Of a DNA stretch of 64,000 nucleotides, positions 1-64,000 are shown piece by piece. Location of the stretch: assembly GCA_015680905.1 (NCBI GenBank), contig CM027378.1, positions 53,841,501-53,905,500 of the forward strand, read 5' to 3'. The DNA is from Coptis chinensis. Taxonomy: Eukaryota; Streptophyta; Magnoliopsida; Ranunculales; Ranunculaceae. The notes under the pieces are model-generated. The model was not told the origin of the DNA and searched no databases. It saw only the letters and a program-made list of their open reading frames with translations. Position 1 is the first letter of the stretch. Each line of letters begins with the position of its first letter. Position numbers and translations under genes: made by a program.

Positions 1-1545
1 AACCTACACATGAAAAGTGAGGAAAAAAATGAGCATGATAAAAATCAACTAAGCCGACATCAAATCTACTCAAACAAAGTTCATGCTTGATTAGCCGACT
101 GAATCACTAAGATTGTTCCCATCCCGCCATAACTTCTATGGGCAGCTATAATGAAGGGCAAGCCAAAACAACAAGCAACAATGAGATCACAAAGAAAACA
201 ATTCAAGGTAGAAACAATTCTAGTTTATTATTAATAGGAGTATTAAACATCGCCGACTTGATAGACCTACCAAGCATTTCGGCAATGGAAAACTGCAAAG
301 AAATGTCACAATTCAGCAAAAAAGATGTGTGGATCGCCACATTAAACAACAACCATATTAGCTATTTTATTGGAAATGGAATCACGGAACTGGAAAAAAT
401 CATTATACAAACAGATCTCGGTCCACATGAGTAAGGAGAAAAATAGAAGTCAAACCGGATTATCTTCCATGATTAGATCTCTAAAGTTGTAAAGTCCACC
501 AAATTTGAACCATGTGGTTTATCTTCTTTCAAGTATCTATAAAATTTCAGCATTGCAATTGCATATCAATAAACCCCGAACTTTCAGATAGTATACGTAA
601 CCAAAGTTAAAGCTAGAAACACACTAGTGCATAACAATTACCTTACTGGGAATCTAAGCTCATTAGAAACGGACGAAACATATAATGCGAATTCACGCTC
701 CTCATAAAACCCAACGAGATAGATTTGCACCAAGTTAAGGATCTACACAAGCCCATAATTCATCTTAATTACATAAATAAAATAAAATTATCCAAACACA
801 TAACAGAAGTACTAAAGAGCATACCCTTTTACAAGATGAAATTGGATGATGAACCATTGCCTACCCTGCCAAAGGAAATAATGGCTTGGGTATATTCAAC
901 GACAACGGTCGAAAATGAGTTCCTGCAAAATCCAAACACAATAACCAAAATTCTACTAAAAAAAAAACAGACACCACCAATCCAACCTACCAATCTAAAC
1001 ACTAAAATTTCAACTAATTCAATCATAATCAAATCAAGATTTCACCTTTAGTTGGTCCACCAACCATGATCACAGCAACAACTTGACACAGAGAATCTAA
1101 TTAGGTCAACCAAAACGGACCACATTGACCTGGCTTTTCTGGACTTTTGCTAAAACAAAAAAAAGTTACTAGATTCCATTACTTTTACTCTACTTTACTT
1201 GAGATAATTATCATTTCCTACCCTTAACTATTCTCTCGCTCTCCCCTTAACCCAAAAAACTCACACATTAAAACCCTTCCTCCAAAACGTCCCAATAAAA
1301 AGGACCAACAAAAAGAAAAGACTAGTGTCAGAAACAAACGCCATGGAGAGGTTTATCTCTACCAAAACCTCTCCTAATTGTCTCCACCTCTCCTTCTCTC
1401 AAATCGGTCGAGTTGGTGTTCAAGGACTTGGGTCATCTCGGTTCCCACATGTTGAGTTTGGCCAAGTCGGTTAGGTTTCATTTAAGCCAGAACACTCTTC
1501 TTTAAAACTTAAATCCATAATAATTCAATGCTATACAAAAGATTC
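1..1545. other. stretch without a supported gene
   Basis: AT-rich sequence with only short open frames (the longest about 108 codons at 725-1051) that show no family motif and no coding-like composition. The block 1230-1440 is rich in CTC/CTT and contains a 43-codon ATG frame near 1343, which could be a 5'UTR-like remnant, but nothing supports a gene. Confidence 0.5.
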
Positions 1546-1547
1546 TG

Positions 1548-1973
1548 TTACACCTTCTTTGACTGTGGATTCGGTTGACCAGTCAAAAGTGTAACTCCAA
1601 CTATAGTAGGAGACAATTTCAATACCTTTGACAAGCTTTCAAGTGATGTACAAAAGTAAGTAGAAGTTGTATCCCCCAAGATGTAAAACAACACAAGAAT
1701 CCAAAGGAATACAAGGGTAGAACCCAGAAAAGGCCAATTCCCACACAAACAATAAAGCAGGTAAAAATAGTCAATGTAACCACTGGTGTCACATGACTGT
1801 TGGGATTTAAAAAACAGACACTTGGCTTTATAGCCTTTTTGTTTTCGTAACTCTCTGCAATCTTTTATAGCATCAGTAATCAATTGTAGATTAGAACTTG
1901 AAACAAGAGTACTCTTTGATGTGAAGAAATGGGCAGTCAAGAACAAACCAAAGAGTAAAACAAAGGAGATGTT
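1548..1973 (-). pseudogene. cation/calcium exchanger (CCX) N-terminal fragment
   Basis: The minus-strand frame begins after a stop codon at 1974-1976 with a hydrophobic, signal-like stretch, continues through a hydrophilic Cys-containing region (CRELRKQKGYKAKC), then a tryptophan/leucine-rich membrane segment and ends in LSPTIVGVTLL. This order matches the start of plant CCX family sodium/calcium exchangers, whose first membrane helices run up to the LSPT-AGVTLL part of the first alpha repeat. No ATG is present at the expected start, and after VTLL the frame leaves the family and stops, so the whole exchanger core is missing. The family moves Na+, K+ or Ca2+ across endomembranes or the plasma membrane; this fragment cannot. 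Identification is from recalled family pattern. Confidence 0.6.
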
Positions 1974-1979
1974 TCAAAA

Positions 1980-2870
1980 CACAAGATAAACCTTTGATTT
2001 ATTTAAAAAACCAAAATCAGCCATTCCAGTATAAACTTCTCAATATTTAAAACCTTAAAAACAGGATCTAAACATGATATAAAGACATGGGTCATACATC
2101 ATTTTGATCACACGAACCTCAACAAAGCTAACCTGTTTTCACTTGTTACTTGAAAAACACATGAACATAAGAAAATGGTGTTGTCCCATTCGGATCAAAA
2201 ACTAAAAACAAACAAAAAAGATGTAACAATAATTTGAAGAAAATGATCACTCAATATACTAAAATGGAGTTTATACTTGAAAATTAACAATTCCAAAAAA
2301 ACCCAACCCCATATAGACAAGCAATCAAACAATTCAAGTGCTTTTTATAACTATACTAATAACCAGACGAAAACAAAATCAGTGAAGCTAAGTACCCTAA
2401 TTATTAGTTACCATTTTCAAAGCAAGCTTCCTTCCACAGATCAAACAATTTCGTGCTGAAATATTGAATAAAGGTATGTCCTTTTTGGCACCACAACAGC
2501 TAACTTTAAAAACCCTACGAGATCGAGCAAAAAAATGTTCTTATTAGTCGCGAATTGAGCAAGATGGAGAAGAGGAAGAAATGTATGGAAGAAGAAATGA
2601 AAAGGAAGATGAACACTTACATTGACAACAACATCAGCAGCCAATTTTCCTCTTTTTTTTTCACTTGAAGGGTTACTGACCTAATGAGTTCGTTAGTTTT
2701 TTGTTTTCTTTTAATTAGTCCCAATTTTGCTATTTACTTTTTTCTAACACTTGCAACATTTGAGTAACCATTAGTTAATATCTAATAGACGTCACAAAAT
2801 AATTCAGGTAAATTACTAACGGTTACGTAATTTTGTAACAGAACTCTAAGTGTTATTAATTTACTAACGG
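1980..2870. other. non-coding stretch before the copia LTR
   Basis: AT-rich with no convincing gene. The minus-strand frame at 2441-2644 ends in a plausible splice donor (GTAAGT near 2615) but has no recognisable domain. Direct similarity between 2815-2840 and 2850-2890 (ACTAACGG...GTTAC) hints at repeat-derived sequence next to the LTR. Confidence 0.4.
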
Positions 2871-2878
2871 CTGAGTAT

Positions 2879-3311
2879 GTGTTACAAACGAAAAAAATGC
2901 AATTGTTGCAAAATCCCTATTATAGTGTAGTGATTCTTAGTGAGTTGAGTGTTCATTCTTTGTGAGTGAATTGAGAGCTCTTGTAATCTATTACTCTGAA
3001 CATCTAGTAAAGCTTGAAACTCGCCGGTGGACGTAGGCACATTGTCGAACCACATTATATCTGTGTCTTGTGGTTTGTGGGTTGTTTTCTTTTGCATTAG
3101 TCTCTTTACTTTATATGCTAGTTAATTGATATTGAGAAGTGTTGGGATAGTACTTGAAGGGTGTTGAAGTCTTGTCTAGAAAGAAGGATCAAACTTTGTG
3201 TAAGGTTGATCTATTTGGAGTGAATAGCATTAATTTTGCAGTTAGTTATTCACAACAATTGGTATCAGAGTGAGGTATACAACCTAGGATTTCGAGTTTT
3301 GGTGAAGAACC
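2879..3311 (+). mobile_element. Ty1/copia (copia-A) 5' LTR end, primer-binding site and leader
   Basis: The sequence TTATTCACAACA ends at 3257 and is followed by TTGGTATCAGAG (3259-3270), the classic initiator-Met tRNA primer-binding site of copia elements. The LTR start is not certain; 2879 (TGTTAC) is the best terminal match. The leader is cut at 3311-3314 by the Harbinger insertion and resumes at 13221, leading to gag at 13306, so the two pieces belong to one element. The 3' LTR and pol are not found in the window. Confidence 0.7.
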
Positions 3312-3314
3312 ATA

Positions 3315-3690
3315 GGGCGTGCTTGATAACTGATTTTCCCGCTGGCAAATCAGTCTTTTCCCACTTAACAACCTATTTGCCACTACTTGGTAGCATTTTA
3401 GGACCTGGCAAACTTTTTTGTGATTTGCCGGCAAAACAGTCACGTGACCCAATTTTCCCACTCGAAGCAGGAAAAATTTATCCATCTCAGAGATGGATAT
3501 ATTTTGCCAGAGAAAAATCGCCCAAAATTTTCCCACTTTATTTGCCAAATTGAATCAACCCTAGGTCGCAATCTCTCGTACTCACTTTCTTCTCTCATAC
3601 TCACTCTCTCTCAGGTTAGCGCCGCAACTCTCTTTTCCTCTTTCTCTTTTGATTTTTTTCAGAAAAAATTGATTTCAAGGTTTGTGTTAC
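3315..3690 (+). repeat. left arm of long imperfect terminal inverted repeat
   Basis: Besides the outer 15 or so bases, this arm shares with the right end the order: TTTGCC/GGCAAA-rich tract, AACCCTA, CTCACTCTCT-rich tract, then a segment near 3618 (GCCGC...CTTTTCCTCTTT). The similarity is patchy but collinear, so the arms are long degenerate inverted repeats rather than a short TIR alone. It includes multiple TTTGCCGG/GGCAAA words that can fold on themselves. Confidence 0.6.
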
Positions 3691-3699
3691 TCTACTGAT

Positions 3700-5890
3700 C
3701 TGTGATTTTAATAACTGTGATTTTGATTTCGCACGATTTGTAAGAAGATTGGAAGAAATATTGGTGGTGTTCCTGAATTTGCTGATCTGTTTTACCAAAG
3801 AAAGCTTAACTCTATTGAGGTAGTTTTTACTAGTTATTATAGCTTGAACTTTTTTTTTCTTGTTGTTGATCTACTTGTTGGGTGTTGACTATTTTATTTT
3901 TTATTTTTAGCTGTTAATTATTTGTTTATTTTGATTCAGACTTGATTATTTGTGTCCTGTTACTCCCCTATTAATTCTAGGAAGAATTCCTTTTTGGGGA
4001 AAAAGTAATAAATTTTAGGCAAATTTTTCAGCGAAGCTTCTTACTCTGTGCTGCCCATCAGTTTCTTCTGATGACAATCGATGGTATCCTGTGTCCAAAT
4101 CTCTGTTTGTAGATCTTAAACGTGAAGAGGTTTTTTTTTTTTTTTTTATTCAGTCGTAACAAGAGCTACAGGGCCTATTCTGTTAAAAAAAAACAAACTC
4201 GTTCCCAGTACGCAACAAGTTTTTTGTTCTTGGTGAATAGGATTTGACACCAAAAGTTTCAGTTATCTCCTTTGTATCTCCCACATTCACATAATTATCT
4301 CCTTTGTCGAGAATACTTGCACAATCGTTGAACCAACATTCCACTACAAGTTGTCCCATTGACATAGCAGAAATGGCAGCAGATTCTGGTGAACTAAGCT
4401 TCATCATTTTAGATTGGAATTAAACAAAGGGTATTTGTTGTTGTGTCAGAGAAATGTAAAGATTTAAACTTGATAAAATGATTATAATGCATTATTTGTA
4501 TGCTTTATTATGGATGGATAATATGTTTTATTATGGGTATACAATGATAGGAAACTTATAGTTGTATTAAGTGGAATTGATCTCTCTGACATATTGTGTT
4601 TTGATCTGTCGTACTCGGGTAGTTTTGAATTTTGATGACTTTGTACAAGATTGTAGCCTATAGGTTGTGTTTGTTAGGAAAATAATAGTTTCAACAACAA
4701 TGTCAGTGCGTAAAAAATGGTATAGAAAAAAGTTTGTATATTTAGCTTGGTTAAGAATGGTCGTGGTGTGGACTGTTTTGGAGGCATTATCAGTCATTCA
4801 TTTTTTCACTTACTAAATTTTATTTGGAGTGTTTGAACTTTGAAGGAGAATAATGAATGATATGAACTCTGTGGTGTGAAGTGTGGTGGAGGCTGTGAGT
4901 CTGGTAGTGTGAAGTGTGTGTCCGGTGTGGAAGTGAAGTGGTGGTGGAGGCGGAGTATATGGAGGTCCGTTTGTGGGTGGTGGAGGTCTGTGTAGTGTAG
5001 TGTAGTATGTGTGCAGTGCAGTGTAGTGTGTGTGGTGGTCTAGTGCAGGTGGTGTGAAGTGCGGAGGAGTGGTGAAGAGTGCACAGTCATGTGGTGTGAA
5101 GTGTGGAGTGGTCTGCTGCTACTGCCTCTGCTGGTGGCTGCTACTACTACTGCTGGTGGAGTTGGTGGTGGTGGTGGTGGTGGAGTTGGTGGTGGTGGCT
5201 GCTTTCGGCTGGGTGGTTATTCTTCTCTTCGCGGATCTTTGGAGTTGGTGGTGGCCGCCAGCTGCGGCTGGTGGCATCGCTATCGTGGATCTTTGGTGGA
5301 GTTGGTGGTGGGCTGCTAGCTGCCGGTGGGTGGGCATCTTTGCTCTCGTGGATCTTGCCCTCTAACTTTGCTTTCTAGGTTAGTATGTGGAAGTATGTGG
5401 GATGAGATTCAAAAGTGCGTTGAGGGAATTGATGGAAGAATGGGGTCTGACGAAGGGTGTGGAGTGCAGTTGGATAGGAATCGCGAGTTAGTACAGTGTA
5501 AATACTTGTTCAGATTGTGTTGTGTTCAGTTGATCAAACCGATGTTAGCTATTTGATTTTGGAGCTTGGCCTTACTATAGGTCCATGTCCATAGGTTTTG
5601 ATTTTGGAGCTTGGCCTTACCATAGCTATTTACATGAAAAACTTATTTTTCAGATATTGGCCACTACTGACACTTGCACTTAGACCGCACTAAGTTGTCT
5701 TGCTTTTCATGTGTACAATGGGACTCTTTGAATGCTCCTGTAGGATAGTTTGTGTGTGTGTGTGTCAGGTGGTGTGTGCTCCTGCTAGCTGCCTATGCAT
5801 GCGGCTTGTTGCTAGTCATTTCGTATATATGTATTTGTATCTCGACTTTGTGGTATTTTAGTTGTTACTTATTATTACACTTTATGAATT
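3700..5890. other. 5' non-coding part of the Harbinger element
   Basis: No domain is recognised. A 74-codon ATG frame on - (4407-4183) is uncharacterised. From 4860 to 5340 the sequence is a G/T-biased simple region (GTGTGAAGTGTGGTGG words, then GGT/GTT triplets), which creates Gly/Val/Trp-rich open frames on + that are compositional artefacts. A near-repeat of about 30 bp (TTTTGGAGCTTGGCCTTAC) occurs at 5556 and 5595. It may hold the transposase promoter. Confidence 0.45.
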
Positions 5891-5898
5891 TGTGTAGA

Positions 5899-7319
5899 AT
5901 GAGGAGAACTACACGTGAGTGTAGGGCAGTCGCGACTTTGGTGGTTGTTGTTATTGCTCAAGCTATGATGGCATACTACGATTGGTGGTATAGGATATAT
6001 ATAACTAGGCGTAGGGTTGTTAGAGCTATACAGGCACCCGTACCTAGGGCTCTGCGTAGGAATATGGATCTGCAATGGAGTGTTGTGTTGAGGAGGTTTT
6101 ATATGGACAGTGACCACTATTGTCATAACATGTTGAGGATGAATAGAGAAATGTTTCGTCGCTTTTGCCTCCATTTGCGTGGACTTGGTCTTAATGACAG
6201 CCGGTATCTGTCAGTCGAGGAGCAAGTCGCGTATTTCTTGTACACAATCGGGCATGACATGCGACAACGAAATATTGAGTTGCAATTCTTCCGCTCATGT
6301 AAAACAGTTTATCGTTATTTCCATGTGGTATTGCAAGTGGTTTTGAGGTTATATATAGAAGTGGTCAATAATGCTACCGCTGCAAACTCTCCTAAGCAGT
6401 GCTAGGAAACAAAAGAATGGCATCCGTATTTTCAGGTTAGAGAGATATATATAGAAGCATGTTGATGTCCATTCTATTAAACTTTTGACTTATAAAATTG
6501 TCGTTAACAACCATTTTTGGTTTTAGGATGCTGTGGGTGCTATTGATGGTACTCACATTGCTACCAAAGTAGATGTGGAAGACCAGGGTAGATATCGTAA
6601 TAGAAAGGTTGTCGTTAGCCAAAATGTATTGGTTGCCTGTACATTTGACATGAAGTTTACTTATGTACTTGTTGGATGGGAGGGTTCTGCCCATGATGGT
6701 CGAGTCTTGAGGAGTGTCATATCTCGCCCTGGGCACAAACTTACTCTACCCACTGGTATGTCAAGGTTTATAATTGTAATCTATCTTAGCACATAAAAAT
6801 GTCATATACTAAACTTAACATGACACCGTCCCAGGATCGAAGTACTATCTTATGGGATCTTTGGTTTTAGCGATTAGTCCCGGATTCCTCATACCCTTTC
6901 ATGGCACGCGATATCATCTCCGTGACATAGGCACAGAGGATGCTCAAGATTACAAAGAGTTGTATAATTTTAGGCATTCATTATTGCGTATGGTTGTTGA
7001 GAGAACAATCGGGTTGTTGAAGAAACGTTTTGCATGTCTTAGGCATGCCCCTCATTATGATACGAGTGTACATACAAAAGTAATCCTTGCATGTTGTGAT
7101 ATCCATAATTTCTTGAGGGAGGAAAACCCAGACAGTACGTTAACCGATGAAGAATCGAGCTCGGATGAGGAAAATGGGGATGCGGGCATTAATGAGGATG
7201 ACACTAATGGTAATGAAGACCAACAAATACCAATTGATATGGTACCTACCCACGGTTGGACAAATTGGAGAGATGCTTTGGCTTTAATGATGTGGCAAGA
7301 TACCATGGGACCACATTAA
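5899..7319 (+). pseudogene. PIF/Harbinger DDE transposase (HARBI1-like)
   Basis: Plant Harbinger-type transposase, a DDE nuclease that cuts and rejoins element ends. I read three exons: 5899-6435, 6527-6755 and 6835-7319, all with GT-AG introns and matching phases, 417 codons in total. The N-terminal exon has the helix-turn-helix region (MRREMF-like core MNREMFRRF, then YFLYTIGHD). Exon 2 starts DAVGAIDGTH, with the first catalytic Asp, and has GSAHDGRVL with the second. Exon 3 has RYHL and [13 protein letters not shown] with the catalytic Glu, so the DDE set is complete. One in-frame TAG at 6403-6405 breaks exon 1. An ATG at 5752 is also open but reads into low-complexity sequence; 5899 fits the family better. 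The C-terminus is acidic. Confidence 0.85.
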
Positions 7320-7540
7320 ATATGTGATGGTGTTTTAATTATCTTTTATAATGGATCGCGTTGTCTTTTTAATGTGAATTTTTATTAGTGAATTGGTGCT
7401 TGTATTAATTATGGTTTTTAATGGATATTGTTATCTATGAATTTGTTTAATGAATACTTATTAGAGGTTGTTAGTTATTAATGAATTTGATATTGTTTTT
7501 TTATTTCTTTGTTTGTATTTTAATGATACTTCTAACAGTT

Positions 7541-8607
7541 ATGGCTAGGCGGGCGGCCAACTCATCCAAGGGTAAGGGTGTGGTTAGTGAGGGTGAGGTG
7601 ACCAAATCACCTGTTCCCAGGTAGAAGCAAATTCGTTGGTACCCCTCAATGGATGAGATCTTAATCGAGATCTTGTTAGAAAAGACTTTAAATGGTTTAG
7701 GTAGGAAGTCAGACAATGGGTGGAAGCCCGAGACCTTAAAAGAGGTTGTTGAGGCTGTGAATCAACGATTGAATATGTCAATCGGGAATGACAATGTACG
7801 TTCTAGGCTGAAAACAATGAAGAAAGATTACCTTGCTGCCAAGGCGGCTGTCGAGGCTAGTGGTTTTGGTTTTTCGTACAACCTACAAACCAAATGTATT
7901 GATGATGATCATGTGGCATGGGAAGAGTATTGCAAGATAATATATTTTACTAACTTGTAACTCTAAATTACTTCTTATTATTACAATATCTTCTAAGCAA
8001 TTGTTTATTGTTATAGGCCCATCCTACAGCGAGGCCTCTACGAAAAAAGATGTTTCCTCATTTTGAGGAAGCTTGTATTGTATTTGGGAGTGATGTGGCA
8101 ACTGGGGAAGGGGGCAATGCTGGACACGATGATGAGGAAGTAGTGATTCTAGATGAAGAAGTTACAGATGAAGGGCCAGAGAATACAGAGGAAGAGTCAA
8201 GTCAGCCTCCAAGTCCACATCTTAATGCCAATGATGGTGATAGTTCACCTGGTGAAAGCTTTGTAGTTGGTGATTCTACACAAGCTGGTAGTCGGCGCAT
8301 TACTACCCCTTCTTTAGTGAAGCGCAAGAGGTCTCGTCTTGGTCTTGAGGCCATGCCTCCACCCCCAGATTTCAAGGAGTTAACCGACGCAGTGCATCAA
8401 CTAACTAATGCCTTCACTCCTGTTGACCCTTCCACCTTGTTAATCGCTGCTTTAGAAGAACTTCCTAACATGGAACCTGATCTCATATTGAGGGCCCTTG
8501 ATTTGTTAGTAGAGAATGAGCCCTTGCTTAAGTTCTTTTTGGGGATACGTAATCCTCAGTTGAAGTATTCGTGGCTTATAAGAAAGCTTGAGCAGTCAGG
8601 GAAGTAG
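7541..8607 (+). pseudogene. Myb/SANT-like second protein of the Harbinger element
   Basis: Harbinger elements carry a second gene whose Myb/SANT-like protein binds the element ends and helps import the transposase. Exon 1 (7541-7936) encodes a basic start, then RWYPSMDEILIEILLEK, a helix-rich trihelix-like domain with RLKTMKKDY and WEEYCK. Exon 2 (8017-8607) begins AHPTARPLRKKMFPHFEEA, followed by an acidic linker and a helical C-terminus (about 328 aa in total). Two lesions: an in-frame TAG at 7622-7624, and an intron that starts AT instead of GT after GCAAG at 7936, whereas the inverted sister copy at 12055 keeps GTAAAT. It lies 221 bp after the transposase on the same strand. Confidence 0.8.
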
Positions 8608-8787
8608 ATCGAGCAGTAGAATGTAGGCCGTTAACTTGTGTCTTTTGGATATTTTAGAATGATATTTTGAATTAGAATTCGCTATATGTATGATATTTTG
8701 AAAGGCATGCTTGTTGTCACTATGTATGTGTTTTAATTTCTATTTGTTTTACTTTTCCTGTCTTGTATTGACATTGGCATGCTAAAG

Positions 8788-8950
8788 GTTTGTTGAGTTG
8801 GGCTCCATCTTGGAGCTTGGAAGGCCGCCTAAATTGGATAAGGCTGCTATACTGAGTGATGCTGTTAGGATGGTTACCAAACTACTTGGTGAATCTGAAA
8901 AGCTGAAGGAGTCAAATGAGAGTCTTCAAGAGAAGATTAAGGAATTGAAG
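8788..8950 (+). pseudogene. captured exon of an ILR3/bHLH105-type transcription factor
   Basis: One open exon flanked by a splice acceptor-like AAAG and a donor-like AAG|GTGCAC. It reads VELGSILELGRPPKLDKAAI, then LSDAVRMVTKLL, then a coiled segment rich in E, K and L (ESNESLQEKIKELK). This is the second helix and zipper start of group IVc bHLH proteins such as ILR3, which regulate iron homeostasis. The basic region, helix 1 and the rest of the zipper are absent, so no function is expected. Intron-like flanks suggest capture from genomic DNA, not from a transcript. Confidence 0.75.
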
Positions 8951-9499
8951 GTGCACTTAAGTTATACCTTATTTGTTGCGTTAAATATCAATAGTGTTTT
9001 TCTGTTCTGCTAGATCTTAGTATGGAAAAAATGTGTTGTTCCTTTTTAGTTGTTCCAATGGCATCACTTTTTGTTTGGTAAAAAGTAAAAAAAAACCATT
9101 TGGTCAGGAATTTCTGAGGTGGTTACTCGTCACAAGCCTACAATAGTTCATGCTTCTTTGCCTTAGCTTGAATTGAATATGATTCTATAACACACCTTGA
9201 CCCAGCCATTTTTTTACCATGTTTTCAGCTCATGCTTCTTGATTGGTTTTGGGATTTGTGATAATGGCTGTGGACAGGGCATGAATACTATTTACAGTTC
9301 AACTACAAGGTGCGCTATCACATATCGAATTGTCTCGACCAATTTTTGTAAGCTTCATGAAAAACAATCTCTTCTAAATTATTGATGTCGTATTCTGATT
9401 CTAAGAATGATGAGGTGAATATTCTAAAGGTATTGACGACCTTTATTTAGGTACATCAATAGAACCAACCGATTGAGATGGAATTGCAATTGGAGATTA

Positions 9500-10107
9500 T
9501 CGGAACTCTGATAATACAAATTCCTCTTCGTTAGCGGTACAATTGAGTTGGATCATGGAGCTTTTGGAAAGCAATTTGGAAACTAAGTCGAAAATTTATA
9601 AAGACTCTGCATTGAGCTATGTGTTTTTGATTAACAATGGCAGGTACATTGTTTCAAAAGTGAAAGATGGTGAATTAGCATCACTTCTTGGAGATGATTG
9701 ATTCAAAACGTCTGATCAAGGTTCGACAAAACCATCCGAATTACCAAAAAGTTCATGGGGCGAGTTTTAGCGACATTGAAGTTGGATAATAACTCACTTG
9801 CGCCGAATGTTGTTGCTAAGTCTATGAAAGAGAAACTTAAGGTTTTCAATATGCATTTTGAAGATGTATGTAGAACTCAATCCAATTGGGTTGTCGCAGA
9901 TGAACAATTTCGAAAGCAGAGTTGAGAGTTTCGTTCTTTGGAAACTTGGCACCGGCGTATAGGAACTTCTTGGTGAGGTTTCAAACTGTTCCAGAGTTGG
10001 GGAAACATGGAGACAAGTATATCAAGTATAGTGTGGAAGACATTGAAGATATGATCAATAAGTTGTTTTAGGGAAATGGCGGAGGATCTGTTGGTGGCAG
10101 GAAATGA
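9500..10107 (+). pseudogene. EXO70 exocyst subunit 3' half, broken
   Basis: Reading across frames gives the C-terminal part of plant EXO70: SWIMELLESNLETKSKIYKD, LINNGRYIVSKVKDGELASL, KSMKEKLKVFNMHFEDVCRT, QSNWVVADEQF, LAPAYRNFLVRF and KYIKYSVEDIEDMI, ending near GGSVGGRK. EXO70 tethers secretory vesicles at the plasma membrane through this helical C-terminal region. There are several frameshifts (near 9700, 9760 and 9920) and stops, including a TAG before the last dozen codons. It lies inside the Harbinger element on the same strand as the transposase. Most EXO70 paralogues are intronless, so capture from DNA or cDNA cannot be told apart. Confidence 0.85.
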
Positions 10108-10944
10108 AATGTTGAAGCCTTGAAAGAAGCCCCTGAAGATGTTGGCTTCTTGTTGTATCATGTATCAATGTATCATGTATGCTAGTGTAATTTTCTAATT
10201 TATGTTCTAGGAAAGATGCAGTTTGTGTTGTATAATTCCATTGTATAACAGCAACAAAACTATTATTATTAACAAATAGTTGTAGAACTTTTGTTAATCT
10301 TATTTAAGTTAAATCATTTTGAGATTATTGGGTCACAATCTAAGATGACCAAATCTTGTAGTTTTCAGTTATGAAACATAAGTAACAAACCAACAAATAT
10401 TCTCATAATCTTACACATAAACTGTGCAGACAATCGTATATGTGTAAAACCACCTAAAATGTGTGAAAGAAGCAGGTGTACAGGAAATTGATAGCCATAG
10501 TATGTTTTTTTTTATAAAAACTTGTGATACTCAGACAAATATAGTACTTCTAGAAAAGTAATTAAATGTCTAGAAGAAGTAGTGAGTAACTATCAAAAAT
10601 TGCTACATGCTTGAAGCAAGCACCTCCATAAGCCATTGTGGTAATATAGCCAAACAAATGAGTTACATATGCAATAGTATGAGCTAGCTACCTTGTTGAT
10701 CAGTTCAATCCAGATTTGTATCGAAGTTTACAAATTTTCTATAACTACAAATGTTCAAGGAAGAAAAATATAACTTTTACCCTTACAATTCCTTCCTTGG
10801 GATTCTGAAGACCTACGTCCCATTAGATGAGTAAATTTTCAGTAATCAAAAGACGTCTGGTCCTCCACTTGATCAAGCACACCACCAAAGAATTAAAGAA
10901 TATGTAGAAATGGCCAACCAAGCACCAATGCTCATAAAACAAAG
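10108..10944. other. non-coding stretch within the Harbinger composite
   Basis: AT-rich; no open frame with family features. It separates the + strand captured fragments from the - strand ones and may contain the junction between two source elements, but I see no TIR here. Confidence 0.4.
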
Positions 10945-11238
10945 CTATTGCTGTATCACGAAGAGAACAAAAATAGTGAGAAGGGGGGACCATAAGCTCA
11001 TAGCAGCAGCAGTCCCATGAACACTATTGCTAGGAATACTTGTAGGAAGGGAGCACTCCTCTCCGTTAAAGAAAACCTTTGTTGGGAATCCATCACCAGC
11101 AGCGATATTACTACTAGGAGTTGCCTTTTTCGTAAATGAGATCATTGATTGCTGCTTCTCGGGCACTCGGGGATCCCTAACCGGGTTGGCTCCATCTATT
11201 TCTCCCACAAGGTAATTTAAACAAGGAAGGCCTTCCAT
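10945..11238 (-). pseudogene. captured 3' end of a COBRA-like gene
   Basis: The minus-strand frame reads [20 protein letters not shown], then [31 protein letters not shown], and ends in a hydrophobic tail ([16 protein letters not shown]). This matches the C-terminus of COBRA-like proteins of the COBL7/COBL10 group: a Cys-containing FFNGEEC segment followed by a GPI-attachment signal. COBRA-like proteins are GPI-anchored wall proteins that influence cellulose deposition. The long N-terminal part and CCVS motif are missing. Identification is from recalled pattern, so an alignment is needed. It lies opposite in strand to the transposase. Confidence 0.6.
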
Positions 11239-11383
11239 GAAAACTGAGGGAAATACAATATAGGGCTAACAACACTGAAAACTTCAATGTTTCAGCCTCT
11301 GCAGCATTCCCAACTTTAGTAAGGGACTGCAACTTCTTCACACTAGAGCCAACTGCTTCCACTTCTTTATAGTTACCGACCAA
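11239..11383 (-). other. open reading stretch of unknown origin next to the COBRA-like fragment
   Basis: A minus-strand open segment with a hydrophilic helical look (KEVEAVGSSVKKLQSLTK, then GNAAEAETLK) precedes the COBRA-like frame and is in a different frame from it. It resembles real coding sequence more than its surroundings but I do not recognise the family. It could be a further captured exon. Confidence 0.35.
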
Positions 11384-11701
11384 TGGAGATGGTAGAGTTC
11401 AACTGAGTCACTAGGCACTGCACTAAGTCACTAGGTACTGCAGCCGCCACTAATTATACTTTACTTCTCTACTAACTTCTACCAGCCATTTCAAGAACCA
11501 AAGACCAAATAGAAATAGCACCCATGCATAAAAAAACCATAACTGAAAAATTAAAGACTTTTAATAATTTAAGTCAAACACATACTAATCATGTTTTAAG
11601 TTTCTTCAACAATCGGATTGCATGAAGAATCTTATTCTAAAATATCTAAAACACATACCAAATTCAAGAATAACAAGTGCGTTCAACAGCTATGGAATAT
11701 A

Positions 11702-12378
11702 CTACCATGAATACTCCACTAAAAGGGGGGAGGAGGTAGTATCATCGACCACACCCGAGCTTTCACCGTGTCCACCAAATCTTTCACCACTCTCAACTTG
11801 TGTATCTGCTTGAACACTCTTAGCTTGTGAAGTGTCACCAAAGCTTAATAGCCCAAACCTTGCATCAACGTTGACAATATGATGTGAAAAGTCATTCTCA
11901 AATATTGCACAAGCTTCGGCAAAATGAGGAAACATCCTCTCTTAGGTGCTTATCTTTGGGATGTGCCTATAACAATAAACAGTTTCTTTTAGAAGCACAC
12001 TAGGGTTATATAACTTCTACTAATAATGTGTTACAAGATAGACAAATCATTTACCTTGAAATACACATCCCATGCTTGACGATCAGCCTCAATAACCTTG
12101 GTGTGTTGGTTGTATGCAAAACCAAACTCAGTAGTGTCGATAAGCTATTTGACATTGTTGTAATCCTTCTTCATAGTTTTAATCCTCTGATATACATGTA
12201 CATCCCCAATTGACAAGTTAAAGCGTTGATTCAAAACCTTAGCCGCCTCTTTTAAGGTCCCGATGTCAAACCTATTCCTTGACGTTCCACCAGTACCATT
12301 TGGAGACTTCTCCAACAACACTTGAATCAGGATGTCATCCATCATCAGAGACCAACGGGTGTGTTGCAGACCTGCCAT
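11702..12378 (-). pseudogene. second Myb/SANT-like Harbinger gene, inverted
   Basis: Homologue of the + strand gene at 7541-8607, in opposite orientation. Exon 1 runs from ATG at 12378 to 12055 (RWSLMMDDILIQVLLEK, RIKTMKKDY, FGFAYN, WDVYFK) with a TAG soon after the KDY motif near 12142; the donor GTAAAT is intact. Exon 2 runs from 11966 to 11702, starting AHPKDKHLRERMFPHFAEAC and ending with a short divergent tail, without the long acidic C-terminus of the + strand copy. Its strand and its place close to the right TIR suggest it came with a different Harbinger copy, whose transposase is not present. Confidence 0.75.
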
Positions 12379-12399
12379 AACTATGAAAATAAACTGGGT

Positions 12400-12890
12400 T
12401 GGAAACATTAGACAGATTCTGCCTGATAAATTGATAATATAAAGACATGCATAAAAGAATCTAGCCAGAAATCATGAGGATCTATGTTGTTTATACAGTA
12501 TAGTAACCACAACTATGAGATTCATGCAACTATCAAGTATATATAAGGATATAAGTTAGATAAAGAAAATATTAAGATGTCAAATCCTATAACAAATGAA
12601 CGACCATTCGACCGGTAGATATCTAGAAGAGAGTTGATTGACACTTTATAATAAGTCATTATGTTGACTAGTACAACAATCATAAGATATTGACAAAAGC
12701 AGTAAAGCTAAACAAGAAGAACTTTGAGGTGTAACAGTCTCATTAATATTAAAGCACATTTTCATCTATGGTAAGTAATAAATTTCACAATGTATAACAG
12801 AACTAATTATTAATATACTTCACACCTGTTACAGAAATCGTTAAGCATTTAATATTAGGAAAAAAAAAAACGAAATTGAATTGAATGAGA
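12400..12890. other. non-coding stretch before the right arm
   Basis: AT-rich sequence without open frames of interest; probably the promoter side of the inverted Myb/SANT-like gene. Confidence 0.4.
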
Positions 12891-12899
12891 AATGAAGAG

Positions 12900-13220
12900 A
12901 GGGAGACAAGTAACCTTGATTCGAATTAAAAGAGGAAAAGGGCGGCTACCTTGAGAGAGAGAGAATACAGAGGAGAGAGTGAGAGAAGTAAATTTATATT
13001 AGGGTTAAAAATATTTGCCGAATTTGCCGGCAAATTTTTTTGGGTTATCAAGCACCGACAAACTTGCAAATCCCATTTGCCAACATTTGCCTCTCGACGA
13101 AACAAGCAGCGGCAAATAGTTAGTTTCCTGCTGGTAATTTGTCGGCAAATTTTTAAGTGCGAAAATATTTTCCCTCTTTCATATTTGCCAAGCATGTGGG
13201 AAAACTTATCAAGCAGACCC
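12900..13220 (-). repeat. right arm of long imperfect terminal inverted repeat
   Basis: Read on -, this starts GGGTCTGCTTGATAAG, continues with TTTGCC/GGCAAAT-rich words, AACCCTAATA, a CTCTCACTCTCTCC tract, then CTCTCAAGGTAGCCGCCC and CTTTTCCTCTTTT, the same order as the left arm at 3315-3690. It is followed on + by the ATA duplication at 13221-13223. Confidence 0.65.
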
Positions 13221-13305
13221 ATAGTGTTCAAAATTTGTGTAGACAAGGTGTTTGATAAAATTTCGAAGTGAAATTTTTTCTGGGTTATTGTGTGTAACTT
13301 GAAAA

Positions 13306-14050
13306 ATGGCTCTCAAAATGTCAAATGCTAGGTTTGAAGTAGATAAATTTAATGAGAAGAATAACGTTGGGATTTAGTAAGTTCAAGTAAATGACATTCT
13401 CATCCAACAAGGTTTGCACAAGGCTTTAAAGGGGATTAAATCAAAGGCGGCGAACGTAAATGATGATGATTGGGAAGAGTTCGATCTACATGCTTGTTCA
13501 TCAATCTGATTGTGTCTTGCAAATGAGGTTATGTATAATGTGATGGGAGAAAATACTGCTGCCGATATTTGGCTCAAGCTAGAATCTATGTATATGACCA
13601 AGAGCATGACGAACAAGATGTATCTTAAGAAGTGTCTTTATCGGTACATGATGGTAGATGGTTCAACGATGCAAGAGCACATTAGTGAGTTCCGTCGACG
13701 CCTCGCGAATTATTTGAATGTTGGCATGAAAATGGATGATGAGGATCAAGCGGTATGTTTAATATTCTCTTTGCTCGAGAGCTATGAGCATCTAATGACT
13801 ACTTTTATGAACAGAGAAGATGTTGATCTCGACGAAGTTTAAAGTGTGCTTCTTTCTTATGAGTTGATGAAGAAGATACAAGTTAAGAATAACATTGATG
13901 CAGGTCAGGGGCTAGTGGCAAGAGGAAGGTCGTATGAAAATGTCTCTACAAGCAATGAAAGGTTTAGGTCAAAGTCAAAGAAGTCGTTGAAATATGTAAA
14001 GTGCTACAATTGCGAAGAAAAATGACATTATACAAATAATTGTCTTCACC
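13306..14050 (+). pseudogene. Ty1/copia (copia-A) gag, decayed
   Basis: Gag capsid of copia type (UBN2-like). From ATG 13306 it reads MALKMSNARFEVDKF, then ADIWLKLESMYMTKSM, YRYMMVDGSTMQEHISEFRR and DEDQAVCLIFSLLESYEHLM, all hallmark segments of the family, and ends in a CCHC zinc knuckle (CYNCEEK-HYTNNC) whose glycine codon is now TGA near 14020. There are two adjacent stops near 13375, one near 13509 and another near 13840. Gag would package element RNA in a cytoplasmic particle; here it is dead. Protease, integrase and RT do not follow, because the element is replaced by other sequence after about 14055. Confidence 0.85.
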
Positions 14051-14054
14051 CGAA

Positions 14055-14764
14055 GAATGAGTGACTTCGGATCGGATAAAAGGTTTTTGGAAAAATTTAT
14101 AATTTTTTTCGGATGAGAATATCCTTTCCAAATCCGATCCAATTATTTTTCGGATGACAATTTTTTTTCCGAATTCAAAAAGTTCGGAAAAATCAGAAAA
14201 TTTTCAAAAATTCAGAATCCGCAAAATATGGAAGTAAATCATAAATTTGAATTATATAATCGGATTCTCTTTTAGAATAACTATTTTTTACTCAATTAAT
14301 ACATTCATTTAGCAAACATTTTGAAATGTATTAATTCAGTAATAAATAACTTAAACCTTTAAATATGTTCATTCAATAAGTTTTTTCTTCATGTTAATGC
14401 ATTGATATAGTAAATAAGAAGATTGGAGAAATTGAGACATATACTAGAATGACAATATTGATTTCTTAAAGTTGTGAGAGAGACAATGTTCTACTTCTTT
14501 AGGATTTTTATTTGGTTTGTAAAGTATCTGTAGTTTTAATTTAGTAACTATATGAAATAGACCGCTATATGTTAAAAATTCAGAAATTAATAGAAAATCA
14601 GATCGAATTGGATTTTGAAAACACATCCAATCCCGATCAAATTATTTTTCGGAAAAATCAGATGTCCAAATTTCAGATATGGGAACACAAATATGATGGC
14701 CAAATTCGAAAAAATATTGGATTGGAATTGGGAAAAATTGGGTTTTCATAAAAAATGGCACCCC
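14055..14764. mobile_element. hAT-like non-autonomous fragment
   Basis: AT-rich block dense in CGGAT/ATCCG and TTCGGAAAA words. The right end, read on -, starts TAGGGGTGCCATTTTTTATG, which resembles common plant hAT ends (TAGGGGTG). The matching left end is absent: the block begins abruptly inside copia-A sequence near 14055. So it is probably truncated or an inverted remnant. No 8-bp duplication can be checked. Confidence 0.4.
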
Positions 14765-14765
14765 T

Positions 14766-15660
14766 ACATATGCAACGGAAGCCAGGGTGAAACTCTTGCA
14801 GAGCATCACATACTTCGTCAATTTATTTCACTTGTCTTGAACACCTTTGACGTACATCACTTGACCTTTTTTCAGAGCATCAAGTAAAAGTCGCAATAGA
14901 TTGAGCCACAGAAAAGAAGTTGAAGTTATTTTCCTTAATCTCACTACTAGCAAGTAACAGTAACATTGTGCCTCCTTCAGCATATTCTTTAATTAAGAGC
15001 TTGAGCTTGAAGCTCCGCGAGCTTAAAACCAGTGGTCTCATCATTTCCTACAGATTTAATGGAATCGGAGAGCAACTTTATTCCTTTAGAGCTGGCCCTC
15101 ATGAGAACAACATCTCCTTTAGTTCGGTTTCCCTTTATAGAGGTTGCTTGGATCCCATCATAGTACCTTGTTAGTTGTTACTACAGAGCCAATACTAACA
15201 TTTTTTAAAATAACTAATTTGAATCTAGCGTTTAATTGATTAGCCACACTACATGGAAAAACACTTTCGGTCTGCATTTGGAAAAAAAAAAACGCTATAA
15301 TTATTTATTTATTTTTCCAGTAGCGTTTCGCTCTTTAGTGCTTCTATTCCCAAATTTCAGCAGTCGTAATTGCATTCTATCTTTAAAAGTTATTAATTCA
15401 ATTGCCGATATGATTTTTTACTTGCCTCTGAAATTGAAATCTCCAAAATCTTTTTATTTCCCTCTTCGTTTACAACCCCCAAAATCTTTTATGAGAACAT
15501 CATTTCTTCTCTCCTCCTCCACCGTATCTTCTCTCCATCGTATGTCTGCTCACCATCAACCACAAATGTTGTTGATAAATTTGGCACTTCAGGGATGCCT
15601 ACAATTCAGTTCTACTTGTGCTTAAAGATTTCCTATTGGACATAGATTTGTATTTACCAT
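14766..15660. other. stretch without a supported gene
   Basis: 14770-15180 has a coding-like look on - (a frame with TKGDVVLMRASSKGIKLL and KLAELQAQAL near 15130-15000) but contains stops and I do not recognise it; it may be a host or element gene remnant. A CACTA-like word starts at 15247 and a weak repeat of AACGCTA/TAGCGTT lies at 15291-15327. The rest (15330-15660) is AT-rich without features. Confidence 0.35.
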
Positions 15661-15671
15661 GCCTTGAATAA

Positions 15672-16191
15672 GAGCATCATCAACGCATTGTTATAATGTG
15701 TTTCCAATGTGACAGTTGACAATTTATTTAGCAATTTTCATCACCAACGCGCTGTTAAATCGTCGTTTTGATTTTAAGAATTGTCAAAACTGGAGTCAAA
15801 TTGGTGAAGAATATAGAAATGGTGTGCACGACAACTTAACCCGTCCAAGAGCGGGGGCGGACTACTTTAGTCCGTCCGGCATTTTTTTGTTTTTTTTTAA
15901 TAAAAAAATAAAACTTTTCAATTTTGTATGTGGGGTCCAAGATGTTGGACGGGATAAGTTTAGCCGTCCAGAAATTTTTCAAATTTTTTTAATAAAAAAT
16001 TAAATTTGACAAATTAAAATGGGCTATATTTTTTTGGGCCCAACATATTAGACGGGACAACTATTCCCGTCTGAAATAGAAACCCCAAATTTGTCAAAAA
16101 TGCGTTGGTACTTGACACGAAAATAGAAATTTTGATCGACGAAAAAAGCTGACGTGTCACAATTTTTTTTAACAACGCGTTGATGATGCTC
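15672..16191. mobile_element. Tourist-like MITE with TAA target duplication
   Basis: The left end GAGCATCATCAACGC (15672) and the right end, reverse-complemented GAGCATCATCAACGC (from 16191), are identical over 15 bp, and both flanks are TAA (15669-15671 and 16192-16194). A 520-bp length, a 3-bp TAA duplication and no ORF fit a PIF/Harbinger (Tourist-like) MITE. Internally it has GGACGG/CCGTC words and several A- and T-rich runs. It lies only 265 bp upstream of the TPLATE start codon. Confidence 0.8.
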
Positions 16192-16456
16192 TAATAAGTG
16201 TTAAAATTTGTTAAAGGTTGGGCTCTGTTAGATTTCTTAAGTCGGGCCCGGGCTTGGAATAGAAACTTGGCAACCCAAAGCATCACCTTTTCTGTCAGAA
16301 CTCAGAAGTGCCAGCCTATAACACATCAACACCACATTTGTTTCAGAACTCGATCTACGACAAACAAACAAACATTTCCAAAACTAACAACTTCATTTCC
16401 AAGCTCAAAAATATGATTTCATCCCACATTTAATATAATAATAATAAAAAAAAAAC

Positions 16457-19400
16457 ATGGACATCCTATTCGCACAGATCCAAGCCGATCTCCGCTCAAA
16501 CGACGCATTACGTCAATCAGGAGCCCTCTTACAAGCCCTCCAACAATCCGCAGCCGGACGTGACATATCAATAATAGCCAAATCCGCATGCGAAGAAATA
16601 GTTGCCTCACCCGCATCCGCCGTATGTAAAAAACTAGCATTCGATTTAATCCGGTCCACTCGTCTCACATCAGACTTATGGGAAACCGTCTGTACTGGTG
16701 TCCGTCTCGATTTTGACTTCCCTGACCCAGACGTAACTGCAGCTGCCGTCTCAATCTTAGCCGCGGTCCCGTCCCACCGTCTCGGTAAATTAATAACTGA
16801 TTGCAGTAAAGAGATTAGTAACTGTTTTGATTCCAATAGTGATAATTTGAGATACTCTATTACTGAGACACTTGGGTGTATTTTAGCTAGGGATGATTTG
16901 GTAATTTTGTGTGAGAATAATGTTAGTTTGTTAGAGAAAGTGTCTAATTGGTGGAAAAGAATAGGTGGGAATATGTTGGATAGGTCTGATGCCGTGGCCA
17001 AAGTGGCCGTTGAGTCGGTGGGGAGATTGTTTCAAGAATTTGATAGTAAAAGGATGAGTAGATTAGCTGGGGATAAGTTGGTCGATAGTGAGAATTCGTT
17101 GGCGATTAGATCAAGTTGGGTTGCGTGGATGGTGGATTTCGTTTGGAAGAAGAGGAATTTTTTGATTGCTAGGAGTTTGATATTACCGATCGAGAGTTTT
17201 AGAGTTACGGTTTTCCCACTTGTTTATGCTGTTAAGACTGTCGCGTCCGGTGCGGTTGAGGTTTTTAGGAAGCTTTCGAAGAATGGGAATGTGGAGGTTT
17301 TGGAGTCTGGGAATAATGCGGAGAAGCTTGTGGGTGTTTCGGATGTGGTTACGCATTTGGCGCCGTTTTTGGCCTCGTTGGATCCAGCTTTGATTTTTGA
17401 AGTTGGGATTAATATGTTGTATTTGGCTGATGTTCCTGGTGGTAAGCCTGAGTGGGCTTCGGCGTCTATTACGGCGATTCTTACACTTTGGGATAGGCAA
17501 GAGTTTTCTTCTGCTAGAGAAACGATTGTCAGGGCTGTTGTTACAAATTTACACCTACTCGATCTTCATATGCAGGTTCTCACATTTCCCGACTTTTTAT
17601 ATTTCTAACGTTCAAATGCATTTATAAGCATATCTTTAACATTCGAACACATTTATATGAATTCTATGTGGGTCATTTGTTGACCATTTAACAAAAAAAA
17701 GTGTATATACATAAGAGACAATTTTGTTATAATGAAGATATGCACTTCTTCAAAGTATTTATAATGAAGACTGGTGCTACTCAAGTTAAAGGGCATGCTT
17801 TATTTAACAGAAAATGTCACAATGCCAACTGAGCCTTTAATTGTGATATATGGACTGTATGTTTCTACCATTTGTTGATTATGGTTCTTTGCAATATTTT
17901 CATGAGTCCAGTAGACAATCATGACTATCCTTTCGGCTTAGATTCTCCTTGGGGCTGTATAGTACCTGTCTTTGAAAACGTATATAGTCGTCATTTGAGG
18001 AATGAGCAAGACAAGAAAGGGTGACTGTGTAGGTAGGATAGATTGATGTGTTCCAATGGCTAAAGCTCTGCCAGCATCTTGTAGACTGGCAGTCTCCGAG
18101 TTTTATTTGCTTATAGAAAGCGCACATCTCGGAAAGGGGGACTTGTGGTATTCTTTGTATATTGTAGTATTTTATTAGCACCTTACTAAGAGGATGATCA
18201 TCAGCTCAACAATTGTGTTTCTTATTTGTTTACGACCATAGTTTATTATTAATTTCTTTGTTTAGTAGCCCCTTAGGATCTTGTATATTTTCCACTAAAA
18301 TTTTCACACTTGGTAATTCCTCAAAATATTCATACCTTGTCCAGGCAGAAAATCTGTAGTTCATTTATTTATTATAAGCTTCTACTATTTCCTTCTAGTT
18401 CGAAACTTGACAAAATCATCATTCTTATTTTCACCATGTAGCCGACACGACAATTCTGTGAACCAGTTGTTGATAAAGTATGTTTTACTATTTTTTTTTA
18501 ATCTCTCCATCCTATCCTAGAATGTGATGATCCCCACATTACGACAAACTTGCTTCTGTCTGCCAGTTGTATACTGAGTTACTATTTAGGTGCAATCAGG
18601 TACCATTTTACCGTACTGAACTTGATCAACTCCAAACTTGCTGCAGTTTAGTCTTTTTCTCTCTATGTATACATAGATGTGTATGATCGTTATGTATTTA
18701 TGTGATATATGATTGGCCAACCTATACAATGTACACAACTTTTAGTGTTAATATTTTTCAATACCGCAAGATAATGGCATCATAGGTTTTCCTAGTACAA
18801 TCTAAAGAAAAAAAAAAAGAAGCTAGAGAAACTAGCTAAATAAGAATCGTTCACTTTAGTAACTTAGCCTTGCCTATTTTTTGGGTGATGATGTAATTTC
18901 TTTAATTAATATCAATATAATGCAATTTACTGATAGATCAATAAATGAATAACTAGAACTTATTGAGGTACTACCCCAGACTTTAGCTCTTCATTTCTCA
19001 GTTTTGTGTCTGAAGTTGTAGAGGACTTGGTAATTCTTGCCATGGACAGATGTTAATTACAATTGTAGAGATGAAGTTGAATACAACCACTTAACACATA
19101 TGTTCTACCTGTAGGTTTCCTTGTTTAAGAGGTTACTTCATATGGTCAGAAATTTGAGAGCAGAATCAGATCGTATGCATGCTCTTGCATGTATTTGCCG
19201 AACAGCTTTATGTGTTGATCTTTTTGCAAAGGAGAGCGTTCGAAGAGGCCAGAAACCCCTCCTGAAAACTGATATTGCCTCGCTATTTGAGGATGTGAGG
19301 ATAAGAGATGATCTACATAGTGCAACAACGAAAAGTTTATTTAGAGAGGAGCTGGTAGCATCACTTGTGGAAAGTTGTTTTCAGTTATCTCTTCCATTGC

Positions 19401-22400
19401 CGGAGCAAAAGACTTCTGGTACAGAAAGCCGAGTCATTGGAGCACTGGCTTATGGTACTGGTTATGGTGCATTAAATTGGACAGAACCAGCTTTGGAGGT
19501 GGTGGAAGTTTGCAGACCCTGTGTTAAATGGGACTGTGAGGGTCGAACCTATGCTATAGATTGCTATTTAAAGTTGCTGGTTAGGCTTTGCCATATTTAT
19601 GACACAAGAGGAGGTGTTAAACGGGTTAAGGATGGGGCTTCTCAGGATCAGATTCTAAATGAAACAAGGCTACAAAATTTGCAGCGTGACCTTGTCAAAG
19701 ATCTGCGTGAGGTCTGTAAAGTATTTGCTATTTTATTTTATTTTTTTGTTTATACTGCATGTGGACAAATACAACTGCACAGACCCCACTGATTGAATGC
19801 AACAGTAAAAAAGTTGCAACTCTACAATTGAATAAAAGTACTTTGCTTGGGGTTGCTTTATATTTAAAAAAGTTGCGTTGAGTTTATTGCTGACTGCAAC
19901 AGTGCAACATCTTCAAGAATGTGCATCCGGATGTAAATTAGTTGGGTTGAAAGTCTATAGCAAAAAAATAGTTGGGTTGTAAACAAGTGAGGTCCTCACT
20001 CACTGTTTTACGCTTTTGTTTTCTTTTGTAACTTTTGTGCTATGCACTACCCTCTTAATAAAGATCACTTACCAAATAAATAAAAAAAAATCTTTTTCAG
20101 TTACCTGATACTTGGTGAAAATAACAAACAAAGGAGAACAATGTTCTCACTTGTTGTGCACTTCGGCTCTGTGTTGCTAAAAGCTCTGAGTTACCTGTCA
20201 AATTCATACTTGGTTGCCAATGATAAAGTTTTAGCAGTTTTGTAATGAACATATCTACCCCCAACCCTCAAGCACAATCACAGCAAATCCACCTCCTGCA
20301 GTTCCATCATTTGGAGTTGTTGTAGTCACAAGTGTGGACGTTTTTTTTTAATTAGTTGATTACATATTTCTTGGCATTCAGTCGTTGAGTACTATGAGAA
20401 ATGTTATGTTCACCGATGAGCGTTCTCTTTTGCAATACCAGGTGAACACGCCAAGAATATGTGCTCGTCTTGTATGGGCTGTTGCAGAACACATTGATCT
20501 AGAAGGTCTTGATCCACTATTAGCTGATGACCCAGAGGATCCATTGAACATTATCATTACTAATATTCACAAAGTCTTGTTTAACATTGATTCCTCTGCC
20601 AGTACGTCAAATAGGCTTCAAGATGTCCAGGCAGTTCTTCTCTGTACTCAGCGGTTGGGATCACGCCACAGTAGGGCAGGGCAGTTGTTGAGTAAAGAAC
20701 TAGAAGAATTTAGAAATAGTGGTTTCGCTGATTCTGTAAACAAACATCAGTGCCGTCTTATATTACAAAGGATTAAATATGCTACAAGTCATCCAGAAAG
20801 CAAGTAAGTATTATTCTATTTCACATACCTACCTATTTACGTAAACAGTTTGAACCTTCCACATTTCATCTGTTGAAATTTAGTTATCCCAGATGATTTG
20901 GTGTAAGAGATTACTTACTTTATTATTCATGCACCGTAGAATTGTAAATAATGTACCTCTACATATTATTTTACTTTGGGAAGTGATTTGAATAAACAAA
21001 ATCCATTAGAGTATATACAATGAGCAATTGAGTATCTATGGGGGCACCCGCACGGACATGGACACAAACAAATCTGAAAAAAGTATATACTAATATAAAA
21101 GAAATGTATTATAATTCATAATAATTCAACATTCATAACCACAAACAAATGTCAGAAGTCATAAAGACAAGTCATGCATGTAACATACGTAGTCAATAGG
21201 GCAGGTGGCATGAATTTACCTCAAATAGACAGCCCGAATAGGTGCCCCACCTAACTCAAAACTGGACCTACAAAAGGAATGTAGGGCGAACTTTTTGTGG
21301 ATATCATCTCCCCTCCGTGGAGATCATCCACACAAAGAATAAGATCGTTGAGTTACTCCCAGATATCAGTCCTTCATTCCTTGTGTAGGTCCACTTTTGT
21401 GTTGGGGTGTCTATTTGGGATGGCTAGGTATCCTGCCCACAAGCTGTGCCAAAGGCATCACCTTTGTGAGAGAGCCGGAGGTGTCGCGAGTTGTGCCAAA
21501 GTCATGTTTTTTTTGGCGACCTGTCACATGAATGCTGGAAGGCATGGGATGGGTGAGCGGCGAGCAATGAGTGTTGTAAGACACTGTATTATGTGCCAGA
21601 GGACCGTGACGTTCAAATTTGCCACTGGTTACCTCCAGTGTGTCGATATTTCTGCATCTGTTAATAAATCATTTAGGATATGAAACTCAATGAAGACGAA
21701 GTTGACCATAACTCTTATCATATTAGAGTATTTAAAAAAATTCTCATTTCTTTCAAGAATACAAGCTATAGTTTTCGCAAGGTAGCTTTACTTAATCAAT
21801 TGTTATTCCCAGGTGGGCCGGGGTTGGTGAAACCAGAGGAGACTATCCGTTCAGCCATCACAAACTTACTGTACAGTTCTATGAGTCAGCTGCTGCTCAA
21901 GACAGAAAGCTGGAGGGATTGGTTCACAAGGCCATTCAAGAGCTTTGGAGGCCGGATCCTAGCGAGTTAACTCTTCTACTGTCAAATGGTGTTGACTCTA
22001 CTCTCCTCAAGGTGCCTCCAAGTGCATATACTTTATCTGGTAGTAGCGATCCATGCTATGTTGAAGCATATCATTTGACGGACTCAACTGATGGAAGAAT
22101 CACCTTGCATTTAAAGGTTTGCCAGTTCTCCTTCTAGACGCTGTTTGTTGTGTTTCCATGTGCTGTTTAATTGTTATTTTGGTGATCCAAGTGCAATGAT
22201 AAATTAAGGACTTCTTAGTTATTGCTTAAATTTTTTTTGTTGAGACCGTAAGACAATCGTGACTTTAGCAATCACGAGATGTTGGAAGCTGAAATGCATG
22301 AAATAGACCATGATTGGCTTTTATATATATGGTAATCATGACATTATGCTTCTATAACAAAGTATAATTGCTAAACGCCAATCATATGGGCAGTATTTAC

Positions 22401-25400
22401 ACAAGACAACCACGATTGTCTTGTTCTTTGATAATTTATATTAGTACCAGAGGGTGTTCCTATTTATGGTTCTACGAAGCTGCATTATCTACTACTTGAG
22501 ATCTATAGCAGTAGAATACTGTCTCTTTTAGTTGCAAAGAATGCACTTTTTGTTATAAAAGTACAAATTACAAAATTACAACATCAATGACCATCTGGAT
22601 TGCTCATTTGGGGAAGATTGAGCACATTTCCCTAGACTTCTCCTGGCAACATGTTTTGCAAGAATAAATGTATTTAATCACTGTCACTAAATACCATTCT
22701 CAAATCTCAAGTGTGATATTTGGGGATATCTCATCCTACGAACTTTGACTTTATGATTATATATATATACACATCACATTTTACCGATCAAACAAAAAAA
22801 ACAAGTGTGATATTTGGGGAGATAAATAGGTAAATATTTTTAGTATGGATGCATTTGGGTATTCCCTGCTTTATTACTGAATTGGTTACCCATGCTCGTT
22901 TTTGGAAGGGTTTTGTTTTAAGATAGTGATCTCCTTTTGTCGGTGCAGCTAGATCAATTTCACATTTTTCTGACTGGACAACTTATTGCAGGTTTTGAAT
23001 TTGACTGAGTTGGAACTTAACAGGGTTGATATCCGTGTTGGGTTATCTGGAGCACTATATTATATGGATGGGTCTCCTCAAGCAGTGCGACAGTTGCGTA
23101 ATCTTGTTTCACAGGTTTCAATCAAGACTCTAGTTATGACTTTCTGTTTTTGTGCTCTAGACGCTACCTCATAAAGAATATGCAGTAGCTGTATATGCTT
23201 CTCGTAGTCTTGATGCTATTTTAAGCAATTCATCCTTTTTGGCTTTTTAGCCCTTTCTGGTAGGGATTCTATATTTTGCTTCCGCCTAGCCACTGCAGCC
23301 CACATAGGCGGTTGGACCGATTTCCTAAACAATTAGAGGCCTCTCCTGGTACTAGGCACCGCCTAAGCTGATTTTCGAACACTGCATTCTGCACATTACA
23401 TTTGTTCACATACACTAGAAATAAACCTCGTCTGTTGACATTCAAAAAAACTCTCCCTCTTAACTGTGCTGATGCACTCCATATCAGTTGGAACGAAAAT
23501 ATCTCAACATGCTTAAACACAATTTGATGGGCCTACAACATGTTATATGCCTAAGAAATTTGGTTTTTTGTCATCGAACTATCTCGACGAGAACGCAAGT
23601 GCTTTTGATATTCATTAGTCGAATAACGAGCGGAACATTGTAGTTTCAACTAAAGTGTGCAGAATATTGATTCTGCTGAAATAACTTTCAAGCTAAAATT
23701 GGTTATTAGTAGAATCAAAATTTTAAAGCTCTTGCGGTCTAACAAAGATATATCAACTTCTTTGCTCAACCGAAAGAATTTTGAGCACAAGACCACGGAA
23801 ATACTCGTGATTCTTGTTTAAAGTAAAGAAGTATTGTATCATTGGTCTAGGGTTGCAAAGAGGGGTGAGTAATATATGCTTTCAAGAGTTCTTGTGCAAT
23901 TAGAGTTATTTGTTGATTAATACGGAGAGAGATACTCTTTCTAAGAGATAGTAGTAGGTATGATTAGTTCCTTGCTAGTGATATTTCTGCCAGATCAACT
24001 TTTTTTGATTGGAATGAAATTAACTTTTAATGATTAAAAGAAATATTTTAGTTCAAAATATGGAAACTGAATGTATAGTACTTTCTCTTCTTGGTACATG
24101 TCATAATCTCTCCTCACCAAATCTGCATGTTTTTTTTCTTTCAGTCCTGTTTGCTCTCAGTTGACACTTATTATCCATTCACATGATGTTTTTGCCATTA
24201 GGATCCAGTGCTCTGCAGTGTGACTGTCGGCGTCTCCCATTTTGAGCGAAGTGCTCTTTGGGTTCAAGTATTGTATTACCCCTTCTATGGAAGTGGTGCA
24301 GCTGGAGAGTACGGTGAAGGGGATTATGCAGAAGAGGATCCACAAATTATGAGACAGAAGAAAAGCTTGAGGCCAGAACTAGGAGAGCCTGTGGTATTGA
24401 GATGTCAACCATATAAGATTCCTCTGACTGAGCTTCTCCTGCCACATAAAATCTCACCAGTCGAATATTTCCGATTGTGGCCTAGTTTGCCTGCTATACT
24501 GGAATATACTGGTGGATATACTTACGAAGGAAGTGGTTTTATGGCTACTGCTGCACAGCAATATGGTGCGTCACCCTTTCTCAGTGGACTCAAATCTCTT
24601 TCTTCAAAGCCTTTCCATAGAGTTTGCTCACATATCCTCCGGACTGTGGCTGGGTTTCAAGTAAGTTTTTCTCTTGGGCAACTCTCTTTATGATATCTAC
24701 AGTGCACAACTGGAAATCGTAGTGCCAACTCCCGCTTTATATGCTGAAACAACAAACTTTGTGCTATGTTATTTATTAGGGTTAACTAATATTACCCCCC
24801 CACTAGATGAGCCAATTAGGGTCCCCCCCCCCCAACAGATGGGGAAATTAGGGTCTCCCCCCAAGTACACACAAAAAAAAAGTCAACTCTCCCCACAATT
24901 GCCCATCTAGTGGGGGGAAATCCTAATTGGCTCATCTAGTGGCGGGGTAACCCTATTTATTATTGCTGTCAACTATTGTTATTGCCATTCATTCTCTAAT
25001 ATTTCAGTTTTACTTCCCTTTTGCTTTCTCAACTTGGCGCAGCTATGTTTTGCTGCAAAAACTTGGTATGGTGGCTTTGTTGGAATGATGATCTTTGGTG
25101 CCAGTGAAGTGAGTAGAAATGTTGATCTGGGTGACGAAACAACAACCATGATGTGCAAATTTGTAATTAGAGCATCGGATGCATCGATTGTGAAGGAGAT
25201 AGAATCTGATTTACAGGGGTGGTTGGATGACATTACAGATGGAGGTGTGGAATATATGCCAGAAGATGAAGTGAAGTTGGCTTCTGTCGAGAGGTTAAGA
25301 ATCTCAATGGAACGTATAGCATTGCTCAAAGCGGCTCAACCACCACCAAAACCCGATGAAGAATCAGAAGAAGAGGACAAAGAAGATGATGCAACTGGGG

Positions 25401-25585
25401 AAGATGAAGTTGGTGAGAAAAAGAAGAAAATGAAGGAAAATGAAGAAGAAGAAGATGGAAAGCCAAAGGGGCCTTCAACTCTATCAAAGTTGACGGCAGA
25501 AGAGGCGGAGCACCGTGCACTTCAGTCTGCAGTGTTGCAAGAATGGCACATGCTGTGCAAAGAAAGAGGTGTAAAAGTTCAATAA
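16457..25585 (+). CDS. TPLATE: TPLATE, adaptin-like subunit of the TPLATE endocytic complex
   Basis: TPLATE is a core subunit of the plant TPLATE complex, which acts in clathrin-mediated endocytosis at the plasma membrane and the growing cell plate. I read seven exons with GT-AG introns and consistent phases: 16457-17575, 19115-19711, 20442-20803, 21813-22116, 22992-23114, 24202-24660, 25043-25585 (TAA). This gives about 1168 aa, near the family's usual length of about 1180. The start MDILFAQIQADLRSN is the conserved N-terminus; the trunk (alpha-solenoid, about residues 1-550) is followed by the appendage-like region (PVLCSVTVGVSHFER, KISPVEYFRLWPSLPA) and an acidic/lysine-rich tail (EESEEEDKEDD) before the C-terminus. 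I see no frameshift or stop. The A-rich leader just upstream has no obvious TATA box. Intron 6 holds a MITE and introns 3 and 5 hold repeat-like inserts. Confidence 0.97.
21232..21419. repeat. hairpin-like inverted repeat in TPLATE intron 3
   Basis: The arms 21232-21310 and 21318-21419 pair imperfectly: CTGGACCTACAAAAGGAATG on the left matches GTGGACCTACACAAGGAATG read on - from the right, with further pairing at the outer CCCGAATAG/CCCAAATAG and the inner GTGGATATCATCTC/GTGGATGATCTC. It may be a decayed foldback MITE. No clear target duplication is seen. Confidence 0.45.
23272..23392 (-). repeat. possible hAT-type MITE fragment in TPLATE intron 5
   Basis: Read on -, the block starts CAGTGTTCGAAAATCAG and carries GCCTAGG/CTAGGCGG words, as in many plant hAT MITEs that begin CAGTGTT. 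The other end is not clear and no 8-bp duplication was found. Confidence 0.3.
24779..24953. mobile_element. Mutator-type MITE, short copy, in TPLATE intron 6
   Basis: Inverted ends GGGTTAACTAATATTACC and GGGTTACCCCGCC, with CACTAGATGAGCCAATTAGG on both arms, flanked by a perfect 9-bp duplication TATTTATTA (24770-24778 and 24954-24962). The 9-bp duplication is the Mutator signature. At 175 bp it is an internally deleted relative of the 340-bp copy at 40736-41075. It sits 118 bp after the exon 6 donor and 89 bp before exon 7. The short C-runs are likely replication or sequencing slippage. Confidence 0.85.
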
Positions 25586-27048
25586 CGGCTCCTTCATTGG
25601 GTTTCATTAATACCTGGTTATTGTGTTGTTGATCATTTTTGTAAACTTTATCTTTTAGCCATTTTCTACCATTAGATTTTGACTTTTCCTCTACATATAT
25701 TTTTTGAAATCCTTGTAAATCCTGTATCGACCTTTTTTCGGTTTATTTGAGAAATTTGTTGTAGAGAATGCAGATTGGTTTCTTGCATATTGTAATCAAC
25801 CTTGGTTTTGCTTGATGTATTATTTTCTTGTGTTATCTGGATTTAGGGACCTTCCTATACTTACTACCATTGTGGTAGATGTTAAAGATTGGAGTATAAT
25901 AATGAACTGAGAAGTGAAAATCTTACGCTAATTTATATCAAGCAGGGATCTGTCCAACAAGTTGCAAACTCTATATACTCATTTTCACTTGATTTGTAGT
26001 AGCAGCAGTTTTGACAAGAAACTTAGGAGATATTAACTGCACGATGATGCAAGGCCATTCTATTACTACTTTAACAAAACACTTCCGACACATCTTAGCA
26101 TTCCCCAGGATCATATTATGTGGTAAATGTTCAAGTCCCTATGAAATGGGCTTTACTATAAAAATTTTGCTTTGAAAGTTATGGGGTACCCTTTTTCAAC
26201 TGGAGGACTCGAACAGGTACACCGAGAATTCACACCTTTTTGAGCGATCATCTTTTTCATGCTCCTATATATACTTCGCGGCCTGGGAGATGCTTGCCTT
26301 ACTGTGTTGGTACCAGTCAATTTTTGTTACTTTTCCCAACTGCAGTGGCCTAAAGAATATCTTTGGTGAATAAATTGAAGTGTCACACGGCATTTCCTAA
26401 CAGTAACTTAACGGAGACTATACATGATCTATGCCACGAACCCAAGAGCGTTTACTATAAGTTTATTACAAACCTTTTCTCTCCATCTTATCCAAATGAT
26501 GTTATATGGCACTAGAGACTGATAGTCCAAAGCATTCATTTTCAAAAACCACAAGCTTCCTCGAAACCGTAAGCCTCTGCCATGAAAATTTGATCAGCTG
26601 TAAAAACTAAGGGAAGATTTCTATTGAAATGGCCTGTAATTGCTTAAGTTTCAAGCTTGACAGGCATAAGCCTTCATTCTTAACTTATGAGGTCCCTATC
26701 ATAAAGAACCAAGTAGCTAAGAAGCAGAATTAGATTTTCAGAAATCTCTGCTGATAACTGACACAGTTCCCTATCTTTATGATGTGCAGAGTGGCACTTG
26801 TACTTTCCCGACTTTGGATGTTTCTTTGTAGAGTGAATGAACAGTGAAAGCATGGATAACTTTTAAGTTCCCTAGTATAGTGATAGTCCCACATTGCTAA
26901 AGTAACAAAGTGCACGGTTCAGTGTTGGTATATACTAAGGCTACTCATTAATTTCAAAACAACGCAGCTACGCAGTGAGCACAGAGCGAACTATTCTTTC
27001 GCCTTTTACTAAAGAATACCGTGTGCACGCTGCACATAGTAGCATATT
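25586..27048. other. TPLATE 3' flank and intergenic sequence
   Basis: The first 200-300 bp are T-rich and probably the 3'UTR. Beyond that I see no gene, no TIR and no RNA gene in either strand; only short frames without motifs. Confidence 0.55.
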
Positions 27049-27148
27049 CCAATTTTTGGAGGGTATTTCCGTAGTGAAAGGCCCTAACAATACAAAGCCC
27101 AATTTTTGGAGGGTATTTCCGTAGTGAAAGGCCCTAACAATACAAAGC
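27049..27148. repeat. 50-bp tandem duplication
   Basis: Two perfect adjacent copies of a 50-bp unit starting CCAATTTTTGGAGGG; the spacing between equivalent positions is exactly 50 (27051 and 27101). It lies just before the start of the MULE/PMD region and may be recent replication slippage or an assembly duplication. Confidence 0.9.
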
Positions 27149-27394
27149 CGAAAAAGTGTTGGTGTTCATATTTGTTGGGTTTTGATTATTATTTATTTTT
27201 GGTAATTTAGGTTTTTAGAGAGGTCTTTCTCTTTTCATAAATGAGTTCTGTATTAGCGTGTATTTTGTTTATTATTATTTTTTTATTCAACTCTATTTCT
27301 CAATTTGTGGTTTGTATTGTTGAATAATAATTTGTGATTTATATTGTTGATTATTATACAATGCAAGTTGTTTGGACTGTTGGTACAAAAACAT

Positions 27395-27492
27395 TGAAAC
27401 GATCTAGTGAGGTCGTTTTGAAGATGCACCAAACAACTCAGTGAGGTCATTTTGGAAATGGCCCAAACGACCCAATGAGGTCGTTTGAATTT
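27395..27492. repeat. AAACGAC hairpin repeats, upstream of PMD copy 1
   Basis: Three adjacent units of the form AAACGA-N10-GTCGTTT, about 38 bp apart, each a 7-bp stem with an 8-bp loop (AAACGAC, CCAATGAG, GTCGTTT in the best one). The same three units recur before PMD copy 2 at 49092. Confidence 0.8.
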
Positions 27493-27766
27493 TATTTATT
27501 TATTTATTTATTTATTTTTTAATATTCTTTGTATGAGTTGTATGTGTTAATACAAGATTTAGAGTTAGAAATAGAGTTGAGTATTTGTAGTGTTTGTGTA
27601 TTTCAATTATCCGTTTTAGAGTGTTTGTATTTTGTGGCACTTGTAATGTCAAAAGAATTATAATTTAGCTCGAAATGTATAAATAATTGTAATTTAGTTT
27701 GAAATGATTTAAATTTGATTAAACTTATTATAGTTACTAATACTTGTTTTATTTTTCTTTGTAGCA

Positions 27767-30132
27767 ATGGGTCATCGATCAAAGAATGTGAATAATGTAG
27801 CGAAAACTACATTCAAAGGTGTGAAGAAGTTATTAGGCGGCGGTTCTTCTAGTAGTGACGCGGTTGAAAGAAAGATAAAAAGGGAAGAGGGCTTAACAAC
27901 ATCAACGCGTAAAGGGGACCACAAAGAAAAAGAGGTTCCTGAGGTTCCTGAAGTTGATTCACCAAGTGAAGATAATATAGATAGCGATAATAATGTAGGT
28001 TTAGATGTAAATATGGATCATGTGAAGAGTATAGTAGAAGAGAAGAGTGAGGAGGGTGAGGAGGGAGAAGAGGAGAGTGATGAGGAAGGTGAGGGGGAAG
28101 AGGAGGGTGATGAAGAGGATGACAATGGGGATGAGGAGGAGGAGGAGGAGCAAGATGATGATGTGGAAGAAATGTGGTAGAAGTTGTACCACAAGTGGAA
28201 GAAGCACTTCTAGTATTGGATTTTGTGAGAAAATCCAATGATGATTTGGAGTTCAAAAGAGGTGAGTATGGGGATGGCCCGTATGAGTCAGAGCTGTTGT
28301 ATGACTATGCGGTGCATGTCGCCCACGATGTTTGGGAGAAGAGGGTAATATTTTGATTTTCTTTTACAAAATTTTTTATTTCTGCTCATATATATCTAAT
28401 GTGTGCTTGGTTGTTTCAGGAGGATTGCGGAACGTTGAAGTGTGTTTCGCACTTAACGAAGTTTTGCCAATGGGATTTCATGAATAAATTTAGAAAGTCT
28501 CCGAGATTTGCCCACCAGCTGAGAAGGACTGGGTTGTATGATCTCGTGTTAAATTATCACGAGCATATGGATTCATCATTGGTCTCTGCATTTGTGGAGA
28601 GGTGGCATCCGGAGACCAACATCTTCCATATGCCATTTGGGGAGATGACTGTGACTTTGGATGATGTTGTGCAAATCTGTGGAGTCACAGTTAGAGGAAG
28701 AGTGGTGTAAGGGGACAGTAAGTTGAACTTACAACAATCGATAAATCTCTTACACCGTGCTTTGGGTCTCCCTATTTCTTTGATTAAGGCGGAGATGGAA
28801 GCTCACAAGTTCACTTCAAAAGTAAAGCTAGAAATCCTCCGGAAGCCTTTTGCTAACAAGGTTCATGATTAGCCCATATGTAACGCTGCTGGGAAGGTGG
28901 TGGAGAAGGCCTTGAGTTTGCAGGTAATCCAACGGGATGTCAGAGCTTTTATCCTGTTTTTATTTGGATGTGCCGTTTTTACTGACAAGTCTAGGACTGG
29001 AGTGCCTCTATGTTATCTGAGGTCGTTGTTGAAATTCAGTGAGATAGGAGATTATGCATGGGGTGCAACAATTTTGGCATTTTTGTATAGTGGTCTTGGG
29101 GCTGCCACATGTGCGAAAATGAAAGGGGTTACAGATTATATGACTCTTCTATAAGTAAAACTTTAGTATTTTAGAGATTATTTTTAATGTTAATATTATT
29201 ACTCTATCAATATGTTAACTATTTGTGTATATATATATGTAGGCATGGATCTATGAGTACTTCCCGGTATTCAGACTAATCCCAAACATGGACTATAGCT
29301 TGTCTCAGGCGCGTGCTCATAGACACATAGTAGTCGCTCTGCACTATGACGCTACAACGCATGCATTGCAGTATTATCGAGCGACACTTGATGATATGAA
29401 TTGTTTCAATGTAAGTATTTACATTTAAGTATTTAAGTTTGTTTATATTATTATTTTTTAGTAATTGATCATTGGAGTTGTTAATGACACATTTGATTTT
29501 GTTTCAGGTTGATTGGCATCTTTACAATAATGTCAGAGCTACAAGCCCGATCGATGACATTGCATTTTTTGAGGGATTGTACATCAGTTGGGTCACGTGC
29601 AGCTTATACCCGTAGATCCTCCAACACCAAATTGGAGGACAAGAACTGTAGCAGGACGCATGTATGAGGTACGCATGTATGAGGTGAGATGGATCAATAT
29701 TGGGCCAATTTACTGGGAGTCATGGCAGAATCATGTGATCCAACCGTGCAATCGAGGACCTATCTCATCTTATCTATGGGAGTGTCATCCAAACTACATG
29801 ATTTGGTATGCGAGGAATTCTCATATTCGATTAGAAAATCCTGAGCGTGATCCTATTCATTTCTCCCTAAAGACACTTCCCAACTGTACACCGATTGTGA
29901 GTATTGTGATTTTTAATTGAGTTTCTCTAATTGTGATTTTTTGCATTCGATTGGTAACTTATCTTGATTTCCCTTTTTTCGACAGAACGACGTCATCGAT
30001 GAAACTAGTCGCATGCTAGAGAAAGGTCTGCAATTGGTTGGGAATAATATTCCAGAGGAAGCAAGGTCCTCTTTCGAACAGGCGTACAACTTGACTAGGT
30101 GCAAGTACAGTGGTGGGCGTTATAATTCATGA
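27767..30132 (+). pseudogene. plant mobile domain (PMD) protein, copy 1
   Basis: PMD proteins (aminotransferase-like plant mobile domain) are found in host silencing factors such as MAIN/MAIL1 and, more often, in transposons. Exon 1 (27767-28344) starts MGHRSKNVNNVAK and has a long acidic tract; exon 2 (from 28420) holds the PMD hallmarks VERWHPETN and FHMPFGEMTVTLDDVVQI, then LLHRALGLPI; further exons near 29243 (WIYEYFPVF), 29508 and 29986 complete it. Lesions: one base is missing at about 28167 relative to copy 2, a TAA follows VRGRVV near 28708, a TAG lies near 28870, and about 45 bp are missing near 29568. An acceptor-like TTTGTAGCA precedes the ATG, hinting at a 5'UTR intron. Confidence 0.8.
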
Positions 30133-30304
30133 TTTGTTTTAGTTTAAGGTTTATAACTTTGTTAACTTTGTAATTTGTAACTTTGTACGGAATGGATGGA
30201 TCAAATGAATGAATTTTGATTTTGGAATGAATGGATGTTTGTGTGGTTGTATGGATATGAAAGTGTTGTAAAAACAGAATAAAATTCTAATTTTTTTTTT
30301 CCAA

Positions 30305-30620
30305 ATGACGTCCCCTTTAATTCTTAAACGACCCAGCCACATCGTTCCATTGTATTCCCAAATGCTCAGCTCAGATCGTTTCATGAAAAATCCGACAACT
30401 TTTCTCAAACGACCAGCTCAGACCGTTTGGCTCAAAGGTCAAATGACCAGTTCAGATCATTTGGTTCAAAGGTCAAACGACCAGCTCATATCGTTTCATG
30501 AAAAAATAGACAACTTTTCTCAAACGACCAGCTCAGACTGTTTGATTTAAAGGTCAAACGACCAACCCACATCGTTTGGTTCAAAGGTAAAACGACTTGA
30601 CCACCATGTCGTTTGGGGTA
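30305..30620. repeat. AAACGAC hairpin array after PMD copy 1
   Basis: About eight units of roughly 34-36 bp with the form CAAACGACCAGCTCAGATCG followed by TTTGGTTCAAAGGT. Each unit pairs ACGACC with GGTC-type or AACGA with TCGTT words. It lies between the end of the PMD gene and the end of the opposing transposase gene. Confidence 0.75.
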
Positions 30621-30889
30621 AAATCAAATCAAATTACACATAATCCAAATTACATCAAAATATCATATGGATAACATACGAACATTATTTCCAAATCACT
30701 CAATTGCCGTCCGAATCAACTTAGTCGATCACTCAATTTTCAAATCAAATCAAATAAAATCCCAAACATTATTTCCAAATAATATAAAAATCAAATCAAA
30801 TTACACTTGTTCCAAATTACATCAAAATAACATGTCAAAATGAATTTACAAATTACATCAAAATATCATATCGACAACATACGAACAAC

Positions 30890-31570
30890 TTAGTCGATAA
30901 TATGTACTGTTGAGTCTTCAACGGGCTCGTCTTCCCATATTAGATTGGGAATGTTCAATGCCATAAATTGCAATTGCCTTGCTATGAATGCCAAATTCCA
31001 ACTTTCAGCAATATCATATCGAGCTCTAAACTATTGACGTATTACTGGAGGAACCAGACAATTTTCAACAAGTTCAACATTGACAAAATGATTTCCACCA
31101 ACATCTGCGCTACCCAACACTTTTTTTACTCTCTCAGGATTTTCTTGGGTTGTCAGCGACATGATAAGGAAGCACTGACGAGCTCCTGAATACATGAGGA
31201 CAACATTAAATCTTGAAGCAAATAGGTATCCAACAAAGTGAATGCTCATCCACTTATTTAAGGGGCGTAACCTTCTTCATGTGGGATTATTTTCTTCACA
31301 TAAACAACCTCATTTTTAGTGTACAAAGTACAATAAAGGGGGAGGTGGTCAATAAGCTCTTGGTACAAGTCCTTTCTCATCTACGGCTAATCTTCTTGAC
31401 TTCTTCCTAATGCAATGCACAAAGTTCTATAACCGCAGTTGCCATCGTCAACAGGGTCATTGACTCTAACAATGTATTTGTACATTTCTTCAGGAATATC
31501 CAACCCGTAATCCTTAGGACCCCTCGTCTTTCCAAAGTTTACCTAATCTTTCACATTTCGTAATCCGTAA
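30890..31570 (-). pseudogene. OTU-like cysteine protease region, C-terminal to the MULE transposase
   Basis: On -, downstream of the transposase, the frame gives RVNDPVDDGNCGYRTLCIAL, the nucleophile segment of OTU deubiquitinases (D-G-N-C), and later ADVGGNHFVNVELV with the likely catalytic His, spaced about 130 codons apart as in OTU domains. Linking sequence (about 31574-31904) is a lysine/proline-rich repeat of NPKHPHHT-like units. Stops occur near 31397 and 31260, and small frameshifts separate the halves. OTU domains are known fused to some MULE transposases; the role there is not established. Confidence 0.65.
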
Positions 31571-31573
31571 TCT

Positions 31574-31760
31574 TTATTTCTTGGTGTGGTTGTTTTTGGT
31601 GTTTTTGGAGAAGGCTTCTTTCATGGTGTGGTGTGGGTGTTTTGGGTTGGTATTTTTGGAGATTGCTTCTTTCTTGGTATGGTGTGGGTGTTTTGGGTTA
31701 GTGTGTTTGTAGAAGACTTCTTTCTTGGTGTGGTGTGGGTGTTTTGGGTAGGCATAGTGT
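31574..31760 (-). repeat. in-gene tandem repeat of Pro/His/Thr/Lys units
   Basis: Three to four imperfect units of about 54 bp encode a tandem PKHPHHTKKE-like linker between the transposase SWIM-type end and the OTU-like region. In other frames the same tract makes a Gly/Val/Phe-rich artefact on +. Confidence 0.6.
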
Positions 31761-31977
31761 TTTGTTGTGACAAGACCCACTCCTCATGGTCACACTGAGA
31801 ATGTTCAAAATGAGATGGATCTCGCTTTGAAGAGTTCTCATCTCTAGTTGGAAGCTTTCTCCTGTAGCTACCTTTCGGCCGACCTTTGGTTTTTGCTTCC
31901 TCACGAGGCGGTACTAGTCATGTACTTTCTGGTACGGCAATCTCCATAAGCTTCTTAATCATAACCTTCTGCTCTTC

Positions 31978-33715
31978 TTAAGAAACCATTGCAAACCTTT
32001 TCATGAATAAGTCGATCGAAGGTGTAACATCGGGACTAACACCCACTGATACATTGGGATAAGTAGACAATATTTTCCAAAAGTGGTCGATAGCAGTCAA
32101 AGGGATGGACCGCTCTTGCTTTTCAAACTCAATTAATTCAAGAGCACATGGCAGTCCATAGCTCGTGCGCAAATATCACCAACACCTGATCTCTCCATCT
32201 TTAACACGTTTTATACGGGTATCTATTTCTTCAAATAGCAAGTCTAAACATTTGTGTGAGACAAGGCCTCTGAGTTCATGAAACAAAGGAATCTGGTGGT
32301 GGTGATGAGTTACAATCATACTCCTCTCGAAGGTAGCTCTAATCTCGGACATCTGGATCTCTAGAATCGGGTGGATTAAGCTAAACATACTCAAAAAATC
32401 ATGACAGCTTGTATTTCCTAGTACACGCTTCACCTGAGCATGAGACCCTTCAACTCTATTGGTCGTTGTACTCCCAAAGTGAATGTGTTGGTCAGTCCAA
32501 CAACATATGAATCGATCAATGTGAGGAAACCAAGTCTCTCGCAAATAACTAACAAAATTGGAGTACTCAACCCTGTAATATTTTTCCAAAGCATCCCATC
32601 TACGCTGAAAAATAACCTCTGTCTTTGATTTGACTATAGTGTTCCACGAGAACTGGGCCTTATCTACAAGTTTTGTGGTTGGAAAAATATCGTAATATTT
32701 TGAAAGGATGCACGTAGCGATATGCCATCTACATAGAGCTTGTGTGCGTTAGGGAAAACTTTATTAGCGGCACTCATTAGGGCCAAGTCCCTGTCAGACA
32801 CGATCATGGATGAGCTTATGTCACAAAACAAGCCACTAAACTGACGCAGGGCCTACTCATAGTCGATTGCTGTTTTAGACTGAAGAAGCACTTGACACAC
32901 GGTGAAAGACTTCCACGTTGAACTCACCCCAACAAACTGTATGGAAGGCCACCAATACCTGTTAGTTTTGTAGGTAGCATCTAACATGAAAACTATTGGA
33001 AAAGTCTGAGCCAACTTAACACCTTCTGGATGGACCCATAACAACCTCGTTATCTCCTCGGTATTCTCATCCTCTCTCAAATCTTAAAAATAAAGTTATT
33101 TTGCTAATAACTCAAGCAATCTCTACAATTGTGTGAGACCGTTCATATCCAATCTCCTCACCTTCTGCCTTGTAGTGTAGACTTGGGATATACTAGATAT
33201 GTTTTTATGATACCTATTCTTGATGGAATCCAAAATTTGTTTAGGCTTTATTCCACACTTACTCATCTCTAACAAGTACTCGAACTCTGGAACGGTTAGA
33301 CGAGTAGCAAATGCATGTCCTTCAAGGCCTTCGCCAATACATGGTTGTGAATACCATTTCTAACTTATATTTTCCAACTATCGACAGTGTCGCATTGGAA
33401 AACACCTTTTAACTTAAATGGACATCCCGATTTCTTAGTTCCCGACCTTCTCTTATTAGCCCTCCCTTCGCCTTTCTTCTTGTGTGACCGATACACACCC
33501 GAGCACTCGAATGCCAAATTCAATCTTACTACTTGGTTTTCCTTAGCATACTCCAACTTTTCAATTACCACAACCACATTAACTTGTTTTCCTCTAGCGG
33601 TTGCCCAACCAATTGCCTCGCTATATGCGTGTATGAAAGACCTAAACACATAAAAAACAACAAATATTATTAATACACTAATAAAATTACATTTAGGAAA
33701 AAAAAAAGAAATCAA
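31978..33715 (-). pseudogene. MULE (MURA-type) transposase
   Basis: Mutator-like transposase. From the N-terminal side on -: a FAR1/WRKY-GCM1-like zinc-finger region (KSGCPFKLKGVFQC, then GIHNHVLAKALEGH), a linker, the catalytic core with FPIVFMLDATYKTNRYWWPS (first Asp), IVSDRDLALMSAANKVFPNA (second Asp), TTNRVEGSHAQVKRVL, and a SWIM-like C-terminus (RTSYGLPCALELIEFE). Stop codons occur near 33360, 33110, 32850 and 32640, so it is inactive as read. It faces the PMD gene tail to tail, with the hairpin array between them. The catalytic Glu lies near 32440 in the NRVEGSH segment or close by; I cannot fix it without alignment. Confidence 0.85.
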
Positions 33716-33924
33716 TGCCTACTCCATCATGCCTCTTCCGTAGTAAAAATTTCTGCTGTATCACTTAAAATCGGTTGACAATCCACACCATTCGAGTTTG
33801 CAGAGGATCGGTTCTCGGATAGCGGCAAAGGATCCTACATATAGAATAAAACAAGAGTCTAAAACAATTTGTGCAATGAGGGATTTCAAAGTCACAAAAA
33901 AAAATGAACTTCTCACTAAATTTA

Positions 33925-34128
33925 CTCCAAACGACCTAGCCACATCGGCCAATAGGGTTCCTAAATGACCCATTCATGTAGTTCCATAGAGGGTCCAAAT
34001 GACCCAGCCATGTAGGTCCATAGAGGGACCAAACGACCTAGCCATGTAGTTATATAGAGGGACCAAACGTCCCAGTCATGTAGTTCCATAGAGTCTCCAA
34101 ACGACCCAGAGGTGTCGTTTGGGCTCGG
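33925..34128. repeat. AAACGAC array upstream of the transposase
   Basis: About six units of 34-35 bp: CCAAACGACCCAGCCATGTA, then GTTCCATAGAGGGA. The last unit closes as AAACGAC...GTCGTTT. The array sits at the 5' side of the minus-strand transposase gene, so it may be part of its promoter. Confidence 0.8.
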
Positions 34129-34139
34129 GTTCTAAATGT

Positions 34140-34270
34140 TGTTGATTCATTCATTCAAGTAATTTGCATTCATTCATTCATTCAATCAATCAAGTGTTTT
34201 GCATTCATTCTAATCAATGCTCTCTTATAGATTCATTCATTCATTAATTCAATCAATCAAATGTTTTGTA
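34140..34270. repeat. TTCA/CATTCAAT microsatellite-like tract
   Basis: Repeated ATTCATTCATTCA and AATCAATCAA words in two similar blocks about 80 bp apart, separated by TGTTTTGCATTCATTC. Confidence 0.8.
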
Positions 34271-34274
34271 TTCA

Positions 34275-34665
34275 TTCTAATCAAGTGTTACCTCATTATT
34301 TAGGTTTGTTTGTCTTTATCGTCGGCGATTTCTCGGCATCTCATTTGCTCGACTAGTCACATCTTCAATTTCTTCAACTTCTTCACCTTCACCTTCAACA
34401 TTTTTTGCCACTTATTCACTTTCTATTAGTTGTTATTCACTTTCAACATTTCTTCTATTTTCTCCTTCTCTAATTTGTTGTTGCACCTCAAGCATTACCT
34501 CAAATGCTTCTTCTTCATCTTTGTGTTCCATTTAGGATTTTGATTGGATATTCTATATAGAGAAACTTGAGTATTCTATGTAAGGAGTAAGGATTTTGAT
34601 GAAAAGAAGAGTAAAGAGTACATGAGAAACTTGAGTATTCTATGTAGAGATATTTGAAATTTTGA
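34275..34665. other. spacer between arrays
   Basis: Contains a CTT-rich patch on + (34330-34520) that reads on - as an acidic Glu-rich stretch with stops, similar in type to the acidic tract of the PMD protein; no gene supported. Confidence 0.4.
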
Positions 34666-34669
34666 TATA

Positions 34670-35282
34670 TTTTGAATAATTGAGTGAAATATGTTTGTAA
34701 ACCCTAAACCCTAAACCTTAAATCCCAAACTAGTTTATTATTCACAATTGAAAAAAAAATGGAAAATAACAAGTTTAGATATAAAACAAATTATTATTTT
34801 AGATTTTGATAATTGAGTGAAATATGTTTGAAATTAATTTTTTTTTATGTCGGTACGAAATTTGTAAACTCTGAACTAGAAACCCCAAACCCCAAACTAG
34901 TTTATGATTCACAATTTGAAAAAGAAAATGGAAAATAACAAGTTTGGATATAAAACAAATTATTATTTCGAATAATTAAGTGAAATATGTTGGTACAAAA
35001 TTTGTAAACCCTGAACCCTAAACCTTAAACCCCAAACCCTAAACCCCCAAACTAGTTTATGAATAATAATTTGAAAAAGAAAATAAAAAATAACAAGTTT
35101 AGATATAAAACAAATTATATATTTCGAATAATTAAGTGAAATATATTGGTACGAAATTTGTAAATCCTGAACCCTGAACCCTAAACCCCAAACCCCAAAC
35201 TAGTTTATGATTCACAATTGAAAAAAAAAAATGAAAAACAACAAGTTTAGATATAAAACAAATTATTATTTTAGATTTTGGC
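34670..35282. repeat. tandem array carrying telomere-like CCCTAAA words
   Basis: Four units of about 134-162 bp, each running GTGAAATATGT, TTTGTAAACCCT, a run of degenerate CCCTAAA/CCCCAAA heptamers, CAAACTAGTTTATGATTCACAA, then GGAAAATAACAAGTTTAGA and TATAAAACAAATTATTATTT. Unit starts are near 34674, 34808, 34969 and 35131. The heptamers resemble the plant telomere repeat but are too few and too degenerate for a telomere. Confidence 0.85.
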
Positions 35283-35289
35283 ATGTTTG

Positions 35290-35655
35290 ATTACATGTTT
35301 TAACTTGATTATATAGATACTATGTCATAACAGATAAAGAGTGTTGAGTGCATGTAATTGTGTTGGTGTAACTAATTGTGTTGTTCCTAACCCAATGTTT
35401 TAAACTGGATTTCAATTTTTCTAATTTAATTGGGATGTGTTGATAATTGATCATTACTAATTCAATTTTGCAGATCATTGTTTAAATAAATTATTGTACA
35501 ACTTCCAGAGGATTAATGATTTTGTATTATAAGAAAAGTGTTCTGTGTTTATGTATAAGAAAAGTGTAATTGGTGTTTATGTAATCAATTTTTATTGGTT
35601 AATCGGGCTAATCATTGGTTAATCAGGATTTTCCATGGTTTAGAACTTCTCAATT
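35290..35655. other. spacer without features
   Basis: AT-rich linker between the telomere-like array and the palindrome array; no open frame or repeat of note apart from a short TAATTGG...TTAATCGG duplication near 35595-35620. Confidence 0.4.
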
Positions 35656-35741
35656 ATTTTAGTCCGAACGACTCCCACAGGTTGCCCCATAGAAGCCCCA
35701 AACGACTCAGCCATATTACTTGCATGTGATACCAAACGATA

Positions 35742-36085
35742 TGGTCAAGCCGTTTGAGTGTACATTCAAACAATATGGTGGTACCATTTGAGCGTACACT
35801 CAAACAGCAAGCTCAGATCGTTCCATGGAGATTCCAGGAGCCAATTCTGAAACGATAAGCTCAGATCGCGTGGATGTACATTAGAACGATATGGTCAAGC
35901 CGTTTGAGTGTACACTCAAACGATATGGTGGTACCGTTTGAGTGTACACTCAAACGGCACACGCAGACCGTTCCATGGAGATTCCAGGGGTCAATTCTTA
36001 AACTGCATGGTCATACTGCGTGGTTGTACACTTGAACGACATGGTGAGACCGTTTGAGCGTACACTCAAACGACCCGGAGGTTTC
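35742..36085. repeat. 150-bp palindrome-rich tandem array
   Basis: Units start with ATGGTCAAGCCGTTTGAG at 35741 and 35891 and a third, partial one (ATGGTGAGACCG) at 36041, giving an exact 150-bp period. Each unit contains two palindromes; in unit 2 both are perfect 22-bp palindromes, CGTTTGAGTGT followed by its reverse complement, at 35901-35922 and 35935-35956. The AAACGA/TCGTT core is shared with the other arrays of this element. It lies next to the right terminal repeat. Confidence 0.9.
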
Positions 36086-36211
36086 GTTATGGCAAGACCG
36101 GTTGAATTGGTTGTTGGGCCTGGGCTTTGATGACAAACTTGTAATATGGCAAACTTGTAAAATTTCTTTTTTTGAAGTGGGTTACCCAATCCAATTTGAT
36201 GAGTGCCCAAT

Positions 36212-36899
36212 TAACTACCTTCACCTTCATAAATAGGAAAAGCTTGTTACATCCGTACATATTAACATATTTCTTACCACTAGCATCTTCATAGATTATT
36301 TTCTTTACATCCTTAGAAAATGAGCTTGGAACTAAATCTATATAACTAACAACAGGAATATTGTTTGCTAAAGCGTCTGCTAATCTATTAGTTTCTTTGT
36401 AGACATGAGTTATCTTGAAGTGTTCTAGCTGTCCCTTGAGTGTTTGGATCATCCGTATCATCTTTTCTGCTGCCCATGGATACTTGCTGGTCTTGTTAAA
36501 AAATGAGATGACATTTGTTGAATCAGTTTGTACCTCGATTTTTCTAATACCCTTTCTCACTGCCATCCCCAATCCTCTCTCTACCGCTTGTAATTCTATC
36601 AGTGCTATGTTTTGCATATCTGAGCTGCCATGACTTGCAGCTATTACTTTTCCTTGATCATCACGAAGCGCTGCTGCCCATCCTCCTTCTGTCCCTTTCA
36701 ACGTGCCATCAGTGTTAAGGTTATAAATTACTTTGTCTGCTTTCACCCATCTGCAAAATTCTCGTTTCTCTGTTTTGAAACAATCTGTATATTCCACTTC
36801 TCCATAAAGTTTTGTGTTAAGGTTTTGATGCTTCACTATCATTTTCCGTTGATGGACGTATTCTAACAATACAAAGGAGTTGAGATGTATTTCCTCCAA
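36212..36899 (-). pseudogene. RNase H-like domain (LINE type, RVT_3)
   Basis: The frame on - encodes an RNase H of the kind found at the 3' end of plant LINEs: VIYNLNTDGTLKGTEGGWAA (first Asp), IALIELQAVERGL (Glu), IEVQTDSTNVISFF (second Asp) and HVYKETNRLADALAN (C-terminal His/Asp). The RT and endonuclease are not present upstream. The open frame continues to 36087, but the last 40 or so codons after position 36212 come from the MULE end, so the frame was fused by that insertion. It could also be one of the stand-alone plant RNase H-like genes. Confidence 0.75.
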
Positions 36900-37400
36900 A
36901 GTGAGAGGGGTCTGTGTAGTTTATAAGCATGTATTCTGTGCTTGAGTAATTCACGGATAGTCAAGCCTAGTCAAATCATTGGATATGTCTGAGAGGAGAA
37001 TAAACACACATGTCCCATATCGTTGAGACTGGATAATTGAATACACCATTGGGACAAGTATCTAGATGTTCACACAACCAAGCAACATAGCGTAGAGCGA
37101 TGTGCTAGCACGTGGTATTTGCAGCCTCTTTTCTCAATGGTACCATGTATGCATGCTCTAATGCGATACGTCTCTAGACCCGTCCTCGAATCATCGAGAA
37201 TCCATGACGCACTCTTGAGTGTCGCTATTAACTGACCCTGGTATATATTGCACCAAAGAAGTTCCTAAGTGATACTCCGGAGACTATGAGGAGTGATGGG
37301 AACTCATCCCTCCCTAATACAGTAAATAAAGATTTTTCACTAGAACCAAAAAGGGACATAGATCCAGGTGTGAACTTCTCTCAGGCATAACTCTTAATTA
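36900..37400. other. unassigned repeat-like stretch
   Basis: No open frame or motif; text such as CAAACAACCAAGCAACATAGCG does not resemble known ends. Probably part of the copia-B region or another degraded element. Confidence 0.3.
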
Positions 37401-37404
37401 CCAG

Positions 37405-38240
37405 TTGTTCAAGATAAATGAAAGTCACCAGTGCATTTATCATAAGTATTCTGATGAGATATGTGTTATTATATGCTTATATGTTGATGATCTACTAATC
37501 TTTGGTTCCAATTTACATGTTGTGAAAGAAACTAAGAACCTATTGTCTTCTAACTTTGATATAAAAGACTTGGGTGAGGCTGATGTAATGTTGGGAATAA
37601 AAATTACAAGATTGTCTGATGGCATATGGCTGGATTAGTCACATTACATTGAGAAATTGTTGAAGAAGTATAACTACTTCGATTGCGTGACTGTGAGTAT
37701 TCCTTTTGATCCCTGTGTTAAATTATTTGCAAATAATGGTGAACCTGTGAATTAGAAGGAATATGCAAGTTTCATTCGTAGTTTGAGATATGTTATAGAT
37801 TGTATAAGACCTGACATTGCCTATGCAGTAGGTGTTATTTGTAAGTACACTAGCAAGCAATAGATTCGGACTGGAACATCCTTTCAGAAAACTCCGAGGT
37901 CACCAGTGGCTATTTGTTTAGCGTTAGTGGAGGTGTTGTATCTTGGAAGTCCAAGAAACAGACCATAATAGCATAATATGCTATGGAGTCTGAGATTATT
38001 GCTTTGGCTAGTACGAGTGAAGAAGCTAGTTGAGTACTAGGCTTTCTTACTTATATACTAGTCTAAGATAGACGGTATTAGTTACAATGATACTTTGTTG
38101 ATAGCATTACAACTATAATTGGGAGAGTCCATATCATTTTGATTTTGTGAGATCTGAAAATAACCTTGCAGATTCACATACCAAAGCTCTGGCCAGAGAT
38201 ATAATGTGGACTACTCTACTAGCATGGGACTGAAGCCAAT
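37405..38240 (+). pseudogene. Ty1/copia (copia-B) RT-RNase H fragment
   Basis: Begins inside RT: CVIICLYVDDLLIFGSNLHV with the YVDD active site, then DIKDLGEADVMLGIKI, a stop at 37636, SHYIEKLLKKYNYFDC, RPDIAYAVGVICKYT, and the RNase H part (AMESEIIALASTSEEAS) near 37980-38030 with several stops. This polyprotein would copy element RNA into DNA; only its last third remains. Gag, protease and integrase are missing upstream. Confidence 0.85.
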
Positions 38241-38490
38241 TGAAAGATGAACATCTATGATGGTAACCCAACCTAGGGACTAGAGATCCCAAGAACTAGG
38301 TTCAAAGGGAAGAACAAGTCATAGAATGTTGGTGATGAGTCATGCATTGTTGTTTATTAATCATTCCATGCTTGATTAATAAAATGCATGATATCATGAA
38401 GCGAATACATAGGTTGAGTTTTCTGGGAAAACTCTTAATGAAGTTCTATGGTCCTTATGGGCTGAGTGCATAGCTACAGAAGCACTCTTG

Positions 38491-38640
38491 ATAGACTCAC
38501 CTAGTGAATGTGAAAGTAGAGGTCGCTTTCGATCTATGAGAATGATGGATGATTCTTTAGATCATTCACCTAGTGAATGTGAAAGTAGAGGCTGCTTTCG
38601 ATCTATGAGAATGAGGGCTGATTCTCTAGATCATTCACGA
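38491..38640 (+). repeat. 69-bp tandem repeat in the copia-B 3' region
   Basis: Two copies of a 69-bp unit beginning TCACCTAGTGAATGTGAAAG (equivalent positions 38501 and 38570), with few differences, lie between the RNase H remnant and the polypurine tract. Confidence 0.85.
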
Positions 38641-38890
38641 ATCCAGGAAAAGAGCACATGGCTTTTAATGTGCAGAACATGAAAGGAGAACACTAGATAT
38701 GTTATGCGTGATTATAACTTATTGTATACTCAAGACCTAAGTTTAAGACTTAGTCACTTATGGCTCTTATATTTTGAGTAATTTTCACTACGTAAAGGTT
38801 TAAGTCTCGGACACCTTCATCTATGCATAACATGTTTATATTGATATTGATTGCCCTTAAATATATTTTATATTTTGTTTTTATCAAAAA

Positions 38891-39385
38891 TAAGTGGGGG
38901 ATTGTTGTGTTATTTTGAATAAAACAAGAGGTGAACTTGGGTTTGGACTATTTGATCCCTTATCTTCTTTTTGGAAAAACCTGTTTCTTGATAGGGTTGG
39001 AAACATAATTGGATATGGATTAGGAAATAGAAACGTAGTGGACTTGTAGAATCCAATCCTTATTGGGAAACTGAAGCAGTTACCTATAAAAGCAGATCTA
39101 CTAGTGCTCCACGTTTCTTGTCTCTATACATACTCCTCTATCAGCAGCCTATAGTATGAGCGAAAAACTATTTTCTACACTACGTTTTGGGCAATCAGAA
39201 GATCAGTATCGTGGTTCTTCATTTTCTTCTTTGGTTTATCTACAATAAGCAAAGGAGAGTATAACTGGTTGTTGTATTCTGGAGGTTGACGTGCTTTGTC
39301 TGCATAAAGAGGAATAGACGTGAAACAACCTTAAAGAAAGCGTTTGATCCATGCCTCAGCCAACCTTCTCTTTATTCATAGTTTG
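38891..39385 (+). mobile_element. copia-B polypurine tract and 3' LTR
   Basis: AAGTGGGGGA (38892-38901) is a polypurine tract directly before TGTTGTGTTATTTTG (38903), the likely LTR start. A TATA-like CTATAAAAG lies near 39082, as expected for an LTR promoter. The end is not clear; LINE sequence takes over by about 39390. Confidence 0.7.
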
Positions 39386-39403
39386 TTCTTGTTGCAGAAA
39401 TTA

Positions 39404-40503
39404 TTACCAACAATAACCAATACCGCCTGTATTTGTTAAACTGTCAAAGCCACCATCAGTTGTGACGAGGTAAAGGTTGTGAGTTAGGTGTTCAGGGATG
39501 TAATACTTAAGTGAGGGTCTAGGCTTTTGTGTAAATATAGATGCTTGTGCTTGTGCTAAGATTTGGAGAGGTGAGCAAGGTTGTTTGGAGGTTTGATTGA
39601 TGAGTTGATTACGGTTAAACCAAATAAAGTAGGCAATGCTGCCAAAGACTGTCAAGTTGTTAATTTTGGTTTATTTATCATGAGGTTCAAATATGATTCG
39701 TAGGAGGATGTCTCTTAAGGAGGTTGTGTGATGTGGTCTGAGAGACAGTGAGCTACTGAACCATATGTTAGCTAGCAAAGGGCAAGTTAACAAAGCATGA
39801 TCACTAGATTCCGGATCAGTATTGCATCTTGGACAGGTTGCATCATTGAGAATATGACGAGTAGTTAAGAAAAGTTTAGTTGGTAAAATAGATTGTAGAA
39901 CTTGCCAGAGAAAGTGTTTAATCCGTAAAGGAGAATGTATTTTCCATATTAAGTTTCAAGTGTTAGACGTTAGAGTGTTGAGAGTGGTGTTAGTAGTGTG
40001 TAGAGCATTTGTCATATACCAATTATAAGTGGATTTAACAGAGAACTTACCATTTTTTTCAGTGGTCCAGGTCCAATTATGTGTTGTATCGTCATCAGAA
40101 TGTGCAAGATTAATGTGGGTTATAGCATCAGCCACTTCAAGAGTAAATAAGGAATATATAAGATCAACATTCCAGGTGTTATGATTAATTAAATAATAAA
40201 CATAAATAGCAGAAGAAAGAGGTGGCAGGGCCACAAGGTTTTTTTTTTTATAAGAATGGGAATTCAATTGTCTTACCATATTTTGATATTTCGTCCATGC
40301 TTAACTACAATACAGGGGAGTAATTTAATCTCATTCTTAATTTTGATAAGTTTTTTCCACCATGAAGAATCACTAGTTTTAGTTTTGACTTTCAAGAAAT
40401 CGGTAGAAGAAGGAAAATATTTAAATTTAAGCAATTGTACCCAAAAATCATGGAGATTTTTCCCAAAATCTAGTTTTTTCAATGTATGTGAAATTGTGAA
40501 CAC
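39404..40503 (-). pseudogene. LINE 3' fragment: RT thumb region, zf-RVT and RNase H start
   Basis: Minus-strand frames in order: 40503-40273 has FWVQLLKFKYFPSS and SSWWKKLIKIKNE, typical of the region after the LINE RT; 40279-39956 has NTWNVDLIYSLFTLEVADAI, DDTTHNWTWTTEKNGKFSVK; the next part carries a zf-RVT zinc-binding segment (KHFLWQVLQS, CPRCNTDPESSDHALLTCPL) around 39930-39740; and 39655-39404 ends with LVTTDGGFDSLTNTGGIGY, the beginning of an RNase H. Frameshifts and stops break it. It is 5'-truncated, as LINEs commonly are, and 3'-truncated at the copia-B LTR. Confidence 0.8.
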
Positions 40504-40735
40504 ACTCTTTTTTTTTATGAGAAAATTGTGAACACACTCGGCAGTTCAACAACTTAAGCTTTTGTATCGTAATTTGTGCATGTTACTATGCAAGTCAAAG
40601 ATAATATCACTGCAGTCACACAAATTTTCCTCGGTTAAGGAGGCATATGAAGAAGCAACTAAAGTTGGCCAGACGTTTTTTCAATGGCGCAAAATCACGA
40701 TTGCAATAAGAACCTTCTACTGCAAAAAGAATATT

Positions 40736-41075
40736 GGGTCAAATAGTATTACTCTCCCAACTAGATGAGCTAATTAGGATTTCCCCCCCACTAGATGGGA
40801 AATTAGGGTCTCCCCCTCAAACACACGGTCAATTTGGTTTGACTGTTAACTTTTAAGTCAAATGGCTGAAAATGACATAATTGTCCCTACCTAATTAAAA
40901 TTGAATATTTGTTTTTTGAAAATAATGAGGGCATTTGTGTAATTTTCAATTGCTTGACTTGAAATTTAACGGTCAATCCAAGTTGACCATGTGTTTAGGG
41001 GAGAGACCCTAATTAGCCATCCAGTGGGGAGAATCCTAATTGACTCATCTAGTGGAGGATAATACTAGTTAACCC
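40736..41075. mobile_element. Mutator-type MITE, long copy
   Basis: Inverted ends GGGTCAAATAGTATTACTCT and GGGTTAACTAGTATTATCCT, then CTAGATGAGCTAATTAGGAT in both arms. The flanks AAGAATATT (40727-40735) and AAAAATATT (41076-41084) agree at 8 of 9 positions, a Mutator-length duplication. It is 340 bp with an AT-rich core lacking an ORF. The arms are shared with the 175-bp copy in TPLATE intron 6. Confidence 0.85.
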
Positions 41076-41084
41076 AAAAATATT

Positions 41085-41580
41085 TTGTACCGACTCGTTT
41101 TAGGGACAAATAGACCACCGTGGGCCAATCGCTTCGACTTTAATTTAACCAAGGCCCGCTTTATGTTAATGGCCCCATTGGTTTGTTGTTTTCAGAAATT
41201 AAAAGTTTCAATTTTAGTTGGAACTTCGAGGGTGGAGTTGAGTTTGTTTGGAAAATCCTGAATTTGGGAACATCCGATAAAATTCATGTATAGTCCTATG
41301 ACTGTTTTATTATTATTCTTGAAAAGTTTGGACAATAAGCAATCTGGTTCAGAAGGCACTTGCGTGTTGTCTTCGCCAATGAAATTCGAAAAAGCCAACC
41401 TGATCAATTGGTGTAGGGGAGAGTTTGAGTATCAGCTTGGCATTCACGTGCCAACACAACGCCTGAACTGTACAGATCCCAATTGAGCCAAAAACTCTTT
41501 GAACAAGGAGAAGAGCAATGCCTGCCTGCCAGGAGTCTAGTAAGGTCATAGTTCCCTTTCTTTTTCTACAAATCACCTTT
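41085..41580. other. unassigned stretch before copia-C
   Basis: Probably old host sequence: the copia-C insertion splits it at 41585/47135 (GCCTG). Frames of 72-75 codons exist on both strands but I recognise no family. Confidence 0.35.
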
Positions 41581-41585
41581 GCCTG

Positions 41586-42250
41586 TGTTGGGGTTTATAC
41601 CAATACCAATCGGTTCCCCCACTACACAGATAACTTGTATGAACACACTTCAACTCCAGATAAATCTCAAATATCACAAACTACCTATACTAACATGCCC
41701 AACTCACTAAACAACTATTAACAACAGATAATAATGTAAAGCAGTAAAAGCAAACCACAACACAAAGATTTACCGTGGTTCGGCCAATGATGCCTACTTC
41801 CACAAGAGCCAGTTCTTAATAAAGTAGGAAGGAAGATTACAATCTCTCACCTTACTAGATCACTCTTATCTCTTTACAGGGTTGTCTCTCTGTAAAGGTT
41901 CTCTCTTTGTTTTAGTCTGGATTCCAATCCTTCTGACTTGTTTGGTTCTGTTAGGTTTTTCAAAACCTTGATTTTTGGTTTTATCTCCAAAAACCAAATT
42001 TCGCGGGTACTGTAGCAAGGCCCACAAAATTATGCTGGCCGAGCTGGCGCTCCTCTGAGCCGAAGTCGCTACCGAAGACCTGAAGCCGGCGGCGGCGCTC
42101 ACTTTGAGCGGGGGTCGCCCTATGTTATCGGAACTCGAAGGCTGGCGCCGCTTTCATCCGGGGCCTGCCGCCTCGACTTATCGCGATGCGAATTAAACTT
42201 GTTTCTCTCCAGCTCCAGTTTCTCTCCTCATGTGAGGGATAACTCCAACA
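41586..42250 (-). repeat. copia-C 3' LTR
   Basis: 665 bp, TG...CA ends. It is similar to the other LTR except in a GC-rich block around 42003-42200, where GCTGGCGCC-type words are arranged differently and small indels are dense. The minus-strand polypurine tract GGGAGGGGGAGAT is directly adjacent at 42251-42263. Confidence 0.95.
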
Positions 42251-42263
42251 ATCTCCCCCTCCC
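42251..42263 (-). other. copia-C polypurine tract
   Basis: ATCTCCCCCTCCC on +, i.e. a purine run on the element's strand directly before its 3' LTR; primes plus-strand DNA synthesis in the family. Confidence 0.9.
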
Positions 42264-42300
42264 GAACAGTGAGGGGGGATACCTCCATGCAATTGCCAAA

Positions 42301-43890
42301 TCAACAGGAGGAGTGTGCTGCCATTCCGGCAATAGCACAACAAACATCAAACTTACCTTTCGGTAAGACTTTGGTCATCATATCCGACCCGTTCTTGTCG
42401 GTATGGATCTTCTCGATACACAAATGCTTGTCTTCGAGTACTTCTCTAATCCAATGATAACGCACGTGTATGTGCTTGGATCTAGAATGAAAACTCGGAT
42501 TCTTGCTCAAGTGGATGGCGCTCTGACTGTCACATAGAACTACAAACTGTTTCTGCTTTAGCCCTAGTTCGTCGAAGAACCTCTTCATCCATAGTAACTC
42601 TTTGCAACACTCAGTGGCTGCAATATACTCGGCTTCTGTAGTGGAGAGGGCAACACACTTTTGCAACTTAGATTGCCAAGAAACCGCCTCCCCGCAAAAG
42701 TAACCAGATAACCGGAGGTGGACTTCATCGAGTCAACATCACCTGCCATGTCTGCATCAGTGTAGCCTTCAAGTAAGGGCTTACTTCCACCAAAGCACAA
42801 ACATGATTTGGAAGTGCCTTTGAGATATCTCAATATCCACTTAACACCTTCCCAATGTTCTTTACCCGGATTTAACAGAAATCTGCTTACCACCCCAACG
42901 GCGAAAGCAATATCCGGTCTAGTACACACCATGGCATACATCAAACTGCCCACTGCGGATGCATAAGGAATCTTTTCCATCTGACTCTGCTCATGCTCAC
43001 CCTTAGGACACATCTCTTTGGTCATGCGGAACTGGCCACCAAGCGGACAACTGACTAGCTTCGCTTGATCCATGTTGAATCTCTTCAACACCTTCTCAAT
43101 GTAGCTTTCTTGAGAAAGCCACAACTTCCCACTCTTTCTGTCACGAGTGATCCGCATCCCAAGTATCTGCTTTGCTTGACCCAAATCCTTCATCTCAAAG
43201 GACTTACTCAAGTCTTTCTTCAGCTTGGATATCTTGTTGATGTTTGGGCCAACTATCAACATATCATCCACATACAGCAATAGCACAATGAAATCTCCAT
43301 CTGGAAATCTCTGAACAAACACACAATAATCGGAAGCAGACTTCTTGTAACCTTGCTTCGCCATAAAGGAATCAAACTTTATGTACCACTGTCTCGGTGC
43401 TTGCTTCAACCCATACAAGCTCTTTATCAGCTTGCATACTAGGTGCTCCTTGCCTTTGACCTCAAACCCTACGGGTCTGGTCCATGTAGACATCTTCTTC
43501 AAGGTCTCCATGAAGAAAAGCTGTCTTGATATCTAGCTGCTCAACCTCTAGGTTCATACTTGCGGCCATACCCAATACCACCCGGATAGAAGTCATCTTC
43601 ACTACAGGAGAGAAAATCTCATCAAAGTTAATCCCTTTCCTTTGACCGAATCCCTTCACAACAAGGCGAGCTTTGTGCCTTGGGTGAGGATTGTTCTCCT
43701 CATGCTTGACTTTGTATATCCACTTATTCTTGAGAACTTTTCTCCCTGTGGGTTTCTCAACTAACTCATAAGTGTGATTCTTATGCAAAGAATCCATCTC
43801 GTCATGCATGGCCTTCAACCATTTTTCTTTGTCTGTACCTTCAAGTGCCTCTTGATAGTACATAGGTTCTCCACCATCCGATAGTAGCAC
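42301..43890 (-). pseudogene. copia-C reverse transcriptase and RNase H
   Basis: Three overlapping frames together give the copia RT: LKNKWIYKVKHEENN, ARLVVKGFGQRKGINFDE, MNLEVEQLDIKTAFLHGDLE, SLYGLKQAPRQWY, VLLLYVDDMLIVG (active site), MKDLGQAKQILGM, then the RNase H region YTDADMAGDVDSMKSTSGY, CVALSTTEAEYIAATECCKE and DSQSAIHLSKNPSFHSRSKH. Frameshifts lie near 43480-43500 and near 42640-42690. The active-site residues are intact as read. Confidence 0.9.
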
Positions 43891-44108
43891 GACGCATTAT
43901 GTGGTGGATACCGGTTGAAGCTAGTCTCTCTCTCGCGGACCTCCTTGCCCCATCTGGCCGGTGCCTCGAGAGGATGCACTTCGCTTTGCTCGGGTGGTGG
44001 TTCATGCATCTCATCTGCATCTTCTATACCAATAGGTTCTATCCCATCATGAGCAATAGGATTCTCATCATGAGCTTCAAACTCATGGTTCTCTGCATTC
44101 TCAATGCC

Positions 44109-45103
44109 TTACGCGACGTTCCACGGTAGGAACTTCGGTTCAATCAACAAGATCATTGGTGAAAGCCTCAGTAGCTTCTCACCCTCCTCAAAGTCTGCTA
44201 TGGTTTGGTCTTCTAAGAACACAACATCTCGACTTCGGATTACTTTCTTGTTAATCGGATCATAGAGTTTGTAACCAAACTTTTCATCTCCATAACCCGA
44301 AAATGCAATCGCTTGCTTGGCTTTGTCATCAAGCTTGGATCTCTCATCCTTCGAATATGCACAAATGCCCCGCACCCAAATACCCTCAAGTATCCATAAT
44401 CAACATCTCTGCTGACCATACTCTCTCGGATAATCACTATTCGAGGCTTTGTTTGGCGACAGTTGATCACATGCACGGCTGTACGCATTGCTTCTACCCA
44501 GTAGCTTCTAGGTAGCTTAGAGTGAGATAGCATGCATCTCATCCTCTCTACAATGGTACGGTTCATTCTCTCTGCTATTCCATTCTGTTGCGGTGTCTTG
44601 GGAACGGTCTGCTCATGACGAATCCCATGACTCTGGCAATACTCTTCAAATGGCCCAATGTACTCACCCCCATTATCTGAGCGAATACACTTCAACAACT
44701 TCCCAGTCTCTCTTTCCACCATGCTGTGGAATTTCTCAAACATGCCAAGTACTTCATCCTTGGTCTTCAGACTATAGGCCCATATCTTTCTTGACGCATC
44801 ATCAATGAATGTCAAGAAGTACGAAGCTCCCTGGTGGGACTTCACTCTCATAGGACCACATAAGTCTGTGTGCACTAGCTCAAGGACAGTGTCCTTTCTG
44901 TGAGACGGGAATCTTTGGAAAGACACCCTGTGTTGTTTTCCTACCAAACAGTGAGTACATGTATCTAAATGTGTACCTTTAATGTCTGGCACGACCTTTT
45001 GCTTAGCAAGAACTTCCATCCCTTTTATGCCCATGTGACCGCGTCTCTTGTGCCACAGTTCAGATGAAGCTTCTTCTTCGCGCGTTCGCTTCGCTTTACA
45101 CAA
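44109..45103 (-). pseudogene. copia-C integrase
   Basis: Zinc-binding HHCC domain (LWHKRRGHMGIKGM, DTCTHCLVGKQH), catalytic core with VHTDLCGPM (Asp), IRSDNGGEY (Asp) and PQQNGIAERMNRT (Glu), and the GKQHRVSF and RVFGCGAFVHI landmarks, followed by the C-terminal KLDDKAKQAIAFSGYGDEKF and VIRSRDVVFLED segments at 44375-44109. A frameshift near 44300 separates the core from the end. The enzyme inserts element DNA in the nucleus. Confidence 0.9.
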
Positions 45104-45229
45104 ACTAGCCTCGTGTTTTGTAAAGAGAGCAAGTTTTCTTTCCTCCGGCTACAATGGAACCTCTGCTTTCGGTTCCATACCCGTTACCAAAACGAGTTTA
45201 CAAAGCCATCGCCATCTAATTTCCCAAAT

Positions 45230-45561
45230 TTAAATTAGGCTTAACCGTATGTCAGGGACATGTCTTACATCCTTGAGTGTCAAGGTGTAGCCGACATTGG
45301 TTTCTATATGAACATCTCCAATGCCTATAATCTTCGAGACGCCACTGTTACCCATCCTCACTTCACCATATTCACCACACCGTAGTAGTGAAGAATCCCC
45401 TCGCGGCGTGTGACGTGATAGGATGCTCCTGTATCTATCACCCACTCTGTATCCTGACATGAGGTACTAAGACAGCACACACCACAATCTGACACAATTC
45501 CCACTAGGTCGTCGACTAGTGCGGTAGTATCTCTGCCTGTGTTTCCGTTCCTCTGCACCAT
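45230..45561 (-). pseudogene. copia-C aspartic protease
   Basis: The frame holds TEWVIDTGASYHVT with the D-T-G catalytic triad, and the second frame continues with YTLTLKDVRHVPDIRLSLI, the typical end of copia protease. It would process the polyprotein. One frameshift lies near 45400. Confidence 0.85.
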
Positions 45562-45596
45562 GTCTTCATGTACACAGTTATTCTTCTCATCCCTCT

Positions 45597-46358
45597 TCAG
45601 TGTTCTGCACTCATATCTGAAGTGGCCTTTTGTGGCACAATAGTAACATTGCCTCTCTGCCTTAGGAGTTCTAGCTTCACCCCTAGATTTATACCGCCAT
45701 CACCTCTAGAACGAGATGGTTTTCTGTTTTGACCTCTCCCCCGTTTCTCTGTGAAAAGGATCTCTGAGTGAGAAGAGCTGCTTCTTGCACTCCTTCTAGT
45801 CTCCTCATTCAACAAAGACGTGGTAGCCATCTCCATGGTAACAATTCCATCCTTGGCTGCTCCATGTAGAGAAACTGCTAATGTCTCCCAACTTTCGGGT
45901 AGAGAGCCTAATAGAAACAAAGCCTCAACTTCGTCTCCCAAATTGATCTTCATCAAATGCATCCGATTGATGATATTTCTGTACTTCATTAAGATGCTTT
46001 CGGACATTGAAGAACCTTCTTGGTACTTCGTGGTTCCGCAAAACTTCTTAACGACTAGCACTTTGTTTCCACCGACTTCCTCTCATAAAGGTCTTCGAAG
46101 TTTCTTCCATGGACCGGCGTAGTCTCTTAGGCCACATGGTGAAAGACAATCGTCAAATCCACCGTCGAATGTATCCAATCGCTTTTACGTCAAGCTTTTT
46201 CCACTTTCGGCCTCATCGGTCTTTTCGGGTTTTACTCCCTCATTCTCAATGGGAAGTGCCAAGTCCTTGCAGTATAGCAAGTCTTCCATCTTGGCTTTCC
46301 AGATGGTGTAGTTCTTCCTATTCAGACTCATCATACGAGTGTTCACGGAATGGTCCAT
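45597..46358 (-). pseudogene. copia-C gag
   Basis: ATG at 46358 starts MDHSVNTRMMSLNRKNYTIW, then KAKMEDLLYCKDLALPI, as in Tnt1-like gag; after a stop near 46185 the frame resumes with SMSESILMKYRNIINRMH, GDEVEALFLLGSLPESWETL and an RS-rich basic segment. A CCHC knuckle, CYYCATKGHFRYEC, lies near 45650-45610 in a neighbouring frame. Confidence 0.85.
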
Positions 46359-46448
46359 CTATACAAGTTATTTAACCTCAAATCTTCTCTCAGGAATTTC
46401 GTCAAACACCTTCTGACCAAGATTCGGATAACACCCTAGGCTATTCTA

Positions 46449-46468
46449 ACCAAGGCTCTGATACCACT
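46449..46468 (-). other. copia-C primer-binding site
   Basis: Read on -, directly after the 5' LTR: AGTGGTATCAGAGCCTTGG, complementary to the initiator-Met tRNA 3' end, as in most copia elements. Confidence 0.9.
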
Positions 46469-47134
46469 TGTTGGGGTTTATACCAATACCAATCGGTTCC
46501 CCCACTACACAGATAACTTGTATGAACACACTTCAACTCCAGATAAATCTCAAATATCACAAACTACCTATACTAACATGCCCAACTCACTAAACAACTA
46601 TTAACAAATGATAATAATGTAAAGCAAGAAAAGCAAACCACAACACAAAGATTTACCGTGGTTCGCCAATGATGTCTACTTCCACAAGAGCCGGTTCTTA
46701 ATAAAGTAGGAAGGAAGATTACAATCTCTCACCTTACTAGATCACTCTTATCTCTTTTTACGTGGTTGTCTCTCAGAAAGGTTCTCTTTTGTTTTAGTCC
46801 GGATTCCAATCCTTCCGACTTGTTTGGTTCGTTAGGTTTTCAAAACCTTGATTTTTGGTTTTATCTCCAAAACCAAATTTCGCTGGGTATCTTGTAGCAA
46901 GGCCCACAAAAATTATGCCCGAGCGCTGGCGCCACTCTGGCCCTTGTCGCTAGACTGGAAAGACCTGAAGCCGAAGGCTGGCGCTGCCACTTTGAGCTGG
47001 TCGCCCTATGTTACTTGAACTCGAAGGCTGGCGCCATCCGAGCGCTGGCGCTGCCTCGACTTTGTCGCGATGCCGAATTCGCTTGTTTCTCTCCAGCTCC
47101 AGTTTCTCTCCTCATGTGAGGGATAACTCCAACA
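46469..47134 (-). repeat. copia-C 5' LTR
   Basis: 666 bp, TG...CA ends, followed on + by the duplication GCCTG (47135-47139). See the 3' LTR for differences. Confidence 0.95.
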
Positions 47135-47139
47135 GCCTG

Positions 47140-47945
47140 ATTCTATGGTTGTAATATAGAAGCGAAGTGCAACAATGGACTGTTTTCAGAGACAGAAAGC
47201 TCATTTAATGAGGAACAATGCATTCTTTATCCTTTTTCATTAAATGTATAGCTTGGATTCCTTTGGGCTTCAGCTATGATTTTCGGTAAACATGAAATAC
47301 TGTGCGTTTCCCCTAAATACTGTACAAGTGGATTCCTAAAAGCAGCTCTTTCTCCCATGTCAGTGAGGAAGAGTGACACTCATTTTTTTTTATTAATAAA
47401 AATGTCAAACGGAACATAAGAATGAATTCAAGTACAGTTCCAGTTCAAATAACACTTCCAACAACAGAATTAACATCTAGGAGCGCCAGCCACTGTACAT
47501 ACTCTTTGTAATATGTACATAAGCCTCAACAAATGATCACAACCACCAGCAACGAAAAACCGATCACTAATTTAACATAGTACGATATAAAATATCATTG
47601 GCTCATATGGTACCAACTTCCCTAAAACCATTTTTTGGGAAGGGAGGGGAACAGGACCATTCAGTAGAGATATCTAAAACGAATACAACTAACAACAAAG
47701 CAATTTTACTATGCCATTAGCCATTCACAAAAAGCCATGCATAAACCAGAGAATCTAGTTAATTGCATTGCAACCAAAAGCACAGCTAGCCAAAGTAATG
47801 TAGAGAGAGAGAGCACCATAGTGGCACCAAAAAAAACAAAGAGGGGAGGGGGGCAGTGGTAGCACACCTGGGAATAGACCATATTTCACAAATAATCAAA
47901 TAATTTCCCTTCCAAAATGATCTTTAAGTGTTGAAGAATGGGTGT
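47140..47945. other. unassigned stretch
   Basis: Probably the continuation of the sequence interrupted by copia-C. No gene recognised; one GAGAGAGAG and an A-rich/GGGGAGG patch near 47800-47860. Confidence 0.35.
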
Positions 47946-47948
47946 GCA

Positions 47949-48560
47949 GTAACGACCCGCCCCATCGATACTGTTCCCACTTTAACCACTGCGGACTTAA
48001 GTGTGGAGTTTTCACCAACTCCAAAGCCAAACAATCCAGAAAAAGCCTCGATATTAGGATTTGGAGGATCAATTACTCATAGCCAGGATCTTTGGACAAC
48101 TACTTAAGCGAAGTGGGATCACACCATAGCGCAACCGTCACCCATAATACTCCTCCTCGGGCCACGCCTAGGGGTCCCACAATCCCACCACCTTAAGATC
48201 AAGCCGTCCTCGGCTCTGATACCATTTTTTAACGACCCGCCCTATCCTACTACATCGATGCTGTCCCCACTTAACCACTGCAAACCTCATAAAGTGTGGG
48301 GTTTTTGGATTCCGGAGAGCAGCTTCCCAAGAGGTCACCCATCCTGAAAACTACTCCTGCCCGAGCACGCTTAACTGTGGAGTTGAGAAAAAGCCTCCAT
48401 GTTAGGATTTGGAGGATCAATTACTCATAGCCAGGATCTTTGTATAACTACTTAAGCGAAGTGGGATCACACAATGGCACAACCGTCACCCGTACCCAGG
48501 CTAGGCGCCTTTCCATCATACCCCTCCTCGGGCCACGCCCAGGGGTCCCACAAAGGGCCT
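47949..48560 (-). mobile_element. Cassandra-like TRIM retrotransposon
   Basis: Two direct copies of an LTR-like unit start TAACGACCCGCCC at 47951 and 48231 and share TTAGGATTTGGAGGATCAAT, CATAGCCAGGATCTTTG and CACTTAAGCGAAG-like text. Between them, read on -, is ATGGTATCAGAGCCGAGGA (near 48225-48207), an initiator-Met primer-binding site, then a short non-coding internal domain with CTCCTCGGGCCACGCC text. The right copy contains a 5S-rRNA-like segment. A tiny, non-coding element with 5S-like LTRs and this primer site is the Cassandra pattern. Exact LTR ends are uncertain. Confidence 0.8.
48318..48384 (-). ncRNA. 5S-rRNA-like segment in the Cassandra LTR
   Basis: Read on -: AGTTAAGCGTGCTCGGGCAG, AGTAGTTTTCAGGATGGG, TGACCTCTTGGGAAGC. 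These correspond to the internal promoter of plant 5S rRNA genes (A box AGTTAAGCGTGC and C box GGATGGGTGACC). The first and last parts of a real 5S gene are missing, so it is not a functional rRNA gene; it could still recruit RNA polymerase III. Confidence 0.85.
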
Positions 48561-49091
48561 CTCGAGCTGTAAGTCTCTCAAAAGGTTCGTACTTAAGGAG
48601 ACCTCAGACAACTTTAAAAAAAGAGTCGTGTATTGGGCGCCACACGAATTGGATTGGGCAGCCTCCAGTCCAAGCCCAAACAGCAAAGTCCAAAAGAAAG
48701 CCCATTACACCCCCCACCTAAATCGCGAAAACCGGGAAAACCTTTTCAACTAGTATCATCTCTCTCGCGCACTCACTCACAAAAAAACCAAATCACAAAA
48801 AAATCAAAGATCAAAGATCAAAAACCAAAAACCTAACCTTTTCTCATCAATTCGAGTTTGGGCAACCACCATTCGAGTGAGTTTGGGCAATTCAGTTTGA
48901 GTTTGGGCAACCACCGTCTGCTCTCATCTCTTTGAGTTTGGGCAACACTCATTTTCTCTCTTGGGCAACACTCGTCTACCACAGGTATCTTTACCTTGTT
49001 ATATAACTTGTTATCTTTACCTTGAATAATTTGTGGTGTGTTGGTTATGGTAATTTAATTATACAAAATGAACTATTGTTTGAGAAAACTT

Positions 49092-49183
49092 AAAACGACC
49101 CAGTGAGGTCGTTTTGAAGAAGCACCAAACGACTCAGTGAGGTCGTTTTGGAAATGGCCCAAACGACCTAGTGAAGTTGTTTG
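49092..49183. repeat. AAACGAC hairpin repeats upstream of PMD copy 2
   Basis: Three units equivalent to those at 27395-27492: AAACGACCCAGTGAGGTCGT, then TTTGAAGAAGCACC, and so on. Base-paired stems AAACGAC/GTCGTTT are perfect in units 1 and nearly so in 2. Confidence 0.85.
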
Positions 49184-49189
49184 AATGTT

Positions 49190-49975
49190 TTTTTTTTTTA
49201 ATATTCTTTGTATTCTTGATTCTTGATACATGGAATGTAGGTTGATCTTAATAATTTGTACTAGATTGTATTCTTGATTTTGTTTGAGTTAAGGGTGTAT
49301 TACCGATTAAATAATAAAGGGATGTTTTGATCTTCTTATTGCTATAAAGTTTATTAGTCCTTATCAGGTATGTACTAGATTAGAAGTAAACATTTACATA
49401 CCCATTTCTTTTCTTCCTTCACTTTCACACCAATAGCTTATACAAAGCTAGTTGAGAGAAATCAAAAGTTCTCTAATTACCATCTATCCATTTTCAATTT
49501 ATCTACAAGCTTATATTCTAATAAACACATAAATTAGAGTAGAAGTTCCCAAGAGGTAGCGGTTTGAATCTTTTTCTCACGACAAAGTGAGATTCGAATT
49601 TTGTCGACTTGATCAAAAGGTGAGTCTTTAAAGAAAAATCGTGTTTAACGTAGTATTCATTTTATAGGTTTAATTGTACTACTAAGATATTGTATGGGTG
49701 GTTTTATTATTTGTGATAGTTGGTATTGGATAGATTAGTGGCAATTGTGAATTCATTATGGATTTGGTGAGAAACTTATACTCAACTCCTTTTGGTTTAG
49801 TAAATGGGTGTTGAACAAAAGTTTCAAACATAGGGTCTATGCTTAAGGATAATGACAACTTAACTAGTAGGAGTAGCAGGCATAGCATGGAATGTAGGTT
49901 GGGTAAGGGTATTAGGGAAGACTATAGAGGTTTTGGAACTGTAATAGTAGTGTTAAAAATCAGAATATGATTTAG
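49190..49975. other. extra non-coding sequence in copy 2
   Basis: Copy 2 has several hundred bases more than copy 1 between the hairpin repeats and the PMD start, so 49260-49950 is either an insertion here or a deletion in copy 1. No TIR or ORF identified in it. Confidence 0.45.
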
Positions 49976-50041
49976 ATTTAGATTTAGATTTGATTAAACT
50001 TATTATAGTTCCTAATACTTGTTTTATTTTTCTTTGTAGCA

Positions 50042-52430
50042 ATGGGTCATCGATCAAAGAATGTGAAGAATGTAGCGAAAACTATATTCAAGGGTGTAAA
50101 GAAGTTGTTAGGCGGCGGTTCCTCTAGTGGTGACGCAGTTGAAAGAAAGAGACAAAGAGGAGAGGACTTATCGGCATCAGCGCGTAGATGGCACCACAAA
50201 GAAAAAGAGGTTCCTGAGGTTCCTGAAGTTCATTCATCGAGTGAAGATAGTGTAGATAGCGATAACAATGTAGGTTTAGATGTAAATACGGATCGTGGGA
50301 AGAGTATAGTGGAAGAGGAGAGTGAGGATGGTGAGGAGGGGGAAGAAGAGGGTGATGAGGAGGGTGAGGAGGGTGATGAAGAGGATGATAATGGGGATGA
50401 TGAGGAGGAGCAGGATGATGATGTGGAAGAAAATGTGGTAGAAGTCGTACCACCAGTGGAAGAAGCACCTCTGGTATTGGATTTTATGAGAAAATCCAAT
50501 GATGATTTGGAGTTTAAAAGAGGTGAGTATGGGGGTGGCTCGTATGAGTCAGAGCTGTTATATGACTATGCAGTGCATGTCGCTCGCGATGTTTGGAAGA
50601 GAAGGGTAATATTTTGATTTTCTTTAGTACTTTGATTTTTCTTCTACAAAATCTTTTGTTTATGCTCATATATATCTAATGCATGCTTGGTTGTTTCAGG
50701 AGGATCGCGGAGCGTTGAAGTGTGTTTCCCACTTAGCGAAGTTCTGCCAATGGGATTTCATGAATGAATTTAGAAGGACTCCGATATTTGCCCACGAACT
50801 GAGAAAGATTGGGTTGTATGATCTCGTGTTAAGTTATCACGAGCATATGAGTCCACCATTGGTCTCTGCGTTTGTGGAGAGGTGGCATCCGGAGACTAAG
50901 ACCTTCCATATGCCATTTGGGAGATGACTGTGACTTTGGATGATGTTGTACAAATCTGTGGAGTCATAGTTAGAGGAAGAGCGGTGTAAGGGGATATAGT
51001 GAGTTGAACTTACAACAATCGATAAATCTTCTACACCGTGCTCTGGGTCTCCCTATTGCTTTGATTAAGGCGGAGATGAAAGCTAGCAAGTTCACTTCAA
51101 AAGTAAGGCTAGAATTCCTTCAAAGGCATTTTGCTAACAAGGTTCATGATAAGCCCATATGTAACGCTGCTGGGAAGGTGGTGGATAAGGCCTCGAGTTT
51201 GCAGGAAGTCCAACGGGCTGTCAGAGTTTTCATCCTGTTTTTCTTTGGATGTGCCGTTTTTACTGACAAGTCTGGGACTAGAGTGCCTCTATATTATCTG
51301 AGGCCGTTGTTGAAATTCAGTGAGATATGAGAGTATACATGGGGTGCATCAATTTTGGCGTTTCTATATAGAGGTCTTGGGGTTGCCATATATACGAAGG
51401 TGAAAGGGGTTACAAGCTATATGACTCTTATATAGGTAAAACTTTAGTATTTTAGAGATTATTTTTTTTAATGTTACTTTTATTACTCTATCAATATGTT
51501 AACTATTTGTGTATATATATATCTAGGTGTGGATCTATGAGTACTTCCCGATATTCAGACCAATCCCAAACACGGACTATAGCTTGTCTTAAGCGTGTGC
51601 TCATAGACACACAATAGTTGCTCTACACTATGACGATACAACGCATGCATTGCAGTATTATCGAGCGATACTTGATGATATGAATTGTTTAAATGTAAGT
51701 ATTTAAGTTTATTTATATTATTATTTTTTAGTAATTGATCATTAGAGTTGTTAATGACACATTTGATTTTGTTTCAGGTTGATTAGCATCCCTACAATAA
51801 TGTCAGAGCTACAAGCTCGATCGATGACATTGCATTTTTGAGGGATTACTATGTTTTTTCAACATTGTCGAGCTTTACGTTGTTGCAAGGGTTGTGCGTT
51901 AGTTGGGTCACGTGCAACTTATACCCGTAGATCCTCCAACACCAAATTGGAGGACAAGAACTGTAGTAGGACGCGGGAATGAGGTGAAATGGACCAATAT
52001 TGGGCCAACTTACTGGGAGTCATGGCAGAATCATGTGATCTAACCCTGCAATCAAGGACCTATCTCGTCTTATCCATAGGAGTGTCATCCAAACTACATG
52101 ACTTGGTATGCGAGGAATTCTCACATTCCATTAGTGAACCCTAAGCGTCTTCTTATTAATTTCTCCCAAGAGACAGTTCCTAACTGTACACCAATTGTGA
52201 GTATTGTGATTTTTAATTGAGTTTCTCTAATTATGATTTTTTGCATTCGATTGGCAACTTATCTTGATTTCTCTTTTTTCGATAGAACGACGTCATCGAT
52301 GTAACTAGTCGCATGTTAGAGAGAGGTATGCAATTGGCTAGGAATAATATTCCAGAGAAAGCAAGGTCTTCCTTCGAACAAGAGTACAACTTGACTAGGT
52401 GCAAGTACAGTGGTAGGTGTACAACTTGAC
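50042..52430 (+). pseudogene. plant mobile domain (PMD) protein, copy 2
   Basis: Same gene as copy 1. Exon 1 (50042-50605) is open: MGHRSKNVKNVAKTIFKGVK, then an acidic tract and VLDFMRKSNDDLEFKRGEY. Exon 2 starts at 50700 and reads VSHLAKFCQWDFMNEF, VERWHPETKTFHMPFG, but one G is missing at 50925-50928 relative to copy 1, so the frame breaks at the PMD core. A stop TAA after the RGRAV-like end near 50987 is shared with copy 1. Later parts (LLHRALGLPI; near 51530 WIYEYFPIFRP) are recognisable. The two copies lost function independently, apart from the shared stop. Confidence 0.8.
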
Positions 52431-52435
52431 TAGGT

Positions 52436-52670
52436 GCATGTTTGAATGAATGAATGATGGATGTTGGATGTTGGATGTTTGAATGGATGATGTATGTTTG
52501 ATTTTGATTTTAATTTTGAATGAATGATGGATGTTTAATTTGATTTTGAATGAATGATGGATGTTTGATTTTGAATGAATGGTGGATGTTTGATTTTGAA
52601 TGAATAAGTGGAATTTGTTGTTATTTGAATGAATGAATTTTGGAATGAATGGATGTTTCTATGGTTGTAT
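52436..52670. repeat. GAATGAATGGATG-type minisatellite
   Basis: Irregular repeats of TGAATGAATGATGGATGTT and TTTGATTTTGAATG. A shorter version (TGAATGAATTTTGATTTTG) occurs at the same place after PMD copy 1 (30200-30260), so the tract is part of the element and expanded in copy 2. Confidence 0.8.
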
Positions 52671-52753
52671 GTATATGAATGTGTTGTAAAAACAAAATGA
52701 AATTCTAAATTTTTTTTGTCCAAACGACCCAGCCATGTCGTCCCCTTGTCAAA

Positions 52754-54262
52754 TGATAAAACATAAAATGAATAGTTTACCTACGAAATGAACGATAAAA
52801 CTCAAAACGTAAGTAAACTAAAACTAAATTATGATGCCTAAATTTATCAAAGATTCTACTCTCAATCCTATGAGATATAGTGGAGTAGAGTGATTCGTTC
52901 CACTCCTAGTCCTTCCTCCAGATGCTATGTTCTCAAGTGTAAGTACTCTAAACTTAAAGTCTAATGAGAGATTTACGAATGAGGCAACTAGACTACGATG
53001 CAACTACCCACAAAATGCAACTAGTCGACTATGGAAATAACTAAGGGAATGCTACGTTGATTCGATGATAAGGAGTTAGAGGAGGATTGATTCCACCTTA
53101 ACTCGACTTAATCCTATTAACGACGAATCGTCGTAATCCGAATTGAATCGCTTCAGAAACAAGTGGTTCTTCCTAATCCCTAATTACACATGGCATTCCT
53201 ACCAATTCATAACTAGCATGTGAACGATTAAACCCATTCTCATGGTGAACTAATTGTTTCTAGAGTGGAAAGGAAATTACGACGATTCTACGATATTCGG
53301 AATCAAGCTTTCATCAAGGCTTCTCAACCCCCTTTAATGGAGGTTTAGCCGAGAATCATTACGCAATCATTTCCAATTACATTTAAACTAAACATGATAT
53401 AAAGAATTGAAATTTACTTAATTAAACAATAATGAAATCTAATTTAATGACTCAAATGAAATAAAGACAGGAATTGAAATTAGATCTAGGAATGGAAATG
53501 ACAAAATCGAAATTGATAAAAAATACTACTTTATTGATCTAATCAAAATGAAGAACAAGATTCAAAGGTTTAATCTAATACAATAATTGAAATGGAACTA
53601 AACTTAATTAATCTACATGAAAAACTAGATCTAGAATTCATTAATGGAGGCTAACTAATCTAAATCTAATCTAGGTCTAACTATCTACCATTAACTAACT
53701 ACTAAGCTTTTGTTTTTATACATTCAGATCCAAAAATCGTGCATGGGCTTGGAGCCATGTTTTGGGCCAGAGAATCAGGCCCAAAACCCAATTTTTTCAG
53801 TCCAAAAAGGCCTCTTCAGCTGCAGTTGGCTTCAACAGACTTTCCGTCCACTTCTGCTCCTCTGATTGGGTCAAGGCTTAGACCATTGGAAATCTCTTTC
53901 CGAGCCGGTCGTTTTGACATAAGGTAGGCCCCATTCCGAGGTCTGAGTCCAAAGATATGTCCTTCGAAGTTTTGGTCGACTTTGTGTCTTTGTTTTCTCG
54001 CCCGGCGTCGACTTTTCAGCTTTTGACCGGGCTTTTAGAAAGGCTTTGTCTTCTCCGAAACTTGGCCTTTAATCACGGAATTCCTTAGTAACCCACCCTT
54101 TGCTCCTTTTATCTCGCTAAAGTGGCACATTTCTACACATAATGGACTTTGAAGCCCGAAATGCATAAAACACGTAATCGTTAACTCTTAATTATTACTC
54201 ACATAATTGGTCTAAAAGTATGACTGTTAAAGGGTTAAAACTACAGTTTTGGGCTCTTATCA
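52754..54262 (-). repeat. Athila-like 3' LTR, complete
   Basis: 1509 bp with matching ends TGATAA...TTATCA. First 139 bp identical to 63862-64000. Confidence 0.9.
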
Positions 54263-54275
54263 AACCACCCCAAAC
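54263..54275 (-). other. Athila-like polypurine tract at the 3' LTR
   Basis: AACCACCCCAAAC on +, purine-rich on the element's strand, directly next to the LTR end; followed by TGCTTGTCCTCAAGCAA, a short foldback that recurs in altered form at 55866-55890. Confidence 0.85.
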
Positions 54276-56090
54276 AGCATTTTGCTTGTCCTCAAGCAAA
54301 GATGAGAAATTAGAATAAGTGACCAAAAATGGAGTTCTAACTACTCTCGTTTACTGAAAGCGATTGCATTGACCATATGCAACAAGCGCTTTAAACCACT
54401 AGGAATTCCCTAGTGGACGAAGTTATAGCCTCGTGAGAGAGTTTTCCAAATGAAGGTACTCACAAACTTCATCTATACTACAATGACTAAGAAATAAAAC
54501 TATTGTTTCCTTTATTCATGCTCCAAACTATCTATACATCTCACTAGCTATGAACAAGAATAACCAAGTCACAAACCTAAGCTAATATATGCATAATACT
54601 CAATCATCTATAATAAACATATATACAATGAGTAATACTATGAAATGTCTAGCAGATCCGTTTTCTGAAACTGGGAATAGCGCCCTTAAGTAGTTTCTCA
54701 CAATAATAGTCAAGATACAACACTCTGATTTTTCCACTCAAGTTTCGCTACTCTAGTGCGCAGTGGGCACACTTTACCTTACAATCTCAATGACACACAA
54801 GGAAGTCGGAGTCGATCAAACACATCTGCCACTTACTATCACACTAACATATTCCTAATTGAGCTAGAGGTCTTTATTAGGTGTTTCGGGGATTAGGAGA
54901 TGGTTTAAGAAGGAAGGAAATGGATATTCAAAAAGGACAAGTCTGAGATAATAGAGTCTTCATATTATGTAACTAGAGAAAACCTTGTTATTTACTTCTA
55001 TACTTTGTTTCCATCCTTAGCCATATTTTTCTTTTTCTTTTTTTTTTTTTTTCTTTGGCTTTTGACTCCCTTTTATTCTATTTTTGGAGTTTTTATTTTA
55101 TTTCTATTTTTCTTTTTCTTTTCCTTGGATGGAAACTTATTTCCTTTATTTTCTGAAGCAATTAACTAACTTTTGTTTACACATGTTTTTCTCTTCTTCT
55201 TTCTTCCTCATTCTATTCTCAGACTTATTCTAAATTGGGTAGGTTGATTTATTTATTTATTTTTATTTTGTTTTTGTTTTTGTAACAGGGTAAAGGGATT
55301 GTGGTTTATGAAAGGCTAAAGAAAGGCTCAGAGGGGCGACTAGCGGGAAATAATTCCTAGGTTTGAATTTTTGGCTATATCGATCCAAAAAGGGCCTAAA
55401 TTCTCGCTTAGGATATGGCATAGTGATCAAGCAAGTGGACGTGTGATTTCTCTATCCGGATTTTACTTCTCCCTTGTGTCATTTCTCAAATGTTCCGCTC
55501 ATATAAGGCTTTAGGCTATATTCTCACAGGATTTATAGAATAAGTACTTTAGCCTAGATTTCAGAAACTTACTGCTAACAATCATAGATACTCATGTAAT
55601 ATATTTATAGATAGATGCAAAGATTATTACCTACATATTAACCTAAGTTTCTAACAATTATTCTGATGCAACAGCTACGTGAGACTTCTAGATTGTTAAG
55701 AGCATGGAGAAAGAAACAATACCAATATTCCTAAGTGTATATCATAACTTATTTATTTATATTTTTGAATTTTTGAAATTTTAACTAGAAACAAATTCAT
55801 ATTATACATATCTATATCCTATCAGATGCCTTTAATTACACGTGTTTCTATGCCCCCAAACAAAAAAGCATGCTTTGTCCTCAAAGCATTTAAATAAAGA
55901 GGGTAGGAAAAATACCATTGAAACGCCATGAAATTCGTGAACATCCGTGAAAACAAGGTTAGAACGCACTAATATAGGAAATAAAAACTGACACAACTCT
56001 ATACGAGTTCTACCCATTATGGGGTTAACAAAAATGAAATTGCTTGGGACATAAGCAGACACTAACTAGAATGAACACTTACCTTATTCC
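54276..56090. other. Athila-like 3' non-coding region
   Basis: Long AT- and T-rich region (a T/C tract around 55020-55200) with no open frame of interest. A second polypurine-like site lies at 55850-55861. Confidence 0.5.
55850..55861 (-). other. internal polypurine-tract-like site 1
   Basis: ATGCCCCCAAAC on + followed by AAAGCATGCTTTGTCCTCAA, resembling the real tract and its TGCTTGTCCTCAAGCA neighbour at 54263. It lies after ORF B in element order. Confidence 0.5.
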
Positions 56091-56096
56091 CCGCAT

Positions 56097-57027
56097 TACT
56101 CGTCATCTTCCTCATTCTCTTCTTTCATAAAGAAGTGAGGTTCCTTCGCGTCCTGCCATTCAATGATAATTTGCCAGGCTTCCCGCCATTTATCATCTAT
56201 GATTGCTAACCTATTAAGAGCCACTTGGTCTGACGGGGTGTAGGGTGCAACCAGATGAGGTTGTATCCTCCACCCTTGCCAAGTCATTGCACGGAAAGAT
56301 CGAATAATACTATTGGTGGGTCGTCACGCGTTAATCGATTTGTAATCCAATCCGTGAAGCGTGTACAAAAAGAAAGAAAAACATAGCATAATACGAGAAA
56401 CTAGAACGGGCATAAGAAGGTACTTATGCCTCATGCTATGGGATCGAGCTAAACTAGACATCAAGGTTCGGGGAAGGTCATGACACATACGTCCCGTGGC
56501 TAAAGCAAGGAAGACGCTGCAAGTGGCATCATTCACAGAAGAAAAACGCCATTCCCTAAAATGTTTAGCATGATCCAAAACATAATAGTTCCTATGTTCA
56601 TGGACAAGCTACCAAAGGCGCGACGTTATATTCCCCTTGGTCCTCAATACGAAAAATGCCTCCACCCATACGACTCATGCAAAACTCATAAGTGTAGACA
56701 TACATATTATCGAATCCAATAGCACCATGGGTCTTGTATTTCAGCGGGCATAGCCAGTCCAAGAACAAATGCTAGCAAGAACCTGGTAATTTCCATTGGT
56801 TCATTATCAATGTTGATGGAGAACACTTGTTCTCCATCTGGTCTTTCAAAGAAAATGCAGTTATCGTAAAAATAAGATGCTAGAGTCGGAGAATAAAGTG
56901 CATCCGGTCTTACCATAAGCGGCTCCCAGCCAACGAATGTGATCGCTTTGCGAAACCAAGCACCATAAGTAGTGCTTTGGAACAAATCTTCGAAAGACTG
57001 TTCCGGTATCAATGTTGGAGATGTCAT
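56097..57027 (-). pseudogene. Athila-like element ORF B, unknown
   Basis: ATG at 57027 (MTSPTLIPEQSFEDLFQ) opens a frame that reads TTYGAWFRKAITFVGWEPLM, PDALYSPTLASYFYDNCIFF, EPMEITRFLLAFVLGLAMPA and then breaks near 56707. Continuations in other frames give FDNMYVYTYEFCMSRMGGGI, HAKHFREWRFSSVNDATCS, and a C-terminal part with WREAWQIIIEWQDAKEPHF and an acidic end (EENEEDDE) at 56097. So a protein of roughly 300 aa with at least two frameshifts. I recognise no domain; layout suggests an extra non-pol retrotransposon protein. An upstream extension to 57351 is open but has no better start. Confidence 0.55.
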
Positions 57028-57029
57028 CT

Positions 57030-57640
57030 CAAAATTACGCTTTGGAATAGCTGCGAATGATCCGGATACTACGCGCGAAAAACTGGAAATTTTCTGGTCC
57101 ACGGAAGTCAGGGCGCGAGTGCGCTCTGAAGAAATTGAAATTTCCAGTGTTTGAAGCCGGATCGCCAGCTTTGCTTGCCGAAGCCCGACAAAAAAACTCA
57201 GAAAAATATACAGAGCGAAAAGGCCCTCAGAGGGCGAGTAAGGCCGGAGTTGCGTAAACTCGAAAATGAGCCGAAACGAGGGAATCGCGGGAGTGAAAGG
57301 TGAGTGATGGAGTTTAGGTGTAGTGTGAGTTGTGAGGATAGATTGTATCAAGTTTATATAGGTTTAAAGTTGCTAAAATGGATCGAAGTTGCCAAAACTA
57401 ATTACGGCAGCTTAGAATCCTAAAATTTCTAAACCCCAAAACGGAAACAACTCATATCCTTGATTCTAATTCAAACCCAAAGATCTTTTAGGTTGATTTT
57501 ATGATAGAATGTACCTATTTAATCTAGATTTCATCCTACAATGATACTCAATCATAGATATGCCTAAACGGCCAAATTTTCACCTTGACTCAAGAATAAA
57601 TTCTAACACGAGGGTTATAAAAATAATGCTTGAATTGATA
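57030..57640. other. spacer between ORF A and ORF B
   Basis: The 57351-57030 part is open in frame with ORF B but reads as compositionally odd leader sequence; the rest is non-coding. Confidence 0.4.
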
Positions 57641-57655
57641 AAACCACCCCCAAAC
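57641..57655 (-). other. internal polypurine-tract-like site 2
   Basis: AAACCACCCCCAAAC on +, nearly identical to the true tract at 54263 (AACCACCCCAAAC), and preceded by TGATA as the LTR end has TTATCA. It lies after ORF A in element order. Confidence 0.6.
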
Positions 57656-58144
57656 AAGTTGGGAAGGTGGGATCAATATGAAACAACCACGATACCGAAA
57701 AATAACCCCTTATATTAAAATTTTCATTCGGAGTACATTACACTACAAAATTGAAATTACGGAAATAAACTAGCAATAAAATAAATAACAATAATGAAAT
57801 TACAAATAAAACATAAAACATCAAACTATACTATCCCTAGCTACTCCTGAATCGGGTGGCGGAGGGAACATGCTCCGAGATCGCTTCCCGAAGCTCTCGA
57901 AGAGCTAGCACCATTCGCCCTTCCGCGCGACGCTGCCGTGGTTCGAGATGGTGTGTCCTCGGCGAGAGTCCCCGTGAGGTGGGAATCGAGTCGATCTCGC
58001 CCCGAACTGGCGCTGAGCTTCTAGCTCGGCGCTCATCTGTTCCCAGCTCTCGTCCTTTCTCTGGGTACGGAGCTCGTAGTTGTGATGCATCGTTGCCTGT
58101 CGAGTCCGGAGGTCTTCACAGATAGTGTTAAGCTTAACGATGCC

Positions 58145-58996
58145 TCAATGGATCACAGCCATGCGTTCGCATCCGCCCAAAGACCTCTCCAAGGCATCCG
58201 CGTCAAAACAGGTCAAGTCCTCCTCGTCCTCGGAGGCATCCTGATGTCCCCCAGCCTCCTCGGCATTCTCAACTCCTCCATCCTCTTCTTCTTCTTCTCT
58301 ATCCTCAGCCAATCTCCAAACCCGTTGGACACACTCCTTATAGATGCGAGGGTTATGGTGGAGAGTGATGTATGTCCGATCAGTCGCCTGAGCTGCTCTC
58401 AACTTGAGCATGATCTTTGTTATCAACACAGGGAGAGGGGCAACAGTCCTCCCTACTCCCCTAATCATGCTCAGTAAAAACTCTAAGATGCAGAAGTCAT
58501 ACTTCCGCTCCTGGAGTATCCATAAGATATGGAGGCAGTTCAGGCCGATATCGCTGACCTTCCCCTTCCCCTGGATGTTCCGACCAATCCACTGAGCTGT
58601 AGCCAGTTGGTTGGTCCTAAGGGAAGCCTGTCGGACACAATGCGATCTTGCATTGTAGTCCCCTCCAATAACTGTCTCATGCATCAATGGCTCTACCCCA
58701 TTATGCTGGGACTCCTGCAGGGTGACATCCAGATGGATTCTAGGCGGAATGCCTAGAATCTCAGCCAACAACCCAGTCGTCACTTCCTTCCGCCTCTTCG
58801 CTACAATTACAAAAATCCTAGTCCCTTCCAACTCCCTCGTATCATAGAACCGTCGGACTAAGTCCTCGTGGTAATAGGCTTCAGTCGAGTACCACAAGCT
58901 ATTCCAGTCTCGACTGATCATTTCGTCACCGTAGAACGGCGCGAAGTGGTTGCCGGTAAAAGCTTGCTACGGTAAAATTCGGCGTTGTTGAGCCAT
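58145..58996 (-). pseudogene. Athila-like element ORF A (putative plant transposon protein type)
   Basis: ATG at 58996 (MAQQRRILP) is followed by TAG at codon 10 and then an open frame of about 270 codons: YGDEMISRDWNSLWYSTEAY, EDLVRRFYDTRELEGTRIFV, KRRKEVTTGLLAEILGIPPR, then SDIGLNCLHILWILQERKYD, LLSMIRGVGRTVAPLPVLIT and an acidic end (EDREEEEEDGG). The pattern of an FY-containing start, a LLAEILGIPP-like recognition segment and a long helical middle recalls the putative plant transposon/ATHILA ORF1-like families; I am not certain. The acidic C-terminus overlies a region whose antisense frame is an artefact. If the TAG is read through or the frame begins at 58921, the protein could be made. 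Confidence 0.6.
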
Positions 58997-58999
58997 GGA

Positions 59000-59670
59000 A
59001 AGTTTGGAATGTAGTGGGGGTTTAAATGTGATGTGGTGGTGGGATTTAAATAGACCGGTTGAAACAACAGTGGTGGTGGTGCAGTGGTGGCGCAGCAGCA
59101 CCAATTTTTTTAATTTTTGGAGGTTTTGAGTGATGGAAATCGGTGGTGGTTGTGGTCGGTGGTGTTTGTGATTGATTTGGGATGGAAATTTATTTTAGGC
59201 GTGGGTTAATTGTTGGTTTCATTTTATTTTGATTTTTTTTGTTTTGGTTTTGTTTTAAGCTTGGCGTTAATGGCGGAATGGAGGAAGAAGAAACGCCGAT
59301 CGCTGTGGAGGAGGTAAGGCGTCTTGGCCCGTCCGCGGGCTGGTTAGCCCAAGCCCAAAATCGAAATTTTGTGGATTTTTTTTCCGATTTTTCGCGAACT
59401 TCAAATCAAAATTGGCGCTTCGTTACCGGTCCGATTTTTGCGAATGAGATATGGAAATGATCAGGAGAGAATTTCCAATCCACTGATCCATAAAACACTC
59501 TATTCCGACCATGGATGACATATAAGATAGTGGATAACGCCTCGAAGTGCTTGCATGACGTACGTTATGCGAACAATTGAACTCTAAATTCATGGATTAT
59601 GTCAACCCGAATCGTAATACAATAAAACGGCCTAAGCAACTCTAATGGGACATAAATATTTAGTACGAAA
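59000..59670. other. G/T-rich spacer after ORF A start
   Basis: GTGGTGG-rich (59030-59180) leader-like sequence; short frames on + are not supported. Confidence 0.45.
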
Positions 59671-59676
59671 CATTTA

Positions 59677-59693
59677 ACACCCCACCCCCAAAC
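59677..59693 (-). other. internal polypurine-tract-like site 3
   Basis: ACACCCCACCCCCAAAC on +. It lies after the gag-protease block in element order. Confidence 0.6.
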
Positions 59694-59785
59694 AAATTTT
59701 TACAACAAAGCTTAGAAAATTTGTTTTAGCAATAAGGTCTTTTAAAGTCAGATTCCCGAGACTTCCTAGGTTACTATGCTTATTC

Positions 59786-59789
<4 letters not shown>

Positions 59790-59833
<44 letters not shown>
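59790..59833. repeat. (AT)n microsatellite
   Basis: About 22 uninterrupted AT/TA dinucleotides followed by a T-run; in frame on - it gives a Tyr-Ile artefact. Confidence 0.95.
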
Positions 59834-59839
<6 letters not shown>

Positions 59840-59841
<2 letters not shown>

Positions 59842-60630
59842 TTTTAATTTTAAAAGTAAAAATAATAAACAATAAAGACATAATTCACCCCATAGAGAAA
59901 CATGACTCAAAAAATCCGAGAAAACATGCAAGAGTGGAAAACGTGAATTATGTTTAAACGTGGACTTAGGATCCGGTACTTACAGCCACACACTCCATAG
60001 GGAGGGCCCGGTTACCTTAATGGTGCACTCACCAATATATGGAAATGAAAGGAAATGCACCAAACACAAAAGTTGAGTCGTTTATAGTAAGATACTCGAG
60101 ACTTTATCTAGACGTATGTATGAACATGCAGTTTATCATATATCAACAACCGAAATAGTTGTGGATCATTCCATAAATAATATCCCAGAAAACATATCCA
60201 AACACAATCAAGCACCAAGATTTCCTATGACTCAACCTAGTGAAATGAAAGCTTAAATCGATAACCTTATTACGTAACCTAGCATGCCCCTTCTTTTCAT
60301 TTTGAATGAGTGGGTGTTCTAGTAAATAAGTGTGGAAAAGTGAATGGTTGTGGAGAATATGGTGGATATGGATAAGTTGTAGAAAGACACCAGAAACAAT
60401 GAGGATGTGGTTTTAGCACAAAACTCATTCATTGTGTGTGTAGGGACCGGCTCTCAATTATGAAAATGAAGGTGTCAAATGGTTTGTCCTTCCAGTAGTA
60501 TTTGTTTATTAGGTGAATTTAAAAATTATAAAGCACGTAAGAAACAACAGGATCGAAAGTGCAAAATCGAGATTCCTTTGAAAGGGTGGAAGGAGGGGAA
60601 TCGAGGTGGATGTTGTGCAAGGTAGTTCTT
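59840..60630. other. spacer between gag-protease and ORF A
   Basis: No open frame or motif on either strand that supports RT or integrase; this is where pol would be expected to continue in a full Athila element. Confidence 0.5.
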
Positions 60631-60637
60631 GATAGGG

Positions 60638-63232
60638 TTAATCGTCACCTGCTCTAAGAAACTCATCGAATTGCTCATCTAGATTGGTCATATCCTCGTT
60701 ACCATTATAGTTCTCTACATCTTTGAGAAAGTCATCTATCTCATCCTCATCCGTAATATGTGTATCGACTAGTGTAGGGATGGAAATATTGAGTCCTGAA
60801 CTTCCAAAGGAAAGAAATTTGGGCATATGATTATCAAGGAACGTGTTGTTGAAATAATCTCGAGCAAAGCTCTCGATCATGCTAACCTCTCCATCCATAG
60901 ACGAATCGGGTAACTGTGTCTTTGTTTTAAAAACATTGACTTCAACAGCAAGATGGCAGTTGTTTTAAAGACATGGACATTGAACCATCGCGGCAATTAA
61001 TGAGCGCATTGGCAGTTGCCAGAAAAGGACGCCCTAAGATGATCGGGACAGAGTCGTTAACGACTTCTGTGTCGAGGATGACAAAATCACCCGGATAGTA
61101 AAAATCCTGAATTTTTACCAGAACATTTTCGACGACACCCTTAGGATACTTAATAGACCGATCAGCTAATTGCAACGTCATTCTAGTGGGTTGCATCTCG
61201 TCTAGACCTATTGTCTATATAAATAAAAAACGGAGTAAGTTGACACTAGCCCCCAAGTCTAATAACGCCGTCGTCGTGATAAGAATCTCCTAAGGTGCAT
61301 TGTAAGCGAGGGGGCGACCAGGGTCCTTGTACTTTACAATTCCATTATGTTCGAGGATAGAGTTGGGAATTGTTCGTTAAAAAGCGCCTTTTGGTATATT
61401 GGTCTTACGCCTAGTAGTACACAATTCCTTAAGAAATTTAGCATGGTGTGGTAGCTTTTTTATAGCTTCGAGGAAGGGAAGGTTTATAGTTAGATTCTTG
61501 AAAACATCCCTAATCTCCTCGTAATTTGTATCCCTAGTTAACATGGCTAATTTTTGTGGAAACGGTGGTTTCGCTCATATTTAGCAATGGTATTACCTGG
61601 ATGTTTAACCGTGGCCTCCTGTTTCTTAGGTTGTGTTGTAACTGGTACCTCTACAGTGGTAGGCTCTTCAGCTTCTATTTTGGTATCTAGTAATATAGCA
61701 GGTGTAGGGACTACTGGTGTGGTAACTATAGGCATAGTTACTTTGTTATCAACCACTCTACCGTAATCGGAGGGTGGTGATGGCCTTTAGCTCCCCTACA
61801 TTTTCATACTCATTACTAGTATTATCGGTTACCTCAAAGGCTGTATTTGTTGTTTTAGGATTAGGTATTTCGCTACCTGAAACACACCTTTGGGTTGGGC
61901 TTTATCTTGAGCCAACCGTTTGGTTAAATTATTAACGGATTGTAGAAGCTGCTGGTTAGATTGAGCCATGGTTTGGAAAAGTTTTTGGCTCACTTGTATG
62001 AAGGTGTCAAGACGATCCGGTTGTGTGGGTGTAGTAGTCACGGGTGGTGTGGACCGAACTATTTCACGGAATTATTTATGGGTGGATTTTGATAGTTATT
62101 ATTTACCTAACGATACCTCTATTAGCATTATAATTATTATAACTACTTTGACCTTGTGCTTGACCTTGTCGAGGTTGCACTTGGTTGTTATAATTATTAA
62201 AATTCCCCGACCGCCCTTGTCGTAGTGGGGCTTGGTTAAAACCGTATGTAGGCCTAACATATTGATTATTTGTACCCTTGAGGTGTGACGCTTTTGGTTA
62301 TTTCTCCAACCGGGTTGGGATTTTGTCTCCAAGGGCGCAGGTTCACTATTAATGGAACAAGCCCGCTCATAGGCAATATGACAAGGTGAGAGCGGGATGC
62401 TCGTGGGCTCCAAATGTAAACTACATGGATTTGTATTTACATTCATGACAGGGATTGACTTTTGTTATACGTAAATGGCCTCTACCTTTTTGTGAGGGAT
62501 TCAATTAGAGTTTTAAGCTCGTGATCTGATTTAACCTCAAACATACCGGGTAGCCTTAACTATGGAAGAAGAACTAGCGGAGCGGAGTAATCGCCACTAC
62601 CCCCCCTTGTTATTTCGCTTTAGTTTGATCCTCTAAAATTTATAAGCCTCCGGTGCTCCTTTGCTTAAGAAACTACCCCCATTCATTATGTCTAGGACTT
62701 CTTTATGGTGGTGTAGAAGTCCTTTGAAAAGGCACGAACTAACGTGTCTTTCGCTAAGTTATGATGTGGACACTCTATAAGGAGATCGGTGCAACGATTC
62801 CAAGCCTCCTGAAAATGATTAATGAGGATTTTGTCGAAAGAAATGAATCTTGGAAAGCATCTCATCCGTCTTTAGGGGTGGGTAAAATGTTCCATAAACA
62901 AATTGAACAAGTTTAGCCCACGAGTCCACGTAATTAGGCGTTTGGGCAGTTAACCAAGACGCGCCTTTATCGGCTAAGGTGAAAGGGAATACCCTTAATT
63001 TAATTTGTTCCGCACCAACCGTAGGATGGTGGAATGTTGTTAGGACTTGTTCAATCTTACGATGTAGCCGATAAGGTTTTTCATGGTCTAATCCATGAAA
63101 AACGGGTAACAAATTAAAAATATTTGGAGGGATTCGAAATCCCATTTGGTCTCCGCTAGAACGATGCAAGATTTGGGGCTATCGCCAAGGCTTTGTAGAA
63201 GTCGAGAGAGGAGTTTCTCTTTCTTCCGCCAT
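60638..63232 (-). pseudogene. Athila-like gag and retropepsin-like protease
   Basis: ATG at 63232 (MAEERETPLSTSTKPW) is followed by TAG at codon 18, then MGFRIPPNIFNLLPVFHGL, EQIKLRVFPFTLADKGASWL and SWAKLVQFVYGTFYPPLKT, the capsid segment of gypsy/Athila gag. After a stop at 62819 come frame-shifted pieces EAWNRCTDLLIECPHHNL, PGWRNNQK and an Asn/Gln-rich region. The protease part carries EILITTTALLDLGASVNLL near 61265 (D-L-G in place of D-T-G, as is common in Athila elements) and PIILGRPFLATANALINC at 61040-61010. The chain ends at 60638 with an acidic tail, without RT. Confidence 0.8.
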
Positions 63233-63841
63233 TATATCGGTGGTGTATGTGAAATAGTAGCTAGAGGTGTAGTGTGTGGTATACTAGATAGACTTGATTG
63301 TTGATGTTGTTGTGTATTTACGCTCGGTGTTTTTGTTCAGCCCGGACCTTAACCTCATACAAGGCTAAGACCAACTTAGCTAAACACGCCAACACTCCAA
63401 ACAATTACGATATACTAGTATAAACCTCTAACGGAGAGATGCGAGGTTTGGAAGAAAGGAATACCTGATTAAGGCCCTTGCTTCGCTTATGAATAGCGTC
63501 TTGTTTACGCTTTGTTCGGTGTATATATAGCGAGTTAGAACACTGAAAAATATGAAAGAGCAAAGTTCGAAGTCAAAACCGCCGAACCGAAAAATTTAAC
63601 ACGGTATGCGTCGCTACCGAAGTAATTTTCAAATTACAAGTGTTTTTAGCGGGTCGCTACTCTATGTCCAAATGAGTTAGGGCGGTCGGCTCAGGAGGGA
63701 GGCTGCTGCGTGCTCGATGTAATTTTACCCGAATTTTTCAACTCAAAATGGACAACCACGATGAATCAAACAAGGGTGGGTGGGTGAAATGGGACTTTAA
63801 GAACAAGACTAATACTACGAAAATAATACGAAAGTGAAACT

Positions 63842-63861
63842 AAGATGGCAGCGGCGCCATT
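63842..63861 (-). other. Athila-like primer-binding site
   Basis: On -, directly after the 5' LTR end TTATCA: AATGGCGCCGCTGCCATCTT. The TGGCGCCG start is like that of many gypsy elements; the tRNA partner was not determined. Confidence 0.7.
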
Positions 63862-64000
63862 TGATAAAACATAAAATGAATAGTTTACCTACGAAATGAA
63901 CGATAAAACTCAAAACGTAAGTAAACTAAAACTAAATTATGATGCCTAAATTTATCAAAGATTCTACTCTCAATCCTATGAGATATAGTGGAGTAGAGTG
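63862..64000 (-). repeat. Athila-like 5' LTR, cut by the window end
   Basis: Matches 52754-52892 exactly over 139 bp; about 1370 bp more should follow past the window, then TCAAA. Confidence 0.9.

Follow-up and report, generated by a model that had tools for sequence, protein, structure and literature searches.

The window, a stretch of 64,000 nucleotides of Coptis chinensis DNA, contains a PIF/Harbinger element of 9,906 bp (3315-13220) that is inserted in the leader-gag region of a copia element and carries pieces of at least three host genes. It is a well-resolved further case of PIF gene capture, in which the patchwork of captured and native DNA is unusually readable, and the capture probably proceeded by repair of internal gaps through template switching. 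The route by which cut-and-paste transposons acquire unlinked genes is an unsettled question. In the present case, a single assembly holds relatives without the pieces, the donors and the captured copies, which allows the joints to be read to the base and the fusion model to be compared directly with gap filling. The features are listed in Table 1.

Table 1. Features of the element and of its insertion site, in window coordinates.
Feature	Position	Strand	Remarks
Target site duplication, left	3312..3314		ATA, within copia leader
Terminal inverted repeat, left	3315..3329	+	GGGCGTGCTTGATAA from 3315; common to family copies
Transposase region	5902..7319 (start approximate)	+	DDE_Tnp_4 in two exon pieces
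Myb/SANT-like gene 1	7541..8607 (bounds approximate)	+	Myb_DNA-bind_3 match
bHLH piece, captured	8699..9304	+	Donor C9:66935642-66936244, 95%
Own-element island 1, 178 bp	9302..9479	+	Complete in the C3 copy and at 7 more family places
EXO70 3' end and downstream DNA, captured	9478..10466	+	Donor C8:96964165-96965149, 94-95%
Own-element island 2, 42 bp	10465..10506	+	Identical to C1:34348070-34348029
COBRA-like gene 3' end and flank, captured	10512..11241	-	Donor C5:70872606-70873340, 94%
Own-element island 3, 30 bp	11241..11270	+	C1:34348021-34347992; ends in element-to-element joint
Myb/SANT-like gene 2, divergent	11702..12408	-	Belongs to the element family itself
Fourth captured piece, no gene assignment	12455..12907	+	Resembles C7:20210346-20210783, 87%
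Terminal inverted repeat, right	13206..13220	-	TTATCAAGCAGACCC, last base 13220
Target site duplication, right	13221..13223		ATA
Interrupted copia, resumed leader and gag	13224..14060	+	Beyond the right ATA

With regard to the borders, the terminal inverted repeats GGGCGTGCTTGATAA and TTATCAAGCAGACCC differ by two mismatches and are flanked on both sides by a 3-bp target duplication, as is typical of PIF/Harbinger elements. In this superfamily the duplicated triplet is usually TAA or TTA, and the ATA of the window element is unusual. Matching triplets, read by eye, are found in 8 of 11 other copies of the element (four TAA, three TTA and one TTT), the ends of the remaining three being damaged or unclear. 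All six copies of the interrupted copia family sampled from the 40 other matches listed are uninterrupted and exhibit a single ATA, the adjoining base differing in three of them. These empty sites, which the sequence-only reading had proposed to look for, bear out its view of a single Harbinger unit with defined ends that split a copia element.

The element's own genes also place it in the PIF/Harbinger superfamily, as a DDE_Tnp_4 transposase is accompanied by a Myb/SANT-like gene. The two exon pieces of the transposase match DDE_Tnp_4 with E values of 5.9e-8 and 5.3e-9, both above the curated cut-off, and the frame is interrupted by a TAG at 6403-6405. Myb/SANT-like gene 1 matches Myb_DNA-bind_3 at 7649-7960 (E 3.1e-14) and has an in-frame TAG at about 7622. 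The second Myb/SANT-like gene, on the opposite strand (12408-11702) and absent from the sequence-only reading, matches the same model in 12408-12145 (E 9.8e-8). As transposase and Myb sequence is still present, albeit in frames with stops, this is probably not a Pack element in the strict sense.

The three host genes named from the letters alone, an ILR3-type bHLH, an EXO70 and a COBRA-like gene, were each traced to a single best donor locus with 94-95% identity. Apart from the two element copies, each piece has only one lengthy match in the genome, which indicates that the pieces are not repeats. The bHLH piece gives a weak Pfam match (best bHLH model E 0.0086, below the cut-off), and its DNA is 95% identical to the host locus on contig C9. 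The COBRA-like piece retains the C-terminal domain (11238-10945, minus strand, E 8.9e-23), and the EXO70 donor locus comprises a 633-codon open frame with Exo70_C (E 2e-119). Both the EXO70 and the COBRA donor loci are still in the genome with long open frames. The divergence from the donor common to both element copies is alike for the three pieces (bHLH 2.35%, EXO70 2.57%, COBRA 1.68%; chi-square P 0.46), as expected if they were captured in one period. A fourth captured piece (12455-12907) had escaped the sequence-only reading.

The second element copy, on contig C3, has its own TTA duplication and flanks unlike those of the window element, yet it exhibits the same patchwork over 8696-13227 with about 94% identity. 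This shows that the ends and the captured DNA moved as one unit, and it excludes a chance origin of the patchwork; duplication of a larger segment was rejected as the source of this copy, since the flanks differ. The gene fragments thus lie between terminal repeats and were moved together, as in Pack-TYPE elements, and the expectation of another copy with the same ends and captured segments was borne out. The right side of joint J1 and joints J2 to J5 are identical in both copies. The C3 copy is without 5889-8695, and the end of this loss coincides exactly with the TGAA of joint J1. An origin of the two left halves from different elements, which would explain this coincidence, was considered; the distances are star-like, mostly 2-6%, and compatible with the same or a different origin.

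Within the patchwork, own-element DNA is interspersed between the three gene pieces and preserves the order of the relatives. One relative, C1_34, in which none of the three gene pieces was found, is collinear with the islands of 178, 42 and 30 bp, and another relative, C4_26, has the first island and 35 bp of the second. The element-to-element joint lies at CTAAC (11266-11270) and may have arisen by loss of 520 bp from the window lineage or, alternatively, by a gain in C1_34.

The six joints of the gene pieces exhibit overlaps of TGAA, ACT, AT, GA, none (with about 5 extra T) and A, so that four of the six share 2-4 bp. The overlap at joint J5 is 1 bp at best, conditional on allowing a change of the adjoining base. 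The overlaps, which were read by eye as a strict automatic count failed on point differences near J1, J2 and J3, sum to 12 bp versus 4.35 expected (P 0.008; P 0.017 with the last overlap, A, scored 0). Six joints in relatives (OPT, second filler and DUF2985) sum to 13 bp (P 0.004), including 7 bp at the right joint of the second filler. Taken together, the 12 family joints reach 25 bp versus 8.67 expected (P 0.00015), with at least 2 bp in 8 of 12 and no overlap in three (COBRA left, OPT right and DUF2985 right); P becomes 0.0008 when the two joints of the fourth piece, which are unreadable, are both scored 0. Joint microhomology, a feature of gap-filling Pack-TIRs, is thus present. No forward terminal repeat was found inside the element at up to 4 mismatches, and three internal reverse look-alikes (10870, 11742 and 13045) all lie away from the joints.

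The joint overlaps, together with the absence of internal terminal repeats from the joints, favour template-switch repair over the fusion of neighbouring insertions. Excision or a stalled fork would have left internal breaks or gaps in a copy of the element. Repair strands would then have switched to unrelated genes, mostly where 1-4 bp were shared, and would have returned to an element copy after copying 0.6-1 kb. The transposase of other family members could subsequently have mobilised the patched element.

A broken element could instead have been sealed by microhomology-mediated or non-homologous joining, trapping existing fragments as filler without copying. Such end joining would leave the same joint signature, in which overlaps are short or absent and a run of T is inserted, and the persistence of the donor loci, with long open frames in the cases of EXO70 and COBRA, is in line with it. 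As the trapping of fragments also leaves short overlaps, in-place copying is not proved. Nevertheless, an element copy serving as template explains more simply why each filler is followed by a return to the native order, with short islands between the fillers, and we consider end joining rather unlikely.

Two nearby related elements whose outer ends are used as one could carry the intervening host DNA, a model reportedly due to Catoni (2019) and to Gisby and Catoni (2022). Such fusion does produce elements with host DNA inside. It has been put forward for every DNA superfamily, PIF among them, with statistics on local insertion of maize PIF elements in the passages concerned (PMC8903248). However, simple fusion requires neighbouring captured genes, whereas the donors lie on C9, C8 and C5; internal terminal repeats are absent from the joints, and in-register islands of only 30-42 bp are not expected from whole-element fusion. 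Fusion of two elements, which we regard as very improbable, was rejected on these grounds. Of the suggested Pack-PIF composite, the movement of the gene fragments as a unit stands; a composition from two fused elements, if that is what the term means, is not supported, as the relatives' order is kept and the joints are free of internal repeats. Separate later insertions of the pieces, the case named in advance as refuting a single unit, were also rejected and can practically be dismissed, as the six joints of the gene pieces show no separate target duplication, the second copy agrees at J2 to J5 and on the right side of J1, and the pieces are not repeats.

Gene capture by PIF elements has been published for grapevine in 2008 and for maize and rice in 2022, and calling it under-described, as the sequence-only reading tentatively did, is too strong, judging from the relevant passages on grapevine (PMC2528002) and maize (PMC8903248). 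Pifvine-3, a grapevine PIF, has long stretches resembling host exons and introns, some common to several copies, and the window element is likewise a PIF with host-like DNA common to more than one copy (PMC2528002, in the part describing this element). In contrast, the host DNA of Pifvine-3 is found in an extended 5' region measuring up to 3.5 kb (same part of PMC2528002), whereas the window pieces lie behind the transposase and the first Myb gene, with own-element islands between the gene pieces and with joints read to the base. In the maize Zm-Pack-PIF cluster 18, PIF ends also flank gene fragments multiplied by transposition, but the account given there reports elements averaging 535 bp, gene pieces of 163 and 58 bp, and fusion of neighbouring insertions, an explanation that does not fit the window element (PMC8903248). 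Animal Pack-TIRs, attributed to gap filling or FoSTeST, share with the window element the filler inside the element, the joint microhomology (median 2 bp) and multicopy cases that later transposed (PMC8277862, in the sections concerned). They differ in being described in animals, the authors leaving plant Pack-MULEs open and calling a test of gap filling in them worth exploring, and in donors that are often on the same chromosome (same sections of PMC8277862). The window donors are on C9, C8, C5 and C7 and the element copies on C2 and C3, so that none of the donors shares a contig with either copy, which speaks against gap filling as seen in animals; in the relatives, the OPT donor and the second filler each share a contig with one carrying copy. 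For unlinked fragments, a 2026 review still allows, in the part concerned, for a mechanism yet to be discovered (PMC13317346).

Relatives exhibit other captures at internal positions, namely OPT, DUF2985 and O-FucT, the last with no close donor (best match 71%). In C1_34 coordinates, the COBRA and OPT captures start at most 8 bp apart, and the gaps on their right-hand side terminate at most 8 bp apart. It is conceivable, although we hold this only tentatively, that all four pieces stem from one repair episode, with serial template switching to loci on four other contigs, and that captures recur in the stretch separating the two Myb genes. If so, one PIF family would repeatedly assemble new mixtures of unlinked genes.

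The Harbinger element described in the sequence-only reading, with fixed borders and pieces of three host genes, is real, precisely bounded and present in two copies. The window (C2:53841501-53905500) belongs to a 935.6-Mb assembly of 116 contigs. The two ends of the element, which differ at 2 positions, are flanked by ATA on both sides. The copia flank to its right is repetitive, with at least 41 matches including the window's own (40 of 954 candidates were scored). In all six copia copies whose upstream part was fetched, the insertion point is uninterrupted and ATA occurs once, and an empty site, which the sequence-only reading had proposed to look for along with a further copy, therefore exists. 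A base beside ATA differs in three of these element-free copies.

The further copy, with the same ends and captured segments, lies on C3. It matches window positions 3313-5888 piecewise at 86-97% identity, some insertions of its own lying in between, and 8696-13227 at 94%; it lacks the transposase and the first Myb/SANT-like gene (Myb 1). As this copy has its own TTA and flanks unlike those of the window, the captured pieces belong to a unit that occupies two insertion sites. The loss of the transposase and Myb 1 stops precisely where the bHLH joint has its TGAA (near 5164-5170 of the fetched C3 stretch, L017; 5885-5888 and 8699-8702 in the window), so one bHLH edge has two different left partners.

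Coordinates of the element, its second copy and its fourth captured piece, and joints of the window copy
Feature	Coordinates	Ends or overlap	Remark
Element	3315-13220	left GGGCGTGCTTGATAA, right TTATCAAGCAGACCC	
Second copy	C3:114521743-114531142	TTA both sides	
Fourth captured piece	12455-12907		match at C7:20210346-20210783, 87%
Element to bHLH		TGAA	
bHLH to element		ACT	
Element to EXO70		AT	
EXO70 to element		GA	
Element to COBRA		none	about 5 extra T
COBRA to element (J5)		one A if neighbouring base change allowed, otherwise none	
Element to element, after COBRA		CTAAC	without 520 bp that the family copy C1_34 has

With regard to the captured pieces, the bHLH, EXO70 and COBRA-like assignments could be matched to loci on C9, C8 and C5 (94-95%). 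When the genome was searched with 8690-10160, 15 matches came up: the window itself, the copy on C3, a single bHLH locus on C9 (95%), a single EXO70 locus on C8 (95%), and 11 confined to all or part of a 178-bp island of the element's own DNA. With 10140-11760, one COBRA locus was found, on C5, which matches 10512-11241 with 94% identity plus an adjoining 30-bp repeat; among the other matches, C8 supplies the remainder of EXO70, and all else is element DNA or short repeats. An open frame of 633 codons (stop to stop) in the EXO70 donor matches Exo70_N and Exo70_C, and one of 366 codons in the sequence fetched from C5 matches COBRA and COB_C. At the C9 locus, Pfam matched both bHLH exon pieces only weakly; the best hit, HLH at E 0.0019, does not reach the curated cut-off. 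As the EXO70 piece extends past the point where the donor frame stops and the bHLH piece begins at an apparent intron (judged from a split HLH match and reading by eye), the source of capture was most likely DNA and not spliced RNA. Matches to the fourth piece were confined to the window, the C3 copy, its C7 counterpart and scattered pieces at C7:20.03 Mb; the C7 counterpart may be a mere relative of the true source.

Family searches with the left 591 bp and the right 325 bp gave at least 42 and at least 41 matches, respectively. Pairing of these ends yielded 16 stretches representing 11 further copies, whose ends lie 3.6 to 19 kb apart; 4 additional stretches with a left end only were fetched, and other pairs, some more widely spaced, were left out. 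Eight of the 11 exhibit an identical triplet at both ends (4 TAA, 3 TTA, 1 TTT), the ends of C6_29, C9_40 and C1_34 (copies named by contig and Mb) being damaged or unclear. C4_93, C2_48, C2_28, C8_58 and C1_34 share a common layout, comprising transposase, Myb/SANT gene 1, an interval, Myb/SANT gene 2 on the opposite strand and the right-end region. The second Myb/SANT-like gene, which occurs in 7 of these 11 copies and, in the window, at 11702-12408 (minus strand), shows about 68-73% DNA identity to Myb 1 and forms two lineages about 22% apart. Behind Myb 1, several copies carry open frames that match a GRF-type zinc ribbon and a CCHC knuckle (L021:9091-9837, L023:6702-7250 and L036:190-552 of the fetched stretches), which may be either an own gene or an old capture.

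Capture recurs in these relatives, of which 20 open frames, picked by eye from a longer list, were scanned, with no match for 6. An OPT transporter piece is present in C8_58, C4_26 and C7_5.7 and has a 97% locus on C4, where an open frame matches OPT. C8_58 (L025, L026) holds a second filler of 728 bp, probably a very recent capture, that matches C8:89626604 onward at 99.2% identity and overlaps by 7 bp at its right joint. Five places near listed element ends carry a DUF2985 piece, with an 89% locus on C7. An O-FucT piece, for which no close donor was found, occurs at six sites, of which four are paired with family ends. Placed on C1_34 (L031/L032), the OPT and COBRA captures start at most 8 bp apart (about 10280-10295), and on their right sides the gaps likewise end at most 8 bp apart (about 10832-10840); these near-coincident edges could reflect a hotspot of breakage or an intermediate common to both.

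The joints, read by eye and taken as found with no preset list, were compared with elements lacking these pieces (C1_34, C4_93, C2_28) and with the donors. Under random joining of the same sequences, an overlap of at least 2 bp arises in 17-18% of cases. Over the six gene joints the overlaps add up to 12 bp, where 4.35 would be expected (P 0.008); four of these joints have at least 2 bp (P 0.011). In the relatives, overlaps are 2 (OPT left), 0 (OPT right), 2 (OPT to second filler), 7 (second filler right), 2 (DUF2985 left) and 0 (DUF2985 right), summing to 13 (P 0.004). All 12 joints together give 25 against 8.67 expected (P 0.00015; at least 2 bp in 8), or P 0.0002 with J5 scored 0, and P 0.0008 when 0 is entered for both joints of the fourth piece, which could not be read. 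Joint by joint, the element argues in favour of gap filling by template switching within a PIF family of plants.

It is in this joint-level case that the value of the element lies. The sequence-only reading had suggested an under-described Pack-PIF, but PIF/Harbinger elements with captured genes are an already known kind, as two papers indicate: one on PIF transduplication in grapevine (PMC2528002), the other the only paper within the literature searched to use the term Pack-PIF (PMC8903248). Gap filling and FoSTeST (PMC8277862) and homology repair of PIF/Pong excision sites in yeast (PMC10288884) have been described, and a review is available (PMC13317346). In the partly accessible literature searched, with most subscription journals outside its scope, we found no PIF element in which several unlinked gene pieces alternate with own-element islands.

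The two copies jointly differ from the donors at 14 of 595 (bHLH), 25 of 971 (EXO70), 12 of 714 (COBRA) and 17 of 427 (C7 piece) aligned sites, and from each other by 3.3-4.1%. Donor divergence does not differ significantly among bHLH, EXO70 and COBRA (P 0.46) or among all four pieces (P 0.12). These values fit capture within one period, as one or several events, before the two copies separated.

As the transposase and Myb 1 frames of the window copy hold in-frame TAG codons (6403-6405 and near 7622, respectively), its present movement would probably depend on proteins supplied by other sources. An open frame persists in one bHLH exon and in the last coding part of COBRA, and the EXO70 piece is gapped relative to its donor. 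Outside the element, a 383-aa open frame at 16457-17608 has no Pfam match and may correspond to the beginning of TPLATE, an endocytosis gene.
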